Assembly: GCA_025174535.1 (NCBI GenBank)
Contig: JALBUN010000001.1
Coordinates: 1,798,001-1,862,000, forward strand
Direction: 5' to 3'
Source: Cantharellus purpuraceus
Lineage: Eukaryota > Basidiomycota > Agaricomycetes > Cantharellales > Hydnaceae
Length of the DNA: 64,000 nucleotides
The position numbers were made by a program, and so were the translations under genes. The notes under the pieces are model-generated. The model saw nothing but the letters and a program-made list of their open reading frames with translations. It had not been told where the DNA came from and ran no database searches. Below, in pieces: positions 1-64,000 of this stretch (the first letter of the stretch is position 1; each line of letters begins with the position of its first letter).

Positions 1-217
1 CGCGAAACTCACGGTCCGCTGCTCCCCATCGGAATATGGGTGGTGGATCTTCCACCCCCATCCTCACGCTCAAAGGGTTCCTGATTTCAGAGTTGGATCA
101 TGTACCAGAACACCATCGGTACCCGCAGTTTGCGCAAACCCCCGACTGTCTGTTCTCTCCAAAATCAAACCCGCAGAAACTTTACGTCTCGTAAAGTCTT
201 ATCTTGTTGAAATTAAT
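1..217. other. window edge, unassigned
   Basis: No gene can be supported here. A short reading frame open from base 1 on the plus strand ends near base 110 and could be the tail of a gene to the left, but it shows no recognisable domain. Confidence 0.3.
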
Positions 218-482
218 CAACTATACTCAATGACCGACTGGGGAGGGGGACCACACTGCGTGACCCTATAGTATAGAAGAAATTTGGCCAGCTATACTTA
301 ATGACCGACTGGGAGGGGATGTCCAAACTGCGTGACATACGCTACAGTATAGAAGAAATTTGTCCAGCTATACTCAATGACCGACTGGAGGGAAAGATGA
401 AACCGCGTGACCCTGTAGTATGGAAGAAATTTGGCCAGCTATACTCAATGACCCACTGGGGGGGTGTCCGAACTGCGTGACC
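218..482. repeat. 71-76 bp tandem repeat, about 3.7 copies
   Basis: Four head-to-tail copies begin at 218, 289, 365 and 436. Each opens with a CAGCTATACTCAATGACC-like core, carries a G-rich stretch, then ACTGCGTGACC, and ends with TAGTATAGAAGAAATTTGG. Spacing is 71, 76 and 71 bases and the last copy stops near 482. The array lies about 110 bases upstream of the desaturase start codon. Copies differ by small indels in the G-run, so the array is not brand new. Confidence 0.9.
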
Positions 483-590
483 AGAAACACTCAACCCGCC
501 AAAAAATTTGGACCTCACGCGCGAGGAATCCGGGCACATATATATGTATAAACTGCACTGATCAGTCGAAACTTAGGTATCCTACAAGCT

Positions 591-2325
591 ATGCTTCCTC
601 TCTGGTCGCGCCACGACGTCGAGGCCCGTATTCTCGCAGGAGAGACTCTCGTCATCCGCCACGGCATTGTGCTTCGCATCCCCCCTCACTGGCTCGCTGC
701 CCACCCCGGCGGCGCACTCGCCATCCTCCACTTTGTTGGCCGCGACGCCTCGGACGAGATCGATGTTTACCATTCAGACACGGTGCTGCAGCAGCGCATC
801 AGACACTACGCCGTGGCACGCGTCGAGGTGCCCTGGGTGCCCCTCCTCCCGCCCGTCATGTCCGGCTGGGTGCGCAGGTCTGGTGCGGGGGGCGTGCAGA
901 CCTGGTTCCGAGAGGCAGATGCCGCCCTGTCTGACACCACCCCGTCCCAGGTGCTCCTCGTCCAGTCGGGAGAGTCGCATGCCACGACACCCTCCCCGTC
1001 CTCCCTCCAGCCACCATCCACCACTCTCTCCCCGGCTGCCCAACACCGGCACGCCGCTGCATACCGTGCCCTTCACGACCGCATCAGACAGGCTGGCCTG
1101 TACGACACCCCCTTCGTCTCTGGCTACGGCCCCGAGGTCCTCCGTTACATCCTCCTCGCCGCCCTCTCCGCCCTCGCATACTCTCAGTCCTACCATGTCA
1201 TCAGTGCCGTCTTCCTCGGCCTTCTCTGGCACCAGTTGACCTTTACCGCACACGACCTCGGCCATTGCGGTGTCACCCACGTCTGGCTCTGGGACCGTCT
1301 TTTGGGAATATTCATCGCCAACTTTCTGGGCGGACTCAGCATCGGCTGGTGGGTCGACGTAAGTGTCCCTCCCCGTGTTTCTCTGTCTGGCACCCACCCA
1401 TCTCTCTTTAGAATCACAACATACATCACCGTAAGTCCCCATCCCCGCCTTGCCTCTCTGTGCGCTTACCTGTTCCTAGTCGTCCCCAATCATCCGTCCC
1501 ATGACCCCGACATCCAGGTAATTCAGCGCCATGTTCACTCCACACGTGCAACTAACGCGTCCACAGCACATACCCTTTTTCGCCATCACTCCCGCGTTTC
1601 TTAGCAACCTCTACTCGTCATACTACAAGCGGATCATGGCCTTTGACGCCCCAGCCGCGCTCTTCCTCTCCATGCAACATCGTCTGTTCTATGTAGTCAT
1701 GTCGTTAGCCCGATTCAATCTCTATTCCAACTCGTATGGCTTTCTACTAAAACGGGGCCGGCGTCTTTGGCACTGGTACGTTGAGATTGGCGCGCTCCTC
1801 GCATTTTGGACATGGTACGGCGCCTTGCTGTATGGTATCGGTAATTGGAAGACTGTGTTGGTCTATGTCCTCGTCAGCCACATTGTCCCCAGCCCGCTCC
1901 ACGTCCAGGTACATTCCTGACCCGCGTGTCCCCCCCCTTGTTCCTCACCCCACCCTTCCCAGATTGTGCTCTCCCACTTTTCGCGGTCAACCGTCGACTT
2001 GGGCCCGCACGAGTCGTTCGTGCACCGCCAGCTGCGCACCACAACCGACGTCGTGTGTCCCCCGTCACTCGCGTTCGTCCACGGCGGGCTGCACCTGCAG
2101 GTGACGCACCACCTCTTCCCGCGTCTGCCGCGGCATAATCTCCTCGCCGCCAGCAAAATGGTCAAGGAGTACGCCAAGGAACAGGGGCTCGAGTATGCCG
2201 AGTTTGGGTTTATTAAAGGCAACGAGGAGGTGCGAGGGGTGATGAGGGAGGTGGCTAGACAGGTGGGGATTGTGAAGATGGTGGCGGATGCGGGGGTCAA
2301 GGATGCAATGAAGACCATGCAATAG
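591..2325 (+). CDS. delta-8 sphingolipid desaturase (cytochrome b5 fusion)
   Basis: Predicted to be an ER-membrane desaturase that puts the delta-8 double bond into the long-chain base of fungal glucosylceramides. Exons: 591-1358, 1412-1430, 1480-1517, 1567-1908, 1963-2325 (509 aa). An N-terminal cytochrome b5 domain has the heme motif HPGG at residues 38-41. The three histidine boxes of front-end desaturases are HDLGH (221-225), HNIHH (258-262) and QVTHH (435-439); Gln in place of the first His of the last box is typical of this family. The second box exists only after splicing, because exon 2 is just 19 nt and carries it. The start is the only ATG that keeps the b5 domain whole. The 3' end converges on eL13. 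Confidence 0.93.
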
Positions 2326-2738
2326 AAGATGGCTCCCTGCGCGCACAACGTACGCTGTATTTACCAAGCCCCCGCTCCATTATACCTGCAATAGAGAGCA
2401 CGACTCTAGTTACGAAATTAAGCTTTTCTTTATTAATTTATCCTTTTTAGGAAGGTGTCTTGCCCCTTTCGATGATATGAACCCCAGGGCGCTTAATTTT
2501 CTGCTGAGTAAGGTATATTGACTGTACGCATACACGCAACTCTTAGGTAGCCAACACCCAATGAAACCGGAAAATTGTTCACTTTGGCGGGTGACGCTTG
2601 CGGACAATGATCAAACAAATAGGAGCGTAGGCATAGCATGGATTACATCGCATAGCATGGCTGCAATAAACCGGCAGATCCGGCTCCAGTGTTTTTGATG
2701 TATACAGGAAGCATGCAGAGAACCAATCAGCCCATAGA
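2326..2738. other. convergent 3' region
   Basis: About 410 bases between the desaturase stop and the eL13 stop. It should hold both 3' untranslated regions. Nothing else is visible. Confidence 0.5.
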
Positions 2739-3563
2739 TTACTTCTTCTTTGCGGCCTCCTCCTCCTCTTTCTGCGTGCGTTTTGGCAAGGGGGTCAGTT
2801 AAGGAAGTGCTATGCACTGGCGTGCAAAGGACCGTGACGCACCTTGGCTGCCCTGACCTTTCTCTTGCCCTCGTGTCGGGCGTTGGCACGGGCATCGCGG
2901 AGTGCGCGGTATGCCTTGAACTCGCGTTCTTCTGTGGTGATTTTGCGGGGTGCTTCGTGGATGTAGGGGGCGGGGATGGCAAAGGGTTCGCGGGTAGTCG
3001 CGGTCTGGAGGTCGTTGCCCTGCCCACACACAAAATAAAAAAAACCTGAGCACTGCGCCAACACCCGCACGTATACCAAACACCTACGGTCGAGTCCCCC
3101 TTTTTGGGCTTGTTCGCCTTCTTGGGGAAGACGATGAGTCTCTTCCGGTATTCAACGAGCCTGTCCACATTAAGCTTCTTCCCCTCCTCGCTCAAGTTCC
3201 GCCTGCGGTGGTCGACAACGATGCCAAGCCCGCGCGCCGCCTTCCGCCCGATGCCCGCCTCCTTGAGTTCCGCAAAGGTGAACCCGCGGCCTTCGCGCAG
3301 CTTGGTGTTATAGCGCACGGTGGGCGCGCGGACGGCAGGGCGGAGAAGCTTGAGCGGACGCACCCCCAGCGTGGCGGCCTTTGCCTTGCGCGCCTGGCGG
3401 CGGCGCAGCTTGCGGCCGGGCTGGTCGAACCACGTGCGTACGCGGCGCTGCCAGTCCTTGTGGAAGTGCCCATTCGGGAGGACTGCGCGTGGAGAACGAG
3501 GCGGTTAAAATACGATTGACGAGTGCTATTATGCCACCACCAACCATTGTTGTGTTTGACCAT
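2739..3563 (-). CDS. RPL13: 60S ribosomal protein eL13
   Basis: Structural protein of the large cytosolic ribosomal subunit. Exons on the minus strand: 3545-3563, 3088-3482, 2843-3019, 2739-2771 (207 aa). The protein starts MVKHNN, split after residue 6 by the first intron, then continues with the eL13 signatures [16 protein letters not shown] and [18 protein letters not shown], and ends in a Lys/Glu-rich tail. The length fits fungal eL13. A very early intron after only 19 coding bases is common in fungal ribosomal protein genes. The last exon is only 33 nt. Confidence 0.95.
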
Positions 3564-4727
3564 AGTCTAGGTCTAGGTCTGTCAAGGAAGGAGAGGTGAT
3601 TAGCAAAAATGCCACATGCACATCTGAGCCATCAGTAAAGCATCCATCGGCTGTGGCTCGTTACAAGTCTCAAACCCCCCAAAGCTCAACAGTCATCGTC
3701 ACCGACACATCTTGCTATGCTCATTCGATAGGTACGGAGCAGCCAGCTCACCTTGAAGAGTCTTGAGGTCGTTGAGGACGAGGTTGACGATAGTCTCAGC
3801 AGTTTGTAACACCGCCGGTATTTGCCGGTCCAACCAGCGCTGGTGTAAGGAGTATGAGTTCGGACTTCAAATAGACTTAGAAGTAACCAGGGGACCAGTC
3901 AACTACCAAGTCGTATTGGGGTCCAAGCAGTCCTACTCTCGTACATGTATCTATCTATCTACTTATATGCCAAACCCTTGTCTCAGTGTAATGTTTGGTC
4001 GGAGATAGCATTGTACTCCGTCTCCGGTCAAGACCGGCTCCTTACAGCTGGCCAGTGCTTTTCAAAGCAATACTGAAACTTGCGATTTGACCGTGTCGGA
4101 CGTAAGTATGTCTTCGTCAAACTGAATATATTTCGACATGTGGATATAAAATTATCGCGGATTATCGATGTTGGTGGCACCTCTGTAACTTCTCACATGT
4201 GATCCCAGGCCTGAACTCGATCGTGTCAACTGGATCCTGCTATCACATCACTTGAAAGCTTCCTTTATATTGTTGACGGTCACGCACAGACTCTACATTT
4301 CAAGGTTGCCATCTGAGTCGGTGCACGCCGGGTGCCTCAATCTTGTTACCCTGCCTTTATCATGGAAAGGTCTGCCATCCAGAGTATGTCTCAATTTCCA
4401 TGCTACTTACAGTAACTCAAATCTTGTTCTCCACGATTAGTATTCTTGCGTTGCACTGCGCCGTAGCCTTTCGAAACCTAGCGTGACTCTTGACCGTGGA
4501 TATCTGGTAAGCACGCGACAATTTAAGGAGAATGGTGGTATACGACCAAATCGATCCCTCACTGATTGCATCTTGCTACAATTATAAACGGCATCAGCAA
4601 TATCAAAACTCACATTCCCTGATTACGCTTACGGACACCCGTCAGCATCTTGGGAACCAGTACCATATGAATAATCAAGTCGTATAATCAAACGGCTGGA
4701 GAAACAGCATTCCTTATAGCTTCATCG
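3564..4727. other. intergenic, one exon-like fragment
   Basis: Roughly 1.16 kb with no convincing gene. On the minus strand at about 3746-3805 a short open stretch reads AETIVNLVLNDLKTLQ and is followed by a plausible donor (GTGAGC). It looks like a stray exon or gene relic, but no partner exon was found. The rest is AT-richer and featureless. Confidence 0.4.
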
Positions 4728-5752
4728 TCATACCTTACCCTCATCGGTATCCTTGGGATTTTTTCCGGCTTCCTGTTCGCTTTTAGCCTCATTCCCAGCT
4801 GAAGTAGCAGCATGTCCCTCAACGTCCACAGTATGCTCAGCCTCACTGATCCCTTTGGAACCCCTTCCAGTTTCTCCTCCGTGTTTCGCGTCGGCCGATT
4901 TGACGTCTAGTTGGGGGGCTGAAGGGCCATCCTCGCTCTTTATCCCACCGCCCAGACTTTTTACTAGCTCGCCAGCATCTGCATCATTCAACCCAAGTTC
5001 CTCCACAAGCTCCAGTAATTCGTCGTCAGTCACCTTGACGCCTTGCAGGCCAAAACCCACAAGCTCGGCGCCCACGTCAAATTCTTGAGCGCTTTCGCCT
5101 TTGTTCTTCGATCTGAGAGGAGATGGAGAAGCAGCAAATGAAGGCTTGTGATTTGTCATTTGTGACGGAGACGATGCGCCAGGCACGCCGACTGGTTGCA
5201 CTGGGGGCGCGGGACGATCACCATCTATCTCTTCGTCCCAGGCTTCATCTAGTCGTAAGAAGGTCGAAAGTTCGTTGTATTCAACGGCCTCCTCACTACG
5301 CAAGTGTATTAATGAATACCCCTGGGACGTTGAATGAATCTACTCACAACTCCGAAAATGTCTAGAGAGCATGAGATGATAGTGAGCTTAATATCGGCGT
5401 AATGAGAAAGGCTGCGGCGTCTTACACCTGGAAACCGACCGCCTACAAGAATACCGGGGAGTTCCTGCTTCCCTGTGGGAATGATGTTATAGCATGTCTC
5501 CCATACTGAAATAAGAACAAACCTGGAGGCGCTTTCCTCCTCCATAATTTTTTTGCGGCCTCATCGGACGCCAGATCATATGAAGTGAAGGTAATCTTGC
5601 GAACCTGCAAGATCCGCAGAACGTACTCTGTGTGACAAGACATGCTCAGTCAAAAACGGGTGAGTGCAGTCATTTTATAAACCTTGCCGCTTCCTTAGGC
5701 TCGCCTGCGAGGCAATGGTCGTCAAGAATACTTGTATCGGTGGTGACGGCAT
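4728..5752 (-). CDS. SH3BGR-like thioredoxin-fold protein
   Basis: Member of the SH3-binding glutamic-acid-rich family, small glutaredoxin-like proteins whose role in fungi is poorly known. Exons on the minus strand: 5683-5752, 5523-5627, 5426-5472, 5348-5361, 4728-5295 (267 aa). Residues 1-90 form the conserved fold, with LRKRQ, the stretch TSYDLASDEAAKKLW and LPGILVGGRFPG. The family CXXC is absent, as is usual here. Exon 4 is a 14-nt micro-exon encoding most of TFSEF; skipping it would shift the frame. The C-terminal 170 residues are acidic and low-complexity. Only 34 bases separate its start codon from that of the divergent phosphatase gene. Confidence 0.88.
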
Positions 5753-5768
5753 GTGGTCGATTGATGTT

Positions 5769-5778
5769 GTCACGTGAC
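5769..5778. promoter_or_regulatory. GTCACGTGAC palindrome (E-box)
   Basis: A perfect 10-bp palindrome containing CACGTG sits inside the 34-bp gap between the two divergent start codons at 5752 and 5787. CACGTG is the core site of bHLH factors such as Cbf1 or USF. The same 10-mer recurs upstream of the Spc7 gene. Confidence 0.6.
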
Positions 5779-5786
5779 TGTATTCA

Positions 5787-6565
5787 ATGCCATCTGCAGC
5801 CACATCCGTTCTCGTCGTCTGCCTAGGTAGACCGACATTCATATACTCACGGGATGATATACTGAACTAGGTTCATGCGCTTGCATCCAGGGAACATATG
5901 CCGTTCACCTATGGGTGAGGCTGTTCTAGCGCACCAAGTCAAGGAACGGGGTTTGGGGATTAAAGTAGGCAAGTCGGCCTCCTAGATATAAGCAGGGGGA
6001 CGTGCAAATTATCGACACCTTCCAGATAGTGCTGGTACCGCAGGATATCATGTTGGGGAGGGTGTGTTGCAATTCTCTTATTGCGTTATACACCTGATTG
6101 ACGACTTGATTGCTAGAGCCAGATGAAAGGTGATGATCAGGTCAAACAATGCTGGTTATTTCAGGTTCAGGTAATCTATGACTTCTCAGGTCCACAGAAA
6201 CGTGCCGAAATCATGGCGTTCCCATTTCCCATGAAGCGCGACAGGTCTCTAAAGAGGATTTTCATAACTTCACACACATACTTGCGGCGGACAAATCCAA
6301 TCTGGCCAACCTAGAGCAGATGAAGCCTGCTGATGCGACGGCTGTCGTGCGGCTCTGGGGATCCTATGATGATGGAAAGTCTATTGACGATCCGTATTAT
6401 GGAGGACTGGTATGATTCCGGACTATGACTCGCTGCTTCATTACATTAAGATTCCGTACAACACAGGACGGATTTGAGAAGGCGTACAGGCAATGTCTGA
6501 GATACTCCAATGCCTTTCTAGACCAACTACACGTAAAGCCGGAGCACAAAGCGAGTGCATTATAG
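5787..6565 (+). CDS. LTP1: low-molecular-weight protein tyrosine phosphatase
   Basis: Cytosolic phosphotyrosine phosphatase of the LMW-PTP family. Exons: 5787-5826, 5891-5968, 6026-6061, 6117-6129, 6190-6409, 6467-6565 (161 aa, the usual family length). The P-loop CLGNICRS gives nucleophile Cys12 and Arg18; the general acid is Asp123 in the DPYY motif. Conserved DSAGTAGYHVGE and HGVPISHEARQ are also present. Intron 2 fits only with a GC donor (GCAAGT at 5969), which yields the expected VDSAGT; no GT donor keeps the frame. Exon 4 is a 13-nt micro-exon. It is transcribed divergently from the SH3BGR-like gene. Confidence 0.93.
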
Positions 6566-6787
6566 ATACCAGAACGGTTCTTTCGACTCCATGTAGGGGT
6601 GCGGAAGTAGACTCCCGTCGGATGGATCGGACATGAGTTATTCGACTTTCCATTCTTTGCCTATGTCATCATCGCCAGAGCTGACTAGCAGCTCTAGAGC
6701 CCAAAGGGCCAGGGTGAAAAAGATGTTTGCCCAACGCCACCAAACTTGCGACGAATGATCAAGTACTTTAGTAAGGAATCAGTCAGG

Positions 6788-7963
6788 CTATCTGAAACAG
6801 CGAGAGGAACAGCGAGAGGAACAGCACGTACAGAGCAGATGAGAATATACCGTAATGAAGATAAATTGTCGATAGGTCAAAAGGATCCCAGTGAGCCGCG
6901 AAGTCTGTAAAAAGGTTATAAATACGATTCGGCGAACGGATACAGCTTACAGGTCGGCCATCCCACCCTCCATCCACTCCAACATCATTATCCCATGCGT
7001 CGGAACCGATACTGGGAAGAATTCGGGAGGCAAGATGAAGAATGATCAAACGATAGAGTAGGGAGGCTAGCACAGGTTTCGGTAATGTATGTGTAATGAA
7101 TGACAGCAAAGTCTGCAAGTGAGGAAAAATGTTGGATAGAAGAGGTGCACTGGAGAAATCACACATAATCAGGACAAGCACATTGCCGATAGCATGCACG
7201 TACTAGTATGAAGCGGCAGACGTATTCCACGTATTCCATGGGAAAGAACCGTCATAACCACACAACCACACGTTGTAGGCAAGAAAGAGAGCTAAACCTG
7301 CTGACTCAATGACATTGGTCCGACGAACTCCAAATCCGATGAGGGTCAAGAAAATGAGCGTTGCAACACTAGCTCCGAGTAAGCTAGCTGAGATGGGAGA
7401 TATTGCAGCCGCAGGGTAGGCCTTACAATGAACTAGTCAATGGAGATGTTGATAACGAAATAGAAGGAAGAAGTTATACTCACTAAAACGATGATGGTCG
7501 CAGATCCTACATATGCAGCGGCTGCTACCACGAGAAGACTGAATTGCCACTCTTCACCTCTAGCAGCAAGATATTTCGATTTCTGACCCCAACTTTGAGC
7601 AACCAGAAGACTTGAAATGCCTTCCAAGCCAATGAAAATTGGTGTCCAAAGCCTCAGACATTGGCCCCACCACTCGGCCGCAGTTAACAACCACGAGCTT
7701 CCGGCTTGCCGTGAAGAGAACAAATTGAAGCAGACGAGGAGAAGGAAAGGATGTACTGGAAATTGCAGGAAGGACAATGACTCTGATCCCCAAAGTAAAA
7801 TCAAGGTGCCATGGATTACAGAGTGGACGGAGAGGAGGAACGATAACATGAGGAAGGCTGACGTGGATATCGTAGACAACGTTAATGGGAGGAAAACGAG
7901 TATTTGAAAAACAGTCCCGAGGCGGGCTGCATGAGACGCAGTCGAAAGAACCAAGTTTACCAT
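6788..7963 (-). CDS. ICE2: ICE2-family ER membrane protein
   Basis: Polytopic ER protein; in yeast Ice2 tethers lipid droplets to the ER and helps inherit cortical ER. Exons on the minus strand: 7484-7963, 7204-7421, 6951-7149, 6788-6904 (337 aa). The N-terminus has several hydrophobic helices, with LPLTLSTIS near residue 30 and LWTPIFIGLEGISSLLVAQ. The end carries the family signature LLTYRQFIFITVYSHLL. It is shorter than yeast Ice2 (491 aa). The start at 7963 (MVNLVLST) is chosen because the in-frame upstream extension is not hydrophobic and has no good context. The intron 1 acceptor is an AAG. Confidence 0.8.
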
Positions 7964-8112
7964 GGTGTAATGTTTTAAGAGCTGCTGAGCGCCACAATGG
8001 TCGGCGCTGGGATACATAGTCACCCACAAAATCGCGTGTAATATCCTGGTTTATTCCAAAAGCAGAGGACATATCCAATGATAGATAGCATTTTTGACCC
8101 TGTACAAGTCCA

Positions 8113-9721
8113 TCAGAAACCCTTCTCTGCCGCAAAGCCAGTCTCTCTAGTTCGCGACGCTGGATCTGAAGGAGGAACGTGGAACTCGTCTATAATGGGA
8201 ATTTGTAAAAGATTCTAACATTCAGAGCATGTTAGATCTAACCCAACAAATAGTGCTTGTACTTGCCATTTTTGGTGTAATGACAATCATTGTATTGGTT
8301 CTGATTTCCATCCAGTCAGCTGCAAGATGATCAGTGAGGTGTATCATGTATATGTTATCTCACACCTTTCTCGAACGTGAGAGGTTCACTTGCAACCATT
8401 ATGATGTTTTCACGTTTGTCTGACTTGGACATGCGATAATGACCGCCTTCTGCATATTCGTCGAATGATGTTCCGGAAGAATACCACTACGTCGTAGCCG
8501 GACGTGGAAGCGATAAAATTGCAAGTATTGTACCACAACTTAGCAATAGTGCATAAGATAAACGGACCATTACTCACCAAGGACGCGGCTTCATGCACTT
8601 TCGAAGAAATGTACCGTGTTGCCACAACACTTTCTCCATCACTCACAACGAAGTTGAGGAGGCTGGGCTACACAGAGTGTGTATTTATAGTGAGTGATTA
8701 TTCCTGATCAACCGCACTTACCTCGACAACCCCAACATCCCGAGCAAATCCATTCAACGATGCAATAGTTTCTAGCATTGCATTCTTTAAAATTTCTGGC
8801 GTGAAGTGTATTGCCTTTATGTCTGGAAGCTATACCACACCCTCATTTATATTGGATAGGTGCAACGTCATTGACAAACGGCGCACCTTTGATAGAAATA
8901 ATGCAAAGCTCCATTCGGAATCTTAGTACGGGATCATTTCACCGGTTTATAGCAACGCATTATTCAACGAGATGGCTACATACCAGTGTTTCCTTTCACT
9001 ACAGAAAAGATTTCATCGCTGAGGCTGGTTTGTAGTTTGCGTTTAAATATGTTAAATCCAGCAACTTCTCCATTATGCATGAACTAGCCAGACAATCTAC
9101 GAAAGGGCATCAAGTAATAATAAGAATACTTACCATTAGTTTCCCAAAACCAAATGGATGGCAATTATCTAGAGAAAGTGATCCTGAGGTATACGCTCGA
9201 ACATGACCGCTGAAAAGCAGACAAAGCCTTCAAAAAATAGCACTCAAAAGGAGGATTAGAGACATTACAAGACGAGGGGAGACTTGATTTTCTCCGCCAA
9301 CCTTGTTAGATTATCATTATTCCACGCCTGTGATGAAGTTAGGATGAGAGGCAGTCAAATGAGGAAACATTTACCGGAGTGACGGATGTGAATATGCATG
9401 GCTCAATTCCAAGCTCTGGGTCATACACAGAGTCATACCACCCTTTTATACAACGTTGCATCATCAGTAACACCTACGGCTCATGTCCACATGAAAATCT
9501 ATTTGTTCATGCCTCACCAACTCCAAATCCATCACCATTGATAGGACGCCGGTGATCCAGTCGCAATCTTGGATCAAAAGCTTGTCGAATGATAGAATGA
9601 GCGGGACGCGTTAATAGCTATTACTGCATCTCAACTTTGTTCTTTTGTCCTTATGAATTTTCAAACGCACATGGGAAAGCTGAACTGGTTGGGTGCCCTT
9701 GTATATTACAAAACGGCACAT
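8113..9721 (-). CDS. DUG3: class II glutamine amidotransferase, DUG3-like
   Basis: Amidotransferase-fold subunit of the alternative glutathione-degrading complex in yeast (with DUG2), cytosolic. Twelve exons on the minus strand: 9671-9721, 9518-9617, 9375-9442, 9269-9327, 9134-9209, 8984-9083, 8887-8921, 8722-8829, 8578-8667, 8366-8486, 8267-8319, 8113-8214 (320 aa). Cys2 right after Met is the expected Ntn-type nucleophile. Other signatures are NGDGFGVGWYD, FGHVRAYTSG, MHNGE, GNTDSEW and the near-terminal NLLQIPIID. The intron at 8215-8266 needs a GC donor (GCAAGT). It is an unusually fragmented gene, with exons down to 35 nt. Confidence 0.9.
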
Positions 9722-9920
9722 AAAGTCTTGTTCGCTTTGCTCAGGTCGATGTAGCAACAAGAAGTAGACCTCGAATTACTAGCGTCAGTACAGTTACCAA
9801 TGGTGTCATTTACTTCCGCGGCTTTGGGCCGCAAGACTGATGATTTGAATCCAGGCTCAGCCGCCAACGCATCCTACATTAAATACATCCACAATTGCAC
9901 TTCCTACCTTTTCAGCCACT

Positions 9921-11846
9921 TTACAAAAATTCTCTCGGCTTTTTCGCTGGGTCGCCTCCTGCCTGATCATAGACCAGACCGGCAACCTTGAAGGCCAATT
10001 CTACAAAATTATCTATAAATCACTCTTAATCATCAAACACATTACTCACCATCGGCCTGAGGACGCAATGTAGCTTCAGCGTACACTCTAACAACATCTT
10101 CGGTGCCACTGGGTCTGACAAATGACCTTCCTCCGTCGTACTTTCGGATGAGTTCGTCCAACTTTTGCTGCAGTCCAGGAGGACTGATCAGTCTTCGTTC
10201 AGCATCTTCCGTTTGGAACAGGTTTCTGTCATTGACGACGACTTTGACAAGCCGGTTTGGGAGATCTGTGTATATGGAATCCCACTCATAGCCACTGTAG
10301 CCTTTGTGGGCGAGAACGACCTCAACAAGAAGCATGTCGGAGAGAGCATCCCCGACAGTTTGGTTAATAAGGTCCGCAAGATTCATGAGATGATTGAGAC
10401 AAGTGGATTGCGCTGGTGTAGAAGGTTGGTGTGAGACAAGTTGAGCCAAGGCTGAGGGCGAGAATAGCACAGTGCCATGCCCATTGGCCTCAAAATAGAC
10501 ACCAATAGAGTACCTTTCGGCTGCATGGTGAAGATTCTTGACACCAGTTTTGACGCATTGTACTGGCAACCTCTGTGAAATAGGTCACTTTCTAGACCGT
10601 CGATAGTTAGTGTGGACGCACTTCTGAAAGATACTTAGTGGAGCTTCCATTAGCATATGCAGTTTGGACGACGCCAACTTCGAGTTTCCCTCCCAAGCCA
10701 GCGCCTTTGGCCAATTCAACGATAAAGTTAGCCACCAAGGCAGCGATTTTGTCGCCATCCAACATGTGGAACTGATTACGTTCATCCAAGTAATAATATA
10801 TCAGGCGGTCGGCATCTCCATCGTAGCTGCAACCTCGCTGACCCGGTTGTAGGACGGATGCAAGAGAGGGGGGAAGACGCTGGGACGTCTTAACGTAGTC
10901 CGCACCGCATGCATTGTTCAGAGCACCTAGAGTATCAACGGCAGTGTTATGGGGGACGATTTCCAGACTTGATGCGAGGTACTGGTTCATGGCTTTGGCG
11001 GCGAAGTAACCAACGCCGTTTGCGCAATCGACGACTAGAGGCTTGGACGAACGTTTTCCAGACTAAAGCGTGTGATGAAGCATTTCTGTTAAAGTTAGCC
11101 TGAAAAGGAATTGTAACCTTACAAGAAGCTTTATGAAAGCGCTGCTAATTTTCTTGTAGTAACCCTCCTCGGTATCTTCTCCGTATTCCTCTTTAGTACC
11201 TCGGGTATTCACACACCTGACAAGATAATGGAGAATAGGTGTGGTTTTCACTCCCTCATCCCTCGCCTCTGTGCCCATAGCTTTCATACCGTCTTCAAGG
11301 GCAGCTACAAGGGCCGGTCCGGATGGCCTCGTGTCGCGCGCATATATGACGCGAGCTGGACGCGAGAGATCTATCTTTTGGCTGGCAACAAGTTCGATGA
11401 CAGATTGAATGAATGCAGCCGTGGTGGCCGCATTGGACAGAGTAGTCGCATAAGTCTCCCAAGAACTTTCTAACATCTCTCCCCACGGGTCTACGAGTTT
11501 CACACCATTATCCTAAGAAAAGAGGTTATTTAGACAAGGAATACCAATCGTCCATCTAAACTATGGATCCTCACAGGCTCTGGATTGTGAGACGCTGTGA
11601 CCATCACGCCAATAGTTTTGCCATCAAGTCTTTTGCTCCGGAGAGCAGCCAGGACCCCCACACGGAAGAGGACTGAATCTAAGAGGACGGCTCTGAAGAT
11701 AGAGAATGCATCCGTCAATCAAGAAAGACACGATGAAAGACATACTCTGTTCGAAAGCCTGCTGTGCCATACGCGTATTTGATATGACTTGGCTTGACGT
11801 GCAGGTCTGAGAAGTGAGAAATTGCATCAAGTGGAAGCGAAGCCAT
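9921..11846 (-). CDS. PCM1: phosphoacetylglucosamine mutase
   Basis: Interconverts GlcNAc-6-phosphate and GlcNAc-1-phosphate on the route to UDP-GlcNAc, hence chitin, N-glycans and GPI anchors. Exons on the minus strand: 11746-11846, 11575-11692, 11123-11512, 10622-11062, 10050-10572, 9921-10000 (550 aa, normal for the family). The phosphoserine loop TASHNP has Ser68, the metal loop is DGDADR, the sugar loop contains YFEANGHGT, and the phosphate loop is FVRPSGTED. An N-terminal AYGTAGFRT is also typical. The gene is divergent from SGT2, with 165 bases between the start codons. Confidence 0.95.
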
Positions 11847-12011
11847 CATTAATCAGAGAGAGAGAGAAAAAGCGTTGCAAGCAGCCTAGCACAAGGCTGT
11901 CGATGAGAGAGCGCGCGCAGGACAGCCCAGGACAGCCAGAGACCCAAAAGTTGGCGCCTTCAGCGATACTTTACGCGTTTATCACTTGCGTCTGTCACTT
12001 TCTTTGATACA

Positions 12012-13249
12012 ATGGCCGATGGAAAGCAGCGACTTGTTCTGTCGATACTGGATTTTCTGTCCGAGTCAATGAACGATGGCACCGTCAAGGAAGAAGATAA
12101 GGAGGGTCTCGAGGTCGCAGGTTTGTGCCCAAGGTTCGTGTTTGTGAACATTTCCACTAGACCTATGGTTCTGTCTAGCCCAGTCCATCGGCGAAGCTTT
12201 TGGTGTTGACCCTACAGATCAACAACAGAGGGCAAGGTTGAGTGTTAAGCCAGCCAACCTTCAGTCTATATTCGACGTTTATCTCAAGACCCGCGAGAAA
12301 GTGTCCTCCGAAGCGCCCCCTCCTCCAAAGCCAGAAACCTCACCCGCAACTAAGGCCGAGGCTGAGAAACTTAAACAACTCGGAAATTCTCAAATGTCTC
12401 GGAAAGAATATACAGAAGCTATTCACTCGTACACGGAGGCCATCAGTTTGGATGCCACCAATGCCGTCTACTATTCAAACCGTGCTGCGGCATATTCCTC
12501 TTTGGGTGATCATCAGAAGGCCATTGATGATGCAGAGAAGGCTATCGAGACAGACCCCAAGTTTGTTAAAGCGTTTTCCAGGCTAGGGTAAGGCGGCCCA
12601 CTGTTGTCTCGAAGATGTAACTCTCATTATGATTAATTCCTATTTGCAGACATGCGCACTACTCATTAGGAGATTTCAGTGCAGCCTCATCGGCATTCCA
12701 GCAAGGACTGGCATTAGAACCAAATAACGCCAATCTTACATCTGGACTTGAACAAGCACGAGCTCGTCTTCGTGCTGACTCCCCGCCGTCAAGCCGGGAT
12801 GATGAGACACCGAGTTCAGGGGCTGAAGGGGGAGGAGGTATGCCAGACCTCGGCGCAATGGCTAACATGCTCGGCGGGATGGGGCAGGGAGCTGGTGGCA
12901 TGCCTGATATTTCTAGTATGATGAACAACCCCGCAATCATGCAGATGGCACAGAACATGATGGCGAATGGTGGCTTGGAACGATTAATGCAGAATCCAGC
13001 ACTGGCTGGCATGGTACGTTTTATTGGACCACAGCCTGATTGTTGATTGATTCGTCGCGCACAAAAGATGAATCGTGCACAGTCAGGAGGCGGGATGCCT
13101 TCTATGCAAGAATTAATGAGCGACCCTAGCCTCCGGGAGCTGTAAGTCTCTATGTTGTTTTGAAATCAACTCTCTGACGATTCATATGACTTGACAGTGC
13201 AAACTCTCTCGGAGGGGGCGCTGCCGGAGCTGGGCGTGAACAATCGTAA
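12012..13249 (+). CDS. SGT2: small glutamine-rich TPR co-chaperone
   Basis: Cytosolic co-chaperone that hands tail-anchored proteins to the GET pathway and binds Hsp70/Hsp90. Exons: 12012-12120, 12179-12587, 12650-13013, 13068-13141, 13198-13249 (335 aa). The order is: N-terminal dimerisation helices (from MADGKQRLVLSILDFL), three TPRs (about residues 95-215, with KLKQLGN, YYSNRAAAYSSLGDH and DPKFVKAFSRLGHA), then a Gly/Met/Asn-rich client-binding tail with NPAIMQMAQ and MQNPALAGM. The domain order and length match SGT2/SGTA. Confidence 0.95.
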
Positions 13250-13446
13250 TGACTTGTTATTCTAGAGCCCCAATACGCGGTACCGTTGGAAAATAATTTT
13301 GCTGTGAAGATGCAATAGTACTTGATCCTTTCTTTGGACTTGTATATACCTGAGGATTGCAATGGATACATACATGGCGTGTGGGTTTCATCACGTGACC
13401 CGTTCAACTAACGCGTCTTTTGACACTCCTCAATTGGTGTTCTTCC

Positions 13447-16400
13447 ATGTCATCGAGAAATCCCAAGACGACAGCAACCCCAGCGACTCGCTCATCTTCG
13501 CGAGCCAAGACCCCCGTAACTCGTCCCCAGCTGATTCGCACGACACGTGCCGCAAGCAGGACAAAGGATATACATACAAATGACCTTGTAGCAGCACCCA
13601 CCATAACTCCAGCGAGAAGACCCCTGTGGAATCGCGACAATGCTCTTCCAGCGACACCAGGCACGCTGAAGAAGCCATCAACCAATAAGACTAAGCAAAA
13701 GGTCTTGAAAGCGAGGGAAAACACAGAAGATGCAGAACGGGAGCCTATCAAGGTGCCTACTTCATGTTATTTTCAACATCCGCAGTATTTACAGCAGCGT
13801 GCCATGCAGGCATTTCTACGCATTCGACCACAGAGCTCTGAGGAGGGGCCCACTTCGACTCCGTATTTGTCTGCGCTGTCAGACACGGCAGTGCAAATGA
13901 CGGACCCTTCTCCGTCTTCGTCTCGTCTTCGTCCCGTGTCTACACACTCTACGTACACGTTCTCGAAAGTCTTTCTTCCTGAGACTCAGCAAGCAGAGTT
14001 CTTTACCCATGCCGCGCTCCCCCTGGTTCGCGACTTGCTAGAGGGACAGAACGGTTTATTGTTTGCATACGGTGTCACCAATTCCGGAAAGACATATACA
14101 ATACAAGGAGGTGGTGGGAAAGGAGAAGGCGGTTTGCTACCGAGAACCCTCGATGTCGTATTTAACAGTGTGGATGGTTTGCATAGTGATGCACCGGTAT
14201 GTGATGCGACGTGGACCGACGATCTTGTACTGATGTTGCGATAGTTCCGACCAGTCCGTTTAGCTGGAGTTGAGTATGATGGCGAAGGGGTGACTAGCGC
14301 ACGCTCCAGCACCACTCCGTTTGACGCGTCTCAGAAACCTTTTGACCTCCCACTAAACGCAGACCAGAGTGTTCTGGCTAGTGTTATTGCCGAGCAGGTA
14401 GACTCAGATGATAGAGATGAAACCAGTGAGCATGATGCGTCATGTAGACAAGTTTTTCTCACGTCCGTCTACAGTCCTGAAAGTTGACCGAAATTATGAA
14501 TATTCCATCTGGGTATCATATGCAGAAATATACAACGAAAAGGTCTTTGATCTTCTTGGTGTTTCATCTTCAGATCCCCCATCGCCTGAAGCTCGTATCC
14601 CCCACTCTACATCAACATTTCGACTGCCGCGCTCTCACTCTACCATGGGAGGGCTCACGTCTTGTGCCAACTTAGCTGCATTGGCGAATGCTCCTAACTT
14701 GACAGACTTAAACAATCCTCTGCTGGTCAAGCGCAAAGCCCTTGCACTGAAGAATGACCCAGATGGTGGCAAATATATTGCGGGTCTTCGGGAGGTCAGG
14801 GTGCGCAGCGCAGAGGAAGCAAAGGCCATTGTAAAAATGGGTCAAATCAACAGAAGAGTTTTTGGTACTCTCGCCAATCGTGCTAGCAGCCGCTCACATG
14901 GAACATTCACTCTGAAAATCATGAGAGTACACAAGGGTTCCCCCAATGTATGCCTTCTAACCGCATCAATAGAAAAACTAACATCCCAGTAGGACCCTGA
15001 GGCTATACAAACTGCCCGCCTCTCTATCGTTGATTTGGCCGGTTCAGAACGTGCGAACAACACACAAAATACAGGCGAACGCCTCAAAGAAGCTGGTAAT
15101 ATTAACAAATCGCTGATGGTCCTTGGGCAGTGTATGGAGGCTCTCAGGATGAATCAGAAAAAACTTGCGGCAGCTCCACCAACCGGAGCTAATGTCAAGT
15201 TAGGGCTTGTGCCTTTTAGGCACTCTAAACTCACAGAATTATTCCAAGACTTTTTCGTGGGCGACGGTAAAGCTGTGAGTCACTTGGTAGTGTGTTCCTC
15301 CTCACTTACATAAATCTGCTGCTATAGGTCATGATCGTGAACGTTAATCCGTACGACACAGGCTTTGATGAAAATTCGCACGTCATGAAGTTCTCGGCAT
15401 TAGCAAGAGATGTCAGTACAACTGCCCACAAGCGTATCCCTCCGTCCTCAATTCCTCGACTTGCTCCAAATACAAATCACAGAAAGGTGACTATTTCCAC
15501 TGGGGGTAAAGCAGGCACTAGAGTCACCGAAACACACTTGGAAGTATTAGAAGGTATATTTTACGACCTTCATATGTCTTGGCCAACTTCTCATTTCACT
15601 TCAGAGGATGAAGAGATTGATGACGAGGATAACGAATCGGAACCAGGGAACCCTTTGGTTGATGCTCTATTTGAACAAGTGGAAGAATTACGCGTTCGGG
15701 TCAGTTCCACCGATTACAGTCATTAACGGATTCGAAGCTCACGAACACGCAGCTCTATGAATCGGAAATGAGATGCGCTCTGATTGAGTCGGAAACAAGG
15801 GATGAAGTCATGAGGGAAATGGAGGACAGAATGATGCGTATGGAGCGCATGTTCACCAGGAGGCTAATGAACGAGGTAATTCTGCTAACTGTCTTTCTTT
15901 GTTCACTTGATTGATGCCTTTCAGCTGGAAGAAAACCAGCTAAAAACTGACAGAAAGATCGATATGCTGCATCAAGCTGGCCTCATTGTATCAGCTGCTC
16001 GCCATCCAGAGCAAGACGTTGATGATTTGGAAGACGAGCTGGGAGTTGAGGAGAGTTTGGTCAGTTAGCACATTGTTTTTAGATTGGGAATTGCTCTGAA
16101 GCCGTGCTGTTCATCAGATTGTTGGTTCTGACGATGAAATCACCTGTGAACCGTCACTAGGCCCTGCATCTGCCTCCGGCGATAGTACAACGCTTTCATC
16201 TGCAGCATCCGAATTGGATTCGCCTCTTGCAGGAAAAACTCGGCGTGGTCGACTCAGCGCTGAGGACGCCGACACCAGTGGAGACATCGGTTTGTTTGAT
16301 GTTGCAACTGAGGATGAGGCTGCTTCCACAGAGTATTCCTCTGCGGAAGATGTTACAGAGCAAGAGTCCCAGGGATTTGCTACTGACAGTGAGCCAGCAG

Positions 16401-16964
16401 AGGATGAGAGTGACAACTCCGAGTGGACTCCAGACAGCCTAGAGGGAAGCGTCAAAGGAAAAAATCAACATATCGATTCGCAAGACTCCTCGCTGGAACT
16501 AACAGCCGTCAAGAAAGCGACGCGTGGCTCAACATTGGTGGAGGAACTTTCCTCACCTCTGCAGTACAAGTCTAATACGAAAACGGCGAGGCCTGGCAAT
16601 GAAAAGCGCATACCTTTCGACCACCTCTTTGAGGAGGGCTGTGCGGATAACGCTGATGACTCGACAATTATTATTCCCAATAAACAAGCACGAAAGGCTG
16701 CATTGACCCATGGTGGGCCGGACGCTGAAAACATACCTCATCCTGGGGACGTCGATGATATCCCCAAGAAGAAGAAGCGGTGAGCAACCTGTCGGCCTTT
16801 GCTCTGAACTAATAAATTGAAGACACTTGAGCAGCACTTTGGGCAAGAAGACCGTTGTGACACAGGAAGAGATTGATGCAGTGACCTCCAAGGTCGCCAA
16901 AGTTGGCCTAGAGGGGACAAGGCAAGGTAGTGTGAGGAGGCTCACTACAAGGGGGAGCAAGTGA
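13447..16964 (+). CDS. kinesin-6 family motor
   Basis: Microtubule motor of the MKLP/KIF20/Klp9 type, expected to act in the spindle midzone or cytokinesis. Exons: 13447-14196, 14245-14397, 14453-14947, 14993-15274, 15328-15699, 15753-15875, 15925-16059, 16118-16779, 16835-16964 (1033 aa). The P-loop GVTNSGKTYT starts at about residue 209; a YAEIYNEKVFDLL segment, switch I NRASSRSH and switch II DLAGSER follow. A long insertion between the P-loop and YAEIYNEK is the kinesin-6 hallmark. A short coiled coil and an acidic tail follow; KKKKR near the end may be a nuclear signal. The intron 2 acceptor (AAG at 14452) is the least certain splice; TTG at 13420 is not a start. Confidence 0.9.
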
Positions 16965-17435
16965 TTCAACATAAATTGTGTACATTCTCTCGATCCTGTA
17001 TAACGACCATTTCACTCAGCTTTGGTAGCCCTGTTATTCAACCTTGCGTTTTCAGATAGGATTTGACGACACCTACATGTACTGAAGTACCTCCTGACTG
17101 ATCGATTATTCTACTACAACGACGAATCAGTATAGCTGGCAATATCTGGGTATTGGATCCAGGTCACGGTAGCGGGACTCGGGCACCTGGATTTTGATGC
17201 TAAAAGTCGGCTAAAAGCGGTAGCTAATTCACGCAATTTAATAGTAGGGCAGTAGTGACATGTAGCTTAAACTAGTGTGCACCAAGATTTGCGTTGGTAA
17301 CTACTACTCTGCCTCAAGATCTAAGAATCTCGAACACCGACTCTAACTCGGAAGGTATGTACAAACATAATAAACTTGGCACGAATGCTTAGTGGCTTTC
17401 GGAGCTCCGCAAAGCTCGCGTACCCTGGGCTCTAA
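16965..17435. other. intergenic
   Basis: About 470 bases between the kinesin stop and the MTQ2 start, which are transcribed in the same direction. It holds a 3' UTR and a promoter; no further element was recognised. Confidence 0.5.
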
Positions 17436-18438
17436 ATGATTCCGACACCAGACCTCTCGCATCTCACTAGTAGAGATTACGAACGTGTTTACGAACCAGC
17501 TGGTTTGCATTCTCAACCGAGTCTTAAACTCTAGCAAACATGAATCGATCCTCGCTTTTTAGAAGACACCTTCATCCTGCTTGATGCGTTAGAGCAGGAT
17601 GCAGAACAACTGCAGTTATCGAGACCTGTTATCTGTCTAGAGATTGGGTAGTGTCATCTTCCGATAACTCTCTTCCTACTTAAAAGTTGATCTGTAAGGT
17701 CTGGCTCTGGTTGTGTCTCTGCATTCCTGGCCAAAATTTTAGGCCCAAAGGCTTGTTCGTAAACTATTTCTCTACACGAAAATAGGCGTTTCACACTCGA
17801 ACCAAACAGTGTTTCTTTGCACAGATATCAACTCGCATGCGTCACGCTGCACTTTGCTAACTGGCCGCAAAAACAACGTGAATCATTATTTATTGTGATG
17901 AGTCCTACAGCTAAATGGGACATTGACGACGACGCATGTATAGGCTGAGCTCCAGCCAGTGGTCGCTTTCCTTGTCGGGCCATTCTTGACTAGACTGTCG
18001 CACAGTGTGGATGTGTTGTTGTTCAATCCTCCCTATGTCCCAACTGTGTCAGAAGAGTGGCAAGATGCGCAGGCTGGCAAGAGTTTGGAGGGGGCATGGG
18101 CAGGTGGGGCGGATGGAATGCAGCTCACAAACCAATTACTGATGAGTGTGGATGTGAGTGTCGCCTTGTTCCCTTTGCCTCTTTGCTGAACTACCTTCTC
18201 TGAAGCGCCTTCTTTCTTCTAGTGGTAGCTTTTACCTCGTGGCTTTAAAAGCCAATGGGTTAGAGGATATACAACGGAAAATGCAGCATAGGTTTCAACT
18301 TGTCAGCGAGGTACGCATGCATACACTCTATATTAGTGCGACCACTCACGACGCGTTGGCCGTCAGATTTGTTTACAACGTCGCGCAGGACGCGAGCATT
18401 TATTCGTTCTACGATTTCGGAGATCATCGGGACAATAA
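17436..18438 (+). CDS. MTQ2: eRF1 glutamine methyltransferase catalytic subunit
   Basis: SAM-dependent methyltransferase (HemK2/N6AMT1 type) that, with Trm112, methylates the GGQ glutamine of release factor eRF1. Exons: 17436-17502, 17563-17647, 17699-17754, 17810-17877, 17944-18153, 18206-18310, 18367-18438 (220 aa, the expected size). Seen in order: MIPTPDLSHL, YEPAEDTF, the SAM loop LEIGSGSGCVS, TDINSHASR, the catalytic NPPY at residues 120-123, and the terminal LQRRAGREHLFVLRF. Seven small exons hide the gene from ORF finders. It converges on ALG10, with 61 bases between the stops. Confidence 0.93.
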
Positions 18439-18499
18439 TGCTTCATCATGGCTCCAAAGGTGGGGAAGACTGACACCTCGAGTATGCTTTATGTGGAAT

Positions 18500-20282
18500 T
18501 CACCACATGAACCTCCCGACCCCCGGTCGTTGGGCGTACAAAAATATATACATGGTCGCCCAATTAATCATGACATACCATACACCTTCTGTAATGACGG
18601 CCCATGTGGGTACCTCTACAATCTGAACACGCAGCAAGATATATGGTATCAAAAAGTATCGCGGCTCGAGGAGGGGCGTCAGTAAGAGCGCCGGTAGAAT
18701 TGCGAGGGGGAGGACTAATGTCTGCAATAATGATTGATCTTTTCCTGTGACTTATATGAGCGAGCTTGTGAGTATAGCTAACGCGCGTAAGCGTACCTAT
18801 TCGCAGGAACCAAGCCCATGCGCAGGCAAGATAGCCCGGTGCGAGAAGGCAAGGAACTATCGGATGTAAACGAAAAACTCTTCTCCAGACGTAAAACGTG
18901 TAGTGTCGATTGTCGGAAAGAAGGAACGGGTGGTGGATACTATATCACATAATTTAACAGTCACAACGGATGACTGAAGAGATATCATACGTGAGCTTGT
19001 GGATCGTCACTGCCATACATGCGATAAGTATCGCCGTCACTGTCACTCGTCTGCACAGATTTGTCTCCAAAAATCAATTGAATCGAAAGTGCCTGGCATA
19101 CCTAATAGAACCAAACATGCGGTGATGAATGTCCCGTAATAGTACAAGTGGCCCACCATCATAACTCGCAAGAACAGGCCAGGCAAATGCCGTTGCAAAT
19201 GCCAGAAAATAATAAACTTGAGGGATATGGAGAACAGGGACATGATTTGATTTGTCACCTGGCACATAATGTCAGTACCATTACCTCTCCAAAAAGTATA
19301 TACAAACCTAGAACAATACCACCATTCCACACGACAAACGCCGCAAACGCGATCAGGCAGAATGCATATGGCACTGACGCGACGAGAATCGATGGTAAGA
19401 CCGCTGGTAAGCTCGTGAATATCTTGATCAAATCAGCTATTATGATATTAGCGTTGGTATATCCAGAAGTGCGGGCACACACATGGAACCGCCTCTAATG
19501 CAGGCGGGTCGTATAACTTGGGGCGACTGGCATCTCGTTGGAAGCGGGATATCATAAGTTGACTGATAGAAAAAGCATAGAAAACCCAGATGATATTGGT
19601 CTGACGGAAAATGCAGCTAATAAGTCCGATCTACACTCTTCCTGTTGGTTAGATCGATCATTCTCGAGTCGAAGCCGTGGACTAACGAGACTCGCGAAAG
19701 CATTCTTCCCCTTTGTTGCGACTACAACAGTGGCCATAACAGATGCCAAACTCGGTATATCCGTGTAATATAAGAAGCCGAAGAACCAAGCGATTGGGAA
19801 TGTAGCCAGAACGACGTCCTCTAGGGAAGTGGTAAGCAGCGAACGGGGAGGATGGGCTCGGTTGTGAAAAGCCCTCAGATGGCTCAGAAACAGTGGGAGG
19901 GACAACAGACTTAATAGTGGTGTGAGGCGAAGTATAGCTATGTTGCATTTTAACATGAAGATACGGTTGATGATGATGCTGAGCAGGTATCTGTTTTGGG
20001 CATGGTGATGAGCCCAGGCGTTAACAAGGGATAATTACTTACAATCCCGGAGGAGTGGTGATTTTTGAATCCCAAGTTGACCATTCGCCACGACAATAGG
20101 CTTGTGCTTGTGGTACATGGAATGGCTCGTCCTGTACAGAGTAAGACAGTGCTAGAAGACCATAAGATAGAGCTGACCATATATGGCTGCGACATGATGG
20201 CATTAACTTCCTTGAGGATAGCAACATTGGCAACACAGAAAAGGATATAATAGACTGGACTGGGTGAGTTAGAGGTGGACAT
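18500..20282 (-). CDS. ALG10: dolichyl-P-Glc alpha-1,2-glucosyltransferase
   Basis: ER membrane enzyme that adds the third and last glucose to the lipid-linked N-glycan precursor. Exons on the minus strand: 20178-20282, 20043-20131, 19687-19990, 19483-19630, 19308-19436, 19102-19258, 18991-19050, 18783-18939, 18500-18721 (456 aa). Luminal signature DEPFHVPQAQAYC lies at residues 36-48, with WDSKITTPPGLYL after it; FRQTNIIW, HPFLLSDNRHYTFYVWRR and LEPRYFLIPY are all ALG10-typical, and hydrophobic helices run throughout. The donor at 18782 is ambiguous (an alternative lies 12 bases upstream). It is head to head with the Mpv17-like gene, 79 bases apart. Confidence 0.92.
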
Positions 20283-20361
20283 TACATAAGCTAATGGCCT
20301 CCCAAGAGTATGACATCATCATTTCTCAAACCTCAAACGAATAGTCTCCCCATGTATAACC

Positions 20362-21317
20362 ATGGCCACTTTCCTCAAATTTTACCAAAAATCTTTCGAC
20401 AATCGCCCTCTATTAACCCTCATCTGTGCCAATTCTACTCTCAACGCCATGGGCGATGCCGCCGCCCAAACTGCCCAGATAACCGTAATTATTTCAATGG
20501 TTCTTGGAACATGAAATGACTCTATATCTTCTAGCTGGACAGGCGCCACCCGCGACAAATACAGATACTTTCATCTTGTTACGACCCCCTTCGCACTCTA
20601 CGGTTTGCTGTTTTCGGTGCCGCAATGGGTACGCCATGCGTCTGACATGTATGCTAGCTGATTGCGTTTCTCATGAAGAGATGAGGTCCCGTCATTGGCA
20701 AATGGATGAAGTTCCTGGAACATAGATTCCCCTTGCGTCCCGCGACTGGAAAACCCAGTCTCACAGCTATTGTAAAGAGCGTGGCAAGCGACCAGCTCGT
20801 CATGTGAGTCGAGCTCATAGCTGGACATGCACTCAGCGCACTTACCGTTGGAGAGATCAGGGCTCCGCTCGGTGTGAGTTTCTCAGTCCCTTGTCCGGTT
20901 GTTGCTACGATTCATTCCGTACACAGCTCGTAATATTTCTTGGGTCCATAGGAATCATGGAGGGACGGACGTCCCATGAGATCAAACGCAAGTACACCGA
21001 ATTATACGCACCTGCCCTAATAGCCAACTGGTCCGTTTGGCCCATTGCGCAGGCTAGCAATTCTTTGTCCGCCCATGTAGCTTTGACCGTGATCTCTACC
21101 CTAGTTAGTAAACTTTAGATTTATGCCGTTGGCATATCGAGTACCGTTCCAGTCCACATGCGGGGTAGTTTGGACATTATATCTGTCGCTTCTGAACTCT
21201 GAGTTCGTCCTCGGGCTCTTGTTCATATCCATCTATCAGACTGCTTACCGTGTTGCATTTAGAGTGAACCAGGGTATTGATGTGAAGCATGCGAAGGGTG
21301 ACCGGGCAAAGATATGA
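20362..21317 (+). CDS. Mpv17/PMP22 family membrane protein
   Basis: Four-helix integral protein of mitochondria or peroxisomes (Sym1/Mpv17/PXMP2 family). Exons: 20362-20484, 20535-20628, 20686-20803, 20861-20873, 20927-21052, 21105-21317 (228 aa). Signatures are GDAAAQ, LRFAVFGAAMGPVIGKWMKFLE, DQLVMAPLG, IMEGRT, NWSVWPIAQ, and NFRFMPLAYRVPFQSTCG followed by VVWTLYLSLLNS. Exon 4 is a 13-nt micro-exon completing DQLVMAPLG. The intron at 21053-21104 must start with GC (GCTAGC), a weak donor; if it is not used, the protein truncates after the fourth conserved block. The extreme C-terminus could carry one more 3n-length intron. Confidence 0.82.
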
Positions 21318-21598
21318 ATGCTGGCGCTAAGCGCGATGCAGCCAAAATTCCCATCCCTTCCTCCTCGTCGCACGCCCAGGACGGCATGCAGTCAAGACGT
21401 AGCTGAAATGATCGGGCCAATATTCATAGTTGTTTTTGCAAGCTTTGACTCCATAAGTAAGTATAGATTGTACTTACCTAGAGTAGAAGTAAGCGCCGCC
21501 TCGTTCCAAATCGGGGTGACGTACCTGCACGCGAACTTGGCGTAAACAACACGACTTGGGCGCCTAGTTCTACACCTCACGACCACAGAGCAGCAACC

Positions 21599-23749
21599 AT
21601 GCCATCTCAAACAAGTTCCCCGATACGACCCTCACGTTCGAAACGAGAATCATCTACAATCACACGATCCGTTGGAAAGGCTCTTGTAGATGTCATGAAC
21701 AAGGACAAGGACTCGATAGTTGCCTTGTCCAGCACAGAATCTGAGACCCCTGGCAACATTGGCTCTCCTACAAGAACAAGGGCAGCAGGAAGTGCCAAGA
21801 CTGCCATGGCGACCACTCGAGACGGGAGTCGGGCAACCCGTGCTTCTCTGGATACCCCTAGAGGCAAGGTTGGGAGCGATAAATCCACTTTTAAACTCAT
21901 GAAGCGAGCCCAGCCACCTGCGAAGGCAAATACTGGCTCTCAGGCTTCTGCAGCACCTTCATCTTCGGGAGACAATCCGTCCAACAAGACCGTTGAGAAA
22001 CCGTCGAAGCCTCGCGCTTCGTTGACGTTGCGCGGTCTCTCTTCTGCTTTGCAACCCAAGCCAGGTCTTCCCCCGTCAGCTTTACCGAAGTATAAGCCCA
22101 AGTCCACTGCTGAGTCACTTGGGAATCCTAGGCCTGATACAAAGAAGAGGCATAGTGATTGGGAGGTTGACAATGGCCAGGAGAAAGATCACGGAAAGGT
22201 TGATGACGTTAAGAGCTCAGACGACGATGGAGACGATGACTTTGTCACTGTTGATCGCCCTATCAGTCCACTTCCGCGCCGGGCGACGCGAAGGTCCGTC
22301 CTGCCTGTCTCACTGTCTTTCACTCCTTCGACTCCCCGGAAGGGTGGAAAGGTTTTACACAAGGCTTCCAGCTCATTATCCTCTAGTCCTCCCCGGGCTT
22401 CCAAAACTGCGAAGACCTCCACGACTTCAACATCTCCTGTGGCACGGTTGCAGACGGGCAAGCCTCGTCCTCCCTCTGTTGCCTCTAACAGCTCCCAGCG
22501 AGCCACTCCAGTCCAAAGTCCCCGAAAACACCCTCATTCCTCCCGTTCCAAAGCCACACCTTCCGCTCGATCCGCTCACCGGCGACCGCCTCCCACAGAG
22601 TCTCCCGGTTCCGGCGGCAACAAACTGGAGTCCTCGCCTGGTAATCCGTTCCAGCTTCCTGAGACGAGTGGCAGTTCACTATTGTCTCCCCCGCTCAGTC
22701 CCTTCTTGGAAGGTGTTAGCATCGATAGCATTGATGCAAATGACGTATCGGCGATACTATCCAGTGTAGCCTCTCCTATAAAACCCACGCCTGCTCCCTC
22801 CCGTACCACACGAGAAATTCCACCGCAGACTCCTTCACACAACCTGCGCGTCCTTCCTGCAAGCAGAGATACTCTCCCTCCACAAACTCCAATCTCATCT
22901 CGATCTGTCAGCTCGGGTTCTTTCACCACCGACCCTCGCCAGTCGGTGCTCTCTCTTCGGCAATTTCTCGAGAACTCGGGTGATCTCGAGCATCTTCTTT
23001 CCCAACCTCTCCCTTCAATCTTGACGCCCGATACGCGCGAGCGACTTCTTAGTTTTGGATTTTCCCCCGATGTACCTTCACCCCCATTTCCTTCAGCTGC
23101 ACTTCGGCCTGAGCCGCAAACCCCTTGTCCGGTGCCTGATGGACACACGTACACTTCCATTTCGCAAATTCTGTTCCCTAGCGGACATCCACACGCTTCA
23201 ACAGAATCACAGCAAGAGCCTGTACCTGATTCAAACGCGCCAGCTAGCACCTCTTCTGATCGAAGTTTGGTGGAGTCTCTGAAAAGGAAACTCTCGACCG
23301 TAGAAGGTCAACGCACAGAACGTGATGCAAAGATTGAGGTTTTGGAGAAGCAGTTGGGATTTTTGCGGGATGCTCGGGAGCGTGAAGCAGCCGAGTTGTC
23401 AGCGCAGGTCACGGATCTTGAGGCGAAGCTCCAAGGACTTCTGGGCGATCATGAACGAGAAGCTGAATGGCGTGCCAGCGAGATTGAAGGGCGGCTTCGC
23501 GATAAGGATGCCGAATGGGAGAGTCATGTCACTGCAATAGCACAGGTTCATGAACGGGATCTCGCGGACCAGGAACGCCTTTTGAACGTGGAACGGCGCA
23601 GGGGTAGTATGCGCAGCACCACGGTGGCTTGGGAGTCAGCAAGGGAGATCGCTTGCAGCGAGCTAGAGTTCTTGCGCTGTAACAGACGCTTTATCGAGGT
23701 AACTCTAGCTGGTCTAGATGTTTCCATGCAGCAGTTACGCAGCAATTGA
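21599..23749 (+). CDS. hypothetical disordered/coiled-coil protein
   Basis: An intronless 716-codon reading frame, rare here where almost every gene is split. I do not recognise a family. Residues 1-540 are Ser/Pro/Thr/Arg-rich low complexity with repeated PPQTP and RxS-type sites and several basic clusters, as expected of a phosphorylated scaffold or microtubule-associated protein. Residues about 545-680 are charged and heptad-like (RKLSTVEGQRTERDAKIEVL and onward), a likely coiled coil. It reads toward Spc7 and the stops are 116 bases apart. The first ATG at 21599 is chosen since the frame is closed just upstream. Confidence 0.75.
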   Translation: MPSQTSSPIRPSRSKRESSTITRSVGKALVDVMNKDKDSIVALSSTESETPGNIGSPTRTRAAGSAKTAMATTRDGSRATRASLDTPRGKVGSDKSTFKLMKRAQPPAKANTGSQASAAPSSSGDNPSNKTVEKPSKPRASLTLRGLSSALQPKPGLPPSALPKYKPKSTAESLGNPRPDTKKRHSDWEVDNGQEKDHGKVDDVKSSDDDGDDDFVTVDRPISPLPRRATRRSVLPVSLSFTPSTPRKGGKVLHKASSSLSSSPPRASKTAKTSTTSTSPVARLQTGKPRPPSVASNSSQRATPVQSPRKHPHSSRSKATPSARSAHRRPPPTESPGSGGNKLESSPGNPFQLPETSGSSLLSPPLSPFLEGVSIDSIDANDVSAILSSVASPIKPTPAPSRTTREIPPQTPSHNLRVLPASRDTLPPQTPISSRSVSSGSFTTDPRQSVLSLRQFLENSGDLEHLLSQPLPSILTPDTRERLLSFGFSPDVPSPPFPSAALRPEPQTPCPVPDGHTYTSISQILFPSGHPHASTESQQEPVPDSNAPASTSSDRSLVESLKRKLSTVEGQRTERDAKIEVLEKQLGFLRDAREREAAELSAQVTDLEAKLQGLLGDHEREAEWRASEIEGRLRDKDAEWESHVTAIAQVHERDLADQERLLNVERRRGSMRSTTVAWESAREIACSELEFLRCNRRFIEVTLAGLDVSMQQLRSN

Positions 23750-23865
23750 CCTATATTCTTGGAGATGTGCCTTCCGTTTGATCTGCATGCTATTCACTTC
23801 TTGACAAGGATACATTCATACAAGCAATAATGATGTATAATAGACACAATCCTCCTCTGCATACG

Positions 23866-26800
23866 TTATGAATAGCGACTGACGACTTCCATGCACGCGT
23901 CTACTAGACAAGCATGATTCTCTGCTGCAGTAGCTTCTGATAGCCTTGTTTGAAGCGCTTCCCCGATGACCTTTGGGCTTTGCACGTGTAAGTTCAAGCG
24001 CTTTCAAAACAAAAGAGCAACTCACTCGGCTTTTCCATACGCTATGGACACATCAAATTCCAGCAAGTCCATCGACATGGGCCAGTGATTCAGCAATTGG
24101 CTATCAAAATGAAAGCTGATGAGTGCTTTCGATGTCTTCTTAAACAGCAATAAAGTGGCTGTGGCTTTGAAACCCTCAGCGTCGTCTGCCCCCGACCCTG
24201 TTGGCATAAGTTGAAAAGAAAGAGGGTACTTGATTATGATGAAGCTTAGTTGCCAGCGCAGCTGTGCATATGAAGCCCAGAAATCCGTCAGGCGTCGAAC
24301 AATCTGATAAAGCATGAGTCTTGAAACGATGGGTAGTATATGACCCAACGCACCATTCTCAGCGTCAGTTTGTTGTTGTAATTGTGGATTGCCTTGCGAC
24401 GCGCTATTCGATACATGAATTCTGTGACTAGGGGAAAATCGTCATTGACCTGGGATTGATCGCCAAAGGGGACAACATCGAGAGCCTCCGGTATTGGCGA
24501 GTATCGGCGACAAGGTATGGTCACTCTGTATTTTGAATCGTATACAAATTCAACCATTTCAGCGCTCAATTGCGTCGCTCGCCAGAGATGAAGGTCTTGC
24601 AGATTACTGAGCTCATCTGTGCAAAAAGCAAGGCGTCAGGTCAATACACTGTTGATAAGGAAAAGGGAAAAACGCGAAAAAGAGACGTACCTCGAAGTCT
24701 AAACACCTCGGCACGTGTGCTAGTTTTCTGTATTTCCATCTGTCTCTGGGCTTTTGTGATCGCAGTCTTGGCGTTGCGTGCCTGATCCTCTAGGTCCTCC
24801 AATGTCTCTTCTAATCGGGCCAGCTTGGCATTACCATCCGCAATGTCATTTCGGTACACCTCAAGTTCTTGCCTTTGAAATCAAGTGAATAGGGGCTAGT
24901 CAAGAAGACATGCTCTCTCCTAACCTTTGCTCAGCAATGGTCGCCTTCAGCTCTGACAGGAACGTTTGATCACAGTTGTCGATCTCAGCCACCGCAGCCC
25001 TTTCTTGTTCCAGCGCTCGTGTAATTTCCTCGTACTCACTCCGCAAGCTCGGTAAGGTCTGCTCTGCACGTGTGGCGATATCAGCAAGCTGACGCTCGTC
25101 CTATAGATCGATAAGTAACAGAGGTCATCTACGAACGAGGATACACAGAACTCACGGCATCAAGGTTGTCCAATGTACGTTCGGCGTTCGTCAGAAGAGC
25201 TTGCACCCATCCACGTTTCCACTCATACCAACTCCCCTTTGCAGAGAGAATTGTATGAGCTTTAATAAGTTTGAGAACGTACTGAATTGGATATATATAT
25301 CAGCATTCCTTTTAGCAATACATGAACGCACAAGTATTTGTTCTCTATCCTCTTCAGAAGCGGTTGCATATTCCCGAAAGAGGAAGGGTATATCTTTCGC
25401 AGCGTCCCCTTCGGTCTCTCGGTATTGAGCCTTATATTTGTCAATCGCAGACCGGATGTCATTGGCGATCTGCAGAAGGAAGGTCATGGCAAGTAGCAAC
25501 GGAGAGGCGGGAAACATCTTACCCATGACATTGTTTCCAGCTGTGCAACATCTACGACCATAGCCACAGCATAATCAGAAAGTGGATATGTGTCTTCTTC
25601 GCCTGGCGAGACATTGAGCATCATGCCGAGTGCCTGACTTCAGGTCGACTCACCATCATTCGACTCTCGCCGCTGGAGCTGTGAAGGATGCACAGTAGAC
25701 CGACGCGGACACGTCATATCATCCATAAAGCGAATTCCCGTCATTGTGAAAAACTGATCAACAGAAATAGGTGCCTGCCAAAGTAAACAAAGTTATCGAA
25801 CCCATGCTCTGCGTTGTCCGTCGGGCACAACCACTCACTAAATCATCATCTTGTGGCATACCGTCCCCTTGCACAGTAGTAGCCCATTGTCCGGGATCAA
25901 CATTTTCCGCCCCTGTTAGGAAGGATAATGGCGTCTCTTTTTTAACATTATTTTCAATGCTCTCCACAACCCCATCATTTTCTGCAACAATAGGCACGAG
26001 GTCCAAGGCATCAGCCTCTGCGTTAACACGGGTCCTCACAACGGGAGACGCAGGGGAAGGGGATCCGCGTGTAGGACTCGGAATCGCAACCGACTGTCGG
26101 CTAGCTTCTCGTGCACATGCGACGTCCTCTCCCTGCCGTACATCAATGGTTGAAACCTTAGGAATAAACGCAGGGGGGTTTACGGTTGACAACGTGGCCA
26201 GCTTCTTGAGTGACGCGGGACGAGCCATTGACTGTCGTCTCTGAGGTGCAGAGGTCGATACAGAGAGCCGTGGATCTGCAGAGGCCCCAGCTTGTGCACC
26301 GACACCGGCTAGACTTTTCCTGTAGTAACCAGAAGGGCGTCGGGCGGTGGCTGACAGTCTCTTGCTTGGTGACGCCTGAGTTGTAGTAATATTTGCTGAA
26401 GGGGGAGGGGCCACAGGAACAGAAACCCTGCGAGTAGATGTCTCGTTAGCGGCAACGGCTCGTCTCTTATTTGGGCTGGTGACAGTGGGGTTGGGTTCGT
26501 CTGCAGCAGAAGCAGAGAGAGGTCTCTTTAGAGGCTGATGAGAAGGTGCAAATGCAGCAGTAAACTGCTTCATGGGTTGTTTAACAGGTGATGTTGGCTT
26601 CGCGGGTGAAGGTGCACGGTTTGCATTGGATGGACCGTGTGCCGCAGGAACGGAGGGCCTGCTAAAGGTTGGGACGGGGAGCTTGGAAGTAGACGAAGCC
26701 GGAATAGAGAGTTTAGACACCGTAGCAGACGGTACCGTAAATGGAAAGTCTGGTTCGGATACTTGCGCTGGGTACGCCGAGATAGGCGCGCCAACCATCG

Positions 26801-28209
26801 AGGCTGCGCTCATTGTCACGTCTCCTTCATCATCCATACCAGAGTCCGATGCACGGAAGCTCTCCATGAGCTTTGTCATATTCATCGTTCGATCCCCAGC
26901 GTCCACACCATCAAAGCTATCTTCCGTGGTAGTGAAACTATCCTCAACGCGGTCGTCTGGTTGAAGTGGTTCATCACCCGTACTTTCTCTGACAGCCAAC
27001 AGCCGCGATACTGCGGTCGTAACGTCCATATCGACCTCCCCATCTTCAGTTGCCACGCTATTATCCTCGTCTGGCCTGTTCCCATTGGCAATGGACTTCA
27101 AAGCCTTAAAAGCATCACTCTCAGGGGGCGGGGGGCGATCGACGGAAACAGTGAATTCTTTAGTCTCCTGACCATCCTCAGCGGGCGGAATGGTTATTGA
27201 AGATCGCATGCGCGACGAGCGTCGGTCTTTGACAGCCATGGACATTGTATGTCTTCGGGAGACTATACCAGATCCAAAGTCGCCAGTCATGGACATGTCC
27301 CCTTCGTCATCTTGGCCATCCTCATCTTCCTCTGAATCATGGCCAGTGACATGATCAACAGTACTTCCATTCTCCAGATGCGGTGGGAGTGACGACAGAA
27401 TGGTGGAGGGTGGTATGTCATCTGCAGAAACATCCATAGATTCTTCCCCATCTTCGTCGTCATGAGGGATGAGGACATTGGAGCGCCGTCTACGACTTAC
27501 GCTAGAGCGGCGCGAGGGTGACTGTGGCGCGTGCGCAGAACTATATGCCCCTGGATGGTCTGAGGCAACGTCATCATAACGCGGTGGAGGGGATCTACTT
27601 GATTCAGAAGGGGCGGGGATGGAAGCGACTGGGGAAGAGGCAGGGGAAGAGGTGCCATTTGTGTTTTGGTCTGCAGAGGTGAAAACGCTGCACCAGCGCG
27701 TCTCAGAACAAGTCATTGAGCACTAAAACCCCAAGTCATACCGAACGTGCGCATGGGCTGCGAAACTGACCCTTCTCCCTCCAAAGCTTTTGCGCGACTG
27801 GTTGTCGTGCACATTAGTATGAAACTCTGCAGCCACAGCACTGCTCGTATTTCCAGTAATTTCCGAATCATTGGGACTGTCAGTCGGAGAAATGTTCTGA
27901 AAAGCGTCCGAGATGTCCTGGGTCGTGTCTTGTGTCTGGTCTGCTTGATTGGAGGGTTTGAGGATGCCTTTGGGACGCTGCAGGAGATAAGCAAGGCATG
28001 TCAGAGGCATTCTGAAGTATGCATACCAAGAGTGAGCGTCTGCGTGCAGCATCGGTCTTCAGGTTTTCACCAGGAGCAATGCTGTATGCACGTTTCCGCC
28101 TCGCAGATTCAGCAGAAGGGAGACCATAGCCTGGGTTTCCCTCTGCAAGAGACTTGCGGGAGCGAGGAGAACGATTGAGTAGAGAGCCTCGCTTTTCGAC
28201 AGGAGGCAT
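23866..28209 (-). CDS. SPC7: kinetochore scaffold Spc7/KNL1
   Basis: Outer-kinetochore protein that recruits Bub1/Bub3 and PP1 and binds the MIND complex. Exons on the minus strand: 28027-28209, 27742-27977, 25839-27687, 25654-25774, 25523-25602, 25332-25469, 25156-25281, 24925-25100, 24691-24872, 24354-24616, 24026-24303, 23866-23977 (1247 aa). PP1 docking: GILK at 65-68 and RVSF at 130-133. Degenerate MELT-like repeats follow in acidic context (MDVSADD, MSMTGDF, MDVTTAV, MNMTKLM, VTMSAAS). The C-terminal third is a coiled coil and the Spc7 RWD region, with FDSQLLNHWPMSMDLLEFDV. Assignment rests on motif order, not alignment. Confidence 0.88.
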
Positions 28210-28283
28210 GGCGTGAGGATGTAAATGAGTGGCAGATCACCGAGTGAGTATGGTTGCAGAACAATTCGCGTGCAGTCACTGGT

Positions 28284-28293
28284 GTCACGTGAC
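28284..28293. promoter_or_regulatory. GTCACGTGAC palindrome upstream of SPC7
   Basis: An exact second copy of the 10-bp palindrome seen at 5769. It lies 75 bases upstream of the Spc7 start codon, within the expected promoter, and is followed by a near copy (GAGTCACGCGAG). Confidence 0.55.
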
Positions 28294-28429
28294 TCGAGAG
28301 TCACGCGAGTTTATTGCGATGTGTGTACTTTATTGGAAGTTGTTGAACCCATTTCTCTGAAAGCATCTGACCCAACATCATGTCTTCAACCCGGACCTAC
28401 TGAGCTGCTGGGACAGGCTAGCAATTGAA

Positions 28430-30512
28430 GGATATCAAGATGGAAGTTGACTGAATAAATAGAATCTCTGGAGTGGTTCAGATCCAGCTATGCGTATGGC
28501 CCCTAGCTTTGAGAACGAATGACGGACAACTTCGGGATAAAAACAAGTTTGGCTGATAGAGACATACGCGGTCACCTCGATGTCCACTTGTTTCAGAACA
28601 ATCAGTCGCGTTCCCTAGATCCTCTCCCTCTTCTTCATCTTCACCTCAATTCAGGACACTATGCACCGTGATTTCAGCCTCATTACTGAAGTACTGACAG
28701 ACCAGCCATTTTTGAAATAGTCTTGCGATTTCAGACACACTATTCCATAGTGATGGGCCTCCAATCCCTAGCTTCCAGTGTTGTTACCGACCCGTGTTAT
28801 TAAAATTTAGGTCAGTGAGGGTCATTTCAAGATTGAAATGACCGTCCATGACCCAGGGTTGGAGGGGTCAAAAGGTCAAAACCACTAGAAATAGATAATA
28901 TCGACAGTAATGTAGTCTAGTCGGTTAGATCTAGGTTATCATGAGATGACGAGCTTTCCTTAGAGCCATTCCTAACCTCTCCTATATTGGTAGACTCATC
29001 CTGATTCACCTGAGATAGTAAGTAAAAAATCATCTCATGATAATGCTTCTTCCCTGTATCTCCCAACCTTTCTCCACGGACCAATTACACAAAACTTCGA
29101 CTGTAATATGATAGCGTTGCCCAAAAAAACACTCAAACCTGAACAAAATCGCAGGTTATCAATGTGAGCACATCATGAAAGCAGTTTGTTTGCATCATCC
29201 CAACAATCCCTTTGATGCACTCCTCATCTCGTTTTAGAAGCTCAGGGTGATATTTGGTCTCATATCTGCAGTAGGCCTTGAAGTGAGCGGAATCGGCACG
29301 TTCGCCTTTATAGAAATGGTCCCAATGCCAGGACTGAGGACGCATGGGTGGCAGCAGACTTGGAAGAGGTGCAAAAAAGAGGTACAAAAAAAAAGTATTC
29401 ACCCGGAAGGGTGCCTGTTGGTACCAAAATGATACGAGCCAAATTGAGCATTGATGACTGCCCAACTGACCCTACTGACCCGCCAGATTACCATACCTAA
29501 TCGACTGACGACTGACCGGTTACCTATTATAACCCGGGTTGGTCATTTGAGTTTTGACGCCAGCTTCTACCCTGTGGTACACTGAGCGACCTCCAAAAAG
29601 AGCTCCGTGTTGACTATTCAACAAGTCAGATCGCAACCCACATTAATACGACTCTACGTGGAATATATATTGGATAAGCTTCTGTTCCTCATCCAATTAG
29701 CCTATATTCAGGCAGGCGCTTATTGTCTTCGGCCCTTTACTATAACAAGATTTTGGCCCCCACACTAAAGATACAACGGTTGGATCTAAGACCACAGCTA
29801 TATGCGGAGTGAGAACTCTAAAGGCAATTCCGCATTCGTCAAGTAACCTGGCGCCTGCCTGCCTGCATGTGTTGCGTTCAACTCGATTCATTATATCACA
29901 GGACTTTCCGAGTGATATTTTCAAATGCAGTGCTCGAGACTCAGAACATCAACAGTCAAGTGCTTTATTTCAAAGTTGAAATAGTCTTAACGTCAGTAGC
30001 CCTGGCAGCCATCCCTACGGCTAAGGATCTGTTAGAATGCTGATGGTTGCACAAGTCGCGTCCAATCGCGTCCCGTCACATTCGATCAAATCGAGGTCAC
30101 ACCTTTTCAAGTCAAATGATGCATTCTACAGTAACATACAATTCTAATACAAATTTAATTTGAAAACGAAGAATGAGTAAGCTACAGGAATCTCAAATCC
30201 CTGGTGAACTATTCCAGGCTGTGTATTTTTCAAGATGCGATCAATGGATGCGAGTATCAGGCTCGCATACTACGGCAGCGATGTCAACCATGTCTGGAGG
30301 AAATTGGATGACTGTGGGGACATGGAAATGAGTATAACGTCACTTTGAGAGAAGGGAAAATAGCGGAGATAAACGGATAGAAAGAGTAGCGAAGGAGGTT
30401 CGGTGCGGAAGATATGGAAGCAGAAGTTGGGAACATGAAAAAAAAACGGAAAAAAGTGGTGGTGCAATTGTACATACAGTGTGCAGTGATGAGATTGGGG
30501 TAGTTCGGTTGG
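28430..30512. other. gene-poor region with transposon relic
   Basis: About 2 kb without an intact gene between the Spc7 promoter and the first repeat-peptide gene. It contains the transposon-like segment listed separately and small inverted repeats of the type GTCATTTCA/TGAAATGAC near 28821-28842. The rest is featureless AT-rich DNA. Confidence 0.5.
28776..29540 (-). mobile_element. hAT-type transposon remnant (BED finger fragment)
   Basis: On the minus strand at 29133-29465 an ORF contains RPQSWHWDHFYKGERADSAH followed by FKAYCRYETKYH. This resembles the BED zinc finger (W-D-H-F-x-K-G ... A-Y-C) at the N-terminus of fungal hAT transposases. The second Cys of the finger pair is missing and no catalytic domain follows, so the copy is dead. 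CAGTGTTGTTACCGACCC at 28776 looks like a hAT terminal sequence. An imperfect inverted partner (ACCGGTTACC...ACCCGGG) lies near 29515-29540. The boundaries are tentative. Confidence 0.5.
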
Positions 30513-31121
30513 CTACCAGTCTGCAGGGGCAGGCTCTGGCTCGCGCTTCCAATCCGCCCTCTTCCAGTCGGCAGGCGCAGGCTCTGGCTCGCGCTTCCAG
30601 TCCGCTCTCTTCCAGTCGGCAGGCGCAGGCTCTGGCTCGCGCTTCCAATCCGCCCTCTTCCAGTCGGCAGGCGCAGGCTCTGGCTCGCGCTTCCAGTCCG
30701 CTCTCTTCCAGTCGGCAGGCGCAGGCTCTGGCTCGCGCTTCCAGTCCGCTCTCTTCCAGTCGGCAGGCGCAGGCTCTGGCTCGCGCTTCCAGTCCGCCCT
30801 CTTCCAGTCGGCAGGCGCAGGCTCTGGCTCGCGCTTCCAGTCCGCCCTCTTCCAGTCGGCAGGCGCAGGCTCTGGCTCCGGCTCGCGCTTCCAGTCCGCC
30901 CTCTTCCAGTCGGCAGGCGCAGGCTCTGGCTCTGGCTCGCGCTTCCAGTCCGCCCTCTTCCAGTCAGCAGGCGCAGGCTCACGCTTCCAGTCTGCTCTCT
31001 TCCAGTCGGCAGGCGTACGAGCCAATAGTCCCACATCTCCTGGGGCTGGGACCGGCATCGCGGCGGCCATCAACGAGGACACGAACACAGTGCTGGCGAG
31101 GAGGTTTAGGTGCATATGCAT
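30513..31121 (-). CDS. secreted Kex2-processed repeat peptide precursor 1
   Basis: Intronless 202-aa precursor; no homologue recognised. Residues 1-22 form a signal peptide (hydrophobic LLASTVFVSSLMAAA). From residue 36 the protein is pure repeat: the tripeptide Ala-Asp-Trp occurs 21 times, every copy but the last followed by Lys-Arg. Short ADWKR units alternate with longer ones whose spacers are EPAP (one), EPEPEPAP (two) and EPEPAP (seven), giving 16-residue units encoded by 48-bp DNA repeats. Lys-Arg is the Kex2 site of the secretory pathway. The start is the first of two close ATGs; an in-frame upstream extension lacks a signal peptide. The product could be a secreted signalling peptide or a modified (RiPP) peptide; the function is unknown. 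Confidence 0.85.
   Translation of the reverse strand: MHMHLNLLASTVFVSSLMAAAMPVPAPGDVGLLARTPADWKRADWKREPAPADWKRADWKREPEPEPAPADWKRADWKREPEPEPAPADWKRADWKREPEPAPADWKRADWKREPEPAPADWKRADWKREPEPAPADWKRADWKREPEPAPADWKRADWKREPEPAPADWKRADWKREPEPAPADWKRADWKREPEPAPADW
30530..31010. repeat. 48-bp coding tandem repeats
   Basis: The coding strand carries about ten 48-60 bp units, almost identical at the DNA level; two units are 60 bp because of an extra Glu-Pro pair on each side of the norm, and the first is shorter. Since the unit length is a multiple of three, the array is open in several frames on both strands, which creates large spurious ORFs. Confidence 0.95.
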
Positions 31122-31266
31122 GGTGGTAGTATATAGAATAGAGTAAAGAGTCAAGGATGGATGTTGATAATGATAGGTTATAATGAATGTGCTGCACCGT
31201 GTGGGCAGGTACACGTAGTATGGGTTGATTCGAGCTTCCTGATGTTGACGTGACGTATAGGCGTGG

Positions 31267-31274
31267 TTTTTATA
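31267..31274 (-). promoter_or_regulatory. candidate TATA box of precursor 1
   Basis: TATAAAAA on the minus strand, about 146 bases upstream of the start codon at 31121. A TATA-type promoter would suit a highly or conditionally expressed secreted peptide gene. Motif evidence only. Confidence 0.4.
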
Positions 31275-31728
31275 CGTCTGCCCAGTGTGGGTGGACCTTA
31301 TTGCTGTCCTGTTTGAGAGGCAACATTTAGGTCATACAATAAGCGAGAGGATCAGGCACGACGGCGCCTGCAATTGTATATTGGTCTACAGGCACGGGCT
31401 GGGACGGTGACTGATTGCGTAGCAAAACAAAAAAAGACGCCCAAACAGGACAATTGAACGCTGTCTCTCTCTCTAATAGTCTCGACTCCTAAATGCAGAA
31501 GACATATGACGCAGATTCTTTAATGCTTTACGCGCGCCAGATGTGTGAGAGGACACGGGACTTTGTAAGAAGCTACGCATTGGATGCGAAGATTTCAGTG
31601 GCGCTACGTCCAGGCCCACGGCCATTAATAGCTGGATACGCCACCGCATCGCCTTCATAGACGCCAGGTAATCACACTGGTGATGGAATGAGACTGCAGA
31701 TCAAGAGACTCAAGGTCATCTCTGATTG

Positions 31729-32000
31729 CCTAAATTGTTTCGGACTGGTACACAAGAATACTGGACAAAGTGTCATGATCTGCCAATAAAACTTGATAGA
31801 ACAAGACGGATAAAGACGAAGGGGCGACGGCGGAGGAAGGGGATGATACGGGAGGAAGGGAAGGCCTAAATTGTTTCGGACTGGTACACAAGAATACTGG
31901 ACAAAGTGTCATGATCTGCCAATAAAACTTGATAGAACAAGACGGATGAAGACGAAGGGGCGACGGCGGAGGAAGGGGATGATACGGGAGGAAGGGAAGA
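31729..32000. repeat. 136-bp perfect tandem duplication
   Basis: Two adjacent copies, 31729-31864 and 31865-32000, differ at only one or two bases. They lie just downstream of the stop of the second repeat-peptide gene, probably in or next to its 3' untranslated region. The near identity means a recent duplication, or an assembly artefact. Confidence 0.93.
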
Positions 32001-32103
32001 CCATTGATTGTGACGTGGTCAAGCAAAAAAGATATGAAGATGGGATACGGGGAAAAGGTAAGGAGTGTGAACCCGACGTTGAAAACGATCGGTTTTATAC
32101 AGA

Positions 32104-32720
32104 TCACTTCCAGTCGGCACGCTTCCATTCAGCGGGCTGGGCAGAGTGTCAACATTGGTATGGAAGGAATAAAACAAGAGACGTACTTGACGCTTCCAGT
32201 CGGCGGGCTCTGGCTCACGCTTCCATTCAGCAGGCTCTGGCTCACGTCTCCAGTCGGCGGGCTCTGGCTCGCGCTTCCAGTCAGCAGGCTCCGGTTCACG
32301 TTTCCATTCGACAGGCTCTGGCTCGCGTTTCCAGTCTGCACGTTTCCAATCGGCGGGCTCTGGCTCACGTCTCCAATCTGCGCGCTTCCAGTCCGCAGGC
32401 TAGGGGACTGGATAAGCAGGACAGACTCTGCAGAGAAGCGGGAAGACATGCCTCGGGTTCACGCCTCCAGTCAGCGGGTGCAGGCTCACGACGCCATTCC
32501 GCACGCTTCCAATCGGCAGGCTGGAAAGAGATATTGATGACACAAAATGGATCAAGGTGATCAGCATACCTCAGGGCTGCGCTTCCAGTCGGCACGAGCA
32601 TCAAGCTCGGGGATCTGGCAGAATGCATTAGGTACGAGATGGAGAGAGGAGGAGAGTGCGTACAGGGACGGCAGCGACGAGGAGAGAGAACAAGAGGATA
32701 GAGAACCACTTGAGAGACAT
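32104..32720 (-). CDS. secreted Kex2-processed repeat peptide precursor 2
   Basis: Paralogue of precursor 1, same strand, about 1 kb upstream of it. Exons on the minus strand: 32664-32720, 32570-32614, 32452-32520, 32187-32399, 32104-32136 (138 aa). Exon 1 is exactly a signal peptide (WFSILLFSLLVAAVP). The rest holds 15 core tripeptides, 11 ADW, 3 AEW and 1 VEW, each followed by Lys-Arg or Arg-Arg except the last, which ends ADWK. Spacers are mostly EPEP or EPAP. All introns are phase 0, and three interrupt the repeats at the same point, just before Pro-Ala. The intron at 32400-32451 requires a GC donor (GCATGT). Repeats are more diverged than in precursor 1. Confidence 0.82.
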
Positions 32721-32931
32721 TGGGAGGATGGTTAGAGAAGAGGAAGGAAAGAAAGCATCTCTTTTTGTATCAGCCGACATGGGAAGAGAGCATGTGTCTG
32801 CAAAATCCCACAGTAAGGAACCAGGGGCAAGGCCCAGGTGGATCAATCTAATTCCGACCCTGGCCGAGGACATCCCGGATTCTCGGCCCCGCTATCCCAA
32901 GTCACGTGGTTCTCCGGCATCTTACGCCCTC

Positions 32932-35112
32932 ATGTCCGCTCCTCCACGTCCATGGTCCATCCACGAAGACTCCCTCCTCAGAAACGCAGTCGCTCGCCAC
33001 GGCGATGGCCCAGGAACATGGAAGCTCATCGCGGACGCCGTCCCAGGAAGGTCAAACAAGGCCTGTCGCAAGGCCCGTGTCTTCCTTTTTTTTTTTTTCT
33101 GTGCTCATCCTCGTCGTCTCCCGCAGCGGTGGCTCCATTCACTGTCACCCACCATTCGCAAGGTAGGCTACATACGTTTACGCTCCCTGCCCCAGGTCTC
33201 AATCTTCCCCAGACACCCTGGACACCCGCCGAGGATGCGCTCCTTCTCAAACTCTACGCCACACACTCGCCTCCCCGCTGGTCTCTCATCGCCAAACATA
33301 TCCCGGGACGCACAGATGATGCCTGTTCAAAACGCTACCGCGAAGCCCTCGATCCGCTCCTTAAAAAGGACAGCTGGACCCCCGAGGAAGACGCGAAGCT
33401 CGTCCAATTAACTGCGCAGCTCGGCAGCAAGTGGACTCAGGTAGGCCACGCCATGGGTCGCAGTGGCCTCGGCTGTCGCAACAGGTCTCTTTCCCTCTCT
33501 CCTCGCCATTTGTCCTCATTTACTGATCGTCGCAGGTGGCGTCTCCTCGAACGCAAACAGCGACCCAGGAACATTCCCCTGCCAGCCGTCACTCAGGAAC
33601 CCGCTCCCGGTCTCCTGTCTCCCCACGTTCCTCTCCCTACACAAGACTATCCCCCTGCCATCTCCCAAGAAGCAACTTCCAGTTTCCTATCGTCCAGTGT
33701 TCCCCCCGCTGCACACGACTACTCCACGGCCAACAATCTTCCCCAATACGACCACTTCTCCACGTCACTCGCCTCTTCTACTTCTGTGCATTATCAGCCT
33801 CCACACACACCCATAGATTCACCTTCCTTTCCTGACACCGTGCCTGTGACAATACAGCATTCTCCTTCCCGTTTGGTCCACAGCCCTCGTCCCTGTAATA
33901 TATCGACCGCCTCATCGCTCAGTGGCGCCCTTGTATCAGTCTCAATAAACCCCATCAGAGACACTCGGCCAGATTCTTCTGCCTTCGCACCCAATCTCAT
34001 CTCTGCCCCTCAATCTCCTTCTGTGCATGTCTCCCCCCCACCCCATTCGTCGATCGCATCTCCCCGGCCTCAACCCCAGTCACCCCCATTTGTTCCTGGC
34101 ACATCTAATCTGGCCAGCCTAAACACTTGTCCCGTCCTGGTTCCTTGTTCACCACCTGAGCATCCTGGCGCAGATCCCGGCGCGGAAATACCAGCGCCAA
34201 ACGAGGCACGATCTTCAGTTTCACCGCGCAAACGTCCCCGGCTCCGCAGTTCTCCCACAACAGACCAGCCTATCCCGGAGCACACCCGACTTTCGTCTCA
34301 CCTACCAGTGGACATTGAGTTAGTCCATACTTGATCCCTAAGTACGTCATCACGGTCTCATCTTTGCTTCACTGTAGCCGCACTGTTTTGCCGTACGCAT
34401 GTGGCCATGTAACGTGCTGGCCGGGATCCACAGAACGCGGTATCTCGCGTTTTGCGACTGCTTCCGAACTGGCGGAACATCGACGGCTCACGCATCCAGG
34501 TAACGAGAGTCTGGGCAATGGCGCCAAACCGTACAGATGTGCACTGCAAGGCTGCGGAAAGGGCTGGAAAGTGCGTAAAGTCTGATTTCACGGTAACATC
34601 CAGCACAAGCTGAATGAATGCAGAACATCAACGGTATTCAGTATCACTTGCAAATGTATGTCATTCTCCACCAATCTGGAGCGGTTCGTTTCTCACGGAG
34701 GGTTGGTTTTGGGGTCTAGCTCCAAGGCGCATTTCAAGGCTGCGCTCAGCCAGTCCCAAGCGCCGTCTGATGCAGCCGCTGCATCATCGTGCGAGGTTAC
34801 GAGGACAGAAGCACGCAGTTCCGAGTCCGCAATGAATGTTACTGGAACGTGTACACGCAAACGAAAAGAGTTTCTTTGTCCACACGAAGGATGTACGAAC
34901 AGTTACAAACAGCGGAATGGGCTGCAATATCACCTGGCACATGTACGTGTAGAACATGTGTGCTGTCAAACCTGTCGTCACTCATGCCGGCTGATGCGTT
35001 TCAGGGTCACCCTGCGAATGTCACACAGCTTAACATGATTCCTCCTGTCTTGATGCGGCAACTCAACGTGCAAGGAGCAGCCGAACTTCAACAGACGGCA
35101 ACCGTTCCATGA
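32932..35112 (+). CDS. Myb (three-repeat) plus C2H2 zinc-finger regulator
   Basis: Probable nuclear DNA-binding regulator. Exons: 32932-33078, 33127-33162, 33213-33484, 33536-34318, 34378-34570, 34624-34655, 34720-34942, 35005-35112 (597 aa). Three SANT/Myb repeats fill residues 1-155 (PWSIHEDSLLRNAV, PWTPAEDALLLKLY, SWTPEEDAKLVQL), with IPGRTDDACSKRYREAL. A 240-residue Pro/Ser linker follows, then an atypical zinc-binding block (YACGHVTCW ... HRRLTHP; CALQGCGKGWK ... YHLQISKAH) and a classical finger (CPHEGCTNSYKQRNGLQYH). The first donor is ambiguous: GT at 33079, or GC at 33073, which would remove two residues and give the more usual CRKRWLHSL. Confidence 0.83.
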
Positions 35113-36357
35113 CAACTTCACTCTGCGCGTTAGGGATCACCCACATCCTTGCGACAACTCGCGCACCTTTTGGTGAACCCGGCACGTTGGCGGATCTTTG
35201 CGATGGTTTGCGGCTATCGATCAGCGACGCAAGAGATATGCATATCTCGATAGATGCCATTTCTAGACCATTTGTCCCCACTGTTGGGGTTGATAGCCAA
35301 ATACAGCATATCTACATGTTTACGATGTCAATTTGCTCCAGCATATGGCTTGCGGCGTGCCGTGTGCCACGATTCAGCTTTTGCCACGAACTTCCGCAAA
35401 GTAAACGCCAACTCTATACAGGCCACCCTACGGGCACGTCAATTGCGCCTTGGCTGTTCTGGGCTGTCTGGGTGCCACGCACGCCAAGGGCGGGACGGCG
35501 TAAGGAACATCTTCAAAAAGGACAGCTGTCTTGCTGCCTTCCGTAAGATATGTGGTAACCTGAACCGATTCATGAGATGTGACGGGGCTGATGGAGGTGA
35601 TGCCGTTCAGGTGATTACTGGCCGGATATAATTGGAAATCATGCTAAAGAGACACGGTGGAATGGTAATAGCTCTGCCGGTAGAGGATCAAAGTCCACGT
35701 TGGTAGAGGATCGAATGGCACATTAGTAGAGGATCGAGGTCCAAGCATTGGTAAAGGATCGAATGGCACATTGGTAGAGGATCAAAATCCACATTGATTG
35801 GCACGATTTAAGATCGGGAAAAACCATCTAATAATTATCTGAAGATGTAGATTGATAGGAGAGTCAGGTCATTCAAACAAAAGAAAGAGAACAAGTTTGG
35901 ATGTCCACGATCGTTCCAGCATGTTGCGTGACCTTGGTCTCGTGCACAAGTAAATGTTTATACTCCTGATCAACTATGCGCAATGGCGACACATGAGGCT
36001 GCTGACCATTGAGCGAAAGCTTATTAGACTATAGCCGTATTTTTGGACATGTTCAAATTAGGTACGAGTCTGGCGTTCTCAAGCTGGGGTGGTTGGCATG
36101 AGGGAAGAGACCGAATCTCCAAGGATCTCCGTTCCTCTTATGACTTGCGGAGAGTATGTGTGAATTATCATTGCGCACCTGCCGGCTTCCACAATAGGTA
36201 TGAACAAACACGAATAAGCATGGAGTAAAAAAAGAAACACTCACTGATTATTACCAACCTCTATGCAGACGGACGATGTCAGGATCTAATGACCGACACA
36301 TCCCAGCCGACTGCTCTAAAATTGCTCTACATAGATACGCACATGGAAGCGCAATAT
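35113..36357. other. intergenic, 1.2 kb
   Basis: No gene supported. Short reading frames on the plus strand near 35109-35631 have no recognisable domain. A minisatellite (35679-35800) is listed separately. Confidence 0.5.
35679..35800. repeat. 23-24 bp minisatellite, five units
   Basis: Five head-to-tail units starting with GGTAGAGGATC (one starts GGTAAAGGATC), alternating between variants ending in AAAGTCCACGTT-like and GAATGGCACATT-like sequence, so the pattern is partly a 47-bp dimer. Confidence 0.85.
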
Positions 36358-36850
36358 TCATAGTCCAAAGGAGGATGGTGCGCTCCCTCCGGCCGCCGCG
36401 TTCGCACCAGCAGCCTGCATCCGCTCCCCCACTTTTTTGTTCACCTCAAAAAACTTGGCCACACATCGATCGACGCAAACGCTCTCGCCCTTGTTCAAAT
36501 CCGGCTCTGCGTATCGGCTGGCGATGCACTTGTTGTGGCAGGAGCTACAACCGGTGGTGACCCCCCCAGGAAAAAAGTGAACCCAAAGAACAAAAACAAA
36601 AAAAGGGTGCAAGTTAGTCTAAGGGATCGACAGACAATAACCAGGAGTAAAGGTGTTGACGCACGCGACAAGCCGGTTGAACACATCCGTGACCATGTCT
36701 AGCCTGCCATTCGAAAAATCAGTTTTTTTTAAGTACACAAGTGGGATGAGACACCAACTCTGCCACTGCCATTTCTAGTTGTGCCGAATTCATCGACCCA
36801 GAGGGTCCCTGTCCTCCAGAGCCTCCACCGATACCGAATAGAGAGGGCAT
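36358..36850 (-). CDS. TIM10: mitochondrial intermembrane-space chaperone Tim10
   Basis: Small Tim chaperone that, with Tim9, escorts hydrophobic carriers across the intermembrane space. Exons on the minus strand: 36759-36850, 36665-36703, 36358-36544 (105 aa). The twin CX3C motifs CHNKC and CVDRC are spaced as in Tim10, with DLNKGESVC between them and [13 protein letters not shown] after. Exon 2 (39 nt) encodes [11 protein letters not shown], part of the first helix. A Gly-rich N-terminus and an Ala/Gly tail make it slightly longer than yeast Tim10. Confidence 0.93.
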
Positions 36851-37003
36851 GGAAGATTTGTGCTATTTGAAACACCGCCGTGCAAACCTACAATATTTGA
36901 CGGGGCGAATCAAATTCCTTGTTATAACTGTTTTAATATTATCAGCGACCTTAATGCATTCTGGTTCAATACTCTCAGAATTGACCTCGATCAAACAATA
37001 TTA

Positions 37004-38746
37004 CTACTTCATTTCCCAACCTGACTCTGCACGGTAGTCAGAGCCCCAGCGTCCCCCAGCAACCTGTCCCTCATTTAGTCGCTTCCCCTCACTCCCCCGC
37101 TCGATAACTAATTTGCACAGTCCGTCTAGAGTTGTAAATGGTGCCTTATAGCCGAGACCACCTTCTTTGGGTGGTTTGCGTGCTCTCGAGTCGTCGAACA
37201 CCAAGTGGATTTGTGTGAGACTAAATACAGGTGGTTGCAAAAACACGATCCGGCTCTGTGGATTAAGTTTGTCAAACCATGGCAGTGTACAGAATAAACA
37301 TTACGCACCTTGATCTTTGGGAGAATCCAAGAGATGATAGGGTGTGACATCCGAAACACATAGTAAGCCTCAATGGCATGTGCAAGTATCAACATCAACA
37401 CAGGGGGTAAATCTCGAAACTTGGTTTGAGGCGTCAGGGTAGTCAGCGCACTGTACATGTCGCCGAAAGCGATCGGGGGGTTGGGGTCTGAGATATTGAA
37501 GGCTTGTCCCCCAATGTCTGGCAGTCCGTTGGAGACATCAGTAGCCAGTTCCAAGAGACGCTGCTCATATAGCAGATGTGCCAACGAACAATTTTCAACA
37601 TAGACAAAAGACTGCTCCTATGTGATGAGTCTGAACGAGTCCAGGTTAATCAGAAACCAAACCTGTATGATATTTCTGACCCAGGTACTGGTAACAATGG
37701 CATGAGTCACCTGCCCAAATACCTTTTCAAATGACGCACTAATTGTTCTGCTGCACCAGGTGAGCACCAGCGAGAGCGTCTCCGCCCGGCCCAAATATAC
37801 CGTTACCAGGTCGTATGCAACCCGTGCGAAGAATACCACCATGTGGGAGCAGAGTCTTGTCGGCTTCACGGATCAACTGTTCCGCTCGAGCCTTGCTAAC
37901 TGCATAATTAGAAAAGTACGCATTGTGCTGAGGTGGCAAGGGGGTATCATCATTGAAGATCTGCACAAAATCCTTGGGATATTTTTGCCACGGCCACAGC
38001 CAAAAGCGCGTCCGTCGAGTTGCGACTGCAGCAGAGGAAGTATAAATCAGTACGGCTGCGCCAATTGCACGGCAAGCAGCGATGACATTTTGCGTTCCAT
38101 TGACGTTGACATGGTTGGATAATGGTAGCAAGCTCTCTGCACGTTCCCAAAAACGTATGCTGGCAGCTGTGGATTATGCAACATAGGCATGTGCTTCAAT
38201 GCGGCTGACCATGCAACCAAGCGGGTGGGACTCGCCGGAGTGAAATACAGTGACAGGAATACCACAGTCACCTGAGTCTGGCCACGGTGCGGTGAACGCA
38301 GATAACACGGCTTCAGCGTTGCTAACGTCGGCTTGGTGGAAGGCAACCTTGGACGCTAAGCCAGTTGTGAGGTCCTGACGATGGGGTGGACGAATATCCA
38401 CAATCCGAATATGTCGGGGATCTTCCCCGCGTGTTATTAGATGAACCACAATCCAACCTAAAGTAGAGGGTTATGAAAGGTGCACGTGTAGGCGTCAAGC
38501 GAAGCTGCTACCTGGAAGGAATCCTGTCCCACCAATGACAATATACCGACGACCCGTTTTGGGGGGCAAATTTACGGTGACAGGATTTTTGGACAGTCGT
38601 TCGTAGTTTGCTGTGATTGTGGCCACATCATATCTAGTAGGAGATATGGCTTGTACTTCGCTCGGTGTGGATGAAAGCCGATGGTTTATGAGAAATAGAT
38701 AAAGACCTAGTGTAGCAGTAGCAAAGAGCACCCATTGAGCGTCCAT
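37004..38746 (-). CDS. 3-beta-HSD/ERG26-type NAD(P)-dependent dehydrogenase
   Basis: Extended short-chain dehydrogenase of the 3-beta-hydroxysteroid dehydrogenase/isomerase family; the closest known role is C-3 sterol decarboxylation (Erg26), but this could be a paralogue with another substrate. Exons on the minus strand: 38512-38746, 38236-38457, 37757-38166, 37663-37710, 37309-37617, 37004-37255 (491 aa). It has an N-terminal membrane helix (WVLFATATLGLYLFLI), the nucleotide loop IGGTGFLPG, AASIRFWER, NVNGTQNVI, catalytic YTSS and YAVSK, and ENCSLAHLLYEQ. Intron 2 (38167-38235) uses a GC donor (GCGAGT), giving FHSAASIRF. The GTG at 38785 is not used as a start. Confidence 0.86.
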
Positions 38747-39134
38747 GTATACCAAAGGCAAGAAAAAGTTGAGTACAAGCAACACAAGAAATACTTAGAG
38801 CAATAACATGCTGATTGGTTGCAACATGCCCGCACTGGGAAACCACTCGGATGAATGGCATGACTCAGAACTTGTGAGTGACTTATATCACGTGCCCGCT
38901 TGTTTCGGCGTTACCAACGCAAATACGTCGACTTATACAGTACTAATAGCGATACGGTGCGTCTTGCTATACCGCAAGTGGGTTAACTGGCCGTCGGCTG
39001 TGTTGCGGTCACTCATACATGTGACGCGTGACGTTATAGGTATGTACCGGTGATGTTATGGGTGTACATGGACAGTTCCCAGTGAAACGGTATTCATGTT
39101 TTAGTTGCCGGGTGAAGGCGCGTTGCTGAAAGTT
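38747..39134. other. divergent promoter region
   Basis: About 390 bases between the start codons of the dehydrogenase and UTP4. A TCACGTGCC site (E-box-like) lies near 38888. Nothing else supported. Confidence 0.4.
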
Positions 39135-42084
39135 ATGCCCCCTTCTACCGTCTCTGTGCACCGCTGCCGATTTGTCGACTATACACCCACTGCTATCACA
39201 GCAATCGCCTTCCCTCCATTTCCTCTGGCACCTGTTAAAGGGAAAGGAAAAGACACTAGAACTTCGTTAAATTTTGGCGTATTGGCAGTTGGTCGCGCAA
39301 ATGGCAACATAGAGCTGCTGGAATGGACTGGATCAAATAGCCAGCTTCAAGCACCACAAGCCTGGGTAACTAACAAGGTGTGTACACTGTGTTTGCACCT
39401 ATGGGCAACCCCCGTGACTTGCTTTCGTAGGTTTTACCTGGTCCAGTCCCTTCAAAAGTTGACAGCCTCGTCTTTACCTTACGGTCGAGAAGCAGCGACA
39501 TTTATGGCATCCCTCAGATTAAGGACCTTCGTTTGTTTAGCACTGGAGGTGGAAGTGAAATTTTGGAATGGGATCTCGAAAGTGGGGGCATCATCGTAAG
39601 CCTTTTTTTCTTCTTCCTTTTTTCGGAAATGGGTAGTAACCCATCTCCTGAAGCGTTCCATCTCATCGCAAGGCGGCTCTGTCTGGTCGATGGTTGCCAA
39701 TCCTTCTTCTACGCTACTTGCTTTAGGTTGTGAAGACGGGTCTGTGCGACTCATTTCATTGGCAGATGGCGATTTGACGCCTCATCGCCGCTTTGATCGG
39801 GTCAAATCACGCCTACTGAGCATTGCATGGGGCCCCCCTATTAAAAAGCTTCCATCCCGCCGTCAAGCAGGTGAGGACTCTTCATCGGACGACGAAGACG
39901 AAGGATGGAGCGACTCATGGCTTGTCGCTGGTTGCTCGGATAGCAGCTTGCGAAAGTTTGACGTCTCCTCCGGTCGTGTTGTGGAAAGGATGACCACCGA
40001 TAAAACAAGAGGCGAGCGGACTCTTGTATGGGCCATTGGTGTGCTGGGGTAAGTTCTTTACTGTGATCCCGGGCTATGTATGACCGTTGCAACGAAGGGA
40101 TGGGACTATTGTATCCGGGGATTCGTTGGGGTCTGTAAAATTTTGGGATTCGAACACGTGCACGCAGCTTCAAAGCTTTCAGACACACGGTGCCGACGTG
40201 CTATGTCTGGCAATTGGGCCTGTATGTCAAATTCGTGTCGGAAAGTCTATTTACGATCTCAAGCTCATGACATCTATAGGAAGGAAGATCCGTGTACACT
40301 TCCGGAGTGGACCAGAAAGTGTGTCAATTCTCCAATGTGCCAGTTGTAACACACACCGGGAATGTATCGTCTTCTACCCCATTCTACAGCAAATGGGCAC
40401 ACACTTGTTCTCGACGACTTCATTCCCATGACGTGCGCTGTATCAGCGTTTGGCCACCTTATGTACCCCTTACCTCAACTCACCGTCTTCCAGCCAAGAC
40501 TGTTCCTATGCTTGTGTCAGGAGGCCTGGACATGTCGCTCGTCGTTTGCCCATGTGCATTGCCCTCATCAGAATCAAATCTTGCCAATCCATTAAAACAT
40601 GGTCCTACTTCAACTTTCGAAGATGCGTATCATCAACGTCTACCGTATACTGCTGGGATCTCGACTGCTGTATGCACAGCTCGAGAGGCCAAACTCGTAC
40701 TATGTCGACGAAGTACAAGTCTCACAATTTGGAAAATAAAAAAAGGCCTCAGTCTAAGCGGATTTGGATCCACACACCTGGAGGCATCCGTGAAGGACCT
40801 TGGGGATGCATGGGAAAAATTAGTGGATATGGAGCTGAAAACACGCACCAATCTGGCCGCCGCCGCAATTGCGGATGATGGCAGTTGGGTTGCCGCGGCC
40901 GATCTTTACGAAATAAAATTATTCCGGCTCATGCATGCTAAAGTAATATTTCTGGTTTTTTTACGAGACTTTGCTAATGGGATTTGCTAATGATATTCAG
41001 AATGAGGTACGGCCAAAGAGGGTCAAAGTTACCGGTGAAGATTTCACCGCCACAGGAGCTACTTCCCTACAGTTCACCAGTGATTCGTCCAAGCTGATCA
41101 TTGGAGCTTGTATGGGCAATTCACTCATTATGGTTGTCGACCTCAAAGGAGAAGGCAATAACGCCCCTCATGTGTTACGGAGCTTCGAGCAGCACCGCAT
41201 GCGGAATGTTATTGTAGGTGGGAACACAAGCAGAGCGGTAAAAAGCCTCCCGGCATCCATCGACGTCAATGGGGAGGTTCCTGATGACTCAGGTGATGAC
41301 TTCTCTGAGGAAGCTGGCGAGGAAGGTCAAAATTTGCCTGCATCCAATACGCCCTCAGTGGCTTCCACCATTATCTGCATGGCGACTAGCATGGATGGGC
41401 AGTGGTTAGCTTCGGCCGACACCCGTCATCGCGTTCACGTCTTCAATCTCGATTCTGTTCAAGTATTCATTCCTCCTTTCTGCTGTCTTCTTTTTGCTTA
41501 CGATGTTCTCGTAGCATCATTGTGCCTTACCCTCATTTCCTTATGCTGTCGCAGCACTCTCTTTTGATCCCGGCTCACCAGCTACTCTCGTCATTGGCCT
41601 CGTAAATAATACACTTCAAGTATATGACGTCGAGGCACGACAATTTCCTGAGTGGTCGCACGCTCTATCACAAGTATCAACCTCACCGTTTAGTCATCTA
41701 CACGATCCTTTGCTTGGAATCTCCTTCGATCCCGGTGTCACACCGGGTACTGACGTGGATGTCGAGCGACGTGTACTTCTTTGGGGCTCGAGTTGGATGT
41801 GTAAAGTGAAACTAGTAGCATCTTTAGGATTGATGGGCTCTTCGAAGAAGAGACGGAGAGAAAGCAGACAGCACTCTGTGGCAGCTGATGCTGTGATCCA
41901 AAAGACTAGCCTCGTCACTCGAAATACCGAGGATGACCCCAATTTTCGTCTTGTGACACGGTATCGGCCAATCCTATTGGTGGACTATGTGGGAGTAGGC
42001 GAGCTTTTGGTAGTGGAACGACCATTGGTGGACCTTCTCAGCACCCTGCCCCCTGCGTACTTCAAAGCCACATATGGCTCATAG
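39135..42084 (+). CDS. UTP4: U3 snoRNP protein UTP4 (cirhin)
   Basis: WD-repeat subunit of the t-UTP/UtpA complex, needed for 18S rRNA production in the nucleolus. Exons: 39135-39377, 39431-39595, 39654-40048, 40098-40221, 40280-40942, 41001-41462, 41515-42084 (873 aa). WD-like blades include LFSTGGGSEILEWDL, ANPSSTLLALGCEDGSVRLI, SWLVAGCSDSSLRKFDV, GTIVSGDSLGSVKFWD and YTSGVDQKVCQF; an N-terminal VHRCRFVDYTPTAITAIAF is typical of cirhin. The C-terminus is PILLVDYVGVGELLVVERP, a UTP4 signature. The first in-frame ATG precedes the conserved start. Confidence 0.92.
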
Positions 42085-42318
42085 AGATGTCTCCCGTACA
42101 CTGAAGATTATGGTTCGGAATTGTCACTGCGCCAATGGTAGATTATATGCTAAAACCGTCTATCGAAGACTGATTGGAATAAGATGTTATCGTTCGATTA
42201 GCTGCCAAGTCACTTGTCCATGAAGGCGCCTTGACTTACACAAGACGGTACACAATGCGTTTCAATAATCGTTCATCTACACCTGAGGAGTATTTATCTC
42301 ATAAAAAGACAATAAAAG

Positions 42319-44117
42319 TCATAGGCCCAGATCATCATCCCATGCAATCCAACGATCCTCATCTTGGTTGGGGAGGTCGAAAAGCTTGGAATAGCACGGG
42401 AGACCAGGGGTATTGAAATGTCGATATGGATTTGATGGTTCCACTTTGGCACCGCAACGGTAACAGAAATGTTGACTTGCAAACAAAAGACGATAACGTG
42501 GGGACGTGGAAAGCGAATAAGCGAGAACTCACCGGCATTTGAAGCATGTTATCTAATCATCATCATGCTCAGTAAGATAAAGAGCTGTTAAAGACCCCCA
42601 ACGCACATGGTTGCAACCTGAATTTTTCTGCTATAGAAGACATTTGCATGACTTGACAAAGGGGTGGAAATCATTGTGAACTCACAACATGAACTTGGCA
42701 ACCAGGACAGCTGCAGATAGACCATCAAATATGTCAGAGTTGGAAGGTATCGAACAAGTGTGCTTACACCATAGTTTCCTTCTCCATCCACTTTTGGTTC
42801 AACTGTTCCTCTTGGAACTTCGCTACCAATTTCAAAACATTAGCCTTTCCATGCCGATTTTCGATAGTCGAACGCTCTGTGGAATTCTCTGGGTATTGAA
42901 GATACAGTTTCACAAATTCGGCCGTTGTAAGAAGGGTACAGGAAGTGTGCGGACCGTGCCATGCGCGGCGGCAATACATGCAAAACGCAAAGCCGCATTC
43001 GCACATTCTGAGACGATCCCATTCCGATGAGCGACCGTCTTCTGCAGGCGATGGGGGCACGACCGGTTGTTGACAAGATACGATAGGGCAGTGAACAACT
43101 CTGGGATCTGACCAGAATGAGCGCATATATATATATGGCGAACGGAAGCTTCGTACCTTCTTCTAACTCCTTCTTCCGCAGAAGCCACTGCCACCGCACT
43201 GCTTCACTTGGTGACACAACGGCTTTCACATCTTCTACGGACGCTTGTCTATACTCCTTAACGCAAGTAGGGTCAGGGCAGCCGACTCGTATGACATCGC
43301 CCTCCATGATACAACGGCTCCAGAAACTACTTAGGCAGTCACGACAGACGACGTGGGAACAGAGTGAAAGAGAGATACAACTGGTTCCAGGAAGGCGACT
43401 GAGACATATAGGACAGGTGTGCGTTGAAGCACGGAAATGGGTGTCAAGGACAGACACATTGTGCGCGGCAAGGGCTTGCCCAAGTACATATGGAGAGGAA
43501 CTTAAAAGACTGCACATAGGTGGAAGATCAACATACAATGTCATAAAGGAAAGGATTCGACATTACTTGATGGATGTTCGGCCTGAATATTGGAAATCGA
43601 GGGAAGACAGCAGCTCTCCGTTCCGTATGTGATCAATCCATATACCAAGCACGTTCTCCCTATCCCACAATGCCAGTAATCTGTCCTTAAGCGGCTCAAT
43701 GACATCGGGTGAGAGCCAGTCATGGACAGAGTCCAGCGAATGGATATCAGGCGGGAGTTCGAGAGGGTATGTGGGTGGGAGAACTAATTTCATACAAAGC
43801 GGTGGGAGATGCGATACATTGACAGTGCATGAAACATCTGTACTATTGTTCTCCAGGAGGTGGACAGAAGTCGGCTCTGGGAGCTGCACAGCAACTTGTA
43901 AGACGAATTGCTTGCCACATTCTGCCCACTCAGAAGGCAAAAATTCAGGATAAGTGAACTGCAAACCGGGACAATAGGTAAGCTATGATTAAATCACTAG
44001 CAGCTGCAAGCGTCATACCTGTAAAGCTTGCCATTCCTGTTCTTGCAATTCTCTGCATATTTCGACGGTGGTCATTTGTGTGTGATCTGTAATCAGCCGT
44101 AGGCGCGGATCTTGCAT
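42319..44117 (-). CDS. RWD-RBR E3 ubiquitin ligase (RNF14/Itt1-like)
   Basis: RING-between-RING ligase, cytosolic. Exons on the minus strand: 44019-44117, 43567-43958, 43157-43509, 42768-43107, 42686-42710, 42607-42630, 42533-42552, 42319-42475 (469 aa). An RWD domain occupies residues 1-150 (PPTYPLELPP). RING1 starts at Cys196 (CPICLSRL ... CSHVVCRDCL), the IBR carries CPIVSC and CECGFAFCMYC, and RING2 has VCPGC, GCNHITCFKC and HFCYRCG. By analogy to parkin Cys431 the catalytic residue is Cys409 in GCNHI. Three consecutive exons of 25, 24 and 20 nt encode RING2. Head to head with URB2, with 43 bases between the start codons. Confidence 0.9.
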
Positions 44118-44160
44118 CTGAATTAGCACTTACATAACTAAAGGTGTAGTATTTCATCTA

Positions 44161-47100
44161 ATGCAAACGACTACTGCAAAGCAAATCCTGCAGTCATCAC
44201 AGTCGTTTATTCGTGCGCTCAAGTCGAGTGCAGATCCTCCTGATGTGAATGGGCCTACCAAGATTCAGATTGCTCGCATGGGCTGGGATTCACGCACTCT
44301 CTATGTGCCCCGCAAAGCAGGCCTAATACTGGAATGGATATTTACGCGTTTTCACAAAGAAAAGTCACGGAGAGGGTGAGCTATGTGTCCAAAATGCTGA
44401 CCTTAGTCTTACCGAGCTGTCTTAAGAAACGAAAATCCTTTGCTTGATGTCGGCCACTGGTCTTTACTTGCTGATATCATCGCCTGTCCGGGCGACACTC
44501 AAATCGAGCCTATCATTCAGAGGGCTTCTATTCCAGTCCTGGTTTCATCTTTCATCCCATTGTATCCGACAGTACCACCGGATGCTCGCCATCTCCTTCT
44601 TAGCCCTCTCCTCCATACCCTCAGAGTTCTTTGGCCCCTCGCAATGCAGCGAACAGGTTTGGATCCATTATCTGAATGCCTTTGGTCATCACTTGCCGTC
44701 ACGGTTCAGTTTAACATGGATGCGGGTAATGATGGGTTTGTCGACATACTCACCTTTGTGTTCACTGGGTTTCGCGCTGCACTTGCCAATGCAAATGCTG
44801 CTGGTCGAAAAAAGGTTAGGAAAACCAGGCAAAATATGTGAGGATGAGGTTCTAATTCTCTCCAGGCATACACTGCAATCTCTCAACATCAATTTGTACC
44901 CTGGTTGAGAGCGCTGCATTTTGTCCCGCCCACTCATAACCTTCACCGTCTCTTGTATTCCGTCGGTACAGACATTATTTATAACACTGACTCACTTCGA
45001 ACTGCTATAGAAAGCAATCCTCACGCAAAATCCAACAGCGACCTATTTTCTACACTCTTTGGTTCTTCCACGGCACATGACGTAACAGTCCAACGCTCCC
45101 TGCTGAGGATCCTACCAAGCCTCTACAAAGATTATGTGATTACGCTCCACAAGCAACGGCCTTCGCTATTCTTAGGTACCCCAGCAGGGCAGCAAACTCG
45201 TGATCGTATTCAACATGCTGCTTTGCGGTTCGGAGACGAATGCTTGGCATACCTAACGATCATTGAGGATCAAGAACTACAGGAGACTACTTGGAAGACA
45301 ACGGTAGATATCTTACAAGTGACGGAGAAAGATGTAATGCTTCATCTTGCGGAGAACGACCCTTACATAGTAAGAATGGCGCAAGTAGGTGAAGCTGCTC
45401 TCGGATTTTTGGATCGCGCATGGGATGGTATGTCGATACTTGATATGAATCCTTTTCTTTTGTACTCAAATATTGTCTTATGTCATTGAGATTCATGTTC
45501 TCCTTTGGCTACACATGCACTGAATGTGCATTCTTGCCTGCAGCGCATACAGCCTGAGCTCAGTGTCCAGTTTCTCCCGCGGATTTTGGAGCGCCTTGTT
45601 GCGGTGCGTCCACGTTCTTGTTTCATTTGTCATAAGTTAATAATCCTTAAGGCCTCTTCTGTATTGGATCGCCCTGCGATGATGTTCCTCAACGAGTTGA
45701 CGTCATACCATTCCAAAACTCGCACGCTGCATGCCTTTATATCACACCTGCTCTCTGCACTCACCTCGTCTCCTCCTTTTTTCGTCTCTGCTGATCCTCG
45801 GGAAACATATATGAAGTGCATGCGCTCGCCACTTTCGTCTTTGCCATTCATGGACGAGCTCACCAATGCCCTTCGGATATTCGTTACACCAGGGCAAGCT
45901 GGTCACATAGAACAATCAATCAAGGAGGCTTTAAAAGGTTTTCTTCTCCCAGCTGTAACTTCCCTAGGGCCAGCGCGGAAGCGTCGCAAGCTGAGTCCGG
46001 AAGACGAGAGAAATCATATGGCGGGCAGCATCGGAGACAGTAGTCCAGATGTCATCAAATTCGCACTTGTAGCACGCTTGGGAACGACCGCCCTGAAGAC
46101 TGTCCTTCATACGCAGACCAGTAAGGACGCTGTTGACAGAGAAAGGGCATGCTTGTCAAGTCTGGATGAACTGATTTCGGACGCTTTACGCACTGTGTTC
46201 CGTTCAGAGGGTGTTACAGGTAATGCAGCTGCCAAGAGCCGAGGCAAGCGGTCACGACGCGAACGGATTGAAGAACTCCAGTGGACTCATCAATGTCTAT
46301 GTTCAGCGCTCCTTCGACTCTGGTACGAGCTGTTCTCAGAAAGAGGTATGGCATGCAGGAGCACGAAAGCAGACACGTATTGGGTTGCTACTGCGACGCT
46401 GGGTCACTTAGGTGACACATTCAAGCAGTGTATGCGCGAAGAAGTGTTTCCTGAGTTACAGTTAGAAATAGTCAGTCCCTTGGGAATTAGCTTGGAGAGT
46501 AACTGACATAGTCGAATGACAGGGCCGTGTAATGTTTGCGCTTAGGACCATTCATACTCCAGAATCTCATCAATTCACGCGAATAGAATGGCCGGAATTT
46601 GACATCATCTTGAATTATATAGAGGCGAACCTTATCGCTAGCGGTGCACACCCTACAATCTCGAAGGCACACCACTTCCAGTCTCCATACTTCGCCAAAC
46701 CACTTGCTGCTTTGGCAATATGGAGTTTGATGCTAGAACGACAGTTGTTGACTATAGAGTGAGTGTCAGTTGTCGTGCCTCCAACCTTTTACAGAGAACT
46801 CAACCTAGTAATGCACAGTTTACATGCATCCGAACAGCAGCTTAATCGCCTCATTGCGTTGATGATCCGTATTCAAGTCAAGTTACCCTCTATGGGAGAA
46901 GACCAACCCATCTCTGCTGCATCCGCTTTACAGCGTGCGCTTACTTCTGCTAGTTTTTGGGAGTTTGGTAACCTCCGAAGTAAGCATTCGGTTTCGTTCA
47001 TTCAGACAGTCGAGTCGTCATATATTGATGCACGTGCTATTAGTGGCAATGCTCTCAGCACTAGACAAGCAGACGTCTGTGCTCGGGTCGGTAGACACTC

Positions 47101-49424
47101 AGAAATGGTTATCCTTAATCAACGCTGGAACGCGTAGCTCCCTTAATGCACTCTCAAAATGTTGTAACGTATCCTTAGCTGATGTCGAAGCTGCGGTAGG
47201 GGTATACCGTTTGCTCCACCACTTCCCACCCGAATATCTTTCCAGGACGTCTAGGGCCAATCTAGCCACTAGAGCTTTGAATGCAGACATCCTCGTACGA
47301 GCGTTCAATCTCAATCATGAGTCCATATCGCAGGCTCATGTGGAATGGAGAGCCATATTCCGCTCTTTCGTCGTCACGGTCGCAAAGCAGTTCCAGTTGA
47401 AATTAGTTGAAGATATAGTTCGTCCTCGTCCCTTTTTTCATTGTGTGGATTCCACGTTATTGAAATGAGGAGAATTTCAGGCATCAAGTCTTGAATGGTT
47501 GGCATATCTGACGCTGTCGAATATTGGACCTGCGAAGCCTAGTCCGACATACATTCAGGTTACTCTAGATCTATTGTTATTGATCCAACTGTACGATAAC
47601 TTACTATCTTCATTATGCTCCTGCTCACAATAGATGTCAGTTCAGCGGCACGCGGGGCTGTCAAAACAGAAGGAATACTACTTATCAACGTGATAACTCA
47701 CTTCTTAAAATACAGCCCATACTCCAATTGGGATGTGAATAGTCATCTCCTTGTCCACCGCTCTCTTTTACAATTTTTCGACGTGCTTGACCGAGACTTC
47801 AAAATCTCCAGGTAACTGGCCTCTGGCTTCACTACATGACTATGATATTCATCACCGTCACCTTAGCTTGGGGGAATCAGTGCTGTCACCCCTCCGACAG
47901 TTGTGTGCTAGTCTCGAAAGCCCACTGAGATCTGCTATCAGCAAAGTGATTGATCAATCTAACCCTGCCGACTTTCTTGCTTCAGAATATATCATCGAGG
48001 CATGGCAGGCCCTCTTGTCTCTCAAACATAGGTTCTCGATGGGTCAGTACTCTTCCTGTATGACTTAATGGCGTATTAAATTTACGCACTCAGAGCCACC
48101 TGTCGAGTTATTTGGACAGAAGCTTCTCGTGAACACTATGCGTATTATGCGCTCAGGGACCTCTGAAGCTCATCTTGTTTCCGATAAATTCCGTGCGACT
48201 GTACTATTCCTTCTCGTTACGGAGTGTTCATTACTTCCAGATGACCGTCAGACGGTGATGAGTGTCACTGCAGCATATCTCTTTTTCACTACGTCTAGAG
48301 TACATACTGGTCAGTAAGATATTTCATCCTACGTCACCCACGCTAATTCAAATGCACCCTAGAGACTGAGTGTGATATCACAATCGCTCGTGCCAGCAAA
48401 TCAATTTCCGTCACTCAGTATAAAAGGGCATTGGAGCTTATCGTAGAAGCATTGCAAGATGGACCTGACGACCAGCAACAGCTTATCGCACTGATGCATT
48501 TGTCAACTCTCTTCCTTCGGGGAGGGCCTGAACGTGAGCTGGTTTGTGAAACACTTCGACAAGATGTCTAACATATCGTGCAGGGACTTATAAATTGGCA
48601 CATGAGCACCTGGCACAATGCCTCCGAATATTCATTACTCGACAAGAATTCTTGGCTTCCTCGTCTGATCTTGTTATGAAAATTCTAGATTTTGTTCAGT
48701 CCCAGTGTATGGAACGGGTAAGATTTCGATCTATTTATTTCGCCAGACAATTTCCTAACATGCCTATGAAAAGGCCGCGTCGCTAAACTCCTTAGACGTT
48801 GTTTGCATATTATCAATCATATCCAAACTATCAGCAGGGTGCTCGCAGCACGATGAGAGTTCATCGCCTTCTATTTTTCAAGCCATGACTTTCATCCTAA
48901 ATGCCTTGGTTCGTTTGCGCCGAGATCTATTGGGTCCACTCTTACCTCAGGTTTCCATGGTCTTGCGACAAATGATCTCAAATATACGCGGGGTTCGCCC
49001 GCTTCTTGGTAGCAAGCAATATCGCTTTGTTGCAGATACGTTTCCGAAGTGGATTAATCCCATTGACCCAGTCGGAGAAGCGGAGGCCAGGTCTTTAGCA
49101 CGCCTCCTGACAGCTTTCACCACAAAATCTTTCGTTCGTAGCCACACCAGTGATGCACAGAAGGCGGACTCGCTCGCACGGCCTTTCGCAAGACATGCAC
49201 CCTATGTTTTATTGTCCTATCTTCATATTATGAATGACCCGTTAAGTGTATTGTCTGCCAGTATACGCCACGGGATAGAACCGGGCCTTTTTGCGTTATG
49301 CACCATGATGGGGGAGAACGGCCGCGATACATTGATGGTCCAATCCTTGGATACCGGAGGAAAAGCACTGCTCAAATCACTTTGGAAAGAGTATGACAGA
49401 CAGAGGTACATTGGTAGAGGATAA
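44161..49424 (+). CDS. URB2: nucleolar pre-ribosome protein Urb2/Npa2
   Basis: Large helical nucleolar protein needed for early 60S (27SA) pre-rRNA processing. Fifteen exons: 44161-44375, 44427-44814, 44866-45427, 45491-45603, 45652-46470, 46523-46758, 46795-46962, 47006-47417, 47481-47590, 47641-47811, 47867-48042, 48094-48309, 48363-48533, 48584-48717, 48774-49424 (1513 aa). The best-conserved part is the C-terminus, with RHAPYVLLSYL, MGENGRDTLM and LLKSLWKEYDRQRYIGRG. Exon lengths are frame-consistent throughout, but the splice choices between 46,750 and 47,650 (including one 36-nt intron) are the weakest part of the model. Confidence 0.83.
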
Positions 49425-49466
49425 TGGATTCACACTCTTCGTGTGAAGATGAACGCCTTTGCGCTA

Positions 49467-51085
49467 TCATGCCTTGGGCTTGGCCCGGATTCTAACATAT
49501 ACATCTGTGTAACCAGGAGGTCTATCCATTTCTACGTCGACCGTCGTGTTCGTTGCAGAGGATTCGTGACTTCCATTGCATAGGGTAGCCTTCTTTTCTT
49601 CAGCCATGTCCTTGAGGAGTTGTAAGAAATCATCAACCGCTTTGGGACTTGTCTGAATATGCACTACGAGACGAGATCCACCGAGGTTAATAGGATCAGG
49701 CAGGAGGGCTGCCCTCTCCATTATTTCGAGGTATCCAAGACCGATGGGAGACGGATTATAACAGACCTACGATACGACTGGTAAGTATGGAAGAACCTCA
49801 AGCGTGACAAGCTTCACCATGCATGTCTCCGCAGGAGAAGTTATTCCAACTCCAATGTCTCGAAGACCACGTTCAAGTCTCCTGGCCAATTCGTGAACTC
49901 CTGGCAAGAGCTCGAAGTGGTTCGAAAGGGCATAGGCCGCTGCACCAGCTAAAATGCCAGTCTGACGCATGCCTCCTCCAAAGAGCTTCCTGAGCCATCG
50001 TGCACGAGCGATGAAATCATTGTTTCCAACAAGGCATGACCCGATAGGTGCGCCTACAAGATGCATAAGTAGCGAGTACGATTTGAAAACACGTTAACCA
50101 CCCTATCCGCACCTAAGCCTTTGCTGAAACAACAGCTAATAGAATCGAAAGGGTTACAAAGTTCCAAGAGTGGCATACCCATTTCGACAGCAACGTGCCA
50201 GATGCGGGCGCCATCCAAGTGCATATGAATGCCTTCGGATTTGGCCAGTTCAGAAATCTTGATAATCTCATCCTGAGGAAATATGCATCCAATGAGGGTG
50301 TTCTCTAGTGCAATTACCCGAGTTGGTGCACTGAGGAACGTTTAACAGATGAGCAAGAGGGATCATAGTAAGTCACTTACAAATGAACATCAGAGCCTGT
50401 TATGAGATGCTTCTTAACATCTGATATCGTTAAATGGTGGCCTGTGTATGGCGAAATTTTGTAAGTAACTTAAGAAGTAATCGATTAGAGCTACAAATCA
50501 CACCATTGGAAGGAATGACAGCCGTAACAGCAGCCTGAGAGTGATACGCAGCACCTCCTGCTTCATAGCTTTTGAAATTCTACTGTAAGCATCAAATGTT
50601 CAATTTCTATAGTTACACATGCCTGTTGATATGGGAGCGAACATCACACAAGACCGAATGTGGAGGTTGAGTTAGGTGCGCTCGGAGAGCAATCTGGTTT
50701 GACATGGACCCAGACGGAACGAAAAGAGCAGCTTCTTTGCCAAACAACTGTGCCACGTGTTTTTCAAAGCGTTGGGTTGAAGGTTCTTCGTAAACGTCGT
50801 CTCCTAGCGAGGCAAGCCTTGCATAGGCGTACATTTCCTTCGAAGGGACTATAGAGACATCATGTAGTAAGTGGTGGATAGGATGTCAATATATCGCACC
50901 CGTTATCGTATCGGCTGAAGTTTCTTCGTAAGACAAATTCCACTATAGAGTATAGTCACTCAGTACTTACAGATAAAGCTCCTAGAGACGGCATGGGCAA
51001 TCGCTTCGTTGTCAGCGGGTCGAAGGCTGACATCAACTTTGACCTGTTGGACGAGTTCATCTCTCGCTCTTTGAAGATCTGCCAT
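49467..51085 (-). CDS. GLY1: low-specificity L-threonine aldolase
   Basis: PLP enzyme splitting L-threonine (and allo-threonine) into glycine and acetaldehyde, cytosolic. Exons on the minus strand: 50971-51085, 50900-50914, 50623-50848, 50504-50568, 50381-50441, 50113-50330, 49818-50053, 49467-49766 (411 aa). Signatures are SDTITVPSKEMYAYA, DDVYEEPS, FVPSGSMSNQ, YEAGGAA, HLDGARIW, and the PLP lysine in CCFSKGLGAPIGS. Exon 2 is a 15-nt micro-exon. Intron 3 has two readings: a GC donor at 50622 gives the family-length HINSYEAGG, while a GT donor six bases further gives HINRHVYEAGG (413 aa). The N-terminal MADLQRARDEL extension is not typical, so the true start is less certain. Confidence 0.88.
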
Positions 51086-51228
51086 ACGCGGCGTGAGCGT
51101 GAGTGGCCGGGGAAAGCAAACACTCTCATTACTCGAACGTACTGTGTGCTTAATTGGCGGATCGGTTACCGGCCCAGTGTTTGAGACTCCGCTTGAGAGC
51201 ATCCACCTGATACCCACTTCGCTGACAT

Positions 51229-51620
51229 ATGGGAAACGTGGGTCCTCAAACGCAATATGTTTGCCCACACTCCGCATAACTTGCTTCTAGGGTGCTAAAG
51301 CGCAGCAGAAACGAGAACGAGCTGGGAAAAGTGGCTCTAAAGAAGCCAAGAGCTCATTGAAGATCAACGAGCAAGCCAAGAACATACAATGCACTGTTTG
51401 CAAGCAAACGTTTGTAAGTGTATGTTGTACTTTTCCTATGTATCCTCAACTTATGAAACTATAGTTGGTGACTACACGACAGCCGGCGTAAGTCAATTGA
51501 CCATTTTATTCAAACATATCATATTTATGGAATGTTCACTTTTCCAGCCTCGAAGAGCATGCGTCCAATAAACACTCGAAGACTCTCGATGTTTGCTTCC
51601 CGAGCTTTTCCAAATCCTAA
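51229..51620 (+). CDS. small zf-met2/At2g23090-like zinc-finger protein
   Basis: 75-residue protein of the SERF/ZNF706-like zinc-binding family; function poorly known. Exons: 51229-51237, 51291-51413, 51465-51487, 51548-51620. The first coding exon is only nine bases (Met-Gly-Asn), giving the family start MGNGAKAQQKRER after splicing. A basic N-terminal half precedes one finger, C-T-V-C ... H-A-S-N-K-H, and the family end KTLDVCFPSF. It lies head to head with threonine aldolase, about 140 bases apart. Confidence 0.9.
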
Positions 51621-52444
51621 CTCAGAACCCCGCTATCGTTCATATCTTGGCTCGTGGTTAGACGTGCAAAAGAAACGCAGAGTATCTTGCTTTCTTTACC
51701 GCATTACAATGTTATCGCTGTTCTGGTGAAATTTTTACATCTCTTATACGTTAATCACTTCGTTATAGCAGCCAAGCATTCCATCGGCTCCATCACATTC
51801 TTTGCTCTGGTTGCAGGCAGTTAGGCTCTTCTCATAACCAACCTGTGGTCATATGTATCGCACAGGTCTCAAGGAGCAAACAGATTCTTTGTTATTTTTA
51901 CTCCGAGGGCTCGTTTGGTTTTTGCGGATCTAGGTCACCTCAACTGTAACGACAAGCTCTATTGCACCTGGACTAAGATCACTGGCATCAGGGGAGGGGG
52001 TCCCATTCGGTTGCTTGTTTGTTGATTGACCACTAACTTGTTACCACTATGGTATAGCCTCGCGATCTAGTAGTCTATGAGGTGTCAAACGAAGTAAAGG
52101 ATTGAGCATACCACTTTCATTGCAGTGACTTTTATATGTAGGTGTTCTGAAAACGGATCACGATGAGGCTGTACATATATATGATATACTGCACACTATA
52201 CCACTGCAGACCACGAATACTTGAAGCTTAAAGATGTCTCTTGAGCAAATGGTCAACAGATCATACTTCTCAACCGATGTTCTCGAACACAGCCACTGTT
52301 TATGATGCATTGTACGTCGTGCGCATGAGGCGACACAGGAGGTGAGAAAGGAAACCACAATGTTGACCAGCTAATGCGACGGCTGAAGTATGCATACAGT
52401 GAAATCTTTTGTTGAGGGTAGTACATATGCCTACAGCATCGTTC
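51621..52444. other. intergenic, 0.8 kb
   Basis: Between the zinc-finger gene and the convergent Nudix gene. No coding pattern or repeat was recognised. Confidence 0.5.
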
Positions 52445-53860
52445 CTACCGTCCTATAAGCCACCACGCTCCAATACCCACACCGAAAAGAATACCAATAG
52501 CGCGCAGTACAATCACGACAATCAGTGCCTTGCGTACTGCTGCATAAAAAGCGTTCAAAGCAGTGCCAGCCCAGTTTATCCTGAAGTGAGGTAAATACCC
52601 CTGGCACGCAATTGCAAATGTCCGTACGCACCGTTTGTTGTTGCTACCACCAGACAGTACACTAGCCTCCCATCCCCGTATTACATCACGGTAGCGTTTA
52701 CCGAATACCCTAAGCAAATTGTCAGACACTGGCCAAACAGATACATGCGTATGCAAACCAAATCCAAAAGTTAACATCCGGGTATGAAAATCGTGGAAAT
52801 ACAGACCTGATGGACAGGACGTCAGTGAAAAATTCGTGATCATATGCTGCGAATACACACGTCATAGAAGGGGCTAGAGCGAGACCCATGACCACGTCGC
52901 CGCTCTCTGGAGAGTGTGGGGTGAAAGCGTACGTGGATGGCGATCCAGGCGCCTTGTCATCTCGAACAAACGGTGCTTGCATGCACGCTAGGAAATCGAG
53001 GGTCATCCCGAGTGTCAGGCCCCAAAGTTTGAGCTCTTCAGGGCGGCGTACGGTGTGGTCCGACTCTCTACGTTTGTTTTCGCGTTCGCCAGGATGGTCC
53101 AATACAATTGCTGAAAATTGCATGCTTCCGACAAGTATCCGGACGAGGATCTTTATCCATGAGTGTCGAGGAGCCAAGCGAGAGGCTACGTCTACAGTCA
53201 CGTTGGACCAAGTGGGTTCCGGTGTAGAAAGTTTCGAAAGTGGAATCCAGTGAAGTGACGTTTCCAGAGGGGGATCAGTAGGCGTTTCAGCTGGGGTCAC
53301 CTGGAGAAATACTGACGCCACGAGCTAAGTTGTATAGTGATATACAATGCAAAAAGACAGACAGACAAACCGAAAGGCGACAAGATCATGAGAAGCCGTT
53401 TCCCAAGTGAAGTGGTGATCTCTCGATCGTCAAGCTGTCCGACACAAATGAAGTCGCGCTCTGCCAGATCCAGACCAATCTCTTCCCAAGTTTGCCTCAT
53501 GGCTGTGAACGAGGTCAGTAGCGAAGACTCAAAAATCAATACGTATCTTACCGGTGTATAGGCCGCCTTCGTCTCCCTCTTCCATCCTCCCACCAGGAAA
53601 CGCAACATGGGCCTCCTTCACGGCATGACTTGTCTCTGGGCCATCACCTTTCTCCCTGTGCAAGAACAAAATCTCTGCTCGCGCGCCCCTAGCATTCACC
53701 CAGTCCAGTTGAAAGAAATCGCCCAAGCCGGATGGATCCGACGAAACACGCGAGGTTGAGTACTGTGGGGGCGGAACGACCCGTAATATAATAGCCACTG
53801 CAGCCCGGCGAGGTTCTTCATACGACTCGGATGAGAATCTTTGATAAAATACATAAAAAC
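52445..53860 (-). CDS. Nudix hydrolase with C-terminal membrane anchor
   Basis: Related to CoA/NUDT7-type pyrophosphatases (Pcd1-like). Exons recognised on the minus strand: 53552 to about 53820, 53371-53502, 53307-side exon 52807-53311, 52632-52709, 52445-52580. The Nudix box reads AFPGGRMEEGDEGGLYTAMR then QTWEEIGL: the usual Arg-Glu is Arg-Gln, and there is one extra residue before the first conserved Glu. After the hydrolase domain (LGKRLLMILSPFVFLQVTP) a 150-residue extension ends in a hydrophobic helix (LIVVIVLRAIGILFGVGIG) and five residues, a tail-anchor layout. The start codon was not found: the frame is open up to EEPRRAAVAIILRV but has no in-frame ATG, so a 5' exon is missing or the start is unusual. 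Confidence 0.75.
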
Positions 53861-54281
53861 ATACGTGTAGGAGGAGAGGATATCAAACGGGGAGGTGTCG
53901 ATCGTATTTTATGTAAAGCGTGAGCAAGGTGAGCGATTACAACCTGGTCGTCTGCCGCCGTGCAGGAAATTAGCCAAAAGTGTGAAGCACCGGAAGGACC
54001 TCATACCACTATTGTCGGACATGCGTCCAACTATGTTCGTACAGTACTACAGGCTCGCAGAGCGTGGCAAGCTTGCTGTTCGACCTGTGAGTTACGGCAG
54101 CTTGAACTTGAGAGCTCCCGTCTCTTACGTAAGACCCGCTAAATATTGCTTATGGGCTGCGTATCCTGTATGCCATTGGTCAAAATTATTCTTGGCGAGC
54201 TGGAGGTTCCCGTTCGCAGAAAGTAAGGCATCTCAGCCCATGAACATATACGGTATATATACACACAGCCTAATGACTTGA
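53861..54281. other. unassigned stretch
   Basis: Between the Nudix gene 5' end and the GRE2-like gene 3' end. A plus-strand open stretch at about 53960-54130 (RKDLIPLLSDMRPTMFVQYY) looks protein-like but has no good start or splice partner, and I do not recognise it. Confidence 0.35.
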
Positions 54282-55817
54282 TTACCACCCATGCTCACGC
54301 ATGCTAACAACACTCTCCCGTGCAGATTCGGTCAAGGTCCTGTATTGGACGCCTAGTTTCTGTATTTTATCGGATTTGAAGGTCCACTGGGGTTTTCCTC
54401 CGTCAAATTCGCATGACTGGCCTAGAGGAATGTCAGGCAGAAGGGGGGCTACGCTGTTGATGGTATCATCTGAGAAGATGCATCAAGCGATGAACACCCA
54501 AAGACTTTATTCAATGAGACCTACATATAAGTTGCCAGGAGGCGGCGCCTGCGGCATTATTAAGTCACATATTAGCCACGCAAGATTTTCTGCTTACCAG
54601 CAGAGGTAATAAAACGCTGTCCAGAAGCCTCCTCCCGTTCCAGGGCAAGGAGATGAGACTCGGCAACATCTCTAACATCAATCCAATTTCCAAATGCAGT
54701 ACCAGGTGCTTTCTCATGCAATATACCGTCGTAAAACTGCGCCAATGAATAACTTAGCTTCTCTCGAAAATCCACCTAAATTTGCTATTACGCATGTGTC
54801 AGGAATGTGTTACAAACCCTGGGCCCACCTGATGGATAACTGGCTGCAGGTGATAATGTCATATATGGAAACAAAGTCAGAAGAAGGTCCTCACGCCGAT
54901 AACCTAGTTTAGATCAGACACCACGCAGAAAGGTCGTGCAAGGAGCTGCGTTACCAAGGATGGCAAGATAGTCACAAGGTCAAAGTTTTTGTCCTTGACA
55001 AAATCCCACGCCGCTTGCTCTGCAAGAGTTTTTGAAGCATAGTACTTCTGCAAGGGCGTCGCACCACCTTTCTCCGAGTCCAATGCTTTGGAAGCACTCG
55101 TATTCCAGTCGGCCTATGTACAGAACATGATTATGATGCATCGATGGAATATGCGCTGGCAGCTAACATTACCTCGGTATAAATGTAAGGGTATGGTTTC
55201 GGTTCCATAAGGGCAGCAGCGGAGGAAGTCATAACCACTCGTTGTACAGCCCTGCCGCCCGTGTATGAGTTAGAATGTGACTTGCAACGCGATCTCTACT
55301 GGGAAGACTTGCCCATGCCTAGCTACACTTTTGAGTATGGACATAGTGCCGTTCACGGCAGCGTCAATGAGGTCTGAGATGGTGTTCGTAATTTCATGAC
55401 AAGATCATCATTAATGGGACACACCATCAGGGTTTCCGGTGAGAGGGGACGCGATATGCTGCACGGCATGAATACCCTCCAACGCTTTATCAAAAGCACC
55501 GTCCTAAATAAATCGGCAACAAGTCACGACGCCTTACAGAGTCCAATACCCACCCTTTGAATGTCAGGAACAACAACATACTCGAAATTCTGCAAGGATT
55601 CATCAAATAGCTTGCACAAATATTCTCCCTTCAAGGATGATCGAACTGCGGCTCGAACCTTGTACCGGTTGGCCAACAGCGTTCGGATGACCCAAGAGCC
55701 AATGAACCCTGAGCCACCTTAACACAATTGAACAGACGTGAAGTACACAACCTGCAAAGCGACTTGGAGAGACTCACCAGTCACAAGAACATTTGCTGGA
55801 GCCTGGATATGCGGCAT
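54282..55817 (-). CDS. GRE2-like NADPH-dependent aldehyde/ketone reductase
   Basis: Extended SDR of the Gre2/dihydroflavonol-4-reductase group, cytosolic; the substrate cannot be told. Ten exons on the minus strand: 55778-55817, 55554-55717, 55425-55503, 55319-55373, 55173-55251, 54955-55113, 54814-54843, 54598-54775, 54525-54548, 54282-54469 (331 aa). Nucleotide loop [11 protein letters not shown] begins at residue 13; VVMTSSAAA, catalytic YYASK, LPSL and [15 protein letters not shown] follow, with the family end [12 protein letters not shown] ... EHGW. Intron 4 (55252-55318) needs a GC donor (GCATGG), giving [15 protein letters not shown]. Two exons are only 30 and 24 nt. Confidence 0.86.
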
Positions 55818-56270
55818 AAGAAAAGAAACAAAGCGACTGATTTTAAATAGTTCAGATCGGGCGCAAGATCCAAGACCGATCAAAGAGTCTGCCACATTCC
55901 CAGAACAACTTACCTGTCAAAATTCACTACCAGATCAGGTATTACCCCAGCTAGCTGGGCTAAAAGCACCGGCGCCGCTTTCATTAAGTACCTCAGTGTG
56001 CACCGGATCTCGAGCAAATTCCTGACAATAGCCTGAATACGCTCTCCTTCTGAATCCCCTCGCACGTCCCAACTGCTGACTAATAAATAAACTTGCTAGG
56101 CGAATTCAAGCCATTACATGTTCTCTATTGGTTCCAGAGAGAATGACTCCATCAGACTTTTATTTCCTTTAAGCTGATATGTGTCATATTTAGTGGGAAA
56201 CCAGCGGTGTGTCGTGTGATGTGACCAGCGTGACAGGTCGTCGTTGTTGGTCTTCAAGTTGCGCAATCGT

Positions 56271-56398
56271 ATGCCACTATTGCGTATGCGTACTATCTAA
56301 AATTGCAAATCTTCCACAAGATGATGCTTCTATCACAGAGTTCTGAAGGATGAAGCGGAATGTTTGGCAGTGCTGCTGTCTTCCTTCGACATGGATAA
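56271..56398 (+). promoter_or_regulatory. cluster of short upstream ORFs in bZIP leader
   Basis: Four upstream ATGs precede the bZIP start at 56391. They open frames 56271-56300 (9 codons), 56321-56353 (10 codons), one from 56350 that runs past the main start, and 56360-56398, which also overlaps the main ATG. Such leaders control Gcn4/Cpc1/ATF4-type factors. It depends on transcription starting upstream of 56271, which is not known. Confidence 0.5.
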
Positions 56399-57390
56399 AT
56401 CTGAGAGCTATAAGTCTTTGAGCAGGCCAAGGTCACAGTCTAACCGTCCGGCGGAATCTGCAAATTCAACAGACCCATCCTCTTATGCCTCCACAGCTCT
56501 AGCCATGCATACTTCGCCTGTGGACCATCCACTTGATCACTTTCCTCGCATGAACCCCCCCAGTCACGTATCTTATCCTGGACAGCTACCTAACTCACCT
56601 CAGGCCATGAAACCCTCCGTCATGCACACACCAGGTATTAATTTGCCCGGTGTCCCAACCACTCAGCCACCTCAACCTCAATACCAATTGCATGCCATGG
56701 TGTGGCCCTTTATACCGCAACAGCAGGCTTCCAACGTATCGCTACAGAGTGGGCCATCCGGATTTGTGAACCCTCAAACACCAGGGCACTCACCATATGC
56801 CTCATTCATGTCTCGTCCTAATCGTCCTACATTGCAGCATACTTCTGCGGGGCCTTCAACATCCCAGGTTCATTCCCCGACTTCTTCAGTCCAGGAGCAT
56901 TCTCCGATTGACCCAGATGAGGCTGCTGTCATTGAAGATAAACGACGAAGGAACACTGCTGCGTCCGGTTCGTGTGGTTCCTCCGTTACATGTCTCTTCA
57001 TAGTCTCATGAAAAATAAAACTTGGCACTTTCGTGTATAGCACGTTTCAGAATCAAGAAGAAGCAGAAGAATTTAAACCTCGAGCGAACTGTCTCAGATC
57101 TTACAAGTCGCGCTGATGAACTAGAAAGAGAAGCAACAAATCTCAGACGAGAAAATAGTTGGCTCAAGGAGATGGTTATAATGAAGGGAAAGCGAAACTT
57201 GGCAGGAATACGACGCTCTTATGACGAGGGGGCCATCGGTGACCAAGAGGTGAAAAGCGATGACGAGACATCAGAAGCCTCCAATCTCGACCATGCTAAG
57301 TCGGAAACTTCCAAAACGAAAGGGAAGAATAAAGCTGAAGATAGCGGAAAAGGTGAATCCAAAGCGAAGGAAGAGAAGAGAAGGAGATGA
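56391..57390 (+). CDS. bZIP transcription factor, MetR/Cys-3/ATF4 type
   Basis: Probable nuclear regulator of sulfur or amino-acid metabolism. Exons: 56391-56967, 57041-57390 (308 aa). Residues 1-180 are Pro/Ser/Gln-rich, a typical activation region. The basic region NTAASARFRIKKKQK (residues 188-202) is split by the single intron and matches the MetR/Cys-3 form of the bZIP signature. A leucine zipper follows (LERTVSDLTSRADELEREA), then an acidic/lysine-rich tail. The ATG at 56391 is the first in frame; the upstream TTG is not a start. The leader carries upstream ORFs listed separately. Confidence 0.88.
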
Positions 57391-57531
57391 GTATGCAGTG
57401 ACGAGGCTATTCGCAATCACGAATATTTTTTATCGCTGGTTTATTATTTCAATATGAAGTTCATTTCATTACACATACACGCTTAGGTTAAAGATGACCC
57501 CAGGCACCCACAAGCTGAATTGCATCTTTTC

Positions 57532-57955
57532 ATGTCCTTTGGCCGTCCTCCCACGTTCTCATCGTTTCAAGCCACGGCACCTGATAGAGGATCTTTTCCT
57601 CTTGACCACGAAGGTAGTCAGACACATTTCCATTTAAGATGTTGGTTTCACCAGGCTGTAGGAGAATGTAAATCCAAGATGCTCGTCTACATGTCTTGCT
57701 TGCACAAGAATGAAAACACTTCAGCTCAGTGCAGAGTGGAGAGTAAAGAATACTTAGAATGCCGTATGTCTAGGTGAAGACTTCGTTCCTGATGACAATA
57801 GTCAAATTCATATACAAGCCAATGGCTTTAGGGGTCTGATGCAACGAGAAGAATGGACAAACTTGGGCATGGCAGACGTACAAAATTTAGAAGGCAATTG
57901 TACATCGTGTTCTTCCAGTGCCCATCCAAGAAGAACAGCAGAAACACAGCAATAA
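57532..57955 (+). CDS. COX19: cytochrome c oxidase assembly protein COX19
   Basis: Small twin-CX9C protein of the mitochondrial intermembrane space, involved in copper delivery to cytochrome oxidase. Exons: 57532-57613, 57662-57773, 57832-57955 (105 aa). MSFGRPPTF and [12 protein letters not shown] open the protein; the two motifs are [11 protein letters not shown] and [11 protein letters not shown], each with nine residues between cysteines, followed by [12 protein letters not shown]. All are COX19 signatures. Confidence 0.95.
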
Positions 57956-59874
57956 GTAAGCTAACAATCTGAGGTGAGCACATTGCCACCTAGCCTATTT
58001 AGCCTGGGATTCATAACAGGCTCATAGCAACTGCTCGTATGCTATTGAAAATGGTACTGCGTCAGATGTAGCCAATGCTTCTGCAGTATTAGTCTAAGAG
58101 GTTTTGATCTGCCCCTTCAAGGCGGATTACATTCGAAGAACAGGAAGCCGACACTGGTTAGTGGAGCAATTGTGTGTGACAACATGTAACACTGCGAAGC
58201 CTTTAGATCGTCATGCTCGCTTAGAAGTTTCGGTTAATCTGCTGATTCCCCTCACGTCAACATGACCGGGTCCTATAAATAATCGTCAGGCTCTTGGGGC
58301 AAGTACATCGGAAGACTTTGCTTCTAATTCTGATTGTTCAATTCCATTCTACGAGATGCGCCACATGGATCATTCGGTGGCAACAAAGAACTCGTCTGGT
58401 TTCTCTTCTCTGTTTCACTGCGGGAGTTTCTCTAGTATTTCTCTGGTGTTTCTCCGATGTACTAGGTTTAATCCGCTCGCTTGATGACAGGACATATCTG
58501 GCATATGTTTGGTACGTTCAATTCCGTCACATGCATAACATGCGCGGAAGTGGCTGTCCAACTAGACGCAGAACACAGTAACTGGGTATTGTTGCATCTT
58601 CGAGAGCCGGCTCCATACTGTTTCTTGCTTTTATGAGTGAATGTGCAGATGGTCCTGGTCATTGTCGACATAAAACCGAGCCTGGTCCCTCTCTCTACAG
58701 CTCTGAAAACATTGAATATGCTTTCCAGCGTCTCTTATGCGGTGCCTTTTGCTTAATCATGTAATGTCTGTTGCTTGATCAAATGGTCTTTGACGCCGTC
58801 CGGCTTTGACATTGATTCTCGTCTTTTGCCGTAGTACATCGTTCATGGTAGAGTATCCTGCTTCGGTATGTGTAACAATGTCCCAAAACCGCGGTTTAAC
58901 GATCACTATTCACGTATACTTCGTCCGACAGCCAACAATGTCATCGCGGGGGCACTAGCTGATTAATGGGTTCCGGATCCCCTAGCGCTAAATGTCAGGG
59001 CACTAAAGATGCCGGCAAACAGTAACAGGGATCTGTTGAGTGGCGTGAGTGACGCTTACGAATGGTCCTGTGAGTAACGATGATTCTGGAGGCTGCAGGT
59101 GCAGAACCAGCCTGCCCTGATAAGAGGCAATGTGGCTCGGTAAGCGCATGCGTGACTAAACTGAAGGCCTTACTTGAACCGTAATTCAGCATATAGCTGG
59201 GCACTGATTCTGACCGCAGTTCTTCCATATCAGATGTATGTCACCCTCTTCTATAAAAGATACCATACTGAGGTTTTGCAGGCGTATCTTCTCTCGACAA
59301 TGAAATATCCGATGTGTACACGGGTGTTCCTATTTATGTGAAGGTTATAGTTATAGACGCGTGAGTCGAGTAACTTCGATCGTGTTTCAATTAAGTTGTC
59401 CACAAACCCTGAGAACTACTGCAAGATTGCTGCTTTCGGTTACGTGAGTCCAATTCTCGTGTTAGATCACGAACTAGCCGCTGATCTGGGTCTAGGGCGT
59501 GCCGGGCGGTACGACGAGGCTTGCGAAGCCAACGGCATAAATGCGTTTGACATCGTGACTATTACTGCTAGGTCTGCACAGTTGTCTTCATGCCTAGGTG
59601 GCTTCGACATCGACAAGTGGTTAGTAGTTGTTGAAAGCGAGGTAGGAAAGGCTTCAATAGCATTTGGCGACTATGTATAGCACTACTCCCACGTCCCAAT
59701 GTCGGAAATCATCCGTTCGGCGGCTCCGCATTTGGATAATGTTTTCGAGACAAGAGTTGTTTAAAAGTCCGGCTAGGGGCAAAGGTCGAGAGGTTATAGT
59801 TCCGATATAATTCGTCACGCATCATTATTGTTATCAAACCTCATTTATAAAAGTCTTCTCCACCTTCCTTCATT
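57956..59874. other. intergenic, 1.9 kb, no gene recognised
   Basis: A CTATAAATAA box near 58272 and short frames at 58294-58581 (hydrophobic) and 59396-59680 could belong to a small or dead gene, but no start, splice pattern or family was recognised. Longest gene-free stretch of the right half. Confidence 0.4.
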
Positions 59875-61842
<1,968 letters not shown>

Positions 61843-62106
61843 CAATAGCATTGCTACACCAGTAGACATAATCCCTAACTGGTGCGACAACTTTGTCTGC
61901 AGATCCGTCGCTCACTAGAGCCAGCGTTGCATTCACATTGCCTGCTCAGTGGGAGGACTCATGGTATAGATTTATTTATATACATACAACCACGCATAAT
62001 GATTGCTGTAGCATATTTCAAAAAGCTCTATTAGTGTTTGACACCACGTGGTTATTTGTGGCGTACAATGACTAATTGCTTATGACACGCCATGGTAACA
62101 CAAGTA

Positions 62107-62992
62107 TTATTGTGATGCAGTGACCTCGTTCAGACGTGAAGGTAACCAATGTTTAGGAAAATCCTTGATGGTGGGGCGGGGACCATGTCTCCCACAGACG
62201 TGCTCTCCCTTACGGTGTTTTCTAGCTTTCGCGTCGAGATGTCGCTGATCGTGAGGAATGTCTGCGAATGTGTCTTTAGGATCCTAATATAATGCGCATA
62301 AGTCACAATGCATCGATAAACATAATGACTAAGACACACATTTGCCTCTCTCAGCAGACCATCAAGGACGTCACATCCCCATTTGAGATTCATGGCAGGT
62401 TCTGGCAAATCCTCGCATGAGATTTTGATGTATCCATGCTCATCTATTTTCTTATCCTCTTCTAAACCAATGCCAGCGTCCCGCGGCGGCCTGTCCGACC
62501 ATCGAGGTCCCGCTAGTAGCTTGAGTTTATGGATGGCTTGGGGAGAATGAAGGGGAAGTTTGGAAACGGCAACAATGATGACTCGCTTCTTTGTGGCTGG
62601 ATGTTCCTCACCAGCGTACGAAATCGAGCGAACTACAAGGGGAGTAGAGTCGGAGGGCGGAATAAACGGTTGTTGGATTGCTGAGTTGATATGAGAATTC
62701 GACCGTAAGGTCTGTCAGAGCAGGATGGCAAACCTTTTAGTCGTGGAGCATCTCTTTCAATTAGCCGCAAATAGTTGAGGAGCTGTTTTTGCTGGTCAAT
62801 CATCAAGTGGCCCGCTGAAGTCGCATCGTCCTCCTCGAACTCTGGCATGAAGTCAACGTCGAATGGTAGACTCTCTTCATCATTTTGCCTGCCGCGTCTA
62901 TTATCTCGAGGATAGTTGGCAACGACAGTGCTGTGCACCTGCCTAGCCGTTAGACGCGTCCAAGGTAGCACAAAACCACGAGCAACGAACAT
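62107..62992 (-). CDS. mitochondrial small ribosomal subunit protein mS35
   Basis: Mitoribosomal protein (Rsm24/MRPS35 family). Exons on the minus strand: 62734-62992, 62340-62680, 62107-62283 (258 aa). The N-terminus is basic and Arg-rich, a likely mitochondrial presequence. Family blocks are VVRSISYAGEEHPATKKRVI, KLLAGPRW, HGYIKISCEDLPEPAMNLKW and FADIPHDQRHLDAKARKHRK. It is divergent from the Rieske gene with 52 bases between start codons. Confidence 0.9.
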
Positions 62993-63044
62993 CCTGAAAA
63001 TTTGAAACTCCGGTGACTATCCTATTCTTTCCGAAAACGTCGAC

Positions 63045-63985
63045 ATGGCCAGCGTTGGGCACTTGCGCAAGGCAGTCAACCTGTCACCCACCACTCGTGT
63101 CTTGCCTAGCGGCGTGCCCTATGCTCCTCGCCTTTCCCTCACCGCTCGCGCTCCTCCGGCGCACGGACACGGACACGCAGCGGCGACTCGTGCGGATGCC
63201 CCTCCACGCTGGGCTGGAGGCATTTCTCACAGCGTCTCAGCCGGCCTGATCTCGAAAACGTTTGTCAATGGTTTGTGTTCGTTCCGCGGCAAATCATTCC
63301 CGCAGCTGAATACGTTTTTCAAGCACCTCCTGCCATGTTTCAGCAGCGCTTCATGCATACTTCAGTCCCCGTCAAGGACGCGCCGCGAGTCCCAAACTTC
63401 ACCCCGTACGAAGCCTCTTCAGAGGACTCAAACCGTGCCCTTTCTTACTTTATGGTCGGTTCTATGGGCGTGCTCACTGCATCTGTTGCAAAATCCACCG
63501 TCACCGACTTCTTGGGTACAATGGCCGCCTCCGCCGATGTGCTCGCATTAGCCAAAGTGGAAGTTGAGCTCGCCAGTATCCCGGAGGGGAAGAATGTCAT
63601 CATCAAGTGGCGAGGTAAACCGGTGTTTATCCGTCATAGGACTCCCGATGAGATAAAGGAGGCTCGGGATGTGAACTGGAAGAGCTTGAGAGATCCTGAG
63701 AGCGACGAGGATAGGACACAGAGGCCTGAGTGGCTTGTTATGATCGGTGTCTGCACCCACCTCGGATGTGTTCCTATTGGCGAAAGCGGTGATTTTGGAG
63801 GATGGTTTGTCGATTCCCGACCATACCTGTACCCTCCATAAACTGAAGGCGTATCTTCATCAGGTTCTGTCCTTGCCATGGGTCGCATTATGATATCTGT
63901 GAGTGATTAATGGACCTGCAGCTCCTCGCATTCGTCCTCATTAACGCAATTAATAGCTGGACGTGCTCGCAAGGGTCCAGCTCCA
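63045..63985 (+). CDS. RIP1: Rieske iron-sulfur subunit of complex III (3' end missing)
   Basis: Ubiquinol-cytochrome c reductase subunit carrying the 2Fe-2S cluster, inner mitochondrial membrane. Exons: 63045-63270, 63306-63804, 63864-63898, 63957-63985 and onward; the next intron starts at 63986 and the gene leaves the window. A Rieske presequence of about 90 residues is followed by one membrane helix (FMVGSMGVLTASVAKSTV). Cluster box 1 is CTHLGC (Cys225, His227, Cys230), box 2 CPCHGS (from Cys244), with YDISGRARKGPAP after it. The last coding stretch seen should be followed by the short C-terminal strand region. Intron 1 is only 35 nt. Confidence 0.95.
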
Positions 63986-64000
63986 GTAAGTAACCGAGTA

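Follow-up and report, generated by a model that had tools for sequence, protein, structure and literature searches.

The locus studied here raises the question of what is made by two neighbouring minus-strand genes whose predicted products repeat the core Ala-Asp-Trp (ADW). Both genes lie in a window of 64,000 nucleotides (the whole stretch of DNA that was analysed) on contig C1 of the Cantharellus purpuraceus genome. An earlier note on this DNA had described secreted Kex2-type repeat precursors (KEPs) encoded by two adjacent genes about 1 kb apart, and this is borne out by sequence and homology. Positions and strand were confirmed, the gap between the genes is 982 bp (31122..32103), and a recount gave the same numbers of cores, 21 in gene 1 and 15 in gene 2. 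The description of each product as a signal peptide followed only by ADW/AEW-Lys-Arg units holds for the cores but not for the word 'only', as most units also carry X-Pro spacers (EP, AP, SP or QP), the feature by which the family is best recognised. The reading favoured here, with moderate confidence, is that gene 1 and gene 2 are paralogous, alpha-factor-like agaricomycete KEPs of the STE13-signature type that would yield mainly ADW, likely an extracellular signal. The coordinates are collected in Table 1.

Table 1. Positions in the window of the two precursor genes and associated elements.
Feature	Position	Strand	Basis
Gene 1 CDS, KEP precursor, 202 aa, single exon	30513..31121	-	translation and unit count
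Gene 1 signal peptide, approximately residues 1-20, predicted	31062..31121	-	hydrophobic core VFVSSLMAAAM
Gene 1 leader single Arg (LLAR), ahead of first TP-ADW	31017..31019	-	sequence
Gene 1 repeat region, ADW cores with EP/AP spacers, final ADW-stop	30516..31010	-	repeat finding, translation
TATAAA motif, 153 nt upstream of gene 1 ATG, candidate element	31269..31274	-	motif scan
Gene 2 CDS, KEP precursor, 138 aa, five exons	32104..32720	-	spliced translation
Gene 2 exon 1, signal peptide MSLKWFSILLFSLLVAAVP, predicted	32664..32720	-	hydrophobic core mean 3.06
Gene 2 intron 1, 49 nt	32615..32663	-	spliced translation
Gene 2 exon 2, leader IPELDAR and first ADWKR	32570..32614	-	spliced translation
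Gene 2 intron 2, 49 nt	32521..32569	-	spliced translation
Gene 2 exon 3	32452..32520	-	spliced translation
Gene 2 intron 3, 52 nt, GC-AG	32400..32451	-	spliced translation
Gene 2 exon 4, nine units	32187..32399	-	spliced translation
Gene 2 intron 4, 50 nt	32137..32186	-	spliced translation
Gene 2 exon 5, PAEWKRADWK-stop	32104..32136	-	spliced translation
Divergent intergenic region, 211 bp, gene 2 versus MYB-type gene starting at about 32932 (+)	32721..32931	.	sequence

Gene 1 runs without introns from an ATG at 31121 to a stop at 30513-30515, and gene 2 from an ATG at 32720 to a stop ending at 32104. The N-terminal stretch of gene 1, MHMHLNLLASTVFVSSLMAAAM, contains the hydrophobic core VFVSSLMAAAM (Kyte-Doolittle mean 2.05). 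When the gene 1 translation was cut at each dibasic site, every one of the 21 cores was ADW; the 15 cores of gene 2, taken as [AV][DE]W, comprise 11 ADW, three AEW and one VEW. The units are near-identical and are split by KR or RR, where a KEP has at least three such repeats split by KR, RR or KK. Cutting at dibasic sites gives 36 fragments, each with W at its end except the last of gene 2, which finishes with WK. The residues between a dibasic site and the following core number 0, 2, 4, 6 or 8, such that each of 34 units carries whole X-P pairs or nothing, with no odd case. In gene 1 there are 10 units with no spacer, one with EPAP, seven with EPEPAP and two with EPEPEPAP, and in gene 2 four with none, seven with EPEP and one each with SPEP, EPAP and QP. 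X-P or X-A pairs right behind a KEX2 site are a known STE13 signature, as described in parts of two papers (PMC6339444, PMC9769878), and 20 of the 34 units display it, the other 14 being spacerless.

From this organisation a processing route can be proposed. If the genes are expressed, the precursor chain would reach the ER via its signal peptide, and kexin (KEX2) would cleave behind each Lys-Arg or Arg-Arg and probably also behind the single leader Arg (LLAR in gene 1, LDAR in gene 2). The Arg of LLAR is a possible monobasic KEX2 site by analogy, monobasic cleavage having been reported in related KEPs in the consulted part of PMC9769878. A KEX1-type carboxypeptidase would then strip the basic residues to leave a C-terminal Trp, and a STE13/DPPIV-type dipeptidyl peptidase would strip the EP, AP, SP and QP pairs and halt at Ala-Asp. 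The major secreted product would thus be the tripeptide ADW, with AEW and VEW as minor products; their calculated [M+H]+ values are 391.161, 405.177 and 433.208, respectively. Since 14 of the 34 units are spacerless, KEX2 and KEX1 alone would release a tripeptide from these, and since gene 1 ends in ADW-stop and gene 2 in ADWK-stop, the terminus of each chain is already, or nearly, a mature C-terminus. The paired register of the spacers fits dipeptidyl trimming without proving it, because slippage by six bases also preserves whole pairs.

The enzymes that this route calls for were sought in the genome, where all counts of family matches are lower bounds. At least one P_proprotein match was found, with an adjacent frame matching kexin in the PDB at 2.3e-52, and at least one DPPIV_N gene was seen as three adjacent rows, its best PDB match being DPP4 (6.4e-11). 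The pair of kexin and STE13-type peptidase expected alongside agaricomycete KEPs is therefore present. S10 carboxypeptidases gave at least 24 rows, none of which was assigned as KEX1, and there is at least one clear PTR2 oligopeptide transporter gene plus one row under the cut-off. Two of the S10 rows, at C34:502148-503653 and C45:3510650-3512155, have identical scores, and another pattern match common to both places lies nearby; either a large segment has been duplicated, or the assembly contains it twice, near the end of C45.

A first alternative keeps the same class of precursor but has the active product retain its spacer (EPEPAPADW, EPEPADW), with no dipeptidyl trimming and with the bare tripeptides as by-products. 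Although 20 of the 34 units do carry spacers, and the DPPIV gene could have other tasks, we consider this rather unlikely: 14 units are spacerless, spacer length ranges over 2-8 residues whereas the core is constant, and Pleurotus peptides ending in -AADW were detected without XA/XP pairs, apparently through STE13 trimming, in the account that part of PMC9769878 gives.

The trimmed tripeptide can be compared with the products of related precursors. Protein searches, each scoring the approximately 8,000 candidates with most words in common, returned four proteins at E<=0.1 with gene 1 and seven at E<=1 with gene 2. With a nine-row alignment as query the number rose to 24 at E<=10, of which 19 scored below 2e-3, and this establishes the homology to basidiomycete KEPs. 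Ten of the 24 are from named genera, mushrooms without exception (Ramaria, Leucocoprinus, Collybiopsis, Dendrothele, Lentinula, Sanghuangporus, Termitomyces, Amanita, Jaapia and Lyophyllum); three of these belong to the Gomphales, Jaapiales and Hymenochaetales, all Agaricomycetes, and the other seven we take to be Agaricomycetes as well. At least one fragment ends in ADW in 11 of the 24 homologues and in DW in 19, a share inflated by the words used in the search. The closest named homologue, Ramaria rubella K439DRAFT_1610884 (record P0002; E 2.0e-18 to gene 2), resembles the Cantharellus genes in its ADW cores, EP/SP spacers and leader ending in AAR; it differs in having one AQW and one ADS unit and in a record that apparently contains translated introns.

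When the homologues were trimmed in silico, ADW was the main core in four of the 24: P0001 (11 of 11 cores), P0002 (3 of 6), P0005 (5 of 5) and P0008 (2 of 3). Other trimmed cores were LTNADW and ALNADW in P0003, FDNNADW in P0007 and IQADW in P0024; those of Sanghuangporus end in KDW, some PGW or PDW triplets occur in Termitomyces, Lyophyllum and Amanita, and the Leucocoprinus core is DW after trimming or QADW if QA is left untouched. As the trimmed cores are mostly longer, or DW, in 20 of the 24, the tripeptide is not the rule of the family; rather, the differences among homologues show that the N-terminal part is variable and the D-W or x-W end common. Gene 1 and gene 2 retain little beyond this common end.

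The earlier note could match the core to no described fungal peptide, which does not stand, as peptides ending in -AADW are known from shiitake and oyster mushrooms. Among the peptides found by mass spectrometry in Vogt et al. 2022 (PMC9769878) were SGTGEASAADW from Lentinula edodes, three from Pleurotus ostreatus (MSGVAADW, SGVAADW and LSGVAADW) and the first two of these three from P. eryngii. The authors comment that the -AADW end is common to them and that the Pleurotus precursors carry STE13 XA/XP motifs. The earlier interpretation was thus right in kind and overlooked a known KEP family. Compared by published description, P. ostreatus KEP 1091723 and P. eryngii KEP 1439342 likewise have repeated cores, dibasic KEX2 sites and STE13 pairs, and their products share their end with the gene 1 and gene 2 cores; their trimmed cores have 7-8 residues, whereas the last three residues alone are predicted for gene 1 and gene 2, 14 of whose 34 units are spacerless. 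L. edodes KEP 2599, found in fruiting bodies, also has a repeated core with the -AADW end but, unlike gene 1 and gene 2, an eleven-residue core in seven repeats, according to the same portion of PMC9769878. STE13-type KEPs are recorded in Basidiomycota, with repeat motifs of at least three residues, by Le Marquer 2019 (PMC6339444), and Umemura 2020 lists, in the section drawn on here, 76 KEPs homologous to six basidiomycete alpha-pheromone-like precursors (PMC7329392). Searches of the open-licence PMC literature turned up no description of ADW as a stand-alone product.

Ascomycete alpha-factor precursors likewise combine a signal peptide, predicted in gene 1 and gene 2, with dibasic sites, STE13 pairs and repeated cores, as outlined in PMC9769878 in part. 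No Pfam family matched either Cantharellus precursor at E<=1, so the MF_alpha domain of ascomycete alpha-factor is missing from both, and they differ from it also in their three-residue core. Mating in basidiomycetes relies on a different kind of pheromone, prenylated and a-type according to PMC9769878, although alpha-factor-like precursors occur in basidiomycetes too. No match to a STE2-type receptor was found in the genome, but the search gave none in any control genome either.

The system is therefore of a type already known, and what is new is its reduced form, in which whole X-P spacers, or none, precede a core of three residues. This suggests that ADW may be the smallest part that is recognised in a family of peptides spread across mushrooms. 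A plausible role for ADW would be that of a small extracellular signal read via its C-terminal end, made likely by its being the C-terminus of longer -ADW peptides in other mushrooms. The developmental version of this reading is weakened because knockouts of six Coprinopsis KEP genes gave no phenotype in axenic growth (PMC9769878); that study found no function. More speculatively, and doubtful on present evidence, free ADW could be a hormone of mushroom-forming fungi, with C-terminal ADW as the recognition element throughout the class and the N-terminal extensions varying. If so, it would be an unusually short fungal signal to be encoded by a gene, perceived by a receptor or imported by an oligopeptide transporter, for which the PTR2-type gene of this genome would be a candidate. 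A precursor cut down to ADW, among relatives with longer -ADW peptides, also offers a cheap and specific test, as the tripeptide can be synthesised as a possible minimal ligand.

The same processing could instead deliver a peptide aimed at other organisms, such as competitors or plant and animal partners, rather than at the fungus itself. A role in the biotic environment was favoured by Vogt et al. after the six knockouts, and virulence and mutualism factors are among the characterised KEP peptides, in the passages of PMC9769878 used here. Against this, the window contains no pointer to a partner, and the synthetic peptides tested by Vogt et al. were without antibacterial activity, those passages leaving unstated whether an -ADW peptide was included (PMC9769878). 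We regard such a target as unlikely.

Cross-linking or cyclisation of the ADW cores by UstYa-family enzymes, as in ustiloxin-type (dikaritin) RiPPs, had been raised in the earlier note and proves a weak option. Dikaritin precursors have the signal peptide and KEX2-cut repeats that are predicted here (PMC9769878); at least 11 UstYa (DUF3328) matches over the cut-off occur in the genome, and 17 of the 76 related KEPs (22%) lie near DUF3328 genes in the section of PMC7329392 noted above. However, all 11 matches lie on contigs other than C1 (3.87 Mb), whereas a dikaritin precursor gene has a UstYa gene close by, which makes a cyclised RiPP unlikely; in addition, unlike dikaritin precursors, both precursors are without Tyr, and also without Cys, and a three-residue core offers little for cyclisation. 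Taken together, this makes a ustiloxin-type product very improbable. No modification enzyme was recognised among the 10 window frames scanned, which matched Kinesin, Ribosomal_L13e, a cytochrome reductase transmembrane region and Myb; four of the 10 had no Pfam match, and one RING match was under the cut-off. The UstYa matches elsewhere form small groups on C9, C18, C23 and C30, with three within approximately 7 kb on C30, and these groups are candidate RiPP loci.

The coding status of the repeats was assessed by their variation. The gene 1 array is a tandem repeat with a 48-base unit (Tandem Repeats Finder score 773), in which an open frame is weak evidence because other frames are likewise open. 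Better evidence is that variation is dominated by the third codon position and that pS exceeds pN. Summed heterozygosity among units at codon positions 1, 2 and 3 was 0.50, 0.00 and 1.44 in gene 1 and 0.13, 0.54 and 2.27 in gene 2, with pS 0.596 against pN 0.042 (190 pairs) and pS 0.692 against pN 0.100 (91 pairs), respectively; unit pairs within a gene are non-independent, so these figures are descriptive and not tests. Units were chosen by the [AV][DE]W pattern, and cutting at every dibasic site lost none (21/21 and 15/15). That the genes encode a Rep1-like protein with a structural or surface-active function, or are low-complexity repeats that drift and yield no peptide, is accordingly highly improbable: slippage does enlarge tandem repeats and other frames are open too, but pS is far above pN, other mushroom genera have similar units behind hydrophobic leaders, and Rep1 peptides have 37 residues and no STE13 signature in the pertinent part of PMC6339444.

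In the 40.15 Mb genome, a codon pattern for ADWKRADWKREP gave 11 sites, 10 in gene 1 and one in gene 2, and its reversed control none, which speaks against chance. When the gene 2 protein was used as query for further ADW precursors, 14 rows came back, eight in gene 1 and gene 2 and six weak (E 0.005-8; three on C5 and one each on C34, C45 and C49), and a search with homologue P0003 gave two rows, both within gene 2. On C5, two of the three rows (L016 and L018) look like unrelated tandem repeats rather than further ADW precursors. By eye, both are short in-frame tandem repeats, and L018 adjoins a gag-like retroelement frame with a zinc knuckle. A spaced W-K-R pattern had 54 sites, as did its reversed control; 24 sites fall in gene 1 and gene 2, with the remaining 30 dispersed, so that information lies in the clustering and not in the total. 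A less strict pattern, with at least 577 sites against at least 266 in the control, was not relied on.

A local duplication, as the earlier note proposed, is likely from the position of the genes and their common core, but not from their flanks (600 nt upstream, up to 600 nt downstream), which resemble each other at the level of shuffles. A recent duplication was rejected on this ground; the duplication is therefore old, or the repeats have evolved together. The leaders match better, with one of 1000 shuffles as good, mainly through hydrophobic composition.

The intron calls in gene 2 were based on consensus ends, reading frame and homology. The four introns measure 49-52 nt and are all in phase 0, the exons measure 33-213 nt, and the model is supported because removal of the introns leaves an uninterrupted series of units. 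Introns 2-4 each fall within the X|P pair of a unit. Intron duplication was considered and rejected, as most intron pairs match no better than shuffled sequence, with a weak resemblance in pairs 1-3 and 1-4 (18/300 and 13/300 shuffles as good). Gene 2 is thus an example of a KEP precursor split by tiny introns, and surveys using automatic gene models may for this reason miss or garble KEP genes. This is apparently the case for P0001 and P0002, in whose records the clean ADW units are separated by what seem to be translated introns, which points to short-intron KEP genes that were mis-annotated. Indeed, by eye, P0001 is apparently translated through the counterpart of gene 2 intron 4 and on into a 3' region that resembles that of gene 2.

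Gene 2 and a neighbour that matches Pfam Myb_DNA-binding diverge from each other across 211 bp and may share regulation. Directly 3' of gene 2, a 136-bp unit is present in two tandem copies that are 99% identical (31728-31999). Other short tandem repeats in the window lie at 221-482 (71 bp) and 35679-35796 (23/48 bp).
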